This document shows, piece after piece, positions 1 through 64,000 of a stretch of 64,000 bases of DNA. Numbering within the stretch: the first letter of the stretch is position 1; each line of letters opens with the position of its first letter. The stretch is from assembly GCF_019670005.1 (NCBI RefSeq), contig NZ_AP019783.1, positions 3,932,150 through 3,996,149 on the forward strand. Direction: 5' to 3'. The notes beneath the pieces are model-generated. The model was not told where the DNA came from. It saw only the letters and a list, made by a program, of their open reading frames with translations, and ran no database searches. A program made the translations under genes and the position numbers. Source of the stretch: Methylomagnum ishizawai (lineage in GTDB: Bacteria > Pseudomonadota > Gammaproteobacteria > Methylococcales > Methylococcaceae).

Positions 1-1
1 G

Positions 2-1690
2 TTGTTCCTGCTATTGCCCGCCCTGCTGCCGGTCCTGGACCTGCGGCCCTATACGGGCGACCTGCTGCTGAACGAATTCGACCTCGCGGTGCTGGTCGCC
101 CTGGCGATAGGCTATTGGCGGGCCGCGGCCAACCGGCCCACGCCCTGGCCCAACCGCTGGCTGGGGTGGGCCATCGCCCTGTTATGGACCAGTTGGACGC
201 TGTCCAGCCTGCGCGGACTGTGGCCGCCCGCCGCGCCGCTGGCCGGATTGCCGCCCAGTTCGCATTCGCCGCTCGAAGCCTGGCAGGTGGGCAAGGGGTT
301 ATTGTGGGCCTTGCTGCTGGTACCCTTGATGCGGCGCATCCCCCCGGCCTACGCGGAAACCATGCGCGACCGGCTGCTGGCCGGGCTGGTCGCGGGACTC
401 GCGGTGGAAGTCCTGGCCGTGCTGTGGGAGCGCCAGGTTTTCGTGGGACTGGGCGATTTCGACAATGTGTTCCGCGTCACCGGCACCTTCGCCGATATGC
501 GTACCGGCGGCGCCTATATCGAAGCCTTCCTGGCCCTCTGCTTCCCGGTATTGGCGGCGCGGACGCTCGCCGCCCGGCACCGGGGTTGGAAGCTGGGCGG
601 CGGCGTCCTGGCGCTGGGGGCGGTCTATGCCATGTTGGTGACTTTTTCCAGGGGCGGCTACGCCGGGCTGGTCTTGGGGTTGGTGCCGGTGGCGTTGGGA
701 ATGCTGCGGCCCGGCGCGGGGGCTGCGCCCCATCGGCGTTGGGCGCTGGCCGGGCTGGTGCTGGTCGCCACCGCCGCCGTGCCGGTGCTGTCCGGCGGCT
801 TCGCCCAGCAGCGGTTGGCGCGGTCTTCCCAGGACTTCGCCATCCGCCTCGCCCATTGGCGCAACGCCCTGGACCTGATGGACGGGGGGCCGACCGCCGC
901 CCTGGCTGGCATGGGCTTCGGCCAATATCCCCTGCTCTACCTCCTGCGCGGGGACGGCCCGCATCCGCCGGGCACCTATAGCCTCCTGCGCGAGGACGGC
1001 AACACCTACCTGCGCCTGGGCGCGGGCGAATCGACCTTCCTGGAACAAGTCGTCGCGCTCCGGCCCAATACCCCCTACACGCTCTCGGCCCGGCTGCGGC
1101 GGGAACGGGGCGGGGCCACGCTGGAAGCGACCCTATGCGCCAAGGCGCTGCTCTATTCCTTCGCGTGCGCGGACGGCGTCCCGCCCATGGCCGCGGCGGG
1201 ACCGGGCTGGCGCGGGGTCGATGTCGAGTGGGATTCCGGCGACCTGGGCCGGGGCTGGCGGACGGTGAAGCTCTCCCTGCACAATCCCGGCGGCGGCGAG
1301 CCCTTGGACCTGGACGATATCAGCCTCAAGGGGCCGGACGGGCGGGAATTATTGGAGAACGGCGGCTTCGGGCGCGGCGCGGCGGGCTGGCTGTTCGCGG
1401 CGGACCAGGATTTGGCCTGGCATATCCACCAGATGGCGGTGGAACTCTATGTGGCCCAGGGCGGATTGGGGCTGGCCGCGCTGGTGGCGCTGCTGGCGGG
1501 GACGGGCCGGGCGCTCGGGCCGGGCCTTTGGGCGGGACGGCTCCCGGCGGCGGGATTGGCCGGGGGGATCGTGGGTTTCCTGGCGGTGGGATTATTGGGG
1601 AGCACGATGGATGCCCCACGATTGTCGATGTTATTCTACCTCTGCTGTTTCGGTGCCGGATTGTGGGGTTCCGGCCAACGCGGCCCGTAG
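2..1690 (+). CDS. O-antigen ligase/polymerase-like membrane protein, 5' end cut by window
   Basis: The reading frame is open from the window edge, so the true start may lie upstream; a TTG at position 2 is only the first possible start. The product is a polytopic inner-membrane protein with hydrophobic segments through about residue 270. It carries the T-F-S-R-G-G-Y motif (about residue 214) typical of the Wzy_C/O-antigen ligase family, which joins or polymerises lipid-linked glycans at the periplasmic face. The large periplasmic loop contains an extra beta-rich stretch (about residues 325-465, with L-D-L-D-D-I-S-L-K and L-L-E-N-G-G-F) that resembles a carbohydrate-binding sandwich. The conserved tail W-H-I-H-Q-M-A-V-E-L-Y and more membrane segments follow. 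The exact glycan is not deducible. The family call is fairly secure; ligase versus polymerase is open. Confidence 0.72.
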   Translation: MFLLLPALLPVLDLRPYTGDLLLNEFDLAVLVALAIGYWRAAANRPTPWPNRWLGWAIALLWTSWTLSSLRGLWPPAAPLAGLPPSSHSPLEAWQVGKGLLWALLLVPLMRRIPPAYAETMRDRLLAGLVAGLAVEVLAVLWERQVFVGLGDFDNVFRVTGTFADMRTGGAYIEAFLALCFPVLAARTLAARHRGWKLGGGVLALGAVYAMLVTFSRGGYAGLVLGLVPVALGMLRPGAGAAPHRRWALAGLVLVATAAVPVLSGGFAQQRLARSSQDFAIRLAHWRNALDLMDGGPTAALAGMGFGQYPLLYLLRGDGPHPPGTYSLLREDGNTYLRLGAGESTFLEQVVALRPNTPYTLSARLRRERGGATLEATLCAKALLYSFACADGVPPMAAAGPGWRGVDVEWDSGDLGRGWRTVKLSLHNPGGGEPLDLDDISLKGPDGRELLENGGFGRGAAGWLFAADQDLAWHIHQMAVELYVAQGGLGLAALVALLAGTGRALGPGLWAGRLPAAGLAGGIVGFLAVGLLGSTMDAPRLSMLFYLCCFGAGLWGSGQRGP

Positions 1691-1747
1691 CGCCGTCCAT
1701 TCTCCCAACCCCGAAATACTTGCTTTCGAAAACGAGGAATCAGGCTT

Positions 1748-2350
1748 ATGAAACTGAACACGATCATGATGGCGGGGTTAATCCTGTGTGTCGGCTTGGG
1801 GCGGGAAGCCGGGGCGCAATGCTCCAGCGCGGGCGGTGAAACTTCACCGGGCAGCGGAGTATGCACCTTAGGCGAAGGCAATTGCTGGACCCGCTATACC
1901 TCCACCGGAAGCAGCCTGGTCAACGCGCTGAGCGGTCGCCTTGTCTGCGGCACCGGCACGGGCGCGAGCAGCACCGGTTCGAACACCAACGGAACGCCCG
2001 GTGCGATCACCGGCACCTGGCATGAGTTCCACACCGCCGGCGCTAGCGGCGGCAGCATCATAGAGCAGCACAGCAACACGAGCGCCGATCCGGCGGACCC
2101 CGACAATTCCCCGGTGGGTAGCTGGGCGTTTGTCAACATCCCCGGGCCCGGCAACCTGGGTGCGACCGTAAAATACACCTATGGCACGCTCCAGATGACC
2201 TATATCGTCTATGGCAATACCCCCAGTCAAGGCACATCCAGTTCGAGCACCAAACTCTCGTTCTGCACGGCCGCCAATGGCACCGAACTGGTCGCGGCCA
2301 ATGTCTCCACCGGCAAGCCCACGGGCAATATTTCCAACTGCTCCCCATAG
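1748..2350 (+). CDS. Small secreted Gly/Ser/Thr-rich protein of unknown function
   Basis: This is a 200-residue protein with an N-terminal signal peptide (hydrophobic core about residues 4-17, likely cleavage after G-A-Q near residue 23). The mature part is rich in Gly, Ser, Thr and Asn and holds several cysteines that could form periplasmic or extracellular disulfides. A G-A-G-G-A-type ribosome site lies about 9 nt before the ATG. It sits 57 nt after the ligase-like gene on the same strand, so co-transcription is possible. No catalytic motif or known family is recognised; the protein looks like a beta-rich exported surface or matrix component. Export is well supported; function is unknown. 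Confidence 0.65.
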   Translation: MKLNTIMMAGLILCVGLGREAGAQCSSAGGETSPGSGVCTLGEGNCWTRYTSTGSSLVNALSGRLVCGTGTGASSTGSNTNGTPGAITGTWHEFHTAGASGGSIIEQHSNTSADPADPDNSPVGSWAFVNIPGPGNLGATVKYTYGTLQMTYIVYGNTPSQGTSSSSTKLSFCTAANGTELVAANVSTGKPTGNISNCSP

Positions 2351-2359
2351 GCAGCCCAT

Positions 2360-2379
2360 GCCCACCCTTCCGGGTGGGC
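2360..2379. terminator. Bidirectional hairpin between convergent genes
   Basis: A perfect 8-bp GC stem (2360-2367 with 2372-2379) closes a 4-nt loop. It lies between the secreted-protein stop at 2350 and the pta stop at 2390. There is no long T-run on either side, so strength is uncertain. Confidence 0.6.
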
Positions 2380-2389
2380 CGCCCCGCCC

Positions 2390-4492
2390 TCAGCCCTTGC
2401 CCTTCTGCGCCTGGATCGCGGTGATCACCACCGTGTTGAAGATATCCTCCACCGTGCAGCCCCGGCTCAGGTCGTTCACCGGCTTGTTCAAGCCTTGCAG
2501 GATCGGGCCGATGGCGATGGCCCCGGTCTCCCGCTGCACCGCCTTGTAGGTGTTGTTGCCGGTGTTGAGGTCGGGGAACACGAACACCGTGGCCCGGCCC
2601 GCCACCTCCGAACCCGGCATTTTCTGCGCCGCCACCCCAGGGTCCACCGCCGCGTCGTATTGGATCGGACCCTCCAGCTTCAAATCGGGCCGCCGCTCGC
2701 GGGCGATGCGGGTGGCTTTGCGCACCTTCTCCACATCCTCGCCCTGGCCCGATTCGCCCGAGGAATAGGAGAGGAGCGCGATCCGCGGCTCGATGCCGAA
2801 GGTGCGGGCCGTCTCCGCCGAGCTGATGGCGATCTCCGCCAGTTGCTCGGGATCGGGCGCGGGGTTCACCGCGCAATCGCCGTACACCACCACGCCATCG
2901 TCCAGGCACATGAAGAACACCGAGGACACGATGGACACCTCCGGCTGGGTCTTGATGATCTGCAAGGCCGGACGGATGGTGTGCTGGGTGGTATGGGCCG
3001 CGCCCGAGACCATGCCGTCGGCATCGCCCAGGTACACCATCATCGTGCCGTAATAGGACACATCGAGCATATATTCGCGGGCGGTTTCCAGGGTCGCGCC
3101 CTTGTGCTTGCGGAGCCGGTGGAAGGCTTCGGCGTAGCGTTCGAGCTGGGGGCTGTCGGCGGGATTGACCACGCGCACCAAGGACAGGTCCAAGGGGATG
3201 CTCTGGGCGCGGACCATCTGCTCGATGTTCTTGGCGATGCCCAGCAGGGTGATCTCGACGATGCCGCGGGCCGACAAATCGGCGGCGGCGCGGAGGATGC
3301 GGGTATCGGTGCCTTCCGGCAGGACGATATGGCGGCGGTCGGCCTTGGCCTGCACCACCAGGTTGTAGGTGAACATCTTGGGCGTCATCCCCACGCCCCG
3401 GATGTTACTCAACAGATGTTCGAGCTTGGCGAGGTCCACATGGGCGTCGAAGTTGCCGATGGCGCGTTGGCTCTTCTCGGCGTCGCCCGCCACCATGGCG
3501 GTATGCACCTCGGCGGCGCGGGAGGCCGTGGTGAAGGTGTCGGACTTCACCAGGAGGACCGGCAAGGGATCGCGCGAACCCTCGATCAGCCGGACCAGGG
3601 CCGGATCGGGCCGCACCCCGCCCGACAGCACGATGCCCGCCAGCCGGGGATAATTGGCCGATTTGTCGGCCTGCATCATGCCGATGACGATATCGGCGCG
3701 GTCGCCCGCCGTGATGACCAATTGGTCCGGTTGTAGCCACGTGATGGCATTCTGCACCTGCATGGCCGCGATCAGATAGCCGGAAATCAAGGTGTCGAGG
3801 CGGCTATGGCCGAACAACACCTCCGCGCCCAATTGTTCGGCGACCTCGCGCACCCGCGGGCTCTTGAGCTTCTGGTCGAAGGGCAGCACGGCCAGGAGGT
3901 CCAGGCCCGCGCCGAAATCGGCCTGCAAGGCGGCGGTCAGGGTCGGGATCGCCTCGGGTTCGGCCTTGTTGAGCAGTATCCCCGCCACCCGGCAACCGCG
4001 TTCCGCGTAGGCATCGACCGCGATGCGGGCGGCGTGCAAGGTATCGCCCACCGCCCGGCCATGGGCATTGCCCACCATCAGCACCGGGCAGCCCAGGTTC
4101 TTGGCGATCACGCAATTGAAATCGAATTCCAGGACGTTGGTATCGCCCAGGAAATCGGTGCCCTCGCACAGGATGAAATCGCAATGCTGCTCCAGGAACT
4201 TATAGCAGCGGATGATGCGGTCCAGCACCTCGTCCTGGCGGTCCTGGCCCAGGAGATGATCGACCTCGCGGTCGGTCCAGGCATAGGAGGCGTCGTAGGG
4301 CTGGGGCAGCCAGAAATGGCGCAGGATCAAATCGATATCCTCGTCCTGCCTGCCGGGCGGAGGTTCGTGGATCACGGGCCGGAAAAACCCCACCCGCGTG
4401 GTCTTGCGGAGGGCGTATTCGATAAGCCCCAGGGCGACGGCGGATTTGCCGCTCCCGGCCTCGATGGTACTGATATAAAGCGATATACACAT
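2390..4492 (-). CDS. pta: Phosphate acetyltransferase (long, DRTGG type)
   Basis: It interconverts acetyl-CoA plus phosphate and acetyl phosphate plus CoA, in the cytoplasm. The 700-residue length fits the long three-domain Pta class. An N-terminal BioD-like P-loop domain has G-S-G-K-S-A near residue 14. A central DRTGG domain follows, and the C-terminal PTA_PTB catalytic domain (from about residue 365) contains V-L-P-E-G-T-D, G-D-A-D-G-M-V-S-G-A and the terminal D-L-N-T-G-N-N-T-Y motif. It lies 89 nt downstream of ackA on the same strand, so the two form the acetate/acetyl-phosphate node. In a methanotroph this pathway would allow acetate overflow and ATP formation under oxygen limitation (inference). 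The assignment is secure. Confidence 0.95.
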   Translation of the reverse strand: MCISLYISTIEAGSGKSAVALGLIEYALRKTTRVGFFRPVIHEPPPGRQDEDIDLILRHFWLPQPYDASYAWTDREVDHLLGQDRQDEVLDRIIRCYKFLEQHCDFILCEGTDFLGDTNVLEFDFNCVIAKNLGCPVLMVGNAHGRAVGDTLHAARIAVDAYAERGCRVAGILLNKAEPEAIPTLTAALQADFGAGLDLLAVLPFDQKLKSPRVREVAEQLGAEVLFGHSRLDTLISGYLIAAMQVQNAITWLQPDQLVITAGDRADIVIGMMQADKSANYPRLAGIVLSGGVRPDPALVRLIEGSRDPLPVLLVKSDTFTTASRAAEVHTAMVAGDAEKSQRAIGNFDAHVDLAKLEHLLSNIRGVGMTPKMFTYNLVVQAKADRRHIVLPEGTDTRILRAAADLSARGIVEITLLGIAKNIEQMVRAQSIPLDLSLVRVVNPADSPQLERYAEAFHRLRKHKGATLETAREYMLDVSYYGTMMVYLGDADGMVSGAAHTTQHTIRPALQIIKTQPEVSIVSSVFFMCLDDGVVVYGDCAVNPAPDPEQLAEIAISSAETARTFGIEPRIALLSYSSGESGQGEDVEKVRKATRIARERRPDLKLEGPIQYDAAVDPGVAAQKMPGSEVAGRATVFVFPDLNTGNNTYKAVQRETGAIAIGPILQGLNKPVNDLSRGCTVEDIFNTVVITAIQAQKGKG

Positions 4493-4581
4493 GGCTTTGC
4501 TTGGCGATCAAGGGTGGGTGGCGCGGGAACGCACGGGTCCGCGCCGGTTTCCGGGCGGAGCCTGGGGGCCGATGGAACCGC

Positions 4582-5733
4582 TCATACGGCGGCCTGGGCG
4601 ATGACCCCGCCCGCCTGCCGGGCGATTTCCAATTCCTCGTCGGTGGGCACCACCAGGATTTTCACCCCGCCGCCCCCCTGGAGTTCGGCGATGCCCGGCC
4701 CGGCGGCGGCATTGGCGGCCTCGTCCAACACGATGCCGAGGTTCGCCAGCCCGGCGCAAACACCCTGGCGGATGGGCGCGGCGTGTTCGCCGATGCCGCC
4801 GGTGAACACCAGGGCATCGACCCGGCCCAGCACCGCGCTATAGGCCCCGACATAGTGCTTGATCCGATGGCAATACATCGCCACCGCCAAACCGGCCTCG
4901 GCATCGCCCGCGTCGGCGCGGACCAGCACGTCGCGCATGTCGTTGCCGCCCGCGACGCCTTTCAAACCGCTGTCCCGGTTCAAAAGCCCGGCCACTTCGG
5001 CCAGGGTCCGGCCCTGGCCCAGCAGGTGCAGCACCACGCCCGGATCGAGGTCGCCGCAGCGGGTGCCCATCATCAAACCGGCCAGCGGGGTCAGGCCCAT
5101 GGAGGTATCCAGGCTGCGCCCGCCGCCGATGGCGCAGGCGCTCGCGCCATTGCCGAGATGCAGGGCGATCAGGTTCAGCGCGGCCTGGGGGCGGCCCAGA
5201 TACTCCGCCACCCGGCGCGTGACATAGGCGAACGAAGTGCCATGGAAACCATAACGGCGGATGGGCATCCCGCCATAGCAGCTTTCCGGCAAGGCGTAGC
5301 GGTAGGCCTGGGGCGGCATGGTTTGGTGGAAGGCGGTGTCGAACACCGCGACCTGGGGCACGCCCGGCCATAGCTCGCGGCAGACTTCGATCCCCAGGAG
5401 ATTGGGCGGATTGTGCAAAGGGGCCAAGGCGATGGCGGCGCGGATGGCCGCGACCACCGCATCGTCCACCCGCGCGGCGGCGGCGAAGCTCTCGCCCCCA
5501 TGCACCACCCGGTGGCCGATGCCGTACAAATCGCCCGCGCCGCGCCAATGGCCGGAAGCTTCCAAGCGCCGCACCAGTTCGGCGATGGCCTGCCGGTGAT
5601 CGGCGGCGGGCGCACCGTCCTCGCCGATGCGCTCGACCAGCCCCGAAGCCAGGACCGCCTCGCCGTCGAGGTCGATCAAGCGGTATTTGAGGGAAGAACT
5701 GCCCGAATTGAGGACCAGGATTTTTCTCGGCAT
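4582..5733 (-). CDS. ackA: Acetate kinase
   Basis: It converts acetyl phosphate plus ADP to acetate plus ATP. The 383-residue product starts with [17 protein letters not shown], the canonical first strand and phosphate loop of acetate kinases. Other ASKHA-fold motifs are [37 protein letters not shown] and F-T-G-G-I-G-E. I chose the ATG at 5733 because the family begins there. In-frame GTG/ATG codons at 5775/5769 would add up to 14 residues of no family character. It is upstream of pta and divergent from nrdJ. Confidence 0.93.
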
Positions 5734-5997
5734 GGCGGCTATCGGCAAGGTGGAAAATGCGGATTCCATCAACACACCGCCCGCCGTGGCCCCAGGCCAC
5801 GCGCAAGATACCGGCGTTCAAGTCGGATTATAGGCGGCGGACGCGAATCCCGACTCCAGGCCGGAGTGATTGCCGGGAAACGCAGCGCTTCACGCATCCC
5901 CTCGTCGGCGCGAATCCGGTACTATCCGCGCCCCGCCACCGCCCCGCCCAGGGCGGCGGGCCACTACAATAACCGGATATCCCCCAGGAGCCACACC

Positions 5998-8832
5998 ATG
6001 CAAGCACAACCCATTTCCGGCGACGTCCTCCGCGAAAAATACGCCAAGGGCGACGAAACCGGCGCCGAACAGATTTTCCAGCGCGTGGCCCGCGCCCTGG
6101 CCGCGGTCGAAGCCAAACCCGACACCTGGGAGCCGCGCTTCCTCGAAACCCTGCGCCAGGGCTTCATCCCGGCGGGCCGGGTGATGTCGGCGGCGGGCAC
6201 CGATATCCATGCCACCCTCATCAATTGCTTCGTGCAGCCGGTGGGCGATTCCATCTCGGAACCCGACGGCGACGGCAAGCCCGGCATCTATGTCGCGCTG
6301 CGGGAAGCCGCCGAAACCATGCGCCGGGGCGGCGGCGTGGGCTACGACTTCTCGCGCATCCGGCCCAAGGGGGCCAGGGTCAAGGGCACGGCCTCGAACG
6401 CCTCGGGGCCGGTTTCCTACATGCGGGTGTTCGACCGCTCCTGCGAGACGGTGGAATCGGCGGGCAGCCGCCGCGGGGCGCAGATGGGCGTGCTGCGCTG
6501 CGACCATCCCGATATCGAGGAATTCATCCACGCCAAGGACCGGGCCGGGGAACTGACCAATTTCAATATCTCGGTGGCGGTGACGGACGATTTCATGCGG
6601 GCGGTCGAGGCCGACGCCGCGTGGGAATTGGTCCACCAGGCCGAACCCAATCCCGAGATCGGCGCGAAGCGGCGCGAAGATGGGCGCTGGGTCTACCGGA
6701 GCCTTAGGGCGCGGGATTTGTGGGACCAGATCATGGCCTCGACCTACGACCACGCCGAGCCGGGCGTTTTATTCATGGACAGGATGAACACCGACAATAA
6801 TCTTTATTATGCGGAACGTATCGAAGCGACCAACCCTTGCGCGGAACAACCTCTTCCAGATTACGGATGCTGCTGTCTTGGCTCTATAAATTTGACACAT
6901 TTCATCGAAGCCCCGTTCACGGCACAAGCCCGGTTCGATTTCTCCAAATTCGAGGAGGTGGTCGCCCTGGCGGTCAGGATGCTCGACAACGTGCTGGACA
7001 TCACCTTCTGGCCGCTGGCGGCCCAGCACGCCGAAGCCATGGCCAAACGCCGGATCGGGCTGGGTTTCACCGGCCTGGGCGATACCCTGGTCATGCTGGG
7101 ACTGCGCTACGACACCGACGCCGCCCGCGCCATGGCGGGTAAAATCGCCGCGGCCCTGCGCGACCACGCCTACCGGGGTTCGGTGGCCATCGCCCAAGAA
7201 AAGGGCGCTTTCCCCTTGTTCGACGCCGGAAAATACCTCGCCGCCGGTTTCGCCGGCCGCCTGCCGGAAGATTTGCAAAGCGCGATCCGTCAGCATGGCC
7301 TCCGCAACAGCCACCTGCTGTCCATCGCGCCCACCGGCACCATCAGCCTCGCCTTCGCCGACAACGCTTCCAACGGCATCGAACCGCCGTTCTCCTGGAC
7401 CTACACCCGCCGCAAGCGCATGCCCGACGGCGGCAGCCTGGATTACGCGGTGGAGGACCACGCCTACCGGCTGTACCGGGCGGCGGGCGGCGATGTGGAC
7501 AAGCTCCCGGCGCATTGGGTCACGGCTTTGGATATCGCCGCCCTCGACCATATGCGGATGCTGGCGGCGGTGCAGCCCTATATCGACACGTCGATATCGA
7601 AGACGGTGAACGTCCCCACCGACTACCCCTTCGAGTCCTTCAAAGACCTCTACCTCGAAGCCTGGCGCAACGGCCTCAAGGGTTTGGCGACCTTCCGCCC
7701 CAACCTCATCACCGGCTCGGTGCTGGAAGCCACCGAGGCCCAGGCCGCGCAGACCGCCACCGCCGAACCCGATTTCGACGAATCCGATCCCAACCGCCGC
7801 CTACGCCTGGAACGGGTGCCGGAACCGGCCCTGGCCTCGCTGCGCTGGAAACGCCGTCCCCGGCCCGGCAATGGCAATCCGTCCTGGTGCTATATGGTCG
7901 ATCATCCGCGTGGTTCGTTCGCGGTGTTCGTGGGGCATCTGGAGAATGGGCACCGCGCCCCGTTCGAGGTGTGGATCAATGGCGCGGAGCAGCCGCGTGG
8001 CCTGGGCGCTTTGGCGAAATCGCTGTCGATGGACCTCCGCTCCAACGACCGCGGCTGGCTCAGGGCCAAACTGGAAAGCCTGATGAAAGCCTCCGGCGAC
8101 GATGGTTTCGACCTGCCGATGCCGCCCGAAGGCACGCCGACGCGGGTGCCGAGTTTGGTCTCCGGGTTCGCCCGGCTGGTGCATTACCGTTGCGCGGAAC
8201 TGGGCGCGTTCGAACACATCACCGAAACCCCGGTCCTCCACGCCCTGATGTCGCCCAAGGAACCCAAGACCGGCCCGGATGGCACGCTGTCCTGGACCGT
8301 GGATATTCTCAACCCGGCTACCGGCGACGATTTCGTCATGGGCCTGAAGGAACTGGTGCTGCCCAACGGCCAGCGCCGCCCCTATTCGGTGTGGCTGTCG
8401 GGCGAATATCCCAAGGTGCTGGACGGGCTGTGCAAATCGCTGTCCTACGATATGCGCGTGATCGACCCGGCCTGGATCGGGGCCAAGCTGCGGCAGTTGC
8501 AGGATTTCCCGGAACCCCGCGGCGATTTCCTGGCCTGGGTGCCGGGCGGGCAACGCAAGTCGAATTTCCCCTCGACCGTGGCCTATTTGGCGCGGCTGAT
8601 GTTGCACCGCTACGCCATGCTGGGGATTCTGGACGAGGAAGGTTTCCCGATGGAGGACATGGGCATCGTGGCCTATGACGCCGAGAACGTGATTCCGCTG
8701 CGGGCGCGTTCGGTCGGGGCCATGGAGGTGAAGCCTGGGAAGCGCTGCAACGAATGCGGCAATTACGCGGTGATCCTCAAGGATGGCTGCGAGTTCTGCA
8801 CGGCGTGCGGGGCAGTGGGGAGTTGCGGCTAG
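5998..8832 (+). CDS. nrdJ: Adenosylcobalamin-dependent (class II) ribonucleotide reductase
   Basis: It makes deoxyribonucleotides using B12, so it works with or without oxygen. The product has 944 residues. The ATG at 5998 is preceded by an A-G-G-A-G site; the frame is open for another 585 nt upstream but that stretch is not protein-like. The reductase barrel (about residues 20-590) has the redox cysteine in L-I-N-C-F-V-Q-P, the thiyl cysteine in N-P-C-A-E-Q-P-L and the phosphate-loop motif A-P-T-G-T-I-S. Two TSCPD-like domains follow (about 600-730 and 755-885), then a four-cysteine ribbon C-N-E-C ... C-T-A-C ending C-G. Two TSCPD copies are unusual. A 140-nt stretch over the N-P-C core has much lower GC than its surroundings. 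A 10-bp hairpin terminator follows the gene. Confidence 0.93.
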
Positions 8833-8851
8833 CGCGGTTTCATCATCGATT

Positions 8852-8924
8852 GTAGGGTGGACCGATATTCCCGGCCCACCGCGACATTCATTGAAAGGTG
8901 GGCATGAGCACATGCCCACCCTAC
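8852..8924. repeat. Composite inverted repeat downstream of nrdJ
   Basis: A 9-nt arm at 8852-8860 is the exact reverse complement of 8916-8924. It encloses the inner 10-bp terminator hairpin and a further partial G-T-G-G / C-C-C-A-C pairing. The GTAGGGTGG core recurs within the element, which suggests a dispersed intergenic repeat family. No second full copy was seen in this window. Confidence 0.45.
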
Positions 8925-8930
8925 TTTTCT
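8897..8930 (+). terminator. Rho-independent terminator of nrdJ
   Basis: A perfect 10-bp stem (8897-8906 with 8911-8920), a 4-nt AGCA loop and a T-rich tail (CTACTTTTCT) lie 64 nt after the nrdJ stop and 30 nt before rlhA. Confidence 0.75.
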
Positions 8931-8959
8931 TCCGGCCACCACCCATCCAGAGTTCCCCC

Positions 8960-10960
8960 ATGAGCGCCTCCCCCCGACATCTTGAACTACTCGCCCCCGC
9001 CAAGACCGCCGACATCGGCATCGCCGCCATCAACCACGGCGCGGATGCCGTGTACATCGGCGGTCCCGATTTCGGTGCCCGCCACAACGCCGGCAACGAC
9101 ATCGCCGATATCGAGCGGTTGACCCGCCACGCCCACCGCTACAACGCCCGCATCTTCGTCACGCTCAACACCATCCTGCGCGACGACGAACTGGACACCG
9201 CCCGCGACCTCGCTTGGCAGGTCTACGAGGCCGGGGCCGATGCGTTGATCGTGCAGGACATGGGCCTCACGATGCTGGACCTGCCCCCGATCCAACTCCA
9301 CGCCAGCACCCAGTGCGATATCCGCAGCCCGGAAAAAGCCCGCTTCCTGCAAGACGTCGGTTTTTCCCAGATCGTGGTGGCCCGCGAACTGACCCTGGAC
9401 CAAATCCGCGCCGTGGCCGCTGGCCTGGACCGGGCGGTGTTGGAATTCTTCGTCCACGGGGCACTGTGCGTGGCCTATAGCGGCCAGTGCTATATCAGCC
9501 ACGCCCACACCGGGCGCAGCGCCAACCGCGGCGATTGCTCGCAAGCCTGCCGCCTGCCCTACGAAGTGCTGGACGGCCAGGGCCGCATCGTGGCGCACCA
9601 GAAGCATGTGCTATCGGTCAAGGACAACGACCAGAGCGCCAACCTACGGGCACTGGTCGAAGCCGGGGTGCGGAGCTTCAAGATCGAAGGCCGCTACAAG
9701 GACATGGCCTATGTGAAGAACATCACCGGCCATTACCGCCGCCTGCTGGATGATTTGCTGGCGGAGCGGACCGGCCTGGGCCGGGCGTCCAGCGGCACGA
9801 CCCGGCTGTTGTTCACCCCGGAGCCGGAACGCAGCTTCAACCGGGGCGGCACCGATTATTTCGTGAATGGCCGCCAGGACGATATCGGCGCGTTCGACAC
9901 GCCCAAACCCGCCGGGTTGCCGCTGGGCTGGGTGGTCAAGACCGCCGCCGATCATTTCGAGCTGGAATTGGACGAAGGCGTCGCGAATCTCAACAACGGC
10001 GACACCCTCACCTATTTCGATTTGCAGAAGGAATTGCGGGGCTTCCGGGTCAATATCGCCGAAGCCTTGGGCGGGCCGCGGTGGCGGGCTTTCCCCAACG
10101 AAGCGATGGCCGAACTCAAGGATTTACGGAAGGGCGTGGCGCTTTCCCGCAGCCGCGACATGGCCTGGGAGCGCTTGATGGACAGCGACCGCACGGCGGA
10201 ACGCCGCATCGCCGTGGATTTGACCCTAATCGAAACGCCCGATGGTTTGGCCCTGCAACTCGGCGACGAGGACGGCCACGCCGCCTATGTCGAACTGGCC
10301 CACGGCCACCAAACCGCCCGCGACCCGGCCCGCGCCGAAACCGCGATGCGGGAAGCCCTGGGCAAACTGGGCAACAGTTTATTCGAGGCGCGTGGAATTT
10401 CCATCCAAGCGCTGGAACGCGACCGGCCCGGCTTCTGGCCCGCCTCGCTGTTGAACGCGCTGCGCCGCGACGGCATCGCCGCATTGGAACGAGCCCGCGC
10501 CGAGGCCTGGACCCGCCTGCCCCGCGCCCTGCCGCTGGAACCGCCCGCCCGCTATCCCGGCGACAGCCTCAGCTATCTCGCCAATGTCTACAACCATGCG
10601 GCCCAGCGCTTCTATCTCAAGCATGGCGTGCGGGTGGTCGAAGCCGCCTACGAAAGCCACGAAGCGCTGGGCGAGGTCAGCCTGATGATCACCAAGCACT
10701 GCGTGCGTTATTCGCTGTCGCTCTGCCCCAAGCAAACCAAGGGCGTGACCGGCGTCCAGGGCACGGTGAAGGCCGAGCCGCTGCAATTGGTGAATGGCAA
10801 GGAGAAGCTGACTTTGCAGTTCGACTGCAAAGCCTGCGAGATGCATGTGGTGGGGAAGATCAAACGCGCCGTGCTGAACGAGGTGGAAGCGCAACCTTTG
10901 CGGTTTTACCGGACCCGGCCTGGGACGGTGGCGGGTGGCGTGGATGGGAAGGCGCAGTAG
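8960..10960 (+). CDS. rlhA: U32-family protein RlhA (23S rRNA C2501 hydroxylation)
   Basis: The 666-residue product matches the long U32 proteins (formerly YdcP) that carry DUF3656. In E. coli this protein is needed for 5-hydroxycytidine at 23S rRNA position 2501. The start M-S-A-S-P-R-H-L-E-L-L-A-P-A-K is typical; the frame is open further upstream but lacks family character. The TIM-barrel-like U32 part covers about residues 1-290, with the signature around G-Q-C-Y-I-S ... N-R-G-D-C-S-Q-A-C-R. The C-terminal part ends in a region with C-K-A-C-E-M-H. The cysteines fit the Fe-S binding proposed for this family. It stands between terminators and appears monocistronic. Confidence 0.87.
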   Translation: MSASPRHLELLAPAKTADIGIAAINHGADAVYIGGPDFGARHNAGNDIADIERLTRHAHRYNARIFVTLNTILRDDELDTARDLAWQVYEAGADALIVQDMGLTMLDLPPIQLHASTQCDIRSPEKARFLQDVGFSQIVVARELTLDQIRAVAAGLDRAVLEFFVHGALCVAYSGQCYISHAHTGRSANRGDCSQACRLPYEVLDGQGRIVAHQKHVLSVKDNDQSANLRALVEAGVRSFKIEGRYKDMAYVKNITGHYRRLLDDLLAERTGLGRASSGTTRLLFTPEPERSFNRGGTDYFVNGRQDDIGAFDTPKPAGLPLGWVVKTAADHFELELDEGVANLNNGDTLTYFDLQKELRGFRVNIAEALGGPRWRAFPNEAMAELKDLRKGVALSRSRDMAWERLMDSDRTAERRIAVDLTLIETPDGLALQLGDEDGHAAYVELAHGHQTARDPARAETAMREALGKLGNSLFEARGISIQALERDRPGFWPASLLNALRRDGIAALERARAEAWTRLPRALPLEPPARYPGDSLSYLANVYNHAAQRFYLKHGVRVVEAAYESHEALGEVSLMITKHCVRYSLSLCPKQTKGVTGVQGTVKAEPLQLVNGKEKLTLQFDCKACEMHVVGKIKRAVLNEVEAQPLRFYRTRPGTVAGGVDGKAQ

Positions 10961-10980
10961 GGTTTGCGATGGGCCAATCG

Positions 10981-11388
10981 CTATTTTTCTAAAAACGGTG
11001 CGATGGGTTTCGCATACGCTGCTTCCAATCTACCGACCCCCTCATTGGAGATATAACCCAATACCTTGCCTTTTTGCTCAAAGACCGTTTTGTATTGATC
11101 GAATTTCCGTTGCGCGGGGCCGGTTAAATTGCTTCCACCCATCAGGATATGGCCGGTACATTTGGGATGTTTAAGCACGTCCGCAGCGAATTTTTCGATG
11201 GTATCGGTTTGTAGCTTATTCTGTGTCGTTTTCACGTCGACCCTGGATTCTATGGTTTTCTTCGAGCGTTCCGGGTCGGGTTCATCGGTGGGTCGTGGAT
11301 TTCCAGCGGCGATTTGAAGCAAGCGGCGCAACGATTGCGGCGAAGATTTAAGCATTAAATCCGCTCCCATATCGCTTTCGTTGGTCAC
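10981..11388 (-). CDS. Hypothetical protein of the AT-richer island (possible second half of a split gene)
   Basis: This is a 135-residue frame with a GTG start at 11388. It is hydrophilic, with no signal peptide and no membrane segment. It contains S-R-V-D-V-K-T-T-Q and later G-H-I-L-M-G-G-S-N-L-T-G, and ends in P-F-L-E-K. Its GTG overlaps the TGA of the 32-codon frame 11385-11483 (GTGA). The two are therefore either translationally coupled genes or halves of one gene broken by a frameshift in a C-rich run. The frame stays open upstream of the GTG to 11499, but that sequence is Arg/Gln-rich and not protein-like. No family is recognised. The D-x-K pattern is too weak to call a nuclease. Confidence 0.5.
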   Translation of the reverse strand: MTNESDMGADLMLKSSPQSLRRLLQIAAGNPRPTDEPDPERSKKTIESRVDVKTTQNKLQTDTIEKFAADVLKHPKCTGHILMGGSNLTGPAQRKFDQYKTVFEQKGKVLGYISNEGVGRLEAAYAKPIAPFLEK

Positions 11389-11483
11389 GGTGGGGCGGGT
11401 GAAATCGAAACCTTCTGGATGACGATATCGGCGACGATTTTGACAACCCGCATTTCCCCATCTTTGCCTTTGTTGGAACTCAC
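11385..11483 (-). CDS. Short frame coupled to both neighbours, possibly an N-terminal fragment
   Basis: This is a 32-codon frame starting with GTG five nt after the TAA of the upstream gene (11489-11902). A G-G-A-T-A-A-A-G-G stretch could serve as ribosome site. The peptide is E-M-R-V-V-K-I-V-A-D-I-V-I-Q-K-V-S-I-rich, that is, an amphipathic beta-type segment. Its TGA overlaps the GTG of the next frame by four nt. It reads more like the start of a longer protein continuing in the next frame than like a stand-alone gene. A single-base indel near 11387-11400 would join them. Confidence 0.35.
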   Translation of the reverse strand: MSSNKGKDGEMRVVKIVADIVIQKVSISPAPP

Positions 11484-11488
11484 CGCCT

Positions 11489-11902
11489 TTATCCCAGTTT
11501 CAAAACCACATTGGGGCGATGCTCGAATTTTTCTTTCTTGAGCTTTATAACATGGTGCAGGTTGGCGATGGTGCGGAAATCATTGATCAAAGAGGAGATT
11601 TCTCCGCTGATAAGTATGTCTTTCGCATTGCTGGCGGCTTCCGAAGTGATGGACTTTACGAATTCGATCTCTAGAAGGGATAAAACCTTGTCGATTGAGG
11701 AATCCTCAAGGCATTTCATCACGGAGGATGCGCTTGCTCCTGGTTCCTCAAGCAGGGTTTTGTCTTCGAGCAATCGTTGTGCTTCGATGGTGTTGATGAC
11801 TTCGGGGGTAATAAACGCCGACTCGATGATGCGGGAATGGTCTTCATAAAGATTACCATGTTCGTCGGCAGGGTATTCTATCAGGGATAGGCTTTGCGAC
11901 AT
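11489..11902 (-). CDS. Hypothetical protein, helical, island gene
   Basis: The product has 137 residues from the ATG at 11902, which is preceded by A-G-A-G-G-A at about 10 nt. A longer frame to 11977 would overlap the RHH gene and adds low-quality sequence. The protein is acidic and mostly helical (I-I-E-S-A-F-I-T-P-E-V-I-N-T-I-E-A; I-S-S-L-I-N-D-F-R-T-I-A-N-L), without signal peptide or membrane segment. It is downstream of the RHH-protein gene and directly upstream (5 nt) of the 32-codon frame, so the small genes form one transcription unit. No family is recognised. It is not a PIN-domain toxin, the usual partner of such RHH proteins. Confidence 0.55.
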   Translation of the reverse strand: MSQSLSLIEYPADEHGNLYEDHSRIIESAFITPEVINTIEAQRLLEDKTLLEEPGASASSVMKCLEDSSIDKVLSLLEIEFVKSITSEAASNAKDILISGEISSLINDFRTIANLHHVIKLKKEKFEHRPNVVLKLG

Positions 11903-11940
11903 TTTGGGGTGTTCCTCTTTATGAAAGGATGGGGCGGGTG

Positions 11941-11983
11941 GGTTTCGATGAATTTTGGCTATCGTGCCTCTAGCCATCTTGCC
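11941..11983. repeat. Imperfect direct repeat, copy 1 (flanks RHH gene)
   Basis: About 43 nt beginning GGTTTCGAT and ending CCATCTTGCC align to 12253-12293 at roughly three quarters identity with two single-base gaps. This copy covers the 3' end of the RHH-protein gene. Confidence 0.45.
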
Positions 11984-12219
11984 ATGTGGCGGAATTTTTC
12001 GCGCAGCAGCCGCTTACTGTTGCGGGCGATATCCCCAGCATGGGTTTGGTCCGAGCCGAATCCTTGCTGGCCGAGTTCGTAAGCCGTCGATTGCGGCGGC
12101 GTTCCGAACAGCATATCCAAGGCCCGTTTGACAGCTTCGCTTTCGGAGATTCCTTCGGCTTGGCAATAGGCCGATAGCCTTGTTCCTATGGAATCGGGTA
12201 GGTCAATCGAAGTGGTCAT
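11959..12219 (-). CDS. Ribbon-helix-helix (CopG-like) DNA-binding protein, orphan antitoxin-like
   Basis: This is an 86-residue protein. Residues 1-38 (M-T-T-S-I-D-L-P-D-S-I ... S-E-S-E-A-V-K-R-A-L-D-M-L) match the beta-strand plus two-helix RHH fold of type II antitoxins and small repressors. The C-terminal part (R-N-S-K-R-L-L-R-E-K-F-R-H-M-A-R-W-L-E-A-R) is basic and helical, the region that usually wraps a toxin. No PIN, RelE or MazF partner is encoded next to it; the neighbours are a UDG-like gene upstream and an unknown gene downstream. It may be an orphan antitoxin or a local repressor. RHH fold likely, partner unknown. Confidence 0.62.
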   Translation of the reverse strand: MTTSIDLPDSIGTRLSAYCQAEGISESEAVKRALDMLFGTPPQSTAYELGQQGFGSDQTHAGDIARNSKRLLREKFRHMARWLEAR

Positions 12220-12252
12220 GGCGGGTTTCCGATGGTTGATAGGATCGGATAG

Positions 12253-12293
12253 GGTTTCGATAGGTTTCGTTTATCGCCTCTACCCATCTTGTC
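12253..12293. repeat. Imperfect direct repeat, copy 2 (flanks RHH gene)
   Basis: This partner of 11941-11983 lies over the 3' end of the UDG-like gene and its downstream spacer. In another frame it would encode R-W-V-E-A, similar to the R-W-L-E-A end of the RHH protein. It may be a remnant of a second RHH-type gene end. Confidence 0.4.
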
Positions 12294-12954
12294 GGACTAA
12301 AGTTCGGCCTATTTCTTGCCAATCATTTAGTTGCAATTGCATATTTCTATTCGTCATCCCCCTTCTTCCGCAGTGAAATACGGGGAATAAGCGCGTTTTT
12401 TCTGAAATTATTATTTCTCCCCGCTCTACTATTTGCGCATAACTTTCGCCACGACCGTATGGCATTTTGTAAGTATCGAGGATCGCTTCAAATGTTTTCC
12501 TTCCTAATGCGACTACAATTTTTGGCTTTACTATTTCGATGTTTTGTTTAAGGAAGTTTTTTCCACAGTTCTTGATCCATTGAGTTTTGACTGGTGCTTG
12601 CAGTCCTCCTTCCTTAAGGCATAGGATCGTGTTTGTGAAAAAAAGGATATGGGGTTGATTCTTGGCGGATGTGGGTTGAATATTTATGCCAATCGAATTC
12701 AATAGCCTTGCAAGGTTTACGTTCGTAGGATTCTTGGAGTCGTCTGTTCCTAAATCGTTCGGTGTCCCCCAGTCTTGGCCTATTACCATCAATTGTGCAT
12801 CCAAATTTCCTTGCCATTGGGTCCATGGACCTATTTCACATGAATCGTATCCTCCTTCCGCATAACATGAGGGGTTGGTTAAGCCTTCGCATATATGGCA
12901 TTTCTTCCTTAGTTGAACGAGTTCTACGTACTGTTTTTGCTTCGAGTTTTCCAT
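12280..12954 (-). CDS. Uracil-DNA glycosylase superfamily protein
   Basis: The product has 224 residues. G-Q-D-W-G-T (about residue 59) corresponds to UDG motif A, and F-H-C-G-R-R-G near residue 195 to the H-P-G-R-R-G-type second motif. The core has alternating hydrophobic strands (P-K-I-V-V-A-L-G-R). Four cysteines in the first 40 residues (C-H-I-C, P-S-C, D-S-C) could hold an Fe-S cluster or zinc, as in family 4-type UDGs. Known members remove uracil or other modified bases from DNA, but this divergent group is uncharacterised, so substrate is unknown. GC is clearly lower than in flanking ctaB, which suggests transfer. It sits 64 nt downstream of ctaB on the same strand. Confidence 0.68.
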   Translation of the reverse strand: MENSKQKQYVELVQLRKKCHICEGLTNPSCYAEGGYDSCEIGPWTQWQGNLDAQLMVIGQDWGTPNDLGTDDSKNPTNVNLARLLNSIGINIQPTSAKNQPHILFFTNTILCLKEGGLQAPVKTQWIKNCGKNFLKQNIEIVKPKIVVALGRKTFEAILDTYKMPYGRGESYAQIVERGEIIISEKTRLFPVFHCGRRGMTNRNMQLQLNDWQEIGRTLVRQDG

Positions 12955-13017
12955 GATCTAATCCTTGAGGATACTTATGCTCTGTGATTGAGGATAAAAG
13001 TTAATAAAAAACCTCTG

Positions 13018-13923
13018 TTAACCAATCCGCACATAATGATCCACCAACAAAGCCGAAAACAACCCCATCAAATAAAACAACGAATACCCGAAAGTCCTCA
13101 TCGCCAACTTATTATCCTGGGCCTTCCACAGCCGCACGGCGAAATACAAAAACCCCAGCCCCAACAATACCGCCGAGCCCAGATAAATCAAGCCACTCAT
13201 ATGGGTCAGATAAGGCAACAGGCTGGAAATGAACAGCAGGATGGTATACAGCAGGATATGCAGCTTGGTGATGGCGTCGCCATAGATCACCGGCAACATC
13301 GGCATATCGGCCAGCTTATATTCATCCTTCTTCGCCAGCGCCAAGGGCCAGAAATGCGGCGGCGTCCACACGAAGATCAACAGGAACAGCAATAGCGAAT
13401 GCGGGTCCAAGCTCCCCGTGATCGCGCACCAACCCAATACCGGCGGAGCCGCGCCCGCCGCGCCGCCGATGACGATGTTCTGGGTCGTGACCCGCTTGAG
13501 ATAGCGGGTATAAATCACGGCATAGCCGATCAAGGACAGGAAAGTCAGCACGGCGGTCAAGGGATTCACCAAGAATCCCAAGATCGCCATCGACAGCAGG
13601 CACAGGATTCCGGCGAAGAAATTGGCCTGCCGGGGCTCCAACTGGTGCTGGGGCAGCGGGCGGTACTCGGTGCGGCCCATCTTGCTGTCGGCCTCGCGGT
13701 CGTAGACATGGTTCAGCGCGGCGGCGGACGCGGCGGCGAGGCCGATCCCGAGCGCGGCCCAGAACGACAGCATCAAGGGCGGCGGTTCCGGCACGGCCAG
13801 GAACATGCCGATCACCGCCGTGAACACGATGGCCCCGACCACCCGGAGCTTGCACAGCCCCAGATAGGCACGCCAGGTGACGGAAACGGAAGCTGCGGAA
13901 GCGGGAAGAGTGGGGGTAGTCAT
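13018..13923 (-). CDS. ctaB: Protoheme IX farnesyltransferase (heme O synthase)
   Basis: It adds a farnesyl group to heme b to make heme O, the precursor of heme A for aa3-type oxidases; integral inner-membrane UbiA-family enzyme. The 301-residue length is standard, with about eight or nine hydrophobic segments. The prenyl-diphosphate/Mg site N-H-V-Y-D-R-E-A-D-S-K-M-G-R-T-E-Y-R-P and the second conserved loop Y-T-R-Y-L-K-R-V-T-T-Q-N-I-V-I-G-G are present. The start M-T-T-P-T-L-P is followed by a short polar head. It is divergent from the M16 peptidase cluster. No oxidase subunit genes are in the window. Confidence 0.92.
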   Translation of the reverse strand: MTTPTLPASAASVSVTWRAYLGLCKLRVVGAIVFTAVIGMFLAVPEPPPLMLSFWAALGIGLAAASAAALNHVYDREADSKMGRTEYRPLPQHQLEPRQANFFAGILCLLSMAILGFLVNPLTAVLTFLSLIGYAVIYTRYLKRVTTQNIVIGGAAGAAPPVLGWCAITGSLDPHSLLLFLLIFVWTPPHFWPLALAKKDEYKLADMPMLPVIYGDAITKLHILLYTILLFISSLLPYLTHMSGLIYLGSAVLLGLGFLYFAVRLWKAQDNKLAMRTFGYSLFYLMGLFSALLVDHYVRIG

Positions 13924-14033
13924 GGTGGGTTTCGGTATTCGATTACAATAGCGGCGGCACGAACACGCGCCCGCCGCGATTCAACGGGCGGCTCCGGGCC
14001 GCGTTTTAAGAACAATTTCCCAAGGAGAACGTA

Positions 14034-15431
14034 ATGAAGTTTCCGCATGGACCTGCCTGGGTTCTGCTGTCCTTGATCCCATGGGCCTCGCCGTCCGCGC
14101 TGGCGGCCTCCGAGCCGCAGGTGCGCGAATTCCTGCTGGATAATGGTTTGAAACTCTTGGTGCAGGAGGACCATCGCGCCCCCGCCGTGGTTTCGCAGGT
14201 CTGGTATAAGGTCGGGGCCAGCTACGAATACGGCGGCATCACCGGAATATCGCATATGCTCGAACACATGATGTTCAAGGGCACCGCGAAGCATCCGCCG
14301 GGGGAGTTTTCCCGCATTATCGCAGCAAACGGGGGGCGCGAAAACGCTTTCACCGGCGAGGATTACACCGCTTATTTCCAGACTTTGGAAAAGAGCCGTT
14401 TACCGGTGAGCTTCGAATTGGAGGCCGACCGGATGCGCAACCTCAAGCTGTTGGAGCCGGAATTCGCCAAGGAACAGCAGGTAGTGTTGGAAGAACGCCG
14501 CCTGCGCACCGACGACCAGCCCCGCGCCAAGATGCAGGAGCATTTCGACGCGCTGGCCTTCACCAACAGCCCTTATAAGAATCCCGTGATCGGCTGGCCG
14601 GACGATGTGGCCGGGCTGAAGGTGGACGATCTCAAGGCGTGGTACGGCCAGTGGTACGCGCCCAATAACGCCACCGTGGTGGTGGTGGGCGATGTCGATT
14701 CGGACGAGGTCTACAAGCAGGCCAAGAAATATTTCGCCCCGCTCAAGCCCAGCAAATTGGCCCCGCTCAAACCGCAACGCGAGGTCGAACAACTCGGGGA
14801 ACGCCGGATGACGGTCAAGCTGCCCGCCAAACTGCCCTATCTGGCGATGGCCTATAAGGTGCCGGTGTTGAACACCGTGACCGAGGATTGGGAAGCCTAC
14901 GCCCTCGAAGTCGCGGCAGGCATCCTCGATGGCGGCAATAGCTCGCGCCTCTCCAGCCGCTTGGTGCGCGGCCAGCAAATCGCCGCCTCCGCCGGGGCCG
15001 GTTACGATCTCTACGCCCGCATGAACAAGCTATTCACCCTGGAAGGCACGCCCGCCCAAGGCAAGACCGTCGCCGAGTTGGAAAAGGCGCTCAGCGAGGA
15101 AGTCCGCCGCCTGCGCGAGGAGCCGGTGTCCGCCGACGAATTGCAGCGGGTCAAGGCCCAGGTGTTGGCGGGCCATGTTTATCAGCTCGATTCCATGTTC
15201 TATCAGGCCATGCAACTCGGCATGGCGGAAACCGTGGGCCTGGGCTGGAAAAAGGTGCAGGAATACGTCGATAAGGTGAACGCGGTGACAGCGGAGCAAG
15301 TACAGAAAGTGGCCCAGAAATACCTGATCGAAAACCGGCTGAGCGTCGCCCATCTCGACCCGCAGCCCTTGCCCGAAGGCATGCCGGCCCCCGAGGAATC
15401 CCCGGCGATGGGAGGTGGCCATGTTCGCTAA
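14034..15431 (+). CDS. M16 zinc peptidase, catalytic subunit, exported
   Basis: This 465-residue protein has a signal peptide (about residues 1-25, ending S-A-L-A-A). The inverted zinc motif H-M-L-E-H is at residues 74-78, with the downstream glutamates of V-L-E-E-R-R about 75 residues later. This is the active half of the pitrilysin/PqqL-like M16B group, which degrades or processes peptides in the periplasm. An A-A-G-G-A-G site precedes the ATG. The next gene overlaps by 11 nt and encodes a second M16 protein without the motif, so the two probably form a heterodimer. The biological substrate is unknown. Confidence 0.85.
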   Translation: MKFPHGPAWVLLSLIPWASPSALAASEPQVREFLLDNGLKLLVQEDHRAPAVVSQVWYKVGASYEYGGITGISHMLEHMMFKGTAKHPPGEFSRIIAANGGRENAFTGEDYTAYFQTLEKSRLPVSFELEADRMRNLKLLEPEFAKEQQVVLEERRLRTDDQPRAKMQEHFDALAFTNSPYKNPVIGWPDDVAGLKVDDLKAWYGQWYAPNNATVVVVGDVDSDEVYKQAKKYFAPLKPSKLAPLKPQREVEQLGERRMTVKLPAKLPYLAMAYKVPVLNTVTEDWEAYALEVAAGILDGGNSSRLSSRLVRGQQIAASAGAGYDLYARMNKLFTLEGTPAQGKTVAELEKALSEEVRRLREEPVSADELQRVKAQVLAGHVYQLDSMFYQAMQLGMAETVGLGWKKVQEYVDKVNAVTAEQVQKVAQKYLIENRLSVAHLDPQPLPEGMPAPEESPAMGGGHVR

Positions 15432-16730
15432 GCGCCTATCCCGTTGCTTTTTCCTGATCCTGCTGGTGGTTTCGGCGCAAAGCTTCGCCGTGCCCAAGAT
15501 CGAGCATTGGACCACGGCCCGCGGTGGCCGGGTCTATTTCGTGCCGACCCAAGGCTTGCCGCTGGTCGATGTGCGCTTGGTATTCGATGCCGGTAGCGCC
15601 CGCGACGGGGCCAAGTTCGGCCTCGCCGCCCTGACTTCCGGCCTGCTCGATACCGGCGCGGGCGACTGGGACGCCGACGCCATCGCCCAGCGCCTGGAAA
15701 ACGTCGGCGCGAACCTAGCCACCGGAGCCGCCCGCGATTCCGCCTTCGTGTCCCTCCGCAGCCTGACCCATCCCGAGAAACTTGGCGTGGCCCTGGAAAC
15801 CGCCAAGGAAGTCCTGGCCCATCCCCGTTTCGATCCCAAAGACCTGGACCGCGAAAAAAGCCGCACCCTGCTGGCGATCAAACAGCGCGGCGAGGAACCC
15901 GACGAACTGGTCGATATCGCCTTCATGAAAGCCCTGTACGGCGACCATCCCTACGCCCACCCGGCGGAAGGTTTCACCGAAACCGTGCAACCCCTGACCC
16001 GCGAGGATTTGGTCGATTTCCACAAGCGCCTGTATGTGGTGAAAAACGCCATCGTGGTCATCGTCGGCGATGTGAAGCGGGCCGAGGCCGAAACCATGGC
16101 CGACACCCTGCTGTCCGGCCTCCCGGACGGCGAAGCCCAACCGCCCTTGCCCGATCCCGTGCCGAACAAAACACCGGAACCGGTCAAAACCGCCTTCCCA
16201 TCGGAGCAAACCCACGTCCTGGCCGGTCAACTGGGGATGAAGGTCAACGATCCCGATTATTTCGCGCTCTACGTGGGCAACCACATCCTGGGCGGTAGCG
16301 GCTTGGTGTCGCGGGTCAGCATGGAAGTGCGGGAAAAACGCGGTTTCGCCTATAGCGCCTACAGCTATTTCTATCCGCAGCGGGTGGCGGGACCGTTCGA
16401 GATCGGCCTCCAAACCCGCAACGACAAGGCCGAGGAAGCGGTGCAGGTGGCGATCAAAACCGTCAAGGACTTCGTCGAGCAAGGCCCGACCGACAAGGAA
16501 TTGGAAGCTTCCAAACAAAACATCGTCGGCGGCTTCGTGCTGCGCCTCGACAGCAACCAGAAGCTCACCGGCGAAGTGGCTTCCATCGCCTTCTACAACC
16601 GTCCGCTGGACTATCTCGACACCTTCACCCAGAAGGTGCAGGCCGTGACCAAGGACGATATCAAGCGGGCCTTCAAGGCGCGGATCGATCCCGATCATCT
16701 GCAAACCGTGCTGGTCGGGGGCGCGGTGAA

Positions 16731-16734
<4 letters not shown>
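15421..16734 (+). CDS. M16 peptidase-like protein, non-catalytic partner, exported
   Basis: This 437-residue protein has a signal peptide (M-F-A-K-R-L-S-R-C-F-F-L-I-L-L-V-V-S-A-Q-S-F-A). The fold is M16, but where the H-x-x-E-H motif should be the sequence is L-A-A-L-T-S-G-L-L-D-T-G, so zinc catalysis is not possible. The R/Y-containing C-terminal motif (R-E-K-R-G-F-A-Y-S-A-Y-S), which closes the chamber on substrate, is intact. This division of labour is known from mitochondrial processing peptidase and bacterial M16B pairs. The ATG at 15421 has GGAGGT five nt before it and lies inside the end of the upstream gene. Confidence 0.85.
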
Positions 16735-18040
<1,306 letters not shown>

Positions 18041-18047
18041 CCGCCGT

Positions 18048-19118
18048 ATGAATCCGGCCATCCAACTCAGCCCCAGCGAAGCCTTCGATTTCCTGCTCCA
18101 TGTCGCCGTGGTCCGGCCCGTGTTCATGTGGGGCGCGCCCGGCATCGGCAAAAGCGCCCTGGTCCAGCGCTTCGCGGATACCGTGGGACTCGAATGCGTG
18201 TCCTTGCTCGGCAGCCAGTTGGCCCCGGAAGACTTGCTCGGCGTCCCCAAGATCGACGGCGAATGCTCGCGCTTCTTCCCGCCCGCCAATATCGTCCGCG
18301 CCCAAGCCTTCGTGCTGTTCCTCGACGAACTCAACGCCTCCAGCCACGAAATCCAAAAAGCCTTCTACTCGCTGATCCTGGACCGGCGGGTCGGCGAATA
18401 CCATTTGCCGGCCGGCACCATCGTTATCGGCGCGGGCAACCGGGCCAAGGATGCCGCCATCGTCAAGCCCATGCCCTCGGCGCTCATCAACCGGCTGGCG
18501 CATATCCATCTCCGCGCCGACCATCGGCAATGGCTGGATTGGGCCATGGCCGAAGGCGGCATCCACGCCTGGGTGTTGGATTATCTCCGCTTGCGGCCTG
18601 ACCACCTGTGGAGCGAACCGCCCAAGCATGAGGAACCGTTCTCGACCCCGCGCAGCTGGCATATGTTGTCCGACGCCCTGCATTCCTTCGGCGATGGGAT
18701 CGCCGATACCTTGCTGGAAGCCCTGGCTTTCGGCCTGCTCAGCCCGGCTCATGCCGGGCAGTTCAAAGGCTTCGTCAAGCAAACCCGCCAAAAGCACACT
18801 TTGCACGCCATCCTCAAAGGCGAGGCGCAATGGCCCGCCGCGCCCTGCGACCGCGATGTGCTGTATTTCCTGGCGCAATCGTTCCGGGGCTTATTGCGTA
18901 AGGAACTGCCGGAAGACGAAGCCTCGGTGCGCGGCGAGCATAAGCAATTGGCGGTAAAGGCCAAGGACCGTTTGCGCGAACTGGCCCGCATCAGCGTGGA
19001 GATCGCCCAGTCGGTGCTGGCCGAGGACGACGAGGGCCAGCGCCTGCCGGCTTGGTTCCTGGTGGAAGTGGCGCGTGACCTGCCGCGCCTCGCCGCCCGC
19101 GACAAAGGCCAGCCATGA
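18048..19118 (+). CDS. MoxR-like AAA+ ATPase
   Basis: The 356-residue product has Walker A G-A-P-G-I-G-K-S (residues 29-36), Walker B F-L-F-L-D-E-L-N-A (about 88-96; read L-F-L-D-E-L) and sensor/arginine-finger region G-A-G-N-R ... A-L-I-N-R. MoxR ATPases act as chaperones that remodel or activate partner proteins, often with a VWA-domain protein encoded next door. That is the case here: the following gene overlaps by 4 nt (ATGA) and encodes a metallopeptidase-VWA protein. The ATG at 18048 was chosen because the family starts near there and it clears the ferredoxin stop. The exact client is unknown. Confidence 0.85.
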   Translation: MNPAIQLSPSEAFDFLLHVAVVRPVFMWGAPGIGKSALVQRFADTVGLECVSLLGSQLAPEDLLGVPKIDGECSRFFPPANIVRAQAFVLFLDELNASSHEIQKAFYSLILDRRVGEYHLPAGTIVIGAGNRAKDAAIVKPMPSALINRLAHIHLRADHRQWLDWAMAEGGIHAWVLDYLRLRPDHLWSEPPKHEEPFSTPRSWHMLSDALHSFGDGIADTLLEALAFGLLSPAHAGQFKGFVKQTRQKHTLHAILKGEAQWPAAPCDRDVLYFLAQSFRGLLRKELPEDEASVRGEHKQLAVKAKDRLRELARISVEIAQSVLAEDDEGQRLPAWFLVEVARDLPRLAARDKGQP

Positions 19119-20926
19119 GCCGCCAGAAATCCAAATCCGACCCGGCGCGGGAGGCCCGCGAAGCGGGCATCGCCCTGGTCCGGGCCAACCCGGTGCTGGC
19201 CCCCTTGGCCGAGCGGGCCACGATCCGGGCCGATATCGAGCAAGCTTATGTGGCGGAATCTGGCTGGGTGGCGGTGACGCCCAGGGGATATCTGTTCCTG
19301 CATCCCAAGCGCCGCGCCACGCCGGAGGAATGGGCGCGGCTCGTCGCCTTGATGCTGGCCTGCCTGGGCTTCGGCTGGGTGCGGGGCCGCCCGCCGCAAG
19401 CGGCTTGGGAATTGGCGGCCTTGCTGGTGGCGGACCGCTTTTGCGGCGATTTGAAGATCGGCCACTTGCCGGAAGCGCTGGCCTATCCGCCGCCGCACAT
19501 CCCGGCGGGGGGTGAGGAGGTCTTGTTCCGGGCTTTGTGCGTGGAAAAGGTCGATCCCCGCTTGACGGCATTCCGCGAAGCTTGCTGCGGCGGGGGTCGG
19601 CAAGTGTTCTGCGCCCTGGATGAAAAAATCCCGTCTTGGGTCACGCTCCCGAAGTGGAAGGATTTGCTGGCCGAAGGCATCGCCCAAGGCGTGGGCCGCG
19701 CCCTGGAAATCGCCGCCGACCCTGGCGGCAACGCCCCGGAACGCCCACGCGCCAACAGCCCGGCGCAGCGGGCCAAGCGCCGCTTGATCGACCATCATCC
19801 CTTGCTGGGCGCGTTGGCGGCGGGCTTCGACCTCGAAGAAAGCCTGGAATCCTGCCGCCGCTACGATATCCAGGTGGCGGCCATCGATGTCGGTGCCCGC
19901 CGCATCTGGATCAATCCGGCGGCGGGTTTGGGACCGGAGGAAACCTTGTTCGTGTTCGCCCACGAACTCCTACACGCCGGGCTGAACCACGCCTCCCGCC
20001 GCCGGGGCCGCGATCCCTTCCTGTGGAACGCCGCCTGCGATTTCGTCATCAACGGCTGGCTCAAAGCCATGGGGGTGGGCACACCACCCAGCATCGGGAT
20101 GCTGTTCGACCCGGAGTTCGCCGAGTCCTCGGCGGAGGAAGTCTACGACCGGCTGGCGCGGGATATCCGCCGCGCCCGCAAGCTCGCCACCCTGCGCGGC
20201 CTTGGGCAATGCGATTTCTTCGGCGAGGAACGCGGCCCCGGTTTCACCGACGCCGAAAGCTATTGCCGCCGGGCCTTGGCGCAAGGCTGGGAGCGCTGCC
20301 AAGCCAGCGGGCGGGGCTTGATACCCGCCGGTCTGGCCGAGGCCATCCGCGCCCTGTCGCAACCGCCGATCCCTTGGGATGTGAAGCTGGCCGAATGGTT
20401 CGACCGCCAATTCCCGCCGCCCGAATACCGCCGCAGCTATGCCCGCCCCTCGCGCCGCCAGAACTCCACGCCGGATATCCCACGGCCTTCCACCTGCCAG
20501 CCCCCGGAAGAGCAGCGCAAAAGCCGGGTATTCGGCGTGGTACTGGACACCTCCGGTTCCATGCAACCGCAATTATTGGGCAAGGCATTGGGAGCCATCG
20601 CCAGCTACGCCATCGCCCGCGAGGTCTATGCCGTGCGGCTGGTGTGTTGCGACGCAGTGGCTTACGACGGCGGCTGGGTGGAACCCGAGCGGCTGCTGGA
20701 CCGCTATACGGTGCAAGGACGGGGTGGTACGGTCCTGCAACCGGGCGTGGATTGCCTGCGCGGTTTGGCCCGGCGCGGGGATTTCCCCCGGCGCGGCCCG
20801 GTGTTGGTGATTACCGATGGTTATTGCGAGGACAGCCTGGAGATCCCGTTCGAACATGCTTTCCTATTGCCGGAGGGCGGGCGCTTGCCGTTTCCGGCGC
20901 GGGGCGAGGTGTTCGGGGTGGAATGA
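19115..20926 (+). CDS. Putative metallopeptidase with C-terminal VWA-like domain (DUF2201 type)
   Basis: This 603-residue cytoplasmic protein (no signal peptide) has a central zinc-peptidase motif H-E-L-L-H-A-G-L-N-H near residue 283. Its C-terminal von Willebrand A-like domain has the MIDAS motif D-T-S-G-S-M near residue 476, a later T at G-G-T-V-L-Q-P-G and D at I-T-D-G. The N-terminal 250 residues form an all-alpha-like region without a recognised fold. This matches DUF2201_N plus DUF2201. The upstream MoxR ATPase overlaps by 4 nt, so the two form one functional module. Substrate and trigger are undescribed. An inverted-repeat terminator follows. Confidence 0.82.
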   Translation: MSRQKSKSDPAREAREAGIALVRANPVLAPLAERATIRADIEQAYVAESGWVAVTPRGYLFLHPKRRATPEEWARLVALMLACLGFGWVRGRPPQAAWELAALLVADRFCGDLKIGHLPEALAYPPPHIPAGGEEVLFRALCVEKVDPRLTAFREACCGGGRQVFCALDEKIPSWVTLPKWKDLLAEGIAQGVGRALEIAADPGGNAPERPRANSPAQRAKRRLIDHHPLLGALAAGFDLEESLESCRRYDIQVAAIDVGARRIWINPAAGLGPEETLFVFAHELLHAGLNHASRRRGRDPFLWNAACDFVINGWLKAMGVGTPPSIGMLFDPEFAESSAEEVYDRLARDIRRARKLATLRGLGQCDFFGEERGPGFTDAESYCRRALAQGWERCQASGRGLIPAGLAEAIRALSQPPIPWDVKLAEWFDRQFPPPEYRRSYARPSRRQNSTPDIPRPSTCQPPEEQRKSRVFGVVLDTSGSMQPQLLGKALGAIASYAIAREVYAVRLVCCDAVAYDGGWVEPERLLDRYTVQGRGGTVLQPGVDCLRGLARRGDFPRRGPVLVITDGYCEDSLEIPFEHAFLLPEGGRLPFPARGEVFGVE

Positions 20927-20964
20927 AAGGCTTGGAGCCAGCCAAAGCACCGGGCGGGGTTTTG

Positions 20965-21020
20965 GGCGATTTCCAGAAAAAAGCCCGGCGCGGCGCGCAC
21001 CCCTTCGGAAATCGCCTTTA
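20965..21020 (+). terminator. Terminator of the M16-to-VWA cluster
   Basis: A perfect 10-bp inverted repeat (20965-20974 with 21007-21016) encloses a GC-rich loop and is followed by TTTA. It lies 38 nt after the VWA gene stop and just before the convergent Rieske gene stop. Confidence 0.55.
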
Positions 21021-21027
21021 TTAATCG

Positions 21028-21396
21028 CTAATCCTCCAACTCCACCCCGGTCACGCAGACATCGCCATCGTCGATCACCAACTGGACCGGGGTCAGGTAT
21101 TTCCCCTGGCAGGGACCGATGAAGCATTTGCCGGTATCCAGATCGAACTGGGCGTGATGCCTGCCGCAATTCAGGAAATTCCCCTCCTCGTCCATGAATT
21201 GCCCCGGCGTGGTATCCAAGCGCTGGCCGGTATGCGGGCAGGCGTTCTCGAAGCCGAAAAAGTTGTTGCCCTTGCGGGTGATCAAGATCGGCCAGGGTTT
21301 CACCTCGCCGTTTTCGTAGCGGCGCGACAGCCAGTAGCCGTGGCCTTGTTCCTCCTCGATTTCTATGGTGCGGCAGATCGCGAATAGCTCGTTCAT
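21028..21396 (-). CDS. Rieske [2Fe-2S] ferredoxin-like protein
   Basis: This is a 122-residue soluble protein. The Rieske cluster ligands are C53-x-H55 in A-C-P-H-T-G-Q and C77-x2-H80 in C-G-R-H-H-A-Q-F-D. Such small Rieske proteins deliver electrons to oxygenases or act as stand-alone redox proteins. The ATG at 21396 begins M-N-E-L-F-A-I-C-R-T; upstream in-frame sequence is Pro/Arg-rich and not protein-like. No oxygenase gene is adjacent, though CYP51 and other redox enzymes occur elsewhere in the window. The partner is unknown. Confidence 0.83.
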   Translation of the reverse strand: MNELFAICRTIEIEEEQGHGYWLSRRYENGEVKPWPILITRKGNNFFGFENACPHTGQRLDTTPGQFMDEEGNFLNCGRHHAQFDLDTGKCFIGPCQGKYLTPVQLVIDDGDVCVTGVELED

Positions 21397-21515
21397 GGGG
21401 TGTCCTCGATGATGGGATGGTGGACTGGCTGTCGAGCAAGTTCGGTGCCGTGGACCCCGGCGCGGCGCAGGCCGTCGAATCGGGGACTTGGCCGCAGCGG
21501 CGGGCGTGGCAGGCT

Positions 21516-21531
21516 TGTCGGCAAGCCGACA
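21516..21531. promoter_or_regulatory. Inverted repeat upstream of the Rieske gene
   Basis: TGTCGGC and GCCGACA are separated by AA, giving a 7-2-7 perfect dyad about 120 nt upstream of the Rieske ATG. It could be an operator or a small hairpin. No regulator is assigned. Confidence 0.3.
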
Positions 21532-21582
21532 GGCGATGTCGTGAATTCTCCGTGTGTCGGGTGGAACCGGGCGCGGCGGGCC

Positions 21583-21612
21583 GGGGTGGATCGCGCCGGG
21601 GCCATCCACCCC
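21583..21612 (-). terminator. Hairpin downstream of the CAP-domain gene
   Basis: A 9-bp perfect stem (21583-21591 with 21604-21612) begins 10 nt beyond the stop codon at 21622 of the minus-strand CAP gene. There is no T-run, so termination may be Rho-assisted. Confidence 0.45.
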
Positions 21613-21621
21613 ACAACCGGG

Positions 21622-23352
21622 TCAGGGCGCGACCTGGATCAAGAAGCCCGGTCCCCATTCCAAGGGATAGGCACCGAAAGCGGTCGCCTGGAGCTGCAAT
21701 AGGTATTGGCCGCTGGCCGTCGGGGTATAGACCAGGCTGGAAATCTTCCCCAGGTCGGTCGTGGTCTGCCCGGTGAGTTCGGCGGTGTTACCCAGGCGGA
21801 TATTGTCCAACTGCCAGCCGATGCCCACGCCGGTCTGTGGGTAATAGGAACCGCCCTTGAAGGCATAGGCGAACCGTAGCCGCACCGTCCGCCCGGCATA
21901 GGCTTGCAAGGACACTTGGCGGGCCACATAGCCGGATTCGCCCGCGCCGCCGGTGCCGGCTTGCTCGTACTCGGTCTGCCAGCTTTTACCCCCGTCCGGC
22001 GATACCTGCACCTGCGCCGCCTGCGCGCCGGTCGCCCAGCCCAGGCGGCTATCGAAGCGCAGGACCGCCTGGGCGTCCTTGACATAGAAATCATGGTCCC
22101 AGGTCAGGCTCTGGGTGCGAGGCGGGGTGGGATGGGCCAGATGGAAGGCGTATTGGCCGGTGGCGGGCGCGGCGACCACCACCGGATAGGCGGCGGTGTC
22201 GGCATCGACCACGAAACCGGCGGCGCTGTTGGATTCCGCGCCCGCCACCGTGGTGAAATCCTGGAGGACGCCGACCCGCAGCCGGTAGCCATCGGCCCTG
22301 GACACCGGGGTGAAGCCATAGGTTTCCGCCTGGTTGAACGCGGGCTGGGCGTTGCCGCTGAGGACCGGCGTCACGCTGGCGGCGGTCTTGACCTGGGGAT
22401 CGAACGCCTTGACATCGTAGACGAAGCTCTGCGCCACGCCCCCGATCAACACATTCGTCACCGCCACATGGAACACCTGGTCGGCGGCGGTCGGGACGAT
22501 GGCGGTGCCGAGCCGGAAGGACAGGGTATTTTCGCCATAGCCATTGCCGGGATGGGAGACCGTGACGGGAATGGCGGTCCCGCCCCGGCTCACCACCACC
22601 CCGGCCTGGCTGAAATCGGCCTTGGGATAGGAAATCGACCAATCGGGGTAGATCAAGCCGTAGGGCACATAGCCCTTGGGCGGCCAGGCCACGAAACCAT
22701 CGCGGGTGGCGGGCCGGGCGTCGCCGCCGTGGCCGTCGAACACCCAGAGCGCCGAGGCTTGTTTATAGGTGGGTTTGGACGCATCGGCCACGCTGCCCTG
22801 GCCCATGTTCTTGGTCTGCGGATAGAACACCCAGCGCCGGTGGCCGAGCGAGACCGTGCCGGCGTCGTTCATGTACATGTCTATCGACGCGGCCCCGGCA
22901 TTGCCCGCCGCCAGATTGGAACTCCCCGCCGCCGTGGCGCCGTCCGCCGTGTAGCAGGTCCACCCCGGGGGCGGGGAATGGCTGAGCGACTGGTTCGCCA
23001 GCATCATCAGGGCCGCCTGCTGGGCCTTGGCGTTGTAATCGGCCAGGAAGGTGACGGTGGCGGGCACCCCGGCCATGGCCCGGAAATAATTGACGCGGGT
23101 CAGTCCGGCTTTGAGGTAGTCGGTGGACACCCTGCCCGGCTTGCAGCCCGCCAGCTGGCCGGTCCAGCCCATGGCGACGCCTTCGGAGGCGGCGTACACG
23201 GCGTTGTAGAAATTGCGGGCGTCCTCGCGGTTTTTGGGGATGTTGACGGCGAAACCGCCGGTCCGGCCCGCCTCGGCCCCCCCGGCCTGGACGGCGAGGA
23301 TCAGGGCGATGGACAAGGACCGCAGGCGATGGGAGGGATAGAAGATCGGCAT
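21622..23352 (-). CDS. Secreted CAP/SCP-domain protein with beta-sandwich C-terminal modules
   Basis: The product is 576 residues from the ATG at 23352. The signal peptide is at about residues 1-27 (L-S-I-A-L-I-L-A-V-Q-A-G-G-A-E-A). Residues about 35-190 resemble the CAP (SCP/PR-1) fold: F-Y-N-A-V-Y-A, A-L-M-M-L-A-N-Q-S-L-S-H-S-P-P, then G-H-R-R-W-V-F-Y-P. The C-terminal half has W-D-H-D-F-Y-V ... V-S-P-D-G-G-K-S-W and I-G-W-Q-L-D-N-I-R-L, typical of jelly-roll modules found on secreted peptidases and adhesins. It is probably extracellular. Bacterial CAP proteins are mostly uncharacterised; no enzymatic role is claimed. Confidence 0.68.
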   Translation of the reverse strand: MPIFYPSHRLRSLSIALILAVQAGGAEAGRTGGFAVNIPKNREDARNFYNAVYAASEGVAMGWTGQLAGCKPGRVSTDYLKAGLTRVNYFRAMAGVPATVTFLADYNAKAQQAALMMLANQSLSHSPPPGWTCYTADGATAAGSSNLAAGNAGAASIDMYMNDAGTVSLGHRRWVFYPQTKNMGQGSVADASKPTYKQASALWVFDGHGGDARPATRDGFVAWPPKGYVPYGLIYPDWSISYPKADFSQAGVVVSRGGTAIPVTVSHPGNGYGENTLSFRLGTAIVPTAADQVFHVAVTNVLIGGVAQSFVYDVKAFDPQVKTAASVTPVLSGNAQPAFNQAETYGFTPVSRADGYRLRVGVLQDFTTVAGAESNSAAGFVVDADTAAYPVVVAAPATGQYAFHLAHPTPPRTQSLTWDHDFYVKDAQAVLRFDSRLGWATGAQAAQVQVSPDGGKSWQTEYEQAGTGGAGESGYVARQVSLQAYAGRTVRLRFAYAFKGGSYYPQTGVGIGWQLDNIRLGNTAELTGQTTTDLGKISSLVYTPTASGQYLLQLQATAFGAYPLEWGPGFLIQVAP

Positions 23353-24131
23353 GGGGATGTTCCTGGAATTGGACGTTATGGCGAAACCAGATGTAAAGGG
23401 TAGCAACCCCCCGCCATGCCAATCAGTGACCCATCGCCGATTTCCGCGGGTTCCCCGGCGGAATCCACAGCCCGCGCCAACCGCCGGACACCCGCCGCGC
23501 CCCGGCCCGTGGCCGTCGGCCCCCAGGTTAAGGATGAAACTAAGGATTTCCCCTAAAGAAATCCCCAGGCCACCGCGCCACAAAACCCATTATGGGTGAT
23601 ATGAACCGAACCTATCGCGTCACCTAGGCGCGAAACCCGCCCCAAGCTTTTTCCGCACTCCCATATCCCTAAAAACCAGCACCCCGAGCAAGCTTCGCGC
23701 CTAAATCTGCCCCTAAAATGGGTAATATTCACCATGGAATTTATGTCAAACTAATCTAGCTTTAGGAGGCGCTACGGTTTGCGTATCGCAAGCGTCACAG
23801 TAAAGGATTTACCGTCTCACACTTATTTCTTGAGGTTCTCTTTCACACCGGGCCGGCCCGCCCGCCATGGCCCTGGCACCGACCCACTCCGCCAACCGTT
23901 CGGCGGCGAGGCCGACGATGGGTTCCGATACCGGATTCGCGGCGAGCGGATCACGCCAGACCCTGGGTCCGCCGCGCCATCGCCGACCACCACACCCGGC
24001 CTTTATGCCCGAAACCCATGGCGGCAAGCCTGTCCGGCGGGCAGGGCCGATCCGACCACCCACTTTAGGAACAAGGCTTCATCCACCGATCCATAGCCGC
24101 CGGGGCGGCATTTTATCCACAGGAGGTTGTT
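23353..24131. other. Long intergenic region upstream of the chemoreceptor gene
   Basis: These 779 nt separate the divergent CAP gene and the chemoreceptor gene. Short frames here have no ribosome sites or protein-like composition. The stretch about 23560-23830 is less GC-rich than its surroundings. It contains an A-C-C-C-A-T-T-A-T-G-G-G-T palindrome (23588-23600) and a related A-T-G-G-G-T-A-A-T-A-T-T-C-A-C-C block near 23720, so promoters or operators for both genes probably lie here. No promoter could be assigned with confidence. AGGAGG at 24121-24126 is the ribosome site of the chemoreceptor. Confidence 0.4.
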
Positions 24132-27100
24132 ATGACTTTTTGGTTGTTGAACGGTCTCTGGAACGGCGAAGGCGAGCGCCTCCGACTCGCCATGCACCAC
24201 ACCCACACCGCGATGGTGGTTCTGGACGCGGAATTCGCCGTGGTCGGCGTCAATGCCGCCGCCAAGGCGCTGCTCGGGCGCTACGCCGAGGATATCCGCG
24301 CACTGAACCCGGACTTCCGCCCCGACGCCCTGCCGGGCAGCCGGATCGACCGTTGGCCCGGCATCGACCCCGCCCTGCCCAAGCGCCTGCGGGAGAGCGA
24401 ATCCGGTCTCAGCGGCTTCGTCGGCGTAGGCCAACACCGCTTCCACATCGCCGCCATCCCGCTCGCCACCCGCCCCGGCAAGATCACGGGCTACGCCATC
24501 GAATTCTGGTACGCGACCGACCATCTCGAAACCGAGCGCATCGGCGAAATCATGCGGCAAATCCTGGCCGGCACCGAATACGCCATCATGACCTGCGACG
24601 AGAACTTCAACATCACCTACGCCAACCCGGCGGTGCTGCGGATTTTCGAGGACAACCTCGAAGCCTTCGAGAAGCTGTTCCCCGGCGTCGATCCGCGCCG
24701 CTTGGTCGGACTCTCCATCGACACCTTCCACCAACACCCGCGGCATCAGCGCCAATTGCTGTCCGATCCGCGCAACCGCTCGCTCTCGACCACCATGAAG
24801 CTGGCCGACCATACCTTCCGGTTGACCACCTTTCCCTTGGTCCGCAAGGATGGCCGTCCCAACGGATTCGCGGTGCAATGGGACAACATCACCGACCAGG
24901 TCCGGGGCCAGGCCGAAATCGAACGCCTGGTGGAACAAGCCGTGGCCGGGAACCTGGCCCAAAGGGTGGATATCGAGCGGGTCGGCGGCGGCTTCAAACA
25001 ATTCGGCGAGAGCATCAACCGGGTGCTGGACGCCGTGGTCGGGCCGCTGCATGTGGCCGCCCACTATATCCAACGCATCGCCCTGGGCGATATCCCGCCC
25101 GCCATCGCCGACCCCTACCAGGGCGATTTCGACACCATCAAGCACAACCTCAATACCTTGATCGGCACGCTCAACGATTTCGAGGCGGCGCAGCGTAAGA
25201 TTTGGGACGAACACCAGGCGGGAGCCATCGACTACATCATCCCCGCCGAGCGGTTCAACGGCGTGTACGCCCGCATCGCCGGAAGCATCAACCAACTGGT
25301 GGCCTCGCACATCGCGGTGAAGATGCGGGTGGTGGAGGTCGTCAAGCAATACGCCGAGGGCGATTTCTCCCAGGACATGGACCGCCTGCCCGGCAAGAAG
25401 GGCCAGATCACCGCCGCCATCGACGGGGTGAAGGCCAACCTGCAAGCCATGCAGGCCGAGATCATGCGGCTGGTGGAAGCGGCCTTGCAGGGCAAGCTCG
25501 CCGCCCGCGCCGACGCCGCCAAGTTCAAGCACAGCTTCAAGGACATGGTGGAAGGCATCAACCAGACCCTGGACGCCGTCATCGGTCCCCTGAACGTTGC
25601 AGCAAATTATGTGGACCGCATCGCCCAGGGCGATATCCCGCCCAAGATCGCCGACAACTACCAGGGCGATTTCAACGTCCTCAAGAACAACCTCAACACC
25701 CTGATCGGCACGCTCAACGATTTCGAGGCGGCGCAGCGGAAAATCTGGGACGAACACGCCGCCGGGGCCATCGACTACGCCATCCCCACCGAGCGGTTCA
25801 ACGGCGTGTACGCCCGCATCGCCGGAAGCATCAACCAACTGGTGGCCTCGCACATCGCGGTGAAGATGCGGGTGGTGGAGGTCGTCAAGCAATACGCCGA
25901 GGGCGACTTCTCCCAGGACATGGACCGCCTGCCCGGCAAGAAGGGCCAGATCACCGCCGCCATCGACGGGGTGAAGGCCAACCTGCAAGCCATGCAGGCC
26001 GAGATCATGCGGCTGGTGGAAGCGGCCTTGCAGGGCAAACTCGCCGCCCGCGCCGACGCCGCCAAGTTCAAGCACAGCTTCAAGGACATGGTGGAAGGCA
26101 TCAACCAGACCCTCGACGCCGTCATCGGTCCCCTGAACGTTGCAGCAAATTATGTGGACCGCATCGCCCAGGGCGATATCCCGCCTAAGATCGCCGACAA
26201 CTACCAGGGCGATTTCAACGTCCTCAAGCACAACCTCAACCTCGCCATCGACAACGTCAACGCCTTGATCGCCGACGCCGACATGCTGTCCCAAGCGGCG
26301 CTGGAAGGCCGCTTGGAAACCCGCGCCGACGCCGCCAAACACCAGGGCGGCTACCGCCGCATCGTCGAGGGCGTGAACCAAACCCTGGATTCGGTCATCG
26401 GGCCGGTGAACGAGGTCATGCGGTTGTTGACCTTGATCGAGCGCGGCGACCTGACCGAAAAGATCGACGCGACCTACCAAGGCAAGCTGCGCCAACTGCG
26501 GGACTCGGTCAACAACACCGTGGACAAGCTGTCGGGGGTCATCGCCGAAGTGCGCCAAGCCTCCGACGCGCTGGCCAGCGCCACCGAACAAGTCAACGCC
26601 ACCGCCCAGGCCTTCAGCCAAGCCACCACCGAGCAATCCGCCAGCGTCGAGGAAACCGGCGCTTCGGTCGAGCAGATGGCGGTGTCGATCCGCCAGAACG
26701 CCGACAACGCCCATGCCACCGAGAACATCGCCAACGAATCGGCCAAGGAAGCCGGCGAAGGCGGCGACGCGGTGCTGCTGACCGTGCAGGCCATGAAGCT
26801 GATCGCCTCCAAGATCGGCATCGTCGACGACATCGCCTACCAAACCAACCTGCTGGCCCTGAACGCCGCCATCGAAGCCGCCCGCGCCGGGGAACACGGC
26901 AAGGGCTTCGCGGTGGTGGCGGCGGAAGTCAGGAAGCTGGCCGAGCGCAGCCAAGTCGCCGCCCTGGAAATCAGCCAGCTCGCCGCCGACAGCGTGGAGC
27001 GGGCCGAACTGGCCGGACGCCTGCTGACACGGATGGTGCCCGCCATCGGCAAGACCTCCGAGCTGGTGCAGGAAATCGCGGCGGCTTCCCGCGAACAATC

Positions 27101-27374
27101 CAGCGGGGTGGAGCAAATCAATCTGGCGATGAACCAGCTACGCAAAGTGACCCAGCAAAACGCCTCTTCCGGCGAGGAATTGGCCGCCACCGCCGAGGAC
27201 ATGAGCAACCAAGCCGAGCAACTGGGCCGGCTCATGAATTTCTTCCGGGTCGGGAACGATGCCGGAATGGCCATGGACCGCTTGGCACCCCGCGCCGGGC
27301 CGCGCCCAAAAACCAAGCCCCGCGGGCAGGCGGCGGAAACCCCGGTCAACGAACGCGAATATGTCCGGTTTTGA
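24132..27374 (+). CDS. Soluble methyl-accepting chemotaxis protein with PAS domains and poly-HAMP array
   Basis: This is a 1080-residue chemoreceptor with no transmembrane segment, hence a cytoplasmic sensor. Two PAS-like domains (about residues 18-130 and 145-265) are followed by a long series of HAMP-like repeats (about 270-790). The MCP signalling hairpin (about 800-1060) has the tip [21 protein letters not shown]. The HAMP part contains a 181-residue unit present twice (about 340-520 and 521-701), nearly identical in DNA. AGGAGG lies 5 nt before the ATG. cheR follows 15 nt downstream, so receptor and methyltransferase are co-expressed. Ligand unknown; PAS domains could bind a cofactor, but no heme or flavin motif is certain. 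Confidence 0.9.
25150..25692 (+). repeat. Tandem duplication unit 1 within the chemoreceptor gene
   Basis: This 543-nt unit (181 codons) is directly followed by a second copy. The last ~440 nt (from 25251) differ from copy 2 at only about five positions by my reading; the first ~100 nt are more diverged. The unit encodes about two HAMP-like segments. Confidence 0.9.
25693..26235 (+). repeat. Tandem duplication unit 2 within the chemoreceptor gene
   Basis: This is the second copy of the 543-nt unit; the nearly identical part is 25794-26235. The period is a whole number of codons, so gain or loss of a unit keeps the frame. Confidence 0.9.
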
Positions 27375-27389
27375 TGGGAGGATCGCACC

Positions 27390-28220
27390 ATGAACCTAGC
27401 CAATGCCGCATTATCCAATCCCGCCCACGACGAGATCGGCGACCAGGAATTCGCCAACCTGGGCCGCCTGATCCGCCACCGGGTCGGACTCGATTTGTCC
27501 CCGGCCCGGAAATATCTGGTCACGGGACGGCTGGGCGGCCGTTTACGGGCCTTGAACCTGCGCGGGTACGGGGATTATCTCGATCTCTTGGAAAACGGCT
27601 GCGATGAAATGCAGGCGGCCATCGACCTGCTCTGCACCAACGAAACCTGGTTCTTCCGCGAACCCGAGCATTTCGCCTTCCTGCGCGACCACCTCCTGGC
27701 CGGGCATAACCGCGCGACCCCGCCGCGCATCTGGAGCGCCGCCTGCTCCTCGGGCGAGGAGCCCTACAGCATCGCCATGACCCTGGCCGGGCGCTATCCC
27801 GACACCTCTTGGGAAGTGCTGGCCTCGGATATCAGCACCAAGGTGCTGAACATCGCCAAACGCGGGGTTTATCCCTTGAGCCGTGGCGAAAACATCCCCT
27901 TCCCCTTGCTGCTGGAACATTGCCGCAAGGGCATCGGCTCCTGCCAAGGCACGCTCTCTCTGACGCCCCAGTTGCGCGAGCGGGTCCGTTTCCTGCAAAT
28001 CAACCTGAACGAGCCTTTGCCGGAACTGGGCAGCTTCGACCTGATCTTCCTGCGCAATGTGATGATTTATTTCGACGCGCCCACCAAGCGGCGGGTCTTG
28101 CAACGGGTGATCGAGCGCTTGCGGCCCGGCGGTTATCTGTTCGTGGGCCATTCGGAAGTGTTGCACGGTTTGACCGACGCGGTGAGGCCGGTGCGGCCCG
28201 CGATTTATCGGAAACCCTAA
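27390..28220 (+). CDS. cheR: Chemotaxis protein methyltransferase
   Basis: It methylates glutamates of chemoreceptors using SAM. The 276-residue product has the N-terminal CheR helical domain (G-R-L-G-G-R-L-R-A-L) and the SAM-binding domain. C-S-S-G-E-E-P-Y-S-I-A-M is the CheR signature, followed by A-S-D-I-S and the late L-I-F-L-R-N-V-M-I-Y-F. It follows the receptor gene by 15 nt. No other che genes are in the window, so this pair may be an accessory chemosensory unit or part of a dispersed system. Confidence 0.92.
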   Translation: MNLANAALSNPAHDEIGDQEFANLGRLIRHRVGLDLSPARKYLVTGRLGGRLRALNLRGYGDYLDLLENGCDEMQAAIDLLCTNETWFFREPEHFAFLRDHLLAGHNRATPPRIWSAACSSGEEPYSIAMTLAGRYPDTSWEVLASDISTKVLNIAKRGVYPLSRGENIPFPLLLEHCRKGIGSCQGTLSLTPQLRERVRFLQINLNEPLPELGSFDLIFLRNVMIYFDAPTKRRVLQRVIERLRPGGYLFVGHSEVLHGLTDAVRPVRPAIYRKP

Positions 28221-28267
28221 ACAACACGGCTCGGCTGAACCCAAAGGCCGGGAGCGGGACTTCAGGG

Positions 28268-28298
28268 CTGGTGTTCCCCAACCGGGTTGGGGAACCAG
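28268..28298. terminator. Bidirectional hairpin between cheR and copA
   Basis: The stem is 8 bp (28274-28281 with 28287-28294) plus 4 bp (28268-28271 with 28295-28298), separated by a 2-nt bulge. It sits between convergent stops at 28220 and 28306. Confidence 0.6.
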
Positions 28299-28305
28299 CG
28301 CGATC

Positions 28306-30543
28306 CTACTTCCCCACCAAGCGCAGCCGGTTGGCGTTGGTCACCACCGTCACCGAGGACATCGCCATGGCCGCGCCCGCGATCATCGGGTTCAGCAGGA
28401 TGCCGAACACCGGATACAGCACCCCCGCCGCCACCGGGATCGCCAAGCTGTTGTAGATGAAGGCGCCCAGCAGGTTCTGCTTGATATTGCGCACCGTGGC
28501 CTGGGACAGTTCCATCGCCTCCGCCACCTTGACCAGGGAACCGCCCATGATGACCACGTCGGCGCTCTCGATGGCGATATCGGTGCCGGTGCCGATGGCG
28601 AAACCGACATTGGACTGGGCCAAGGCGGGCGCGTCGTTGATGCCATCGCCCACCATGCCCACGGCCTCGCCCTGGTCCTGCAAGGTCTTGACCACCTTGG
28701 CCTTGTCCTGCGGCAAGACCTGGGCCCGCACTTCCGAAATCCCGGCCTGGGCGGCGATGGCCTTGGCGGTGATCTCGTTGTCGCCCGTCACCATCAAGAC
28801 CCGGATACCGGCGGCGCGGAGCCGCGCCACTGCGTCCTTGGAATCGGCCTTGATCGGATCGGCCACCGAAATCAACCCCACCGCCACCCGGTTCACCGCC
28901 AGCAATACCGGGGTCTGGCCCTGCCCCGCCAGCGCTTGGAGTGGTTCGGCGAAGGGTCCGGTCTCGACCTGATGCTGCTTCATCAAGGCCGCGTTGCCCA
29001 ACAGGGCCGCGCTGCCCTCGATCATGCCCGACACCCCATGCCCGATCACCGCCGCGAAGCCGTTCACCGGCAAGGGTTCGATCCCGCGGTCCTGCGCCCC
29101 GGCCAGGACCGCCGCCGCCAAGGGATGCTCGGAGCCGGCCTCCAGGCTGGCCGCCCATCGCAGCACCGTATCCTCGGTCCAGCCTTCGGCGGCGGCGACG
29201 CTGGCGAGCTTGGGCCGGCCCTCGGTCACGGTGCCGGTCTTGTCCAGCACCACGCAACTCAGCTTGCCCGCGCCTTGCAGGGCATCGCCATTACGGATGA
29301 GGATGCCGGACTGGGCGGCGCGGCCCACCGCCACCATGACCGAAATCGGCGTCGCCAGCCCCAAGGCGCAGGGGCAGGCGATGACCAGCACGGTCATGGC
29401 GGTGACGAAGGCATAGCCGAAGGCGGGCGACGGCCCCATGATCCACCACACCAGGAAAGTCACGAGGGCGATGGCCACCACCACCGGCACGAACACCGCC
29501 GCGACCTTATCCACCAGGCGGGCGATGGCCGGTTTGCTGGCCTGGGCGCGGCGTACGCTGGCGATGATCTGGGCCAGCACGGTGTCGCGGCCAATGCGGG
29601 TGGCTTGGAATAGGAAGGTGCCGGATTGGTTGAGCGTGCCGCAGACCACTTCGTCGCCCACGGTCTTTTCGACCGGCATGGGTTCGCCGGTCAGCATGGA
29701 TTCGTCCACGCTGGAATGGCCCTCGACCAGGACGCCATCGACCGGGATTTTTTCGCCGGGACGTACCCGCAGCACATCGGTCAGGCCGACATCGACGATG
29801 GGAATATCGAATTCCTGGCCTTCGCGCAGCACCCGCGCCGTGCGCGGTTGCAGGCCGATCAGGGCGCGGATGGCGGAGGAGGTCCGGCCCCGCGCCCGCA
29901 TTTCCAGGGCGCCACCCAGGTTGATGAAGGCCAGGATGACCGCCGCCGCCTCGAAATAGGCATCGCGGGTCAGGATCGGCAGCCAATCGCCCGCCACGAT
30001 GGCCACCGTGGAATAGAACCAAGCCGCGCCGGTGCCCAGGGCGATCAAGGTATCCATATTGGCTTGGCGATGCTCCCAGCTTTTCAGCGCCCCCTTATAG
30101 AAATGGCTGCCCGAGTACCACATGGTCCCCAGCGTCAGCAGCGAAATCAGGAACCAGATGCCGCCAGTGCCGGGCGCGCCGAAGGTCGGCAAGCCACCGA
30201 AATGCGCCCCGCCCATCAGCATCGCGCCCAGGAGACCCGCCACCGCGGCCTTGTTGATGAGCGAGCGGTAACGCTCCTGTTCCAGCGATTCCTGCTCGCT
30301 GGTGTCTTCCAAACCCTCCATGACCGCCGCGTCGAAACCGGCGTCCTGGATGGCTTTCCGCAGGAGATCGGGTTCGACCGGGCCGCGCACCAGGGCGGAA
30401 TGGTCGGCGAAATTGACATCGGCGGCGGCGACGCCGGGGATATCGCGCAGGGCGGTTTCGACGGCCTGCACGCAACCGGCGCAGCGCATCCCGGCGATGG
30501 AAAGGCGGATGGATTTCTGTTCGGATTCGGCCAAAGCGGACAT
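28306..30543 (-). CDS. copA: Copper-exporting P1B-type ATPase
   Basis: It pumps Cu(I) out of the cytoplasm. The 745-residue product has one N-terminal heavy-metal-associated domain with C-A-G-C (residues 21-24), eight predicted membrane segments and the translocation motif [10 protein letters not shown] (about residue 388). The phosphorylation motif D-K-T-G-T-V-T-E, the H-P motif in S-E-H-P-L-A and [11 protein letters not shown] follow. The C-P-C signature plus the single CxxC domain indicate copper/silver specificity. Copper handling is central in methanotrophs because particulate methane monooxygenase needs copper. A 9-bp inverted repeat lies 28-46 nt upstream. It is divergent from the glutathione peroxidase gene. 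Confidence 0.92.
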
Positions 30544-30570
30544 AGCATAGGCTCCGATGGATGGGATGGG

Positions 30571-30589
30571 GGAATCCGGGCCGGATTCC
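30571..30589. promoter_or_regulatory. Perfect 9-1-9 inverted repeat in the copA leader
   Basis: GGAATCCGG and CCGGATTCC are separated by one G, in the copA/glutathione peroxidase divergent region. It could be an operator for copA or an mRNA hairpin. It does not match the CueR-type dyad known to me. Confidence 0.35.
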
Positions 30590-30728
30590 GGCGACTAAGG
30601 AGGGCGGATCGTCCGGTCCCGAAACGGCTTACTATAACAAACCCGTACTCGGAACCGGCGAATCCACCGGGACCGGATAGAAGACCGGTTATGGCTCCAT
30701 CCCCAGCGTTTTTCAACCGAGGTATTCC

Positions 30729-31298
30729 ATGCGTATCCATTTCCCGCTGCTTCCCTGGTTGTTGGCCTGCGCCTTGGCGCTGCCGACCCACGCCCGCGCC
30801 GCCGAAAACTGCCCGCCCCTGCTGGACTACACCGCCAAGCCCCTGCGCGGCGGCGAACCCGTCCAGTTCTGCGAAGCCTACCGGGGCAAGGTCGTCCTGG
30901 CGGTCAACACCGCCAGCCAATGCGGTTTCACCCCGCAATTCAAGGGGCTGGAAGCCTTGTACCAGAAATACAAGGATAAGGGCCTGGTGGTGCTGGGCTT
31001 CCCGTCCAACGACTTCTGGCAGGAATTCTCCGAGGCCGACAAGACCGCCGAGGTCTGCTATCTCAACTATGGCGTGACCTTCCCCATGTTCGCCAAAAGC
31101 CCGGTGAAGGGCGCGGACGCCAATCCCTTCTTCAAGCAACTGGCCGGACAGTCCGGCACCAGCCCGAAGTGGAATTTCTTCAAATACCTGATCGATAGGA
31201 ACGGCAAGGTGGTGGAAGCCTACGCTTCGACCACCACGCCGGACGACAAGGCTTTGGTGGGGAAGATCGAGGCTTTGCTGGGGGAGGCGGGGAAATAA
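30729..31298 (+). CDS. Exported glutathione peroxidase-family protein
   Basis: The product has 189 residues with a signal peptide (about residues 1-24, A-L-P-T-H-A-R-A). The peroxidatic cysteine is C65 in N-T-A-S-Q-C-G-F-T. Other family motifs are L-G-F-P-S-N-D-F and W-N-F-F-K-Y-L-I, with N and W placed for the catalytic tetrad. It reduces peroxides, probably with thioredoxin-like or glutathione donors, in the periplasm. Periplasmic location is less common for this family and may fit copper/oxygen stress at the envelope, given the divergent copA (inference). Confidence 0.88.
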   Translation: MRIHFPLLPWLLACALALPTHARAAENCPPLLDYTAKPLRGGEPVQFCEAYRGKVVLAVNTASQCGFTPQFKGLEALYQKYKDKGLVVLGFPSNDFWQEFSEADKTAEVCYLNYGVTFPMFAKSPVKGADANPFFKQLAGQSGTSPKWNFFKYLIDRNGKVVEAYASTTTPDDKALVGKIEALLGEAGK

Positions 31299-31310
31299 GG
31301 CGGGTCCGGT

Positions 31311-31341
31311 CCGGGGAGCGGGCCGCACGGCACCTCCCCGG
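31311..31341. terminator. Hairpin between convergent glutathione peroxidase and DM9 genes
   Basis: CCGGGGAG (31311-31318) pairs perfectly with CTCCCCGG (31334-31341) around a 15-nt loop, between stops at 31298 and 31361. Confidence 0.5.
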
Positions 31342-31360
31342 ATGCCAAGCCGTGCCCAGG

Positions 31361-32485
31361 CTACTCGGTCAACACCTCGTAATCCGGCACCACCACCTCC
31401 TTGCCACCCCAGCCGAGATTGCAGCCCTTGAAGTCGGAACGCAGCTTGCCAGGATGCAGCCCGCCCTGATAACTGGCCCGGCATACGTACAAGGGCTGCC
31501 GACCCGGTGCCGCCTCGGCCCCGGCCTTCACCGCGCCCTCGGGCACCGTGCCACCGCTGGCCGCCACCCAACGCGAGGCCGGGGCATAGCTATCGCCGAT
31601 GCCCAACATCCCCAGGCGCACCACCGCCACGTCCTTGAGTTCCGGTAACTTCTGGTTGGGACCGACGAATTCCAGGATGCCGCTGTTGCGGGTGGTGCAA
31701 TCGCGGTCCACCAGTTCGTTGCGGGTATGGCCGTCGCCGCAGAAATGCTCGAACACCGAAAGCTTCTGTTCCATGAGTTGGCGATAGCGCCAGGGGTCGC
31801 CGCCGTCCACACTGAGTTTGTCGTAGGAAGCGGCCTTGACACCGGCGCGGGCGGCGGCGGGGAAGCCGGTGACGAAATCGCGCTCCGCCGTGGAGGCGAA
31901 CACCAGCCCCGAGGGCGCGAAGGAACTGGATGCCTTGGCCACGTCGATGGTGGCTTGGCCCGCGAGCCTATCGAACAACGCGAACATATTGTCCCAGGTC
32001 GGCGCGTAGACCTGGGCATTCCAATCGGCGGGCAAGGCACCGTTGCCCACGTCCGACATCCGCACCACGTCCGGGAAGCGGAACACGATAGCCACCATGT
32101 CCTGGTCGCGCTGCCAGTGGATCACGTCCTCGGCTTCATAGCCGATATCCAGATAGATATCCAACAGCGACTTGCCGTACACGCTTTCCGGCGTGGTGAC
32201 GAAGGCATAGGGTTTGCCGCTGAGGAAGGCGCCCGCGGACAACGCATTGGTGTTGGTCAGCGTTCTGCCGCGCGGCGCGATGCGGACGAACACATCGCCC
32301 TGGCGGGTCAGCGCGGCGTAATCGACCTTGGGCGTGGCGGTGTCGCTGATTTTTTGCGCCGCCTGCAAGACGGCGGGCGAAGCGCCGGGGCTGCTATAGA
32401 GGATGGGACGCTGGTCGGCACTGGCGCACTGAGTTGCCAAGGCCAAGGACACAGCGAACAGGCGGGTTATGGTTTTGGGATTCAT
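31361..32485 (-). CDS. Exported protein with C-terminal DM9-like domain
   Basis: The product has 374 residues with a clear signal peptide (M-N-P-K-T-I-T-R-L-F-A-V-S-L-A-L-A, cut near A-S-A). Residues about 25-270 are an unrecognised alpha/beta region with a few cysteines (H-F-C-G-D-G-H; D-C-T). The C-terminal ~70 residues fit the DM9/DUF3421 pattern: W-V-A-A-S-G-G-T-V-P-E-G-A-V, then L-Y-V-C-R-A-S-Y-Q-G-G-L-H-P-G-K-L and W-G-G-K-E-V, ending Y-E-V-L. DM9 proteins are best known from insects and molluscs, where some bind mannose. The role here is unknown; surface glycan binding is a reasonable guess. Domain call moderate. Confidence 0.66.
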   Translation of the reverse strand: MNPKTITRLFAVSLALATQCASADQRPILYSSPGASPAVLQAAQKISDTATPKVDYAALTRQGDVFVRIAPRGRTLTNTNALSAGAFLSGKPYAFVTTPESVYGKSLLDIYLDIGYEAEDVIHWQRDQDMVAIVFRFPDVVRMSDVGNGALPADWNAQVYAPTWDNMFALFDRLAGQATIDVAKASSSFAPSGLVFASTAERDFVTGFPAAARAGVKAASYDKLSVDGGDPWRYRQLMEQKLSVFEHFCGDGHTRNELVDRDCTTRNSGILEFVGPNQKLPELKDVAVVRLGMLGIGDSYAPASRWVAASGGTVPEGAVKAGAEAAPGRQPLYVCRASYQGGLHPGKLRSDFKGCNLGWGGKEVVVPDYEVLTE

Positions 32486-32786
32486 CGGGAGGATTCCTCG
32501 CGGGGATGGGAGCGTGGATGCTGCACTGGATGCTCATATTCCCGGCTTGGCAACAGCCGGAAGCCCGATTATGACCATTTTTGTGAACAGGGTCAAAATC
32601 CCATTACATAGCAAGCACCCCATCCCATCCATACACCTTCCCACCGACCCTGCCCGCGCGCGCGGACGGGCACACCCTATCCCCAGGAAATGCTGGATTT
32701 CCCGCGCCAAGCCCGGCACCGCACGGAATCCACAGCCACCGCGCCACTATCATAGGCTTCCCCCACCCCCCGGAATCCAACCCCCC
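32486..32786. other. Divergent intergenic region, no gene seen
   Basis: These 301 nt lie between the DM9 protein and the ABC exporter. The middle (about 32560-32610) is AT-richer and contains T-G-A-C-C-A ... G-G-G-T-C-A half-sites about 15 nt apart, a possible operator. No frame with a ribosome site and no terminator is seen. Confidence 0.35.
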
Positions 32787-34586
32787 ATGAGCCGACGATC
32801 CGCCCCGTTCCGCCGCGCCGCCGACGCCCCCGCCCTGCCCGCCGGCACGGGCCGCTTCATCCTGTATTGCCTGCGGGGCTTCCGTAAATGGCTGGTCCTG
32901 ATGCTGTTGCTCGAAGCCGGGCAGGCGGCGGGCAGCATCCTGGTCCCCTACGCCATCAAGCGCCTGATGGACGGCGTGGCGGCGGGCGGGGCGCTGGTGG
33001 AAACCCTGAAGGAACCCTTGCTGCTGTTCGCGGCGCTGAACGTGGCGGAAATCCTGTTCAGCCGGGCCAGCGGCGCGGTGTTGGTCACGGTCGGGCCGCG
33101 CCTCCGCCAAAGGACCGCCCGCGACCTCTACGCCTATCTGCAACACCATTCGGCGCATTACTTCAGCAACCACTTCGCCGGAGCCCTGGCCCACCGCATC
33201 AGCGAAACCGCCGTCAGCGTCAACCATACGCTCTGGGCCATCCTGTTCGATTTCTGGCCCATCGTCATCACCTTCGGCTTCACCTGCGGCCTGCTGTTCC
33301 GTGTCCATGAACAACTGGGGCTGTTCGTGGCCGGTTGGATGGCGGTCTATGTGCTGATTTCGTATTGGCTCGCCACCCGCTGCCAGCCCTACGCCCAGGA
33401 GTTCGCCGCCGTGCGCAGCCGGGTCAACGGCAAGATCGTGGACGCCGTCACCAATATCCTCAACACCAAGCAGTTCGCCCGCCTGCGCCACGAGCGCGAA
33501 CAACTGGAAACCCAGCTCGAAGCCGAGGTCCGCGCCGGACGCCGGACCTTCTGGTACATGGAAAAAGTGCGCTGGTTCCAGTTCATCGCCGCCGCCATCC
33601 TCAAACTGGGCACGGTGTATTACGCCCTGACCCTGTGGGAAACCGGCAACATCGGCGCGGGCGATTTCGCCATGAGCGCCAGCCTGGCCCTGCTGATCAT
33701 CGGCGACGCCCGCAACCTGAGCCGGCGCTTCCTGGAATTCTTCGAGTACCTCGGCAATGTCGCCAATGGGGTGGACGCCCTGGTCCAGCCGCACGGGATC
33801 GTGGACGCGCCCGACGCCCAGCCACTCCACGCCAGCCAAGGCCGGATCGAGTTCCGCGCCGTGCGCTTCGGCTACCAACCCGAGCGCCCGGTGTTCGACG
33901 GCCTGGATGTGGTGCTGGAACCGGGGCAGCGGGTGGGCTTGGTGGGGTTTTCGGGTTCGGGCAAATCGACCTTCGTCAGCCTGATTTTGCGCAACTACGA
34001 GCCGCAGTCGGGGCAAATCCTGATCGACGGCCAGGACATCGCCCGCGCCACCCAGGATTCGCTCCACCGCCAAATCGGCCTGATCCCGCAAGACCCGACC
34101 TTGTTCCACCGCAGCCTCCGCGACAACATCGGCTATGGCCGCCCGGACGCGGACGATAGGGATATCCGCGAAGCCGCCCGCATGGCCCATGCCGAGGGCT
34201 TCATCGAAGCCATCCCGGAGGGCTATGCCTCGGAGGTGGGCGAACGCGGGGTGAAGCTTTCGGGCGGGCAGCGCCAGCGCATCGCCATCGCCCGGGTGAT
34301 GCTGAAGGATGCGCCGATCCTGATCCTGGACGAAGCCACGTCCAGCCTGGATTCGGTCACGGAACAAGCCATCCAGGACAACCTGGACCGGGCCATGGGC
34401 AAGAAGACGGTGATCGCCATCGCCCATCGGCTCTCGACCATCGCCCATCTCGACCGCATCCTGGTGTTCGACAAGGGCCGCATCGTCGAGGATGGCAGGC
34501 ACGAGGAGTTATTGGCGCGGCGCGGGTTCTATTACCGGATGTGGACCATGCAGGCGGGGGGCTTCCTGCCGGAAGACGGGGGATGA
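32787..34586 (+). CDS. ABC exporter, fused permease and ATPase
   Basis: The product has 599 residues from the ATG at 32787. The N-terminal half is a type IV exporter membrane domain (about residues 30-330, six helices). The C-terminal ATPase has Walker A G-F-S-G-S-G-K-S-T, Q-loop Q-D-P-T, signature L-S-G-G-Q-R-Q-R and Walker B I-L-I-L-D-E-A-T-S-S-L-D. The permease resembles ATM1/MsbA-type homodimeric exporters. The substrate cannot be read from sequence; lipid, peptide or metal-thiol conjugates are all possible. It is monocistronic, with a GC hairpin after it. Confidence 0.85.
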   Translation: MSRRSAPFRRAADAPALPAGTGRFILYCLRGFRKWLVLMLLLEAGQAAGSILVPYAIKRLMDGVAAGGALVETLKEPLLLFAALNVAEILFSRASGAVLVTVGPRLRQRTARDLYAYLQHHSAHYFSNHFAGALAHRISETAVSVNHTLWAILFDFWPIVITFGFTCGLLFRVHEQLGLFVAGWMAVYVLISYWLATRCQPYAQEFAAVRSRVNGKIVDAVTNILNTKQFARLRHEREQLETQLEAEVRAGRRTFWYMEKVRWFQFIAAAILKLGTVYYALTLWETGNIGAGDFAMSASLALLIIGDARNLSRRFLEFFEYLGNVANGVDALVQPHGIVDAPDAQPLHASQGRIEFRAVRFGYQPERPVFDGLDVVLEPGQRVGLVGFSGSGKSTFVSLILRNYEPQSGQILIDGQDIARATQDSLHRQIGLIPQDPTLFHRSLRDNIGYGRPDADDRDIREAARMAHAEGFIEAIPEGYASEVGERGVKLSGGQRQRIAIARVMLKDAPILILDEATSSLDSVTEQAIQDNLDRAMGKKTVIAIAHRLSTIAHLDRILVFDKGRIVEDGRHEELLARRGFYYRMWTMQAGGFLPEDGG

Positions 34587-34590
34587 AGGT

Positions 34591-34612
34591 GGGGCGGCGT
34601 CCGTGCCGCCCC
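34591..34612. terminator. GC-rich hairpin between ABC exporter and DJ-1/PfpI gene
   Basis: A perfect 8-bp stem (34591-34598 with 34605-34612) with a 6-nt loop lies between convergent stops at 34586 and 34623. No T-run is present. Confidence 0.55.
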
Positions 34613-34622
34613 GTGCGGTGGT

Positions 34623-35423
34623 TCAGGGCGTGCCTTGCACGAAGGGCAGCAGATAGTAGTCGTACATATACTGCATGGCACCGAAGACCTTGGGATTGGT
34701 CTTGCGGACCGAACCGCCCCGGATCGGCGGCTTGGGATCGTATTCCAGGTCGAGCATGATGGCCTGGGCGTAGGCGTTGTTCAAGGCGGTGCCACCGAAC
34801 AGATCGACCACGATGGCCAAGGCCATATCGATGCCGGCGCTGACGCCCGCCGAAGTCCAATATTTGCCGTCCCGGACCCAGCGTTCCTGTTGGAAACTGG
34901 CCCCGTATTTGGCGAGGACTTCCTGGGCGCGGTACCAATTGGAGGTGGCCTGCTTGCCTTGCAGCAAGCCCGCCGCCCCCAGCACCCAAGACCCGGTGCA
35001 GACGCTGGTGGTATAGACCGTGGTTTGGTCGATGCGCTTGATCCAATCCAGGACCGGCTGGTTCTGGGTTTGGGCGGCGGTTTCCAGCGCCCCGCCCGGA
35101 ATCAGCAGGATATCCAGCGCGGCGACATTATCGATGGCCTTATCCACCTGGATTTTCAAGCCATCGTTGGTGGTGATCGTGCCCGCCTGTTGGGCGATCA
35201 AAAAGGTTTTGAGCCCGGCGGTTTTGAAAACCCGGTATGGACCCAGGGCGTCCATGCTGTTCACCCCGTCGTAGATATAAATCCCGATACCGTTTTGATT
35301 GACATTGGGATTGGGGGTGGAACCCATCAGGGTATATAGGTATTGCTCGGGGTCGTATTTGGCCTGGGCCAAGCCCGACAAGAGCGTCAAACAGGCCAAG
35401 AGGCATATTCTTATCGATAACAT
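34623..35423 (-). CDS. Exported DJ-1/PfpI (GATase1-like) family protein
   Basis: The product has 266 residues with a signal peptide (L-L-A-C-L-T-L-L-S-G-L-A-Q-A). The core matches the DJ-1/PfpI superfamily: I-Y-I-Y-D-G-V-N-S-M-D-A-L-G-P near the start and I-L-L-I-P-G-G. The nucleophile-elbow cysteine is in T-S-V-C-T-G-S-W-V-L-G-A-A-G-L-L, then a Y-W-T-S-A-G-V-S-A-G-I-D motif. This resembles isonitrile hydratase/ThiJ-type members and AraC-type sensor domains, but no DNA-binding domain is attached. A signal peptide is unusual for this family. Activity unknown: hydratase, glyoxalase-like or sensor. Confidence 0.78.
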   Translation of the reverse strand: MLSIRICLLACLTLLSGLAQAKYDPEQYLYTLMGSTPNPNVNQNGIGIYIYDGVNSMDALGPYRVFKTAGLKTFLIAQQAGTITTNDGLKIQVDKAIDNVAALDILLIPGGALETAAQTQNQPVLDWIKRIDQTTVYTTSVCTGSWVLGAAGLLQGKQATSNWYRAQEVLAKYGASFQQERWVRDGKYWTSAGVSAGIDMALAIVVDLFGGTALNNAYAQAIMLDLEYDPKPPIRGGSVRKTNPKVFGAMQYMYDYYLLPFVQGTP

Positions 35424-35669
35424 CCGTTATCTCCTAGGCTGGTGCGGTTGTTCAGGGTGGATCGGTGCGCCGGAACCATTCCGGCCCGCCCACGGGTGCA
35501 AGGCACGGGCCAAAACCGCCCAGGACCGGCAAAGCGGCGGCGCTTCCCGGTGCGCCGCGATCCAATGGCGCGGTTTGTTCCGGTATATGGCGCATAAACC
35601 CACCCTATTCCACGGATACTGGCGCGACCGGAAACCGGGATCGGGTTTTATCAAATTTGGAGGACAACG

Positions 35670-35939
35670 ATGGGCAAGGTGGTGGAATTTCCCAAATCGG
35701 TCTGGACCCGCGAGCGCATCCTGCGCGACGAGCTATACCGTTTACACGACGACAGGAATCCCTTGTATGTGCTGTGGAAGCTGTTCCGCTGGCAGGGGGC
35801 GTTTTTCGACGGGGCGGCGGTGCCGGGCGAGTATGTGGCGGGGGCGCTGGCGATTTTGGAGCGCTATGGCGATTTGCGGGACCGGGAGGATTTCATGGAG
35901 ATGGCGTTGGGGATGATGCCGGGGGATGGGGGGGATTAG
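35670..35939 (+). CDS. Small conserved-looking hypothetical protein
   Basis: The product has 89 residues, and a GGAGG site lies 7 nt before the ATG. It starts M-G-K-V-V-E-F-P-K-S and contains W-T-R-E-R-I-L-R-D-E-L-Y-R-L-H-D-D-R-N-P-L-Y-V-L-W-K-L. It is soluble, acidic at the end, and predicted mostly helical. It stands alone between the DJ-1-like gene (divergent) and the beta-glucosidase gene (same strand, 175 nt away). No family is recognised. Confidence 0.6.
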   Translation: MGKVVEFPKSVWTRERILRDELYRLHDDRNPLYVLWKLFRWQGAFFDGAAVPGEYVAGALAILERYGDLRDREDFMEMALGMMPGDGGD

Positions 35940-36114
35940 CGGGCCGGGCGGCGCGGGGGAATCAACCGCGCTCCCTGAGCCAGCGCAGCAACAGCGGCAC
36001 CCGTAGCCTCCAGCCGTGCCGGAAGGTCCGCGAAATACCGTTGCAACCGGGTCAAGATGTACGGCCCGGGAAACCGCATAATATCCGCCCTTCTCATTAG
36101 ACCCCGACCCGCCC

Positions 36115-37473
36115 ATGACCACGAAACCCAGCTTTCCCGCCGATTTCCTCTGGGGTGCCGCCACCTCCGCCTACCAGATCGAAGGCTCGCCCCTGGCCGA
36201 CGGCGCGGGGGTCAGCAATTGGCATCGCTTCGCCCACCGGCCCGGCACCATCGCCAACGGCGACCATGGCGATACCGCCTGCGACCATTACCGGCGCTGG
36301 GCGGAAGACATCCAACTCATGCGCGAACTGGGCTTGCAAGCCTACCGCTTCAGCATCGCCTGGCACCGCATCTTCCCGGAAGGCCGGGGCCGCTTGAACC
36401 CAAAAGGCTTGGATTTCTATCTCCGGCTGGCCGACGCCCTCAACGCCGCCGGCATCGTGCCCTGCGCCACCCTGCACCATTGGGATTGGCCCGCCGCGCT
36501 GGACGACCAGGGCGGTTGGGCCCACCGCGACTCCGCGCAATGGTTCGCCGATTACGCCCACACCCTGTTCCGTGCCATGGACGGACGGGTAAAGCACTGG
36601 GCCACGCTGAACGAACCCTGGGTGATCGTCCACGCCGGTTATATCGAAGGGGCGCATCCGCCAGGCGTGCCCGCTTTCGCCAAGGCCCCGCATGCCGCCC
36701 ATAACCTGTTGCGCGGCCATGCCCTGGCGGTACAGGCGTTCCGCGCCGACGGGGACGGGCAAATCGGCCTGGTGGTCAACCTGGAACCCAAGTACGCCGC
36801 CAGCGCCAAGCCGGAAGACCAAGCCGCCCTGGCCCGCAGCCACGCCTATATGAACCGCTGGTTCCTGGACCCGGTGTTCCTGGGCAGTTACCCGGAAGAA
36901 ATGGCCGATATCTTCGGCGCGGATTGGCCGCGTTTCCCGGAGGAAGATTTCAAGCTGATCCGGGAGCCGTTCGATTTCCTGGGGATCAACTATTACAGCC
37001 GCACGGTGGTCCGCGACGATCCCATGAATTTGCCGGTGCGCGATGCGCGGGTACGGCAACGGGCCGAGCATACGGCGATGGATTGGGAGGTGTTCCCGGA
37101 AGGTTTGAAGACCTGTTTGGGTTGGGTGAAAAAGCGCTATACCACGCTGCCGCTGTATGTCACCGAAAACGGCGCGGCCTTCGCCGACCCGCCCGCCGTG
37201 GCGGGACGGGTGGCCGATCCGCGCCGGGTGGCGTATCTACGCGACCATCTCCGCGCCGCCCACGCGGCGCTGGCGGAAGGGGTGGATTTGAAGGGCTATT
37301 TCGCCTGGTCGCTGCTGGACAATTTCGAGTGGGCGCATGGCTATGGCAAGCGCTTCGGGCTGGTGCGGGTCGATTACCCGACCGGCACCCGCACTCCCAA
37401 GGACAGCGCCCGCTTCTACCGCCGGGTGATCGAGAGCCGGGGCGCTGTCTTATGGGAAGCGGAGGAGGATTAG
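36115..37473 (+). CDS. bglB: Glycoside hydrolase family 1 beta-glucosidase
   Basis: It hydrolyses beta-linked glucosides or galactosides with retention, in the cytoplasm (no signal peptide). The 452-residue length is standard for GH1. The N-terminal signature F-L-W-G-A-A-T-S-A-Y-Q-I-E-G is present. The acid/base is E167 in T-L-N-E-P-W and the nucleophile E351 in Y-V-T-E-N-G; W-S-L-L-D-N-F-E-W is the aglycone/glycone site. Natural substrate in a methanotroph is unclear. The stop overlaps the stop of the convergent cyclophilin gene by 3 nt, and no terminator lies between them. Confidence 0.92.
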   Translation: MTTKPSFPADFLWGAATSAYQIEGSPLADGAGVSNWHRFAHRPGTIANGDHGDTACDHYRRWAEDIQLMRELGLQAYRFSIAWHRIFPEGRGRLNPKGLDFYLRLADALNAAGIVPCATLHHWDWPAALDDQGGWAHRDSAQWFADYAHTLFRAMDGRVKHWATLNEPWVIVHAGYIEGAHPPGVPAFAKAPHAAHNLLRGHALAVQAFRADGDGQIGLVVNLEPKYAASAKPEDQAALARSHAYMNRWFLDPVFLGSYPEEMADIFGADWPRFPEEDFKLIREPFDFLGINYYSRTVVRDDPMNLPVRDARVRQRAEHTAMDWEVFPEGLKTCLGWVKKRYTTLPLYVTENGAAFADPPAVAGRVADPRRVAYLRDHLRAAHAALAEGVDLKGYFAWSLLDNFEWAHGYGKRFGLVRVDYPTGTRTPKDSARFYRRVIESRGAVLWEAEED

Positions 37474-38813
37474 GAAGCGGCGTCGTCCACCGCCGTGGCG
37501 TTCCGGGTCGGCGGCACGCCCACCTTGACCGCGCCGGTGCAGGTCTGGGTGCCGTCGCTGGCCTGGAAGCCCACCGTATACACCCGCCCATTCCCGGCCT
37601 TGCCATACTGCCGCTCGGCCCGCAGCAAAGCCGTCTTATGGTCGCGCTTGATCTTGAAATCGGGCTTGGTCGTGTCCTTGCCCTTTTTGTTCTTCACCGG
37701 CTCGTCGGAGGTGATGCCGGTAATGGTGATGCTGACGGAACCCGCCCCGGTCACGTTCTGGACGCTGACGGGTTTGAACAGCTTATTGGGCGGCCATAGT
37801 TGGCTCGGCGCGGCGTAGGCCGTGCCGCAATCGAGCGGGTTGGAACCACCGCCGCCCGACTGGACCACCGTCACCGCGACCGCGTCGGCGGCGCTGGTCT
37901 TGCCCTGGGCATTGGTCACCACCACTTGGAAGCCGAGGACGGTATCCTCGGTGACGGCGGGCGCGGTGAATTGCGGCTGGGCGCTATCGGCCCCTGTCAA
38001 TTCGACGGCCGGCCCCGCCGTTTGGACCCATTGATAGCTGGCGATGGCCATCCCGCCGGGATCGCTGGCCGAGCCGTTCAGGATCACAGCGGCATTTTCG
38101 GCGACCTTTTGGTCCGGCCCGGCGCTGGCGAAGGGTAGAGCCTCCGGCAACACCTCGGCGGATTCGATGTAGACGGGCAGTTGCGCCGCCTCGTCGAACA
38201 CGGGCATATCGTAGAGCAGGGAACTATTGCGGGAGACGGCATAGAGCGAATAGTTGGGATCGGTGGTGGTCGTGGCGTAGACCTCGTAGGCCCGGCGCAA
38301 CTGGTGGTTCATCGCATCGACGGTTTCCGCCATGCCTCCGATGACCTCGCCGAACACCGCGTAGCCATCTGGGCTTTGGGCCGAGCCGTAATCCAAGAAG
38401 GCATTGTCCACGGTATTAATAAAGAACTGGGAGGTAGCCGAATTGGCAGCACTGCCCCTGGCCATGGCAATCGAACCCCGGATGTTCTTCAACCCATTGC
38501 TAGCCTCGTTGACGATGGAAGCGTGCAAGCCGGACTTGTATTTGTATGTCAAGGTCGATCCGGTGCGATCCTGGATCACCCCACCCCCCTGCGCCACGAA
38601 ATCCAAGGGAACACGATGAAATATCGTGTCCTGATAAAACCCTTCCTTGATATAGGCGAGGAAGTTCGCGACCGTGACCGGGGCTTTGTCGGGATCGAGT
38701 TGCAATTCAATCGCGCCATAGTTGGTGTGCAATTCCACGAAAGCGGGGGTGGCCTCCACCGTGGCTGCGGGCAATAGCAAAGACGCCAGCGTCCAGGAGA
38801 ATACTTTGTTCAT
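37470..38813 (-). CDS. Exported cyclophilin-type peptidyl-prolyl isomerase with Ig/PKD-like extensions
   Basis: The product has 447 residues. The signal peptide is at about residues 1-22 (ends V-E-A-T-P). A cyclophilin domain (about 25-215) has N-F-L-A-Y-I, F-H-R-V and S-Q-F-F-I-N, but G-G-G-V-I-Q-D replaces the usual G-G-D. A PKD/Ig-like domain follows (about 228-318: A-G-P-D-Q-K-V-A-E-N-A-A-V-I-L-N-G-S). After a Gly/Ser linker comes a third domain with L-W-P-P-N-K-L and I-T-S-D-E-P-V, common in secreted bacterial proteins. It probably assists folding of exported proteins or acts at the surface. Catalytic activity is not certain. Confidence 0.8.
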   Translation of the reverse strand: MNKVFSWTLASLLLPAATVEATPAFVELHTNYGAIELQLDPDKAPVTVANFLAYIKEGFYQDTIFHRVPLDFVAQGGGVIQDRTGSTLTYKYKSGLHASIVNEASNGLKNIRGSIAMARGSAANSATSQFFINTVDNAFLDYGSAQSPDGYAVFGEVIGGMAETVDAMNHQLRRAYEVYATTTTDPNYSLYAVSRNSSLLYDMPVFDEAAQLPVYIESAEVLPEALPFASAGPDQKVAENAAVILNGSASDPGGMAIASYQWVQTAGPAVELTGADSAQPQFTAPAVTEDTVLGFQVVVTNAQGKTSAADAVAVTVVQSGGGGSNPLDCGTAYAAPSQLWPPNKLFKPVSVQNVTGAGSVSITITGITSDEPVKNKKGKDTTKPDFKIKRDHKTALLRAERQYGKAGNGRVYTVGFQASDGTQTCTGAVKVGVPPTRNATAVDDAAS

Positions 38814-38895
38814 AGGGAATATGGTATTTGGGGGTAATGGTTCCGGCCCAGCGGGCGCGGGTGATGCGATATCGCGCTTATTGTATACACCCCAT

Positions 38896-38922
38896 AAAAA
38901 ATGGGCACCCGCGGGTGCCCAT
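38896..38922 (-). terminator. Rho-independent terminator of hsp20
   Basis: A 10-bp palindromic stem (38901-38910 with 38913-38922) is followed, in minus-strand sense, by TTTTT. It is 30 nt beyond the hsp20 stop at 38952. Confidence 0.8.
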
Positions 38923-38951
38923 GGTGCCTATCCAGCGGACGAGCGGTGGAA

Positions 38952-39386
38952 TCAGCCCTCGCCGGCCACGTTGATCTTCTTGGGTTGCACGGCGGCTTTC
39001 TTGGGGATGGAAATCTCCAGGACGCCATTGCTACAACGGGCGGAAATGCCGTCGGAATCCGCCGTGTCGGGCAGCGAGAAACGCCGGTAGAAGGTGCCGA
39101 ACACCCGCTCCACCCGCTTGATGCCCTCGCGCTGGACCTTGGCCTCGGTGGAACGCTCGCCCTTGAGGGTGAGGATGCCATTCTCCATGGTGATATCGAT
39201 ATGCTCGGGACTGACGCCGGGCAGGTCGGCCCACAGCACATAGCGGTTCACTTCCTCCTTGATATCGACCGCCGGGGTCCATTCGGCGGTGGCGGCGGTA
39301 TCGGTGCCGGCCCGGCTGCCCTCGAAGCTGCGTTCGAGTTCGCGTTGCAGTTGGTTCAACAGGCTCCAGGGTTCATAACGGGTCAT
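38952..39386 (-). CDS. Small heat-shock protein Hsp20
   Basis: This 144-residue ATP-independent holdase binds unfolding proteins. The alpha-crystallin domain (about residues 40-130) has V-D-I-K-E-E, A-D-L-P-G-V, G-I-L-T-L-K-G-E-R and the C-terminal G-V-L-E-I-S-I-P-K, followed by a short tail. The N-terminal arm begins M-T-R-Y-E-P-W. A sigma-32-like promoter lies about 220 nt upstream and a strong terminator lies downstream, so it is a single-gene heat-shock unit with a long leader. Confidence 0.93.
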   Translation of the reverse strand: MTRYEPWSLLNQLQRELERSFEGSRAGTDTAATAEWTPAVDIKEEVNRYVLWADLPGVSPEHIDITMENGILTLKGERSTEAKVQREGIKRVERVFGTFYRRFSLPDTADSDGISARCSNGVLEISIPKKAAVQPKKINVAGEG

Positions 39387-39603
39387 GGCGATGCTCCATA
39401 GGATTCAGGTTGGGTAGATTCCGCTTTCCCCAGCGCCGGAAAATACCCAGCCATCGGGGAATAGCGGCCCGCGTATATACTTCGGCAATACTGCGGAAGC
39501 CCACGCGGAAAACGGTGCAGGTATACCCGAAAGCGTATCCTTTTCCAATTGCTAGACCAGGGTACCGGAAATACCGGCGGATACACTTTCGTTCGTATCG
39601 CCG

Positions 39604-39631
39604 ATATGGAGGTGGCCGTTATTTTTTCAAG
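39604..39631 (-). promoter_or_regulatory. Sigma-32-type heat-shock promoter for hsp20
   Basis: On the minus strand, CTTGAAA (39631-39625) is followed after 13 nt by CTCCATAT (39611-39604). The consensus is CTTGAAA, 11-16 nt, CCCCATNT, so only one position differs. It lies 18 nt past the stop of the upstream GGDEF gene and implies a leader of about 210 nt before the hsp20 ATG at 39386. Confidence 0.72.
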
Positions 39632-39648
39632 GGGGGAAAGCCGCCGAT

Positions 39649-42105
39649 TTATCCGGCCAGGAAACCGGCGACGGCCTGGGCGGGCAAAGGCCGGGCGAAT
39701 AGGAAACCCTGCGCCGAATCACAGCGCTGTTCGGCCAGGAAATGGCGTTGTCCTTCCCGCTCCACGCCGGCGGCGGCGACCTTGAGCCGGAGGCTATGGG
39801 CCAGGGCGATCAGGGCGCGGACCTGGGCGGCATCCTGCGGATCGGCCTGGGGATCGCCCATGGGGTCGAGCTTGAGCGTGGACACCGGCAGGCGCATCAA
39901 ATGGGGCAGCGCGGCATGGCGCATCCCGAATTGGTCGATGGCGAGTTCCACCCCCAGATCGGCCAGGACGGCAAGTTGGGCCAGCCACGGCTCGCCCTGG
40001 GCCATGATCTGGGACTCGGGGATTTCCAGGGCCAGGCGCTTGGGCGACAGGCCGGAATGGCCCAGGGCGGAGCGCACCGCCCGCGCCAGGGTGCCGCGCT
40101 GGAGTTGGACACCGCTCACGTTCACCGCGATCCTGCCGAAATCCAGCCCTTGGTCCAGCCAAGCCCTGGCCTGGACACAGGCCCGCCGCAACACCCAATC
40201 GCTCAGGGCTTCCAGCAGGCCCGCCTCGGTGGCGAGCGGCAGGAAGCGCTCCGGCAGGATCAAACCTTGCTCGGGATGCTGCCAACGCACCAGGACTTCG
40301 AGGCCCGCCACCCGCCCGCCCGCCAACTCCACCTGCGGCTGGTAATGCAACACCAGTTCGTCGCGCTCGATGGCCCGGCGCAACTGGCCTTCGACCATCT
40401 TGCGCTCGAACACCCGCGCCGAGACCTCGCCGCTGTGGTAGCGGAAGGTATTGCGTCCCTCGGCCTTGGCCCGGTACATGGCGCTGTCGGCGCTCTTGAG
40501 CAAGGCATCGACGGTCCAGCCATCGCGGGGATAGAGGCCGATGCCGATGCTGGCGGTCGCGTTCAGGCTATGGCCTTCCACCTGGAACGGCTGGGCCATG
40601 GCCTTGGATATCTTCTCGGCCACGTTGGCGATGCCCGCCTCCTTGGCGAGTTCCTCCAGCAACACCACGAATTCGTCGCCGCCGTAGCGTGCCACGGTGT
40701 CCTGCTCGCGCATCTGTTCGGTAAGCCGCACCGCCACCGCCTGCAACAGGCCATCGCCCACCGCATGGCCCAGGCCGTCGTTGATCTGCTTGAAATGATC
40801 CAGGTCCACGAACATGACGGCGACCTGCTGGCGCAGGCGCTTGGCCTGGATCAAGGCATGGGCCAGCCGCGCCCGGAACAACAGCCGGTTGGGGAGGCCG
40901 GTCAGGGGATCGTGGTGGGCCAGATATTCCAGCCGCTCCAGGGATTGCTTGACCGGGGCCATATCGGTCAGCGTGCCGATGTAATTCAACACCTGGCCAC
41001 CCTCGTCCTTCACGGCGTTGATGACCAACCAACGCGGTGACAACAGCCCCGTGCCGGTGCGGGTCCACACTTCGCCCAGCCAAGTGCCGCCGCCGTCCAG
41101 CCCGTCCCAGGCCTCCTTGAAAAACGCCAAATCGCCCAGCCCGGTCTGGGGCCGCAACAGGTTCTGGCCCAGCACCTCCGGCTCGGCGTGGTCGGTGATG
41201 CGCAGGAAAGCGGGATTGGCGGCGACGATGGTGCCTTCGGCGTCGGTCACCACGATACCGTCGGCGGTATGCTCGGCCACGGTGGCCCAGAACCGGGCGC
41301 TGGGCGCGACGCGGTCCGGGTCGGCTTCCAGCAGGATGTTCAAGGCACCGATCAACGCCCCCGAACCATCGCGCAGCGGCGTGGGATAGGGCAACACCGC
41401 CACCCGTCCGCCATCGGGCCGCTCGATCACGATGCGCTGGCCGCGCACCGGGCGCTGTTCCCGCAGCGCCACGGCCATGGGGCAAAGCTCGTGTGGCAAG
41501 GGCGTGCCATTGGGTAGGTACATGGCTTGGGAACCGCACCACTGGTCGGTCCCGGCGCGGGGACGGCGGCCCCAGAGCGCGGCGGCGGCCTCGTTGTACA
41601 AGGCCAAGCGGCCTTCGGCATCGGTGGCATAGGCCGCCACCGGCAGGGCCTCGACCCATTCCCGCAGACAGCGGCCCTCGGAACCCAGCGGATGGCCGAC
41701 GGCGAGGCCCTCCCCCAGGCGATGGATCAGCTTGGCGTAGCTGATGAGTTCGGCCTGCTTGACCGGCTCGACCAGATAGCCATCGGCGGCGGAGACAGCG
41801 GCCCCGTCGTTGCGTTCGGAGAGATAAAGTATCCAGGGGGCGGCGGCGGCATCGGTCCTGATCTGGCGGCAGATATCCTCGGGCCTGCCATCGCCGAAAC
41901 GCCCGCCCAGCACCAGCAGGAACGGGCGGCGCTCGCGCACCGCCTGCACGGCCTCGCGGCAAGTGCCGGCCTCGATGACCGGGCAGCCCAGTTCGCTCAG
42001 GATTTTGCGGCGGAGATGACGCCGCCGTATGTTGCCATCCGCCATCAGCACGGCGCGGCTCGGGAAAATCGCCATCGGACTATCCTTGTCGAATGTGGCT
42101 GGCAT
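39649..42105 (-). CDS. Multidomain diguanylate cyclase with degenerate receiver and EAL domains
   Basis: The product has 818 residues. Order: pseudo-receiver (about 14-125), PAS (about 150-260), PAS (about 268-385), GGDEF (about 395-560), EAL-like (about 575-815). The GGDEF active site is intact (Y-G-G-D-E-F near 472), so c-di-GMP synthesis is likely. The receiver lacks the phospho-acceptor aspartate (L-L-V-L-G-G-R-F-G). The EAL domain reads E-V-L, keeps N-V-S and E-I-P-E, but has I-D-Q-F-G for D-D-F-G and A-A-G-V-E for A-E-G-V-E, so hydrolysis is probably lost. A start at M11 (42075) is possible. It likely links PAS-sensed signals to c-di-GMP. Confidence 0.9.
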   Translation of the reverse strand: MPATFDKDSPMAIFPSRAVLMADGNIRRRHLRRKILSELGCPVIEAGTCREAVQAVRERRPFLLVLGGRFGDGRPEDICRQIRTDAAAAPWILYLSERNDGAAVSAADGYLVEPVKQAELISYAKLIHRLGEGLAVGHPLGSEGRCLREWVEALPVAAYATDAEGRLALYNEAAAALWGRRPRAGTDQWCGSQAMYLPNGTPLPHELCPMAVALREQRPVRGQRIVIERPDGGRVAVLPYPTPLRDGSGALIGALNILLEADPDRVAPSARFWATVAEHTADGIVVTDAEGTIVAANPAFLRITDHAEPEVLGQNLLRPQTGLGDLAFFKEAWDGLDGGGTWLGEVWTRTGTGLLSPRWLVINAVKDEGGQVLNYIGTLTDMAPVKQSLERLEYLAHHDPLTGLPNRLLFRARLAHALIQAKRLRQQVAVMFVDLDHFKQINDGLGHAVGDGLLQAVAVRLTEQMREQDTVARYGGDEFVVLLEELAKEAGIANVAEKISKAMAQPFQVEGHSLNATASIGIGLYPRDGWTVDALLKSADSAMYRAKAEGRNTFRYHSGEVSARVFERKMVEGQLRRAIERDELVLHYQPQVELAGGRVAGLEVLVRWQHPEQGLILPERFLPLATEAGLLEALSDWVLRRACVQARAWLDQGLDFGRIAVNVSGVQLQRGTLARAVRSALGHSGLSPKRLALEIPESQIMAQGEPWLAQLAVLADLGVELAIDQFGMRHAALPHLMRLPVSTLKLDPMGDPQADPQDAAQVRALIALAHSLRLKVAAAGVEREGQRHFLAEQRCDSAQGFLFARPLPAQAVAGFLAG

Positions 42106-42252
42106 TGGGTGGGAAGCCGGTTTATCCGGCCGGGGGAACCTGGACGCTGGTTCGGTGGATTATGCTTGTAAAGCTTTTTTAGCACGGAGGATCCGCGCCG
42201 TGCGAGACTGCAAAATTACCTAGCCGACCGGATTACAGCCCAGGCGCTGGCA

Positions 42253-42270
42253 TCCAAAGCCAGCTTTGGA
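42253..42270. repeat. Short perfect dyad downstream of purL
   Basis: An 8-bp stem (42253-42260 with 42263-42270) with a 2-nt loop stands 17 nt from the larger hairpin 42287-42321. Together they form a two-hairpin element. Confidence 0.45.
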
Positions 42271-42286
42271 CTCCAAACATCCCGCT

Positions 42287-42321
42287 GCCTGGGTCCCCAA
42301 GCGGAACTTGGGGACCCAGGC
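42287..42321 (-). terminator. 15-bp perfect hairpin at the end of purL
   Basis: The arms 42287-42301 and 42307-42321 pair perfectly around the 5-nt loop CGGAA, 10 nt beyond the purL stop at 42331. It may act as terminator or mRNA-end stabiliser. The sequence resembles a dispersed intergenic element rather than a classical terminator, as no T-run follows. Confidence 0.6.
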
Positions 42322-42330
42322 GGGCGGGGA

Positions 42331-45300
42331 TCAGCCCACCCAGGCCCTGGCATTGCGGAACATCCGCATCCAAGGCCCGTATTCGCCCCAATCGCCGGGA
42401 TGCCAGGAATTCTGCACCGTGCGGAAGCAGCGCTCGGGATGCGGCATCATGATGGTGAACCGACCGTCGGCATTGGTCAGCCCGGTGATGCCGAACGGCG
42501 AGCCATTGGGGTTGTACGGGAAGGCCTCGGTCGGCTGGCCGCGGTGATCGACATAGCACAAGGACACCAAGCTCTGGCTCATCGCCTTGATCGGGCTTTT
42601 GAAGAACTCCGCCCGCCCTTCGCCATGGGCCACCACCACCGGCATCCTGGAACCCGCCATCCCGGCGAACAGGATCGAGGGCGATTCGCGCACCTCGACC
42701 AGGGACACCCGCGCCTCGAATTGCTCCGACTCGTTGCGCACGAAACGCGGCCAATGCGCCGCCCCCGGAATCAGTTCGGCGAGGTGGGACATCATCTGGC
42801 AGCCATTGCACACGCCCAGGCCAAAGGTATCGGGTCGATGGAAAAAGGCGTGGAATAGCTCGCGGGCCTCGGGATTGAGCAGGATGGACTTGGCCCAGCC
42901 CCCGCCCGCGCCCAGCACGTCGCCATAGGAAAAGCCGCCACAAGCCGCCAGTCCCACGAAACCCTCCAGTCCGACCCGGCCCGCGAGGATATCGCTCATA
43001 TGCACATCGACCGCCGTGAACCCGGCCCGGTCGAACGCCGCCGCCATTTCCACATGGCCGTTGACGCCCTGCTCCCGGAGGATCGCGACCTTGGGCCGGC
43101 CCTGGGCGAAGAAGGGCGCGGCGATATCGTGTTGGATATCGAAACCCAACTTGGCCGACAGCCCCGGATCGCCCTCGTCGCGCACGGTCTCGAACTCCTG
43201 CCGGGCGCATTCGGGGTTGTCGCGCAACGCCTGCATCCGGTAGCTGGTCTCGGACCAGACCGCTTGGAAACCGGCACGGGTGCCCTCGATCAAGATCGCG
43301 TCGCCACGGCGGAAGACGATCCGCCCATCGGTCCTGGGAGCGCCCAATGCATGGGCGCAAGCGCCCAGCCCGGCCCGGCCCAAGCGTTCCATCACGGTAT
43401 CGAGTTGATCTTCGCGCACTTGCAGCACGGCCCCGAGTTCCTCGCAGAACAGCGCCGCCAGGGTGTCGCCGCCCAAACCGGCCAGGTCGATATCGAGGCC
43501 GCAACGCGCCGCGAACGCCATCTCGCACAGGGTGGCGAACAAGCCGCCATCGGAACGGTCGTGATAGGCCGATACCAGCCCATCGGCGTTCAAGCCCTGG
43601 ATCGCGCCGAAAAACGCCTTGAATAGCTCGGTATCGTCCAAATCCGGGGCGGCATTGCCCAATTGCCCGTAGACCTGGGCCAGCACCGAACCGCCCAGCC
43701 GGTGGCGGCCCCGGCCCAGATCGACAAGGACCAGGACGGTCGGGCCTTCGTCCAGGCGCAATTGCGGGGTCAGCGTGGCGCGGATATCGGCCACCGGGGC
43801 GAAGGCGGAAATAATCAGCGACAAGGGCGCGGACATGACGGTTTCCCGGCCATCCTGCTTCCACACGGTCTTCATCGACAAGGAATCCTTGCCCACCGGG
43901 ATGGCGATGCCCAAGGCCGGGCATAGCTCCATGCCAATCGTTTTCACGGTGTCGTACAGGGCGGCATCTTCGTGGCCGTGGCCCGCCGCCGCCATCCAGT
44001 TGGCGGAGAGCTTGACCTTCTTCAAGGACACGATGCGGGCGGCGGCGAGATTGGTCAGCGCCTCGCCCACCGCCATCCGCCCGGAGGCCGGGGCGTCGAT
44101 CAAGGCCAGGGGCGCGCGCTCGCCCATGGCCATGGCCTCGCCGGTATAGGCGTGGAAGCCGGTCGCGGTCACGGCCACGTCGGCGACCGGCACCTGCCAC
44201 GGGCCGACCATCTGGTCGCGGGCCACCAAGCCGCCGACCGAGCGGTCGCCGATATGGATGAGGAAGCTCTTGTCCGCCACGCTCGGATGGCTCAACACCC
44301 GGCGGGCGGCCTCGGGGAAGCCGATGCCCTCGAAATTCAACGCGGGCAGGGCGGTGCCGCCGTGCTTGGCTTCCCGCCGCAGCTTGGGCGGTTTGCCGAA
44401 CAGCAGGGACATGGGGATGTTCACCGGCTCGTTGCCGAACAAGCGGTCGGTCAGCACCAAGTGTTCTTCTTCGGTGGCCTGGCCGATCACGGCATAGGGG
44501 CAGCGCTCGCGCTCGCAGAAGGCCCGGAACCGCTCCACCGCCTCCGGCTTCAGGGCCAGCACATAGCGCTCCTGCGATTCGTTGCACCAGATTTGCATCG
44601 GGGTCATGCCCGGCTCGTCGTTGGGCACCTCGCGCAATTCGAAGCGGCCCCCGCGTCCGGCGTCGTGGATGATTTCCGGGACGGCGTTGGACAGCCCGCC
44701 CGCGCCCACGTCGTGGATCGACAGGATGGGATTGTCGCCGCCCAGGGCCACGCAGCGGTTGATGACTTCCTGGCAGCGGCGCTGCATCTCGGGATTGCCG
44801 CGCTGCACCGAGGCGAAATCCAGGTCTTCGGCGCTTTCGCCCGCCGCCACCGAGGAGGCCGCGCCGCCGCCCAGGCCGATCAGCATGGCGGGGCCGCCCA
44901 GCACCACGATGGGCGCGCCCGGCGGCAAGGCTTCCTTGGCGAGATGGCCTGGCCGGATATTGCCCATGCCCCCGGCGATCATGATGGGCTTGTGATAGCC
45001 CCGCAGCCCCGCCCCGTCCGCCGCAGGCTGCTCGAAGGTGCGGAAATAGCCGCACAGGTTGGGCCGGCCGAATTCGTTGTTGAAGGCCGCGCCGCCCAGG
45101 GGACCGTCGATCATGATGTCCAGGGCCGAGGCGATGCGGCCCGGCTTGCCGTGGTCCTGTTCCCAAGGCTGGACGAAGCCGGGAATCCTGAGGTTCGACA
45201 CCGAGAACCCGGTCAAACCGGCCTTGGTGTGGGAACCGCGCCCGGTCGCGGCCTCGTCGCGGATTTCGCCGCCCGAGCCGGTCGCGGCGCCAGGGAACGG

Positions 45301-46209
45301 GGAGATGGCGGTCGGATGGTTGTGGGTCTCCACCTTCATCAACAAATGGGCCGGCTCTTCCCGGTAGACGTATTCCAGGCTGTCCGGGTCGCGCAGCAGC
45401 ACCCGCGCCATCGAGCCTTCCACCACCGCCGCGTTGTCCTTGTAGGCGGAGAGAATCCCCGTGGGCGATTTCTGGCTGGTGTTGCGGATCATGCCGAACA
45501 GGGAGCGATCTTGCAGGTCGTCGTCGACGATCCAGGACGCATTGAAAATCTTGTGGCGGCAATGCTCGGAATTGGCCTGGGCGAACATCATCAATTCCAC
45601 ATCGCTGGGATTGCGGCCCAGGGCGGTGAAACTCTGTTCCAGATAGTCCAGTTCGTCTTCCGACAAGGCCAGGCCGAGCTTGCCGTTGGCGGTCATCAAG
45701 GCCCACCGCCCCTGCTCCAACAACGGGATGAATTCGACCGGGGCGGGACTGCGGTGGCGGAAGATCGAGGGTTCCTGGCCATGGCCCAGCACGCTCTCGG
45801 TCATGCGGTCGTGCAACAGGGCTTTCAGGAGGTCCAGCTTCTTGATGGGGATGCCGCCGCTGGCCTGGATGCGGTATTCGATGGCGCGTTCCAACCGCAG
45901 CACGGCATCGAGGCCGCAGCGCCGGGCGATATCGGTGGCCTTGCTGGACCAGGGCGACACCGTGCCCAGGCGCGGCACCACCAGGAAATAGGCATCGGCG
46001 AAATCGCCCGGCCTGACTTCCGGCCCATAGTGCAGGACGCTTTCCAAGCCCTTGCGCTCGGCCTCGTCCAGGGCGTGGGCAACCTCGGCGAAATGGACAT
46101 AGGCTGCGGTGAAATCGGACACATTCGGCACCACGGCCTGCATATCCGCGAGCAATTTGACGCGCCGAAACTCCGACAGCGCGGCGGGACCGGGAAATCT
46201 GAGGATCAT
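42331..46209 (-). CDS. purL: Phosphoribosylformylglycinamidine synthase (large, single-chain)
   Basis: It converts FGAR, glutamine and ATP to FGAM in purine synthesis. The product is 1292 residues, the normal length of the gammaproteobacterial fused enzyme. The N-terminal PurS-like part starts [12 protein letters not shown]. The central FGAM synthetase domains contain [17 protein letters not shown] and Y-H-D-R-S-D-G-G-L. The C-terminal glutaminase has the nucleophile in G-V-C-N-G-C-Q-M and the H/E pair in P-H-P-E-R. I chose the ATG at 46209; upstream in-frame sequence is Pro-rich and foreign to the family. A REP-like hairpin precedes it. Confidence 0.95.
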
Positions 46210-46314
46210 ACTTAGACCTGCCAGTAGGATTGAGTCTGAGGAGAACCCGCGGGGCGCGGGTGGAACAGGGCAAGGTGGGCCTGCCCAGTGCAAAAACATA
46301 GCCCCTTAACGCTT

Positions 46315-46375
46315 GTAGGAGCGGCCTCCGGGCGCGATGGCGGTGCGCCATCGCGGACCCGGAGGCCGCTCCTAC
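46315..46375. repeat. REP-like palindromic element
   Basis: The outer arms of 18 nt (46315-46332 and 46358-46375) are perfectly complementary. An inner 9-bp stem (46333-46341 with 46347-46355) closes a 5-nt loop, with a 2-nt GA bulge on one side. The GTAGGAGCGG end and conserved bulge are typical of proteobacterial REP sequences, which RAYT transposases can mobilise. It lies between bamC (stop 46399) and purL. Confidence 0.75.
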
Positions 46376-46398
46376 GGCAGGGGAACCGGCACCGCCCG

Positions 46399-47145
46399 CT
46401 ATTCGGCGGGTTTTTCGCCCGTCTTGGGCGACTCGGCGAGGGTTTTCAAGGTTTCGTGTAGGCGTTTCAAAAGTTCGAAGCCCGGCCCGCTGTCCTGGGG
46501 TTTGCCATCGGAATCCAGCACATAGACCAGGGTGGTCTGGGTCTGGCCCTTGTCTTCCAACTTGACCCGGTATTCCCTGGATTTTTCCTGGCCTCCGCCG
46601 AACAGCGCCGCCACGTCGCCGAAGAAGCCGCGGTCCTCGTAAGGTTTTTGATCGCCGCCATAATAGACGAAGTACATGCCTTCGGAACGGTTCTGGTCGG
46701 TGACTTCCAGCTCCAAGCGGCCCAGCGCCTTGGCGACATCGCTCCAGGCGCGGTCGAACGGGGCTTCGATCTCGATCAAAGGCACATTGTCGGAACTCTG
46801 GGCCAGGGTCGAATCGACCTCCGGCGACTGGGTGCGTTTGGCGGCGGGACGCGGCGGCTCGGCTTCCTCGGGACGTTCGGCCTCGGGCGCGGGCTCCTCG
46901 CCAGGACGGGTCCGCACCGTTTCTTCCTGCGTCGGCTCGGACAGCTTCCGGGTGGCGGCGTCCTCGATGGTGGAGGAAGTCAGGTCGGGCGGGATTTCCA
47001 GCGGCGGGATTTCGGTGCTGTATTTGTATTGCTTTTGCTTGTCGGGAAACCAACCGCTGATGGTTTCACAAGCGGACAGCCCCGCGCATAGGCCCGCGAG
47101 GGCCAGCACCCTGCCGAGATGGATAGGCTTCATAGGTTTTTTCAC
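46399..47145 (-). CDS. bamC: Outer-membrane assembly lipoprotein BamC-like
   Basis: The product has 248 residues. The lipoprotein signal ends in the lipobox L-S-A-C (Cys about residue 26). The N-terminal segment after it ([16 protein letters not shown]) is the conserved BamC stretch that contacts BamD. A low-complexity Glu/Pro/Arg linker and one helix-grip-like domain follow, shorter than E. coli BamC (two domains). The location directly after dapA, as in E. coli, supports the call. The GTG at 47145 overlaps the dapA stop (GTGA); an ATG at 47133 is an alternative start. Confidence 0.82.
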
Positions 47146-48020
47146 ACCACGCCGGCCTGGCGCATGGCGGCCCGCACCGTGTCGCGGCAGCCTTCGGATA
47201 GCCAGGTCAAGGGCAAGCGGATGCCGGTCTTGATCCAGCCCATTTCATGGACCGCCCATTTGACCGGGATGGGATTGGATTCGATGAACAAATCGCGGTG
47301 CAACCCGGCCAGTTGGGCATCGAGGGCGGCGGCGGTCTCGGCGGCGCCCGCCATCGCGGCGACGCACATTTCATGCATCAGCTTGGGCGCGACATTGGCC
47401 GTGACCGAAATCACCCCATGGCCGCCCAGCAGGCAGAACTCGCGGGCGGTGGCGTCGTCGCCGGAATAGAGGAGGAAATCCGGCCCGCACGATTCGATGA
47501 TTTCCTTCACCCGCTCCAGCTTGCCGGTGGCTTCCTTGATGCCGATGATGTTGGGGATCGGGGCCAAGCGGGCCACGGTCGAGGGCAGCAAATCGCAGGC
47601 GGTGCGCCCTGGGACGTTGTAGAGGATTTGCGGGATGTCCACCGCCTCGGCGATGGCGCGGTAGTGGAGGTACAAGCCTTCCTGGGTCGGCTTGTTGTAG
47701 TAGGGCGTGACCAGGAGGCAGGCGTCCGCGCCGATGGCCTTGGCGCTCCGGGTGAGGTCGATGGCCTCGCGGGTGGAATTGGCCCCGGTCCCGGCGATGA
47801 CCGGCACCCGGCCCGCCACCCGCTCCACCACGCGGCGGATGGTGGCGCAATGCTCCTCGGGGTCGAGGGTGGCGGACTCGCCCGTGGTGCCGACGGCGAC
47901 GATGCCGTCGGTGCCTTGCTCGATATGGAACTCGACCAAGCGGTCCAAACTGTCAAAATCGACGGTGCCGTCCGCTTCCATGGGCGTCACCAACGCTACG
48001 ATACTAGCTTGAATCATCAT
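47142..48020 (-). CDS. dapA: 4-hydroxy-tetrahydrodipicolinate synthase
   Basis: It condenses aspartate semialdehyde and pyruvate, the first committed step to lysine and meso-diaminopimelate. The 292-residue TIM barrel has G-T-T-G-E-S-A-T-L, the Schiff-base lysine in I-I-G-I-K-E-A-T-G and the catalytic tyrosine in L-Y-N-V-P-G-R-T. Two adjacent ATG codons (48020 and 48017) are possible starts. It is co-transcribed with bamC and divergent from gcvR, the arrangement of E. coli. Confidence 0.96.
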
Positions 48021-48202
48021 GCCTTTTGGGGTTCGGGCAAAAACCGCATGTTACCGTGCGCTGGCCGGCTCTGACAACCGCGCGACCGCCCGTCCGGGCG
48101 GCATAAACCCGCCACCCCAAGGCCCGCCCGCCACGGCCATGGGCAGGGGCATTCGCGATATGAAGGTGATAAACTTTTTTCCTTTTCCAAGAAGTCCCTC
48201 CC

Positions 48203-48751
48203 GTGAGAACCCCCACCACCATGCAGCTCGTCGTTACCGTGCTGGGCGTGAACCGCCCCGACCTCGTCGTGGAACTGACCCGCGCCTTCAAGGATTGCAA
48301 ATGCATGATCCTGGAAAGCCGGATGACCGAATTGGGCAACGAGTTCGCCGCCCATCTGCTGGCGGAAGGCAATTGGAACCACATCGTCCGGCTGGAAAAC
48401 TCCCTGGAAAGCCTCGCCACCCGCTACAGCCTCAAGATCGCCACCCTCCGCGCCCAGGAGCGCGAAGAACCCCAGGAAGACACCTCCCTGCCCTATGCCG
48501 TGGATATCTACGCCACCGACCAGATCAACAATATCCACGACCTCGGCAACTTCTTCACCGAGCGCGGCATCGATATCCTCGACCTTTCCAGCAGCCGCTA
48601 TCCCGCGCCCTTCACCGGCTCGCCCTTGTTCCTGGCCCATATCATCGTCAAGATTCCCGCCGGGACGCGCATCGTGTCGCTGCGCGACGAGTTCCTCGAT
48701 TTCTGCGACCAGATGAACCTCGACGCCATCCTCGAACCCGTCAAACGTTGA
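48203..48751 (+). CDS. gcvR: GcvR-like ACT-domain regulator
   Basis: The product has 182 residues with two ACT domains (about 7-85 and 95-175), starting L-V-V-T-V-L-G-V-N-R-P-D-L-V and, second, Y-A-V-D-I-Y-A-T-D-Q. GcvR in E. coli binds glycine and the activator GcvA and represses the glycine cleavage operon. A glycine-cleavage link matters in methylotrophs, but no gcv genes are in the window. The start is GTG at 48203; an in-frame ATG at 48221 is equally possible. bcp follows 13 nt later. Confidence 0.85.
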   Translation: MRTPTTMQLVVTVLGVNRPDLVVELTRAFKDCKCMILESRMTELGNEFAAHLLAEGNWNHIVRLENSLESLATRYSLKIATLRAQEREEPQEDTSLPYAVDIYATDQINNIHDLGNFFTERGIDILDLSSSRYPAPFTGSPLFLAHIIVKIPAGTRIVSLRDEFLDFCDQMNLDAILEPVKR

Positions 48752-48764
48752 AACCCGAATCCCC

Positions 48765-49229
48765 ATGAGCGCAGCCCAACCCGCCCCGGACTTCTCCGCC
48801 CCCGCCACCTCCGATCAAACCCTCGGCCTCCGGGATTTCCGGGGCCGGTTCCTGGTGTTGTATTTCTATCCCAAGGACAGCACCCCCGGCTGCACCCAGG
48901 AAGGCCAGGATTTCAGCGAACTCTACCCGGAATTCCAGGGCGAGAACGCCGATATCCTGGGCGTGTCCAGGGATGGCCTGAAGTCCCACGCGAACTTCAA
49001 GTGCAAGCAGGCATTCCCGTTCGAGCTGCTCTCGGACACGGACGAAGCCCTGTGCCAAGCCTTCGACGTGATCCGCATGAAAAACATGTACGGCAAGCAA
49101 GTCCGGGGCATCGAACGCAGCACCTTCCTCATCGACCCCGAAGGCCGCATCGCCTTCGAGTGGCGCAAGGTCAGCGTCAAAGGCCACGCCGCCGCCGTAC
49201 TCGCCAAACTGCGCGAACTCTCCACCTAA
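48765..49229 (+). CDS. bcp: Peroxiredoxin, Bcp/PrxQ group
   Basis: This 154-residue thiol peroxidase has the peroxidatic cysteine C43 in S-T-P-G-C-T-Q-E. The usual resolving cysteine five residues later is absent (E-G-Q-D-F), so it either uses a more distant cysteine (C-K-Q-A or L-C-Q-A-F) or works as a 1-Cys enzyme. It is coupled to gcvR as in E. coli. A terminator follows. Confidence 0.92.
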   Translation: MSAAQPAPDFSAPATSDQTLGLRDFRGRFLVLYFYPKDSTPGCTQEGQDFSELYPEFQGENADILGVSRDGLKSHANFKCKQAFPFELLSDTDEALCQAFDVIRMKNMYGKQVRGIERSTFLIDPEGRIAFEWRKVSVKGHAAAVLAKLRELST

Positions 49230-49242
49230 TAAGCGCCGCGGG

Positions 49243-49263
49243 GGCGGGTTCATCCGCCTTTTT
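49243..49263 (+). terminator. Rho-independent terminator of gcvR-bcp
   Basis: A 5-bp GGCGG/CCGCC stem (49243-49247 with 49254-49258) is followed by five T. A larger imperfect inverted repeat (49240-49252 with 49281-49293, one G-T pair) overlaps it and may form an alternative structure. Confidence 0.65.
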
Positions 49264-49344
49264 CACCGGCCCTGGGCGGCTGAATCCGCCCCCCTGGCAA
49301 TACGCACCGCGTATCCTACCCCCTTCCACGCAACCTCCCCCACG

Positions 49345-50766
49345 ATGACCGCCGATACCCTCCCCCACCGCAAGCTCTTCGTCCTCGATACCAACGTCCT
49401 GATGCACGATCCGGCCTCGCTGTTCCGCTTCCAGGAACACGATCTTTACCTGCCCATGATCGTGCTGGAAGAACTCGACCACTCCAAGAAAGGGCTGTCG
49501 GAAGTCGCCCGCAACGCCCGCCAGGCCAGCCGCTTCCTCGACGAACTCATCCACCAGGCCGATTTCCAGGCCATCAGCAACGGCATCGCCTTGAACCGGC
49601 TGGATTACGCCGGGCGCATCGACGAGCGCTGCGTGGGCCGCTTGTTCTTCCAGGTACGGCGCATGGATTCGGCCCTGCCGGAAAGCCTGCCCGGCGACCT
49701 GCCCGATAATTCCATCCTCGCCACCACCCTGGCCCTGGCCAAGGAAAACCCGGAAACCCAGGTGGTGCTGGTGTCCAAGGACATCAATATGCGGATCAAG
49801 GCCTCGCTGCTGGGGATACGGGCCGAGGACTTCCACAGCGACCAGGTGCTGGACGATATCAACCTGCTCTACAGCGGGGCGCAGGCATTGCCGGCGGATT
49901 TCTGGGAAACCCACGGTGGCAAGCTGGAATCCTGGCAGGATCAACGCGGGCGGACTTTCTACCGGGTGCAAGGCCCATTGGCGCGGGACTGGTTCGTCAA
50001 CCAATTCCTCTATATGCCGGACGACTCCGGTTTCGAGGCCATCGTGCGCGGGTTGGAACCCGGCGGCGCGGTGATCGAACTGGCCCGCGATTTCAGGTCG
50101 CCGCAGCACGCCGTGTGGGGCATCACCGCCCGCAACCGCGAGCAGAATTTCGCCCTCAACGTGCTGCTGGACCCGGAGATCGATTTCGTCAGCCTCCTGG
50201 GCACGGCGGGCACCGGCAAGACCTTGCTGGCCCTGGCGGCGGGTTTGGCGCTGTCGATGGAAGCCAAGCTCTACCGCGAGATCATCATGACCCGCGAAAC
50301 CATCCCGCTGGGCGAGGACATCGGCTTCCTGCCGGGCACCGAGGAAGAAAAAATGGCCCCGTGGATGGGGGCGCTACTGGACAACCTGGAACTCCTGAGC
50401 GGCTACAACGAAGGCGGTTCGAGCTGGGAACGCGCCGCCACCGGCAGCCTGCTCGCCAGCCGGGTGAAGATGCGCTCCTTGAATTTCATGCGGGGCCGCA
50501 CCTTCCTCAACCGCTATATCATCCTGGACGAGGCCCAGAACCTGACCTCGAAACAGATGAAAACCCTGGTCACCCGCGCCGGGCCGGGCACCAAGGTCGT
50601 GTGCCTGGGCAATATCGCCCAGATCGACACGCCCTACCTCACCGGCACCACCTCCGGCCTGACCTACGCCGTGGACCGCTTCAAGTCCTGGCCGCACGCG
50701 GCGCATATCACCCTGAAGCGCGGCGAGCGGTCCAGGCTGGCGGATTTCGCGGCGGACACCTTGTAG
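49345..50766 (+). CDS. PIN-PhoH protein (PhoH2-type ATPase/ribonuclease)
   Basis: The product has 473 residues. The N-terminal PIN nuclease domain (about 9-150) shows acidic sites in V-L-D-T-N-V-L-M-H-D, I-V-L-E-E-L-D and S-K-D-I-N-M. The C-terminal PhoH ATPase has Walker A G-T-A-G-T-G-K-T (about residue 286) and Walker B I-I-L-D-E-A-Q-N. PhoH2 proteins act as ATP-dependent RNA helicases with RNase activity. No VapB-like antitoxin is upstream. It follows the bcp terminator and precedes a GAF-GGDEF gene by 44 nt. Confidence 0.9.
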   Translation: MTADTLPHRKLFVLDTNVLMHDPASLFRFQEHDLYLPMIVLEELDHSKKGLSEVARNARQASRFLDELIHQADFQAISNGIALNRLDYAGRIDERCVGRLFFQVRRMDSALPESLPGDLPDNSILATTLALAKENPETQVVLVSKDINMRIKASLLGIRAEDFHSDQVLDDINLLYSGAQALPADFWETHGGKLESWQDQRGRTFYRVQGPLARDWFVNQFLYMPDDSGFEAIVRGLEPGGAVIELARDFRSPQHAVWGITARNREQNFALNVLLDPEIDFVSLLGTAGTGKTLLALAAGLALSMEAKLYREIIMTRETIPLGEDIGFLPGTEEEKMAPWMGALLDNLELLSGYNEGGSSWERAATGSLLASRVKMRSLNFMRGRTFLNRYIILDEAQNLTSKQMKTLVTRAGPGTKVVCLGNIAQIDTPYLTGTTSGLTYAVDRFKSWPHAAHITLKRGERSRLADFAADTL

Positions 50767-50810
50767 CCCGGCACGGCCAGCGTGCCGATATGCCACCGGA
50801 AACACGAAAC

Positions 50811-51824
50811 ATGACCGCCAACACCAGCGAACCCACCCGCGACCAGTTGCTCGCCCTGATCCACACCCAAACCGAACTCATCAAACTGGGCCTCGACCTA
50901 CCGGCCATCATGGCCCTCGCCACCGAACGCGCCCAGGCCATGACCCAGGCCGATGGCGCGGTCATCGAGATCGCGGAAGGCCATGAGATGGTGTATCGGG
51001 CCGTATCCGGGCGGGCTTCCAACTCCCTGGGCTTGCGGTTGGCGCGGAACGCCAGCCTGTCGGGCCTGTGCGTGGCCTCGGCCACCGCCTTGCGCTGCGA
51101 CGATAGCGACACCGATCCCAGGGTGGACCGGGACGCCTGCCTGAGGATCGGCATCCGTTCCATGGTCGCGGCCCCGTTGATCCATCTGGGGCAACCCGTG
51201 GGGGCGCTGAAAGTATTGGCGGCGCAACCTGGGGCCTTCGGGGAACGCCAACTCCGTTTGCTCTCCCTGGTTTGCGAATCGCTGTCCGCCGCGATGTTCC
51301 ACGCCGCCAGATACGGCACCGAGGAATTGTTCCGCCGGGCCACCACCGACGCCCTCACCGGACTGGCCAACCGGGCGCTGTTCTACGACCGCCTGCGCCA
51401 CAGCATCGCCCAGGCCAAACGGGAAGGCCGCCGCCTGGGCATCCTGATGCTGGACATGGACGGGCTCAAGCCCATCAACGACCACCACGGCCACCGCGTC
51501 GGCGACGCCGCCCTCAAGGAGATGGCCAAGCGCATCGCCGCCGAGGCCCGCCATTCCGACACCGCCGCCCGACTCGGCGGCGACGAATTCGCTCTGATCC
51601 TGGCACCGGTCGAAACCCGCGACTGCGCCTTGAAAGCGGTGTGCCGGCTCACGGAGCGCTGCGGCCAGCCCTTCAACTTCGAAAACCAGTCCATCCGGTT
51701 CGGCGCGAGCGTCGGCGTATCGATCTGCCCGGACGATGGCGACCAACCGGACGAGTTGATCGACCGGGCCGATCAATCGATGTACCGTTCCAAGCGCGAG
51801 AAAAAGGCCGGCCTCCCGGCCTGA
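50811..51824 (+). CDS. GAF-GGDEF diguanylate cyclase
   Basis: The product is 337 residues from the ATG at 50811; an in-frame ATG at 50790 would add 7. A GAF domain (about 25-165: S-L-S-G-L-C-V-A-S-A-T-A-L-R-C-D-D ... S-M-V-A-A-P-L) precedes the GGDEF domain (about 175-335). The active-site loop R-L-G-G-D-E-F and the metal/substrate motif D-M-D-G-L-K-P-I-N-D are complete, so it should make c-di-GMP from two GTP. No inhibitory R-x-x-D site is placed five residues before GGDEF (D-T-A-A-R-L). It is soluble; the ligand of GAF is unknown. Confidence 0.9.
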   Translation: MTANTSEPTRDQLLALIHTQTELIKLGLDLPAIMALATERAQAMTQADGAVIEIAEGHEMVYRAVSGRASNSLGLRLARNASLSGLCVASATALRCDDSDTDPRVDRDACLRIGIRSMVAAPLIHLGQPVGALKVLAAQPGAFGERQLRLLSLVCESLSAAMFHAARYGTEELFRRATTDALTGLANRALFYDRLRHSIAQAKREGRRLGILMLDMDGLKPINDHHGHRVGDAALKEMAKRIAAEARHSDTAARLGGDEFALILAPVETRDCALKAVCRLTERCGQPFNFENQSIRFGASVGVSICPDDGDQPDELIDRADQSMYRSKREKKAGLPA

Positions 51825-51830
51825 GCGGCC

Positions 51831-52469
51831 TCAAGTCCCCGGCAAATCGCGCAGTTCGGGCCGCAAGTGGGCGCGGTCGCCCAAGCGCCGCAACAACGGC
51901 CCGTGGTCGCGCAATTCCACCACGCTGAGGGAAGCCACCGGGGTATCGATGCGGTCGCGGTAATGGCCCACGTCGATGCCCAACATCTGGCAGAGCAACA
52001 CCCGGATCGTGGCCTTGTGCGACACCACCAGCACATCGCCCGAAGCATGCCGCGCCCTAATATCGTCCACCACCGAAAGCGCCCGCTGGCCCACGTCGAT
52101 CCCGCGCTCGCCGCCGGTCGGGCCGTTCCAGCCCGCATCGCCCAACCAGCGCAGATAATCCTCCGGGTATTCGCGCCGCACCTCTTCCGCCGTCTTGCCT
52201 TCCCAGGCCCCATAGTCGATTTCCCGCAGGCCATCGCGCAGTTCCGCGACCGCGCCGGTCAGGTGGCACAAGGGTTCCACGGTGGCGCGGGTCCGGCGCA
52301 TGGGGCTGGCATAGATGCCGGCCCACACATGGTCGCGGTAGCCGTGGGCGAAATCTTCCGCCATCTGCTGGCCGATGGGGCTAAGCTCGATATCCAAGCG
52401 TCCGCAAAAGCCGCCGGTGCGGCTGGATTCGGTTTCGCCGTGCCTGAGTAGATAAAGGTTGAGAGCCAT
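51831..52469 (-). CDS. Histidine phosphatase (phosphoglycerate-mutase superfamily)
   Basis: The product has 212 residues. The catalytic motif is L-R-H-G-E-T at the N terminus (His about 10). Y-A-S-P-M-R-R-T and the second histidine in V-V-S-H-K-A-T are present, with acid E in L-R-E-I-D-Y-G-A-W-E-G. It matches the CobC/GpmB/PhoE-like branch; possible substrates include alpha-ribazole phosphate and sugar phosphates, but none can be fixed. It is 16 nt downstream of the NTF2-like gene and likely co-transcribed. Confidence 0.88.
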   Translation of the reverse strand: MALNLYLLRHGETESSRTGGFCGRLDIELSPIGQQMAEDFAHGYRDHVWAGIYASPMRRTRATVEPLCHLTGAVAELRDGLREIDYGAWEGKTAEEVRREYPEDYLRWLGDAGWNGPTGGERGIDVGQRALSVVDDIRARHASGDVLVVSHKATIRVLLCQMLGIDVGHYRDRIDTPVASLSVVELRDHGPLLRRLGDRAHLRPELRDLPGT

Positions 52470-52485
52470 GGTGTTTCTCCGTGGA

Positions 52486-53088
52486 TTACTTGCCGAGCAA
52501 TACGATCCTGAGCATCGCGCCCACGGCCTTGAGCTTCTGCCCCAGGCCGGGATCGGCGTGCAGCGGATAGACGCCCGGCAATTTCTGCCCCCAAGCCAGT
52601 TTTTTCAAGCGCTGTTTGACCGAAGGCTCCAATTGTCCATCCGCCGCCAGTTCCATGAACATGGCCTTGACGTTGCCGAGATCGAAGAAATCCTGCTGCC
52701 AAGCCCATAGGCCGTTGCCGCCGTAGCGGAACCAGGAGCCGCCGACCCCGGCGACTTCGTATTCGCCGCCATCGGCCCGCCGGACCGGCGCGACCTGCCG
52801 CCAAATCCCGATCACCTCGCCCTGTTGCTCGTCGATGATGATCTTGTCGTAGGGATAGCGCCATTTCTCGAAGCCTTCCATATGCGCCCCCAAGGCCCAT
52901 TCCTCGATTTCCTTGCGGCCACGGGCGATGAATTCGCGGTTCGGTCCCATGTTCCAGCGGTATTCGGCGTCCTCGGCGTACATCGCGCCCAGGTGTTTGA
53001 TCCAATCGCCCTCGGTTTCGGATCGCTGGTTGGCGGCCAGCCAGCGTTCGACCATGGCTTCTAGTTCTGCGCGGGGATAGGCGGGCAT
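52486..53088 (-). CDS. NTF2-like (SnoaL-type) fold protein
   Basis: The product is 200 residues from the ATG at 53088. Residues about 5-150 show the NTF2-like cone pattern: L-E-A-M-V-E-R-W-L-A-A-N, A-M-Y-A-E-D-A-E-Y-R-W, R-G-R-K-E-I-E-E-W, then strands with Y-E-V-A-G-V-G-G-S-W-F-R-Y. Proteins of this fold include isomerases, hydratases and small-molecule binders. The C-terminal helical tail (G-Q-L-E-P-S-V-K-Q-R-L-K-K) is extra. It is divergent from CYP51-ferredoxin by 128 nt, which suggests but does not prove a role in sterol or isoprenoid metabolism. Confidence 0.66.
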   Translation of the reverse strand: MPAYPRAELEAMVERWLAANQRSETEGDWIKHLGAMYAEDAEYRWNMGPNREFIARGRKEIEEWALGAHMEGFEKWRYPYDKIIIDEQQGEVIGIWRQVAPVRRADGGEYEVAGVGGSWFRYGGNGLWAWQQDFFDLGNVKAMFMELAADGQLEPSVKQRLKKLAWGQKLPGVYPLHADPGLGQKLKAVGAMLRIVLLGK

Positions 53089-53216
53089 AGGGTTTCCTGC
53101 GGTGGATGGATAAGGAACGGGAAGATACCGGATTTCGCCGACGATTGCGGCGGGATCGAGCATCGATGCTAAGATGCCGCGCCCTTTTCCTGGCCTCAAA
53201 ACAACCGGAGCCCCCC

Positions 53217-54854
53217 ATGAGCCAACGCCCCCCGAAAGCCCCGCCCAGACTGCCGGGTGCCCTGCCCTTGCTCGGACATATCCCCGATTTCGGCAAGAAT
53301 CCCCACGATTTCATGATGCGGCTCAGGGCCAAGCTGGGCGATATCGCCGAATTCCAGATGTTCCACCAGGACATGGTGCTGATGACCGGGGCCGAGGCCA
53401 GCGAGGCGTTCTACCGCGCCCCGGACGAGGTGCTGGACCAAGGCCCGGCCTATAAGCTGATGACGCCGATCTTCGGCCAGGGCGTGGTGTTCGACGCGCC
53501 CATCCCGCGCAAGAACGAGCAATTGCAAATGCTCATGCCGGCCCTGCGCGATAAGCCGATGCGGACCTATTCCGAGGTCATCGTCGGCGAGGTCGAACAA
53601 ATGACCCGCGACTGGGGCGGCTCCGGCGACTTGAACCTGTTGGAATTCACCAAGGAACTGACCATCTACACCGCCAGCCATTGTTTACTCGGCCCGGAAT
53701 TCCGCTACGAACTCAGCGCCGAATTCGCCGAAATCTACCGCGACCTGGAACACAGCATCCAGCCCATCGCCTATGTGTTCCCCAACCTGCCCTTGCCGAT
53801 CTTCCGCCGCCGCGACAAGGCGCGGGTGCGGCTACATGGCTTGGTCGCGCAGATCATGGAAAAACGCGCCCAAAGCAGCGAAAAAAGCACCAACGTGTTC
53901 CAAATGCTGATCGACGCCCATTACGAGGACGGCAGCAAGCTCAGTTCCCACGAGATCACCGGGATGCTGACCGCCGCCGTGTTCGCGGGCCACCACACCA
54001 GTTCCGGCACCGCCGCCTGGGTGTTGATCGAACTGCTGCGCCACCCCGAGGAGTTGCGCCGGGTGGTGGCGGAACTCGACGCCTTGTTCGGCGAGGACGG
54101 GCCGGTGACGTTCGAGTCCTTGCGGCAGATTCCCCGGTTGGAAAATGTCATCAAGGAAGTGCTGCGCCTGCATCCGCCCTTGATCCTGTTGATCCGCAAG
54201 GTGATGAAGGATTTCCAGGTCGGGGATTATCTGATCCCGGCCGGGAAATTCGTCTGCGCCGCGCCCGCCGTGACCCACCGGATTCCCGAGTTGTTCCCCG
54301 ACCCGGAACGCTTCGACCCCGATCGCTACACCCCGGAACGCGGCGAGGACCGCAACCTCTACGGCTGGCAGGCGTTCGGCGGCGGGCGGCATAAATGTTC
54401 GGGCAACGCCTTCGCGCTGTTCCAGTTGAAGGCGATTTTCAGCCTATTGCTGCGGCGCTATGAGTTCGAGCTGGTCAACCCGCCCGAGAGCTACCGCGAC
54501 GATTACACCAAGATGGTGGTGGAGCCGAATTCCCCGTGTTTGGTGCGCTACCGCAGGCGCAAGACCCAGGCCGAGCGGACGGCGGCGACCGCAACGGCCA
54601 CGGATGCGGCCCAAGCAAATCGGCACCGGCTCAAGGTCGTGGTCGATTGGGATTTGTGCAAGGGCCATGCGAACTGCATGACGGAAGCGCCGGAAGTATT
54701 CCAGGTCGATGATAAAGGCAAGCTGACCGTGCTGGACGAACACCCGTCGGCGGAGTTGTTGGAGAAGCTCAGGGCGGCGGAGCGGTATTGCCCGACGCGG
54801 GCGATCAAGATCGAGGGCGGGGAAGCCGAGGGTGGGCTTTGTCCGTTCCACTGA
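53217..54854 (+). CDS. cyp51: Sterol 14-alpha-demethylase CYP51 fused to [3Fe-4S]-type ferredoxin
   Basis: It removes the 14-alpha methyl group of sterols (lanosterol type) by three O2-dependent steps. The product is 545 residues. CYP51 signatures: Y-K-L-M-T-P-I-F-G-Q-G-V-V-F-D, the I-helix F-A-G-H-H-T-S-S, E-V-L-R (ExxR) and the heme loop F-G-G-G-R-H-K-C with thiolate C394. An Ala/Thr-rich linker (about 455-478) leads to a ferredoxin domain with C-K-G-H-A-N-C and a final Y-C-P-T-R-A-I. A His replaces the second cluster cysteine, so a 3Fe-4S cluster is expected. The fusion is known from Methylococcus capsulatus. No hopanoid or sterol cyclase genes are in the window. Confidence 0.95.
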   Translation: MSQRPPKAPPRLPGALPLLGHIPDFGKNPHDFMMRLRAKLGDIAEFQMFHQDMVLMTGAEASEAFYRAPDEVLDQGPAYKLMTPIFGQGVVFDAPIPRKNEQLQMLMPALRDKPMRTYSEVIVGEVEQMTRDWGGSGDLNLLEFTKELTIYTASHCLLGPEFRYELSAEFAEIYRDLEHSIQPIAYVFPNLPLPIFRRRDKARVRLHGLVAQIMEKRAQSSEKSTNVFQMLIDAHYEDGSKLSSHEITGMLTAAVFAGHHTSSGTAAWVLIELLRHPEELRRVVAELDALFGEDGPVTFESLRQIPRLENVIKEVLRLHPPLILLIRKVMKDFQVGDYLIPAGKFVCAAPAVTHRIPELFPDPERFDPDRYTPERGEDRNLYGWQAFGGGRHKCSGNAFALFQLKAIFSLLLRRYEFELVNPPESYRDDYTKMVVEPNSPCLVRYRRRKTQAERTAATATATDAAQANRHRLKVVVDWDLCKGHANCMTEAPEVFQVDDKGKLTVLDEHPSAELLEKLRAAERYCPTRAIKIEGGEAEGGLCPFH

Positions 54855-54934
54855 GCGCATGGCCGAAATTCCACATTCGGCGGAGTACGCGGGCATGCTA
54901 TTCCGCCGCATGAAGCGCCCGCACCATTTCAATA

Positions 54935-54940
54935 TATAAT
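54935..54940 (+). promoter_or_regulatory. Candidate -10 box for the AT-rich secreted gene
   Basis: TATAAT stands in an AT-rich context 47 nt before the ATG at 54987. No good -35 hexamer is seen at 17 nt. A GAGGA ribosome site lies at 54975-54979. Confidence 0.45.
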
Positions 54941-54986
54941 CACGCATCGCCGCCGATGCATCACCATACATTATGAGGAAAACTCT

Positions 54987-55790
54987 ATGCCATGCTTTCT
55001 CATATTTATACTATTCTTCTTTAGCGTAAGCTACTGCCACGCAATACCTGACGATAAAATATGCAAAGAACCATCAATAGTCGCACTTCAATGGCACAGC
55101 CCCTATAGAAACTGCATTCCTCTGAAGTTAATATATCGAGCCAAAGGAATTGATGAAACAGTTGATGCCGCCCAAATAATAACCAAAAAAGGAAATAAAT
55201 GGCTATACCATATATTCATCGTAGACACCAAGGGCAATATTTTAAAGTTCAACTCAGATATCATCCTTGAGCGGCCCTCGTCAGGATTGAGTAATTTGCT
55301 AAACGAACAACTAAAAATAGGAGATGGCCCTGATCTCCTTTACGACCTTGTACTTGAGAATAATGGGATACGCCTTTGCAAAATAGCAGAAATGAAATAT
55401 CCATTAATCGGGGAACTTCGTATATGCGAGGGCGACAAAGAGTATCAAGGCCAAACCGGGTTTAGTCCTGGAATATTAAAACCGGAAGAAGCCAAAGCCA
55501 GAGTCTGTGATATAGTAGCCAAGGCATCAAACCAAGAGTGTACTTTTAATGAAATCGCGGTTTTTAAAGAACGCTTTTGGATCGAGAATGGAGAATTGTT
55601 CTATATTTTTAAAGTAAGGCAACATGTCCACCGCTGTCCAGGAACCAGCGATTCAAAAATCGTCGCTCCGCCCGTAGATATTGACATACTTGAATATCAT
55701 GTGGATGCTCAGAACTGGAAAATTTCGCTTGCCCCAAACGAGTTAAACCATGTTTTCGTAAAAAGTTGTAACCGCACGAAAAAACCATAA
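54987..55790 (+). CDS. AT-rich secreted protein of unknown function
   Basis: The product has 267 residues with a signal peptide (C-F-L-I-F-I-L-F-F-F-S-V-S-Y-C-H-A). About eight cysteines remain in the mature part, suggesting disulfides. GC content is near 40 %, far below the neighbouring genes, and codons ending in A/T dominate, which points to recent acquisition. GAGGA precedes the ATG by 7 nt and a TATAAT box lies upstream, so it is probably expressed from its own promoter. No family or domain is recognised, and no mobile-element gene is adjacent. Confidence 0.7.
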   Translation: MPCFLIFILFFFSVSYCHAIPDDKICKEPSIVALQWHSPYRNCIPLKLIYRAKGIDETVDAAQIITKKGNKWLYHIFIVDTKGNILKFNSDIILERPSSGLSNLLNEQLKIGDGPDLLYDLVLENNGIRLCKIAEMKYPLIGELRICEGDKEYQGQTGFSPGILKPEEAKARVCDIVAKASNQECTFNEIAVFKERFWIENGELFYIFKVRQHVHRCPGTSDSKIVAPPVDIDILEYHVDAQNWKISLAPNELNHVFVKSCNRTKKP

Positions 55791-55872
55791 GGCTGCAGGA
55801 TGCGTCGGGCCTGAAAACAGCCATCTTCACAATACGCCACATCCCGCAAACCCCTCTGGCGCAACCCCAAAC

Positions 55873-57123
55873 TCACCGCCCCCAAGCATTCACCGTCCGC
55901 CACCAGCGCTGCCCCAATTCCATCAGCGGCTTGCGTTGCTTCTCCAGGAAGGAGGCGAACAACAGGATGCCGATACCCAGGCCGGTCATGGTCAGCCAAG
56001 GACTGGCTTCATAAAGCTGCACCGTGAACCGGGCGTAGAAAATCGCCCCCGCCAGATACCCCACGATCCCCGCGAACAACACCCAACGCTGCCGATAAGC
56101 GATCCCGGCATAGACCAGGGCCGTGCCCACGGCCAGGAACAACATGGCGGCGGCATGGTCGCGGCGGACCGCCAAGCACAGGAAGCAACCGAGCAACGCG
56201 AGCAAAGTGCCGAGACCGCGCAAGGCCGGACCTTGGCGCAGGGATTTCTGCCCCAGCGCGAACAACAGCGCCGCGCCACCCAAGGCATGGGCGGTCCAGC
56301 CGCCGAACCCGCCCACCCCGACCGGCAGCGCCAACAGCAGGCCATTCAAGGCCAGGAAAGCGGCCAAAGCGCCCATGGGTTCCGCCCAGCCACCCAGCAA
56401 ACCGGCCCTGGCGGCATCCACGAACAACAGCACCGCCAGGATCGTCAACAGCGCCGCCGTGGTGATCCAGGACCAGGGCAGGAAAGCGCTACGCCCCACC
56501 AGGATGACCAGCGGCAAATGCGCCAAGGCCAGCGCGGCCACGCCCTCGCCCGCCTGCATCAAGGCGTCCTGCCGCTGCCGCGACCAACCCAGCCGCAGCA
56601 AGCCGAACAGCCCCAGGCACAGCGCCGCCACGACCTCCGGCTCGCGGCTCGGGATCAAGAACAAAGCGCAGCCCAGGAACAATTCCGTCAACAAGCTGGC
56701 CCGGCGCGGCTTGGCCAGGATGGAAAACGCCAGATAGGCCACGGGCAGGGCGACCCCGAGGCTCAGGGCCAAATCGCCCAACAGCAGCGCCGACCCGGCC
56801 AGTTCTGCGGGCGGCGCATAGAACAAGGCGCCCAGTTGGGTGAACTGCACCGGCACCAAGGCCGCGGCCAGGGCGAAGAACAGCCGCGCCCCCTTGTGGT
56901 CGCGCCAGAGATAGCCGCAGACCAGCCCGCACAAGGTCAGCAACATCGAGAAACCGGGCATGATCCAGTAGCGGTAATTGGGCGTGAGGCCGTTCAAGCC
57001 CTGCACCAGGAAATCGGCCATCGCCAATAGCAGGATGGTGGTGCCCAGCAGGCGCAGGTAAAAGCCGGGCCGGTAGTTTGGGGATTCCCGGCGGTCCTGG
57101 GATTCGATGTCGTAAGATTTCAT
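55873..57123 (-). CDS. Polytopic membrane protein paired with a PspA-like protein
   Basis: The product has 416 residues with about twelve hydrophobic segments, a short cytoplasmic N terminus (M-K-S-Y-D-I-E-S-Q-D-R-R-E-S) and a basic C-terminal tail (E-K-Q-R-K-P-L-M-E-L-G-Q-R-W-W-R). It begins 6 nt after the PspA-like gene stop and is thus the second gene of that operon. It resembles large predicted membrane proteins of the DUF4401/DUF2157 kind in layout, but the family is not certain. A membrane-stress partner or anchor for the PspA-like protein is a plausible role (inference). Confidence 0.7.
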   Translation of the reverse strand: MKSYDIESQDRRESPNYRPGFYLRLLGTTILLLAMADFLVQGLNGLTPNYRYWIMPGFSMLLTLCGLVCGYLWRDHKGARLFFALAAALVPVQFTQLGALFYAPPAELAGSALLLGDLALSLGVALPVAYLAFSILAKPRRASLLTELFLGCALFLIPSREPEVVAALCLGLFGLLRLGWSRQRQDALMQAGEGVAALALAHLPLVILVGRSAFLPWSWITTAALLTILAVLLFVDAARAGLLGGWAEPMGALAAFLALNGLLLALPVGVGGFGGWTAHALGGAALLFALGQKSLRQGPALRGLGTLLALLGCFLCLAVRRDHAAAMLFLAVGTALVYAGIAYRQRWVLFAGIVGYLAGAIFYARFTVQLYEASPWLTMTGLGIGILLFASFLEKQRKPLMELGQRWWRTVNAWGR

Positions 57124-57129
57124 GGCGGA

Positions 57130-57795
57130 TTACTCCCCGGTTTCGGTGTTGGATTGGGAGGGATTGGAGGCGGCGACCAGGCCGGCCAAACGGCGGCGCA
57201 AACTCTCGGCCTGTTCGGTGCGCTCGAATTCGGCGGCGAGATCGTCGTAGCCGGTGCCCGCGGCCAGGTCCGGCTCCACCGCGCCCAGCCGTATTTCCCA
57301 GCGGTCGAACACGGCATCGACCGCCTCCGTGCCGCCCAGCGGGTCGGACAACTGGGCATATTCCAGGTGGAACTGGCGCGAACTCAGCAAGGTCCGCCGC
57401 CGCTTGGCTTCTTCCAGCTTGGTGGTCTGGCGGTCCAGTTCGGCGCGGATTTTCTGGCGCAGCGCCTGGGTTTCGCGCAGGGAGACGGCCAGTTGTCCGG
57501 CCTCGCGCTCCACGGCTTCCAGCCGCCGCACGCATTCCAGCGCCCGCGTTTCCTCGGCGGCGACCCGCACCGCCCGTTCGGCCCAAAGCGCGGCGTCCTT
57601 GCGCAGGGCGGCGTGGCGTTCGTCCAGGGTTTTCAGTTCGCGGTCGAGGCGGCCCAGCCGCACGCGGGTGGTGGCGGCCAGCTTTTCCAATTCCTGGATG
57701 GCGGCGTCGGCCACGGCTTCGTGGTTCTCGAAATCGCCGGCCACTTCGTTGAGTTGCGCCTTGACACTGACGAAGATGCGTCTGAAGGGGTTCAT
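57130..57795 (-). CDS. PspA/IM30-like coiled-coil protein
   Basis: The product is 221 residues from the ATG at 57795. The start M-N-P-F-R-R-I-F-V-S-V-K-A-Q-L-N fits the amphipathic first helix of PspA/Vipp1 proteins. Residues about 25-145 form long heptad-rich helices (A-A-I-Q-E-L-E-K-L-A-A-T-T-R-V-R-L; L-R-E-T-Q-A-L-R-Q-K-I-R-A-E-L). ESCRT-III-like PspA proteins form rods and support damaged membranes. A -24/-12 promoter lies about 38-53 nt upstream, and a sigma-54 activator is encoded divergently, the logic of the Psp response. A TTG start at 57822 is unlikely, as it falls at the expected transcription start. Confidence 0.72.
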   Translation of the reverse strand: MNPFRRIFVSVKAQLNEVAGDFENHEAVADAAIQELEKLAATTRVRLGRLDRELKTLDERHAALRKDAALWAERAVRVAAEETRALECVRRLEAVEREAGQLAVSLRETQALRQKIRAELDRQTTKLEEAKRRRTLLSSRQFHLEYAQLSDPLGGTEAVDAVFDRWEIRLGAVEPDLAAGTGYDDLAAEFERTEQAESLRRRLAGLVAASNPSQSNTETGE

Positions 57796-57831
57796 GGGGG
57801 ATGCCTCGGGTGATTGTGACAAGCCTATTAA

Positions 57832-57848
57832 GGCAGTCGGCGTGCCAG
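57832..57848 (-). promoter_or_regulatory. Sigma-54 (-24/-12) promoter of the PspA-like operon
   Basis: On the minus strand the sequence is CTGGCACGCCGACTGCC. It matches YTGGCACG at -24 exactly, and CTGC replaces TTGC at -12 (one mismatch) with correct spacing. The start of transcription would fall near 57822, giving a leader of about 27 nt. A dyad ATCAAG-AG-CTTGAT at 57877-57890 could be the activator's upstream binding site. Confidence 0.7.
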
Positions 57849-57969
57849 CCCGATGCGCGGCGATTGACCCTTACCAATCAAGAGCTTGATGAACCCATAG
57901 GCTCGTCGGCTTGGCCTGGACCGACATTTTCCGCACAATGCCCCTAGCATAAAAAGCACGGGGGTTTTC

Positions 57970-59442
57970 ATGGCCGGATTACGTTTGAGCGAAGCGCAGC
58001 GCGGATTTTTCGGTTGGGTGGCGGAGGCGGTGTTCGCCAATCCCTTCGGGCCGGAGCGGGCCGCGCTGGACCGCCGCATCGCCGGGATCGACCCCCGCGC
58101 CCCGGCGGACCCGGCCCGGACCTTGGAACTCGCCATCGAGCAAGTGGAGCGCCGGGTGCGCGAACTCGACCCCGATGGCCGCTTGCGCCCGGACCGCTAC
58201 CCGGCGGAAGACGCCCGCCTCCTGCAATGGGTGGGTTTGTTCCGCATCTACCACGCCTTCCGCGACGAGTTCGGCCAGTTCATCGAACGCCAAGCCCAGA
58301 GCGCGGAACCCCTGGCCCCGCCCTTCGCCGACGCGCTGTGGGCGGAACTGGCCGGCCTGGGCCTGGACGCCGAAGCCCGCGCCCGCTACCTGGGCGTGTT
58401 CTACCAAGTACGGCGCGGCTTCCATTGCATCGAGCGCGAAATCGTCGGCCTGTGCCCCGCCGTGGTGGAACTCAGGATGCGGCTGTGGAACGCCATCTTC
58501 ACCTTCCGCCCGGATTGGTATCTGCGCTGCCTGGTGGGGCGGATGGAGGATTTTTCCACCCTGCTGCTGGGCGAGACCGGCACCGGCAAGACCGCCGCCG
58601 CCCGCGCCATCGGCTATTCCGGCTTCATCCCCTACGATCCCAAGACCCGGCGTTTCAAGGAGAGCTATACCCGCGCCTTCGTCGGCATCAACCTGGCGCA
58701 ATTCCCGCCCGGCGTCATCGAATCGGAGTTGTTCGGCCATCGCAAGGGCGCGTTCAGCGGGGCCATCGACCACCACCAGGGCGTGCTGGCCCGGTGCAGC
58801 GCCCACGGCGCGGTCTTGATGGACGAGATCGGCGATGTGGAACCGCTGATCCAATTGAAACTGCTGACGGTGCTGCAAGAACGCCGGTTCACCCCGGTGG
58901 GTGGACGCGAGCCACAGCAATTCAATGGCCGGGTCATCGCCGCCACCCACCGCGACCTGGGCCGATTGCGGGCGGAGGGGCGGTTCCGCGACGATTTCTT
59001 CTACCGGCTGTGTTCCGATGTGATCGCGCTGCCGCCGCTGCGCCAGCGCATCGCCGAAAACCCGGCGGAATTGCGGCTGATGGTGGCGGCGATCCTGGTG
59101 CGGACCTTCGGTCCCGACGGACTGGCCTTGGTGGACGGGGTGGAGGAACGCACCCGCGCCTCGGTGCCCGCCGACTATCCCTGGCCGGGCAATGTGCGGG
59201 AACTGGAGCAATGCGTGCGGCGTATCTGCCTGACCGGGCGCTACGAGGCCGATGGGCGGGCCGCGCCGGATGGTTTCCTGCGGCGGGTGGCGGAAGGCGG
59301 GCTGACCGCCGACGAGTTGCTGGCGGGGTATCTGGCGCGCTTGTACGGGCGGTGCCGGACCTATGAGGAAGTGGCGCGGCGCTCGGGGCTGGACCGGCGG
59401 ACGGTGAAGCGCTATATCGGGATGGGGGAACCGGAGGCGTAA
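57970..59442 (+). CDS. Sigma-54-dependent transcriptional activator (PspF-like output, novel N-terminal domain)
   Basis: The product has 490 residues. Residues 1-190 are helical, with no REC, GAF, PAS or CARF motif I can identify. The AAA+ domain has Walker A G-E-T-G-T-G-K-T (201-208), E-S-E-L-F-G-H and the sigma-54 contact loop G-A-F-S-G-A in place of G-A-F-T-G-A. V-L-M-D-E-I-G-D (Walker B) and D-D-F-F-Y-R-L follow. The Fis-type HTH at the end is Y-E-E-V-A-R-R-S-G-L-D-R-R-T-V-K-R-Y-I-G. It is divergent from the PspA-like operon, which carries a -24/-12 promoter, so it most likely activates that operon. Confidence 0.88.
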   Translation: MAGLRLSEAQRGFFGWVAEAVFANPFGPERAALDRRIAGIDPRAPADPARTLELAIEQVERRVRELDPDGRLRPDRYPAEDARLLQWVGLFRIYHAFRDEFGQFIERQAQSAEPLAPPFADALWAELAGLGLDAEARARYLGVFYQVRRGFHCIEREIVGLCPAVVELRMRLWNAIFTFRPDWYLRCLVGRMEDFSTLLLGETGTGKTAAARAIGYSGFIPYDPKTRRFKESYTRAFVGINLAQFPPGVIESELFGHRKGAFSGAIDHHQGVLARCSAHGAVLMDEIGDVEPLIQLKLLTVLQERRFTPVGGREPQQFNGRVIAATHRDLGRLRAEGRFRDDFFYRLCSDVIALPPLRQRIAENPAELRLMVAAILVRTFGPDGLALVDGVEERTRASVPADYPWPGNVRELEQCVRRICLTGRYEADGRAAPDGFLRRVAEGGLTADELLAGYLARLYGRCRTYEEVARRSGLDRRTVKRYIGMGEPEA

Positions 59443-59449
59443 GGCGGTT

Positions 59450-60001
59450 TCAAGCGGTTTCCCAGTCCGCGCGGGACAACCGATAAAGACGATGCCGCCG
59501 GAGGGGCGAGCCTTCCGCCACCTTGGGATGGTCGAAACCACCGGCTTCCGCCATCCCCAGCCGCCGCATGACCCGCCGGGAACGGAGGTTCGTTTCGGCG
59601 GTGAAAGCCACGATGTCCGGCAAATCCAGCGTCCCGAACCCGAAAGCCACCGCCGCCCGCGCCGCTTCGGTGGCGTAACCCCGGCCCCAATGCCGGAACG
59701 CCAACCGCCAACCGACCTCCACGCAGGGCGGGAACGGCAGCCCATCCGGCGTGTGCAGGCCGACCATGCCGATGAATCCGCCGCCGTCCTGGCGCTCGAC
59801 GGCCCAGAAACCCCAGCCCCGCGCTTCGATCAAGGCTTGGCAGCGATCGGCCAGGGCGTCGCTTTCGGCGCGGGACAGCGGGGCGGGGAAGTATTCCATG
59901 ACCTTGGGATCGGCGTTCAAGGCGGCGAAGGGAACGCGGTCGGCGGGAAGCCAGGGGCGGAGGTGGAGGCGTGGGGTTTCGAGGTGGATGGGATGGGTCA
60001 T
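59450..60001 (-). CDS. GNAT acetyltransferase, RimJ/RimL-like
   Basis: The product is 183 residues from the ATG at 60001 (M-T-H-P-I-H-L-E-T-P-R-L-H-L-R-P-W). The acetyl-CoA loop is in W-R-L-A-F-R-H-W-G-R-G-Y-A-T-E-A-A-R-A and the late strand N-L-R-S-R-R-V-M-R-R-L-G-M is typical. It transfers an acetyl group to a protein N terminus or small amine; target unknown. It converges on the sigma-54 activator (7-nt gap) and its start abuts the DUF1877-like gene stop. A longer start (60061) would overlap that gene. Confidence 0.88.
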   Translation of the reverse strand: MTHPIHLETPRLHLRPWLPADRVPFAALNADPKVMEYFPAPLSRAESDALADRCQALIEARGWGFWAVERQDGGGFIGMVGLHTPDGLPFPPCVEVGWRLAFRHWGRGYATEAARAAVAFGFGTLDLPDIVAFTAETNLRSRRVMRRLGMAEAGGFDHPKVAEGSPLRRHRLYRLSRADWETA

Positions 60002-60015
60002 GGTTGGCACATGGA

Positions 60016-60420
60016 CTATATATCCATCGACAAATGCCAGCGGATTCCGTGCGCTTGGCAAGCCAATAGCATACGCTCGATTTGCTGTAATTCCTCCAAA
60101 ACATCCGCCTGTCCGGCCACAATCCCTGGGTTAGCCTGCAAATAGGCCATCAGCGCGGTTATGGTTTGCAATCCCGCCTCGGGGGCGAACCAGCGTTCCG
60201 CCAACATGGCCGGGTCTATCTCCATGTCGTCGAAAGCGTCCCCATCCCACAAATCGCGGGGATCGTCGCCCATGAATTCCAACAGCGGTTGGATACCCAA
60301 GCGGCCATAGACGTTTTTCTCGAAATGATCGTCGGCTTTGGCAAGGCATTTGCCGCCGAAATCATCGATATCCAGGCCGTCGATTTTTGTTTCCGTCGAT
60401 AGGTAGTAGGCGACGCTCAT
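60016..60420 (-). CDS. DUF1877-like small protein
   Basis: The product is 134 residues from the ATG at 60420 (M-S-V-A-Y-Y-L-S-T-E). It is acidic and soluble, with W-D-G-D-A-F, W-F-A-P-E-A-G-L-Q-T-I-T-A-L-M-A-Y-L, a length and pattern like YfbM/DUF1877 proteins, which have no known function and are often found next to immunity-type genes. It precedes the GNAT gene by 14 nt. Family call tentative. Confidence 0.5.
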   Translation of the reverse strand: MSVAYYLSTETKIDGLDIDDFGGKCLAKADDHFEKNVYGRLGIQPLLEFMGDDPRDLWDGDAFDDMEIDPAMLAERWFAPEAGLQTITALMAYLQANPGIVAGQADVLEELQQIERMLLACQAHGIRWHLSMDI

Positions 60421-60483
60421 AGTTATACCGATTCTGGGTTGAGTATATAGATTAAATCTGAATGAATTGGAGAGGAACATAAT

Positions 60484-61770
60484 TTATGGATAGCACTCTT
60501 TCAAGCCCCCGATATCAGATCTATTAGCTATTTGCTTATCAGACATCATGCTCAACGTGAATTTAACTCCACCGTAGCGTAGTGCTTCGTTGCTATCTGG
60601 ATAAGTTCTCGCAGAATACTTTATATTAGATACATTTAGAACATCGTAAAGCATAGGAAACTGGCTTGATTTCGCTCTGAGTTCATGATATATCGAAAGA
60701 GCGCGCAAAAGAGCTAATTCATGATTCATAACACCATGATTATTTTCCATGTGAATCCTTGTGGGCTGTCCATTTATATCAACATCATCACCCGAAATAG
60801 AGACAACTCCGTATTCGTATCTATATCTCGTAACCGGATTTTTTCTGTAATTGTCAGCCGCACCTTCAAAAGTTGATCTAATAATACTTATATTAGTATA
60901 CATAAGTCTTCCATAAATACATTTTGCCTTACTAACAAATTCATCAAGTATCTTATCCAAACAAGCCCTCTGTATTATTTTATCAGCCTTGTATTCACTT
61001 CTTTCGAAGTTTACTTGCGCATCTATTTTTATCTTGGTATCAAACGCTATAGAAAATTGATTTCGGCCATCTCTTACATCGACCAAACTGGCACTTACCG
61101 TTTCGCCTCCAGCTTGGCAAGACGGTTGCCTAATGCTTTGAGCCAATATTTTTTGCGCTAGGATTTCAGAGCCATGGGGTGCTATTATACTTTCACCTTG
61201 AGCCGCCAAAGACTCAAACCGCATTTTTATCCCTTCAATATCTATTTTTAACGCTTCGATTTCTTTGATGAGCACTTTAAAACCATCCCTATCAGAACTA
61301 CCTATTTTTACCTTGAGATTGCTTAAATCCTTATCAATTTCCGAAAGATGGACATTAATCGATTGCATAGCCTTATCCAACTCATCCAGCCTAGCTTCGG
61401 TAATTTTTTCATCGCCTGCATCACCATTTCTATCACCAGCACCGCCATCACGACTAGTATCTACAATTTGGTTTTTGGATTGCTTAATATGCATTTCAAA
61501 TGAATTTAGTTCGCCTAGCGTTTTATCTAAATTCTGCCTCAAAGCGGATAACTCTAATTGCCACTCAGTACTATTTTTAGAGCCAACGACAAACTGAGCA
61601 ATAAACACAAAAATCAAGGCAACCATCAATGTCAAGATCAAAGCCATAATCATTTTGCTGTTTTTCGGCCCTATACTTAACCCGCCAACTCCATCCTCCG
61701 ATGACTGCGCACGATGTAATTTCGAGAGATATTCGACCACCGATTTAATCAGCTTCAAAAGAGCATTCAT
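60484..61770 (-). CDS. AT-rich membrane-anchored coiled-coil protein, unknown
   Basis: The product is 428 residues from the ATG at 61770, with GGAGG 7 nt before it. Residues 1-40 are cytoplasmic and basic. One transmembrane helix lies at about 41-62 (M-I-M-A-L-I-L-T-L-M-V-A-L-I-F-V-F-I-A). Two coiled-coil stretches (about 70-95 and 118-185) are separated by an Asp/Gly linker. The C-terminal ~200 residues are a globular, presumably periplasmic domain with C-Q-A-G-G, A-C-L-D, K-C-I-Y. The layout resembles OmpA/MotB-like or YmgF-type proteins but no peptidoglycan-binding motif is found. GC is about 38-40 %, strongly unlike its neighbours. Likely acquired. Confidence 0.65.
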   Translation of the reverse strand: MNALLKLIKSVVEYLSKLHRAQSSEDGVGGLSIGPKNSKMIMALILTLMVALIFVFIAQFVVGSKNSTEWQLELSALRQNLDKTLGELNSFEMHIKQSKNQIVDTSRDGGAGDRNGDAGDEKITEARLDELDKAMQSINVHLSEIDKDLSNLKVKIGSSDRDGFKVLIKEIEALKIDIEGIKMRFESLAAQGESIIAPHGSEILAQKILAQSIRQPSCQAGGETVSASLVDVRDGRNQFSIAFDTKIKIDAQVNFERSEYKADKIIQRACLDKILDEFVSKAKCIYGRLMYTNISIIRSTFEGAADNYRKNPVTRYRYEYGVVSISGDDVDINGQPTRIHMENNHGVMNHELALLRALSIYHELRAKSSQFPMLYDVLNVSNIKYSARTYPDSNEALRYGGVKFTLSMMSDKQIANRSDIGGLKECYP

Positions 61771-62353
61771 AACAACCTCCATAATTAACACGAAGATGCG
61801 CCTCCCGGCGAACACCGGAAATTAACTTCAGCCCTATCCTACAAAGAACGAGCCGTATAAAACTAAAGTCTCACCCCAATTTCCCTCTTCCGAATAATAC
61901 ACCGCCTAATTCCGCAAATAATTCTGCCAAACCCAATCGACATACGCCGCATAACGCCCTCCATGGCTCTAAACCTTGAACAGAGACACACACAGGGCAT
62001 CGCCGCCGCTGGCGAAATCAGCCCCGCTGGAATGGTCCGCATGGCGCTTTCCCCAAGATAGGGACCATATGGTGTTTTCAGTGACATGTAGGTAATTTCT
62101 GTCTCCGTTATTGTCGGATCATAGCGCACCGATCCATGACAACGAAAGAAAAAATGATAATTCCTGTCTATTTTGGCTTTATCCCGCATCGTTTGGAAAC
62201 ATACGGCGCATCCGCGCCGGGCTGTTTCTCGTAGATGGTGGACATGGATACCCACCCGGCCCGGTCCCACTCCCACGATGAACCCAAGCCCTCCCCTCCC
62301 CCTCTGCTACAATTCCCCCCTTCGCCACCCCTAAGCCCTTGGAGGATCAGACC
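61771..62353. other. Intergenic region, no convincing gene
   Basis: These 583 nt are less GC-rich up to about 62200. A 137-codon frame on the minus strand (61863-62276) is Arg/Cys/Ile-rich, lacks a ribosome site and looks non-coding. It may be decayed accessory DNA linked to the AT-rich gene. TTGGAGGA at 62339-62346 is the rapA ribosome site. Confidence 0.4.
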
Positions 62354-64000
62354 TTGCCCGACTTCGTCCCCGGACAACGCTGGATCAGCGAAACCGAACC
62401 CGAATTGGGACTCGGCATCGTGCTTGCCGTCGAACACAGCCGCGTCACGATGCTCTTCATCGCCAGCAGCGAACGGCGCACCTACGCCGCCAACAACGCC
62501 CCGCTCACCCGCGTCCGCTTCAACCCCGGCGAAACCGTGGAAAGCGTCGATGGCTGGAAAATGAAGGTGGAGGCGGTGCGGGAACGACAGGGCATCCTCA
62601 CCTACGAGGGCACCGACGAGGACGGCGCGCCGGCCCGCCTCGAAGAAATGGAACTCAACCATTTCCTGCAATTCAACAAGCCGCAGGACCGCCTGTTCAC
62701 CGGCCAGTTGGACAGTTCCGCCACTTTCCGCCTGCGCCACGCAACCCTGAACCTGCTGGGCCGCCTGGAACAATCGGAAGTGCGGGGCCTGTGCGGCGGA
62801 CGCACCAGCGCCATCCCCCACCAGCTCTATATCGCCCACGAAGTCGCCCGCCGCGCCGCCCCCCGCGTCCTGCTGGCCGACGAGGTGGGCTTGGGCAAGA
62901 CCATCGAAGCCGGCCTCATCATGCACCATCAATTGCTGGTGGGCCGGGCCGAGCGGGTGCTGATCCTGGTGCCGGAACCCTTGCTGCATCAATGGCTGGT
63001 GGAAATGCGGCGGCGCTTCAACCTGCGCTTCAGCCTGTTCGACGAGGAGCGCTACGACGAAACCGGCGAGGACAATCCGTTCCAAACCGAGCAGTTGGTA
63101 CTGTGCAGCCTGGATTTCCTGGCCAACGATCCGCGCCACCGGGCGCACGCCCTGGCGGCGGGCTGGGATTTGTGCGTGGTGGACGAGGCCCATCATCTCG
63201 AATGGTCGGAGGAAACAGCCAGCCCCGAATACACCTTCGTCGAGGCGCTGGGCCAGGTCTCGCCCGGCCTGTTGCTGCTGACCGCCACCCCGGAACAACT
63301 CGGCAAGCAAAGCCATTTCGCCCGGCTCAGGCTGCTGGACCCCGACCGTTTCTATAGCTACGAGCGCTTCCTGGAAGAAGAGCGCGAATACGAGGCGCTG
63401 GCCGATGTCATCAACCACCTGCTGGACGACCCGGAGCTCGACCTCAGCACCCTGGCCCGGCTCCAAGCCCTCATCACCCAGGATTTGGCCGAGGAAACCT
63501 TCGCCCGGCTCGGCCAGCCGGAAACGGCGGCACAAGCCCGCCAGGATTTGATCCAATTGCTGCTCGACCGCCACGGCACGGGCCGCATCCTGTTCCGCAA
63601 CACCCGCGCCACGGTGCAGGGCTTCCCGGCCCGCGAACTCCTGGGCCACGCCCTGCCCCTGCCCGCGGCCTACCGCGGCCTGCCCGGCACCGACCCCGCC
63701 GCGTTCCTGCACCCGGAAACCCTGTTTCCGCAAGACGCGGGCGATTGGTGGAAACAAGACCCCAGGGTGTCCTGGTTGACCCGGACCTTGAAACAGCTGC
63801 GCCCGGCCAAGGTGCTGGTGATCTGCGCGAAGGCCCAGACCGCCATCGACCTGGAGGAAGCCCTGCGCGTGGCCGGGATCAAGGCGGCGGCGTTCCACGA
63901 AGGCTTGAGCATCGTCGCCCGCGACCGGGCGGCGGCGTGGTTCGCCGATTCGGAGGATGGGGCGCAGGTGTTGGTATGTTCGGAAATCGGCAGCGAGGGC
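62354..64000 (+). CDS. rapA: RNA polymerase-associated ATPase RapA, 3' end cut by window
   Basis: RapA (HepA) is a Swi2/Snf2 ATPase that recycles stalled RNA polymerase. The frame is open to the window end (549 codons). The TTG start at 62354 gives L-P-D-F-V-P-G-Q-R-W-I-S-E-T-E-P-E-L-G-L, the canonical RapA N terminus, and GGAGGA stands 7 nt before it. Tudor-like N-terminal domains cover about 1-120. The helicase core has motif I L-A-D-E-V-G-L-G-K-T-I-E-A-G, motif II V-V-D-E-A-H-H-L and motif III L-T-A-T-P. About 40 % of the protein lies beyond the window. The TTG start is a sign of low-level translation. Confidence 0.93.
   Translation, partial: MPDFVPGQRWISETEPELGLGIVLAVEHSRVTMLFIASSERRTYAANNAPLTRVRFNPGETVESVDGWKMKVEAVRERQGILTYEGTDEDGAPARLEEMELNHFLQFNKPQDRLFTGQLDSSATFRLRHATLNLLGRLEQSEVRGLCGGRTSAIPHQLYIAHEVARRAAPRVLLADEVGLGKTIEAGLIMHHQLLVGRAERVLILVPEPLLHQWLVEMRRRFNLRFSLFDEERYDETGEDNPFQTEQLVLCSLDFLANDPRHRAHALAAGWDLCVVDEAHHLEWSEETASPEYTFVEALGQVSPGLLLLTATPEQLGKQSHFARLRLLDPDRFYSYERFLEEEREYEALADVINHLLDDPELDLSTLARLQALITQDLAEETFARLGQPETAAQARQDLIQLLLDRHGTGRILFRNTRATVQGFPARELLGHALPLPAAYRGLPGTDPAAFLHPETLFPQDAGDWWKQDPRVSWLTRTLKQLRPAKVLVICAKAQTAIDLEEALRVAGIKAAAFHEGLSIVARDRAAAWFADSEDGAQVLVCSEIGSEG

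Follow-up and report, generated by a model that had tools for sequence, protein, structure and literature searches.

A PspA-like gene, a membrane protein gene and a divergent sigma-54 activator in Methylomagnum ishizawai: a locus resembling an unrecorded version of the phage-shock response

In the enterobacterial phage-shock response, membrane sensing is known to lie with PspB and PspC, PspF is a sigma-54 activator devoid of an N-terminal domain, and PspA is its sole anti-activator. To our knowledge, the way in which PspA proteins lacking PspB and PspC learn of membrane damage is mostly open. This question is raised by a locus of Methylomagnum ishizawai, probably a methane-oxidising bacterium, which looks like an unrecorded version of this membrane-stress response. 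Its features, numbered from the first letter of the window (the whole stretch of 64,000 nucleotides that was analysed, C1:3932150-3996149), are the following:

55873..57123, (-): polytopic membrane protein gene, second in the operon; 416 aa, ~13 predicted long helices
57130..57795, (-): pspA-like gene, first in the operon, divergent PspA/IM30 (Vipp1) family; ATG start at 57795
57832..57847, (-): sigma-54 type -24/-12 element TGGCACGCCGACTGCC; TGG-N10-GC, conserved position
57918..57938, (-): tentative upstream activating (enhancer) block TTGTGCGGAAAATGTCGGTCC; matches the consensus of the family weakly
57970..58545, (+): N-terminal domain of the activator (residues 1-192), predicted to be entirely helical and of no recognised family
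58546..59250, (+): AAA+ domain of the activator, for interaction with sigma-54, and its lid (residues ~193-427); Walker A GETGTGK, loop GAFSGA
59320..59442, (+): C-terminal segment of the activator, bearing the conserved LDRRTVK motif; presumed helix-turn-helix region, putatively DNA-binding

The operon and its two products

The open reading frames confirm the layout described in the initial annotation, with the pspA-like and membrane protein genes 6 nt apart in one operon and the activator (57970-59442(+), 490 aa) divergent from it. The mechanical listing of reading frames placed the pspA-like gene at 57130-57822(-) with a TTG start at 57822; its true start is the ATG at 57795, because that methionine is invariant in 29 aligned sequences, the window's included.

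Taken alone, the PspA-like protein matches Pfam PF04012 with E 2.1e-6 and 27.9 bits, under the cut-off of 33.9, and 28 of the 29 family members match it at E<=1e-3. Compared with Vipp1/PspA structures, a profile of the 29 sequences matches Vipp1 residues 1-216 over positions 1-212 of 220 (E 3.6e-16). By comparison of sequences, the coiled-coil protein is thus a near full-length relative of PspA and Vipp1/IM30 (bacterial ESCRT-III), as had been proposed from the letters of the DNA. It differs from them in its divergence, with 20% identity to E. coli PspA when four sequences are aligned and the single sequence falling under the Pfam cut-off. Elsewhere in the genome, a second PspA match is found at C1:3595801 (E 1.7e-6, under the cut-off), where there is an ORF of 290 aa.

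The membrane protein had been described as having 12 segments, which is approximately right, as its AF2 model (pLDDT 84.5) shows ~13 long helices. An alignment of 26 members of its family gave no convincing Pfam family; DUF2157 (LiaI-LiaF-TM / DUF2157 membrane proteins) was matched by one of the 26, at E 0.0089, and the window protein is without a match. The structure-based search suggested for it earlier returned no relative with Foldseek at E<=0.001, and the best VIA-align match (Z 11.2) is a designed helical repeat, which we do not accept as kinship.

As in the E. coli pspF-pspABCDE locus, the first gene belongs to the PspA family and a sigma-54 activator is encoded divergently; unlike there, pspA is followed by a large polytopic membrane protein and the operon holds no PspC. 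The combination of PspB and PspC within the operon, by which the classical pspABC system is recognised, is absent. The claim that both are missing holds for the locus, and for PspB in the whole genome (no match at E<=0.001), but not for PspC genome-wide, as a sole PspC-domain match lies at C1:1279715, ~2.7 Mb away. Among the five window genes scanned, there was no DO-GTPase. In the parts of the Psp surveys PMC11237479 and PMC9239133 considered, we found no description of the pspA-membrane pair or of such an activator.

Linkage of the three genes and the predicted promoter

Of 201 genomes of the order surveyed for gene neighbourhoods, the same 26 carry all three genes, each time next to one another on a single contig, so that the proposed co-occurrence proved strict and the possibility raised beforehand, that homologues of the activator never accompany PspA-like genes, does not apply. 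Culturable, non-pathogenic methanotrophs such as Methylobacter marinus and Methylovulum (loci L066, L051, L067) are among the carriers of the unit. In genome G063, the contig ends within the membrane gene and the rest is on another, and stop codons were flagged within the matches to the activator (G175) and to the PspA-like protein (G098, G080, G106). Outside the order, the activator and the pair are co-directional in three loci (L037, L137, L140), and the link between them therefore survives a different gene order. The PspA-linked loci are not independent, since 30 of the 31 PspA-linked activators fall within one clade of the activator tree (83 rows, quicker mode, L099 left out).

The -24/-12 element TGGCACGCCGACTGCC is situated 36 nt before the ATG of the pspA-like gene. 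The pattern TGGCAC-N6-TGC occurs once in the window, against 0.79 occurrences expected by chance, and alone it is not beyond chance. Its position is what carries the case: in 26 of 31 distinct loci (five duplicates, L002, L007, L010, L011 and L012, omitted and twins kept), TGG-N10-GC is placed 30-55 nt ahead of pspA. In 1000 shuffles, the number of such loci averaged 0.30 and never exceeded 4. The strict promoter is absent from the other 5 loci. The element reported by the initial annotation is thereby borne out. In loci outside the order, where pspA starts are approximate and the result is indicative only, no -24/-12 promoter was seen before pspA. The conserved element and the rpoN gene found in the genome are what is expected of a promoter served by a sigma-54 enhancer-binding activator, and such a promoter is predicted here. 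The E. coli psp promoter is likewise described as a sigma-54 promoter (in the part of PMC9239133 considered).

A block near the activator start could be the site to which the activator binds. In 12 of 26 aligned loci it scores better than shuffled sequence (p<=0.01), its consensus having been taken from the same alignment, and in the window (TTGTGCGGAAAATGTCGGTCC) it carries 10 mismatches in 23 positions (p 0.085). One copy at <=2 mismatches is present in the genome, as is one copy of the backward-pattern control.

The activator and its family

The AAA+ part of the activator matches PF00158 over residues 194-348 with E 2.1e-40, in agreement with the earlier assignment, and its Walker A reads GETGTGK. 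The GAFTGA loop reads GAFSGA in two of the family's 84 members, the activator of the window and that of its sister species, and has T in the other 82. With an AAA+ domain, a Walker A and a GAFTGA-type loop, the protein is, as judged by its motifs, a sigma-54 enhancer-binding activator (bEBP). Helix-turn-helix matches in its C-terminus are weak (best E 0.064), and the segment is conserved in the family. It differs from PspF in two respects, the ~190-residue N-domain and an insertion after Walker A, in the region of the loop on which PspA docks.

The best NCBIfam and PADLOC matches are to RtcR and CARF-AAA-HTH activators, in the AAA+ part only, and the NCBIfam score (177) is far below the cut-off of 650. 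Unlike RtcR, the window's activator has an N-domain predicted to be all-helical and no CARF (alpha/beta) domain, and the divergent genes are a pspA-like gene and a membrane protein gene instead of rtcBA. A defence system was rejected, as PADLOC gave weak coiled-coil and RtcR-type AAA+ matches only. According to the part of Ravi et al. 2024 (PMC11237479) considered, gammaproteobacterial NtrC-like activators with ACT/PAS domains occur beside psp genes; they share with the window's activator an added N-terminal domain and a link to PspA, but no match to an ACT or PAS family was obtained for its N-domain.

The initial annotation had pointed to ~190 N-terminal residues unlike PspF and of no recognised family, and such a conserved stretch indeed precedes the AAA+ domain. 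Residues 1-190 gave no match in a Pfam scan, CARF included, and the predicted structure consists of nine helices and no strand (mean pLDDT 90.6). The suggested structure-based search yielded no clear relative: Foldseek against the PDB gave nothing at E<=0.001, its best match, a farnesoid X receptor (E 0.15, rmsd 19), not being meaningful, and the best VIA-align match (Z 5.8 over 84 residues) is within the range of a common helical arrangement. CARF, GAF and PAS domains were not recognised among the VIA-align matches listed, which excludes nothing. For the idea that the C-terminal part of the Cro/CI-type regulator found beside the pair outside the order is the same sensor domain, a profile comparison gave a probability of 2.6%, and we reject it; set against the PspA-like protein, the N-domain gave 0.4%. 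The N-domain is conserved across 79 sequences irrespective of the target genes (the alignment leaving out the short L090 and L099 and three sequences >92% identical), which, together with the confident fold, fits the expectation for a cis regulatory domain. A role as a sensor specific to PspA is unlikely for it, since the same domain occurs in loci without PspA.

Such loci are numerous. Of 84 distinct activator loci, 53 have no PspA-like gene in the stretch covered, some of these stretches being cut short where a contig ends (L042 and L062 are without any upstream gene). Of the proposed sigma-54 PspA variant without PspB/PspC, co-occurrence and a conserved promoter thus stand, but the activator family is not PspA-specific. 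In about half of these 53 loci, in a sample made up of the best 80 of 387 relatives, lipid or surface-protein genes are found beside the activator, namely PKS/PUFA-synthase-like genes (12), genes for VIT/VWA proteins (11) and for Aas-like acyltransferase/AMP-binding proteins (7, three also counted under VIT); a fatty acid desaturase gene and TbpB/Slam genes are further neighbours in this sample.

A proposed mechanism and its alternatives

Regulation of the operon by sigma-54 and the activator is well supported by the comparisons above. We consider it probable that the three-gene unit is a variant Psp membrane-maintenance system, in which sigma-54 induction would proceed via an N-domain acting in cis and a membrane partner would replace PspB/C. 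The helical N-terminal domain would keep the activator off or tune it; upon a membrane or lipid-related signal, the activator would assemble, bind a site near its own start and, at the -24/-12 promoter of the operon on the opposite strand, open sigma-54 RNA polymerase. The PspA/Vipp1-like protein and the polytopic membrane partner would thus be induced together, the former as the effector on the inner membrane, the latter possibly filling the structural place of PspB/PspC, either as an anchor for the PspA-like protein or as an input of membrane state. The role of switch on the activator would better suit the N-domain, that of anchor or sensor at the membrane the membrane protein, and the PspA-like protein would not be the sole anti-activator. 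Points that speak against this reading are the 53 activator loci with no PspA gene alongside, the weakness of the enhancer-like block in the window, the 5 loci without the strict promoter, the GAFSGA loop, and the single clade that holds nearly all PspA-linked activators.

The divergent layout, the same as that of pspF and pspA in E. coli, could also reflect PspF-like logic, with the PspA-like protein as an anti-activator holding the AAA+ domain, the membrane protein releasing it on stress and the N-domain serving only as an assembly or localisation module. We regard this as rather unlikely. The docking patch for PspA on PspF comprises Y51, L52 and W56 (as given in the part of PMC3791423 considered), to which a MAFFT alignment, uncertain because the loop carries an insertion, assigns R, F and Y of the window's activator, and the aromatics at the second and third positions may allow direct control by PspA. 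However, F or Y is found family-wide at these two positions (84/84 and 82/84), including the 53 activators without PspA beside them, and in E. coli RtcR the residue aligned with W56 is likewise F. Furthermore, Y51 is not kept, the family having R, C or other residues there and no Y among the five commonest, and PspF has neither the loop insertion nor an N-terminal domain.

The neighbours seen among the best 80 of 387 relatives (PKS/PUFA, VIT/VWA, Aas-like, desaturase and TbpB/Slam genes) would suit a regulator with a general role in lipid or envelope composition, for which the PspA pair is a locally captured target with no special tie to the signal. This seems quite improbable in view of the co-occurrence in 26 of 26 genomes of the order, and because the association is seen again in L037, L137 and L140, where the genes are arranged differently. 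That chance neighbours and a spurious -24/-12 match would leave the operon without any such regulation, as the expectation for the bare consensus might suggest, has become very unlikely given the conserved promoter position and the strict co-occurrence.

Beyond the variant Psp system preferred here, we tentatively put forward a wider possibility. The helical N-domain might define a family of sigma-54 activators that extends across phyla, its members all reading a single state of the membrane or of lipids and calling upon lineage-specific remedies (PspA with its membrane partner, Aas-like lysophospholipid recycling, PUFA-type lipid synthesis, sorted surface proteins), the pspA-membrane pair being a second core Psp type with an exchangeable regulator. 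If membrane-lipid and surface-gene activators do share this regulatory domain, the membrane state that is read becomes directly testable. The theme itself is not new, as the part of PMC3162934 considered already ties sigma-54 in general to genes of the bacterial exterior, lipids included.

Outside the order, pspA stands beside the membrane protein in 16 of 16 membrane-protein loci, the genes overlapping or separated by no more than a few tens of nt, and the two therefore belong together. As far as gene neighbourhoods tell, they form a wider unit, mostly without the window-type activator. Being beside PspA in every locus examined, under regulators of two or more unrelated kinds, the membrane protein is a concrete candidate for the missing role of PspB/PspC. 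The regulators at these 16 loci include two activators of the window type and eight divergent regulators of the Cro/CI type.

The three-gene unit and its products

The unit at 55873-59442 is rather likely a variant Psp response, in which the N-domain of the activator (residues 1-192, before the AAA+ domain) would control the activator in cis, and the activator would induce the pspA-like and membrane-protein genes together via sigma-54. The weakness of the enhancer evidence takes slightly from our confidence in this reading.

Features of the unit
within 55873-59442, minus strand: PspA-like gene, ATG start at 57795
within 55873-59442, minus strand: membrane-protein gene (416 aa), beginning 6 nt past the pspA-like stop
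within 55873-59442, plus strand: sigma-54 activator gene (490 aa), divergent from the other two
57847-57832, minus strand: -24/-12 element TGGCACGCCGACTGCC, one mismatch to TGGCAC-N5-TTGC
near the activator start: tentative enhancer block, roughly TGTATnCATAAAATGTACAT, from the aligned-locus consensus compared with shuffles (randomised sequences)

The methionine encoded by ATG 57795 is invariant across 29 aligned PspA-like sequences, which rules out TTG 57822 as the start; counted from this ATG, the intergenic region towards the activator gene measures 174 nt. As a single sequence, the PspA-like protein matches PF04012 at E 2.1e-6, below the curated score, and shares 20% identity with E. coli PspA. 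PF04012 is matched at E<=1e-3 by 28 of the 29 family members, and their joint profile aligns with Vipp1/PspA structures along 212 of its 220 positions (1-212; E 3.6e-16). Judged by these profiles, the window coiled-coil protein is a divergent PspA/IM30 family member. Elsewhere on contig C1 of the same genome, a 290-aa ORF lies at a weak PspA-profile match (3595801-3596445; E 1.7e-6, below the cut-off), and a 346-aa PspC-domain protein is encoded at 1279715, far from the window pspA-like gene. In the window itself, the ORF at 53106-54854 (plus strand) looks in the ORF table like a cytochrome P450 ending in a ferredoxin-like segment, similar to the CYP51-ferredoxin fusion known from Methylococcus.

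In an alignment with 25 relatives, the membrane protein shares 24-34% identity with them, and 28 columns are invariant. Its initial annotation as a 12-segment protein is roughly correct, the predicted model (pLDDT 84.5) giving about 13 long helices. Among the 26 members, a Pfam search found no convincing family, DUF2157 being touched by one (E 0.0089), and the proposed structure-based search with the model revealed no clear kin.

The AAA+ domain of the activator matches PF00158 (E 2.1e-40) and is closest to RtcR-type activators. GAFSGA (58747-58764, plus strand) replaces GAFTGA in the sigma-54 contact loop, as in only two of 84 activators, those of the window and a sister species; the other 82 carry T. 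The N-domain is conserved across 79 sequences and predicted with high confidence (pLDDT 90.6) as nine helices, and this all-helix prediction would therefore rule out a CARF domain. It remains the unrecognised candidate sensor region described initially, with no convincing family in Pfam and no solved relative in profile and structure searches.

Promoter-like and enhancer-like sequences

The -24/-12 element with one mismatch, reported initially, is indeed present as TGGCACGCCGACTGCC, such a match being expected by chance 0.79 times per window. In 26 of 31 distinct loci with a PspA-like gene, TGG-N10-GC ends 30-55 nt upstream of the start codon; 1000 shuffles gave 0.30 such loci on average and 4 at most. 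Among the five loci lacking the strict element, GT replaces GC at the expected place in L059 and L037 and GA does so in L009, L008 has a -24/-12-type site at a distance of 196 nt, and for L045 a site lies 195 nt before the recovered pspA-like frame, which begins inside the gene. A search of 55700-58100 revealed no promoter of the sigma-70 type, and rpoN is present in the genome. At 52 testable loci of the wider activator family, -24/-12 sites pointing away from the activator beat shuffles in 18 (p<=0.02), and sites pointing toward it in only one. Sigma-54-type sites facing the divergent gene also lie at an almost fixed distance (122-125 nt) from the N-domain activator start, at the VIT/VWA loci L068, L069, L100, L101 and L111 and at L074, L080 and L087.

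The block TGTATnCATAAAATGTACAT, a tentative enhancer candidate, scores above shuffles (p<=0.01) in 12 of the 26 loci aligned, the consensus coming from the same alignment. The window copy is weak (10/23 mismatches, p 0.085); genome-wide it is present once at <=2 mismatches, as is the backward control.

Linkage and comparison with psp/PspF

Among 201 genomes sampled from the order (taken as Methylococcales; the activator sequence of the same-order genome G059 is that of the Methylovulum miyakonense locus L067), profile searches for each gene matched the N-domain in 26, the membrane protein in 26 and the PspA-like protein in 28. The neighbourhood survey thus bore out the co-occurrence of the three genes, which adjoin in the identical 26 genomes; the two surplus PspA matches (G117, G123) are weak (E ~1e-17 compared with 7e-55 or better). 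The patchy distribution inside families suggests gain or loss of the entire unit.

The unit departs from E. coli psp, as initially proposed: PspB/PspC, the defining partners of classical psp, are missing from the locus, and the activator carries an N-domain, whereas PspF is defined by the absence of an N-terminal domain. On these two features it is classed as a variant Psp response and kept distinct from psp/PspF itself. PspF docks PspA through Y51, L52 and W56, according to PMC3791423; the aligned residues in the window activator are R, F and Y, in a region carrying an insertion, so that the patch is not clearly kept, with uncertainty from the insertion. Since aromatics occupy the L52 and W56 positions family-wide, and E. 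coli RtcR also has one, they argue neither for nor against PspA docking. Other membrane partners and regulators of PspA are already known in kind from Psp surveys (PMC11237479, PMC9239133), the portions consulted of which describe neither this pair nor this activator.

The activator family and the pair beyond the order

Activator homologues do co-occur with PspA, although not as a PspA-dedicated family: among 84 distinct activators, a PspA-like gene was found at 31 and was absent from the stretch examined at 53. Because the N-domain is common to members without adjoining PspA, it may act as a cis switch. Near these 53 lie a divergent PKS/PUFA-synthase-like gene (12), a divergent VIT/VWA protein gene (11; a rhombosortase relative at seven of these loci and, by TIGR03902, at an eighth, L101) or an Aas-like gene (seven, three of them VIT loci), with single or few cases of fatty acid desaturase, TbpB/Slam, ferredoxin-type proteins, MoeA and others; at many, neighbours are unclear, co-directional or at contig ends. 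Lipid or surface-protein genes are found at about half of the 53, and the rest give this theme no support. In the rebuilt tree of 83 activators, a single group (SH-aLRT 98) unites L042, L060 and 30 of the 31 activators linked to PspA, and the PspA-linked Thiodiazotropha locus L037 lies outside it; by this topology, the link to PspA originated, or was retained, on more than one occasion.

Among 369 genomes of the class, 17 match the membrane-protein profile; 16 of these lie outside the order, and in all 16 outside loci a PspA-like gene directly precedes the membrane-protein gene. A divergent Cro/CI-type regulator replaces the activator in eight, and an N-domain activator lies downstream and co-directional in two (L137, L140). 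The pair therefore looks like a core with exchangeable regulators. No sigma-54-type site at the expected distance beat shuffles in these 16 loci, where starts are approximate. The N-domain profile matches six of the 369 genomes, with the pair in G000, G236 and G326 and without it in G301, G516 and G427. An Aas-like acyltransferase/AMP-binding gene continues three of the eight Cro/CI-type loci; such genes adjoin the pair in L138 (7942-11294), L139 and L141, accompanied by MFS-type genes in L138 and L141, and the same type also lies near the N-domain activators of L080, L087, L101, L107, L109, L113 and L114.
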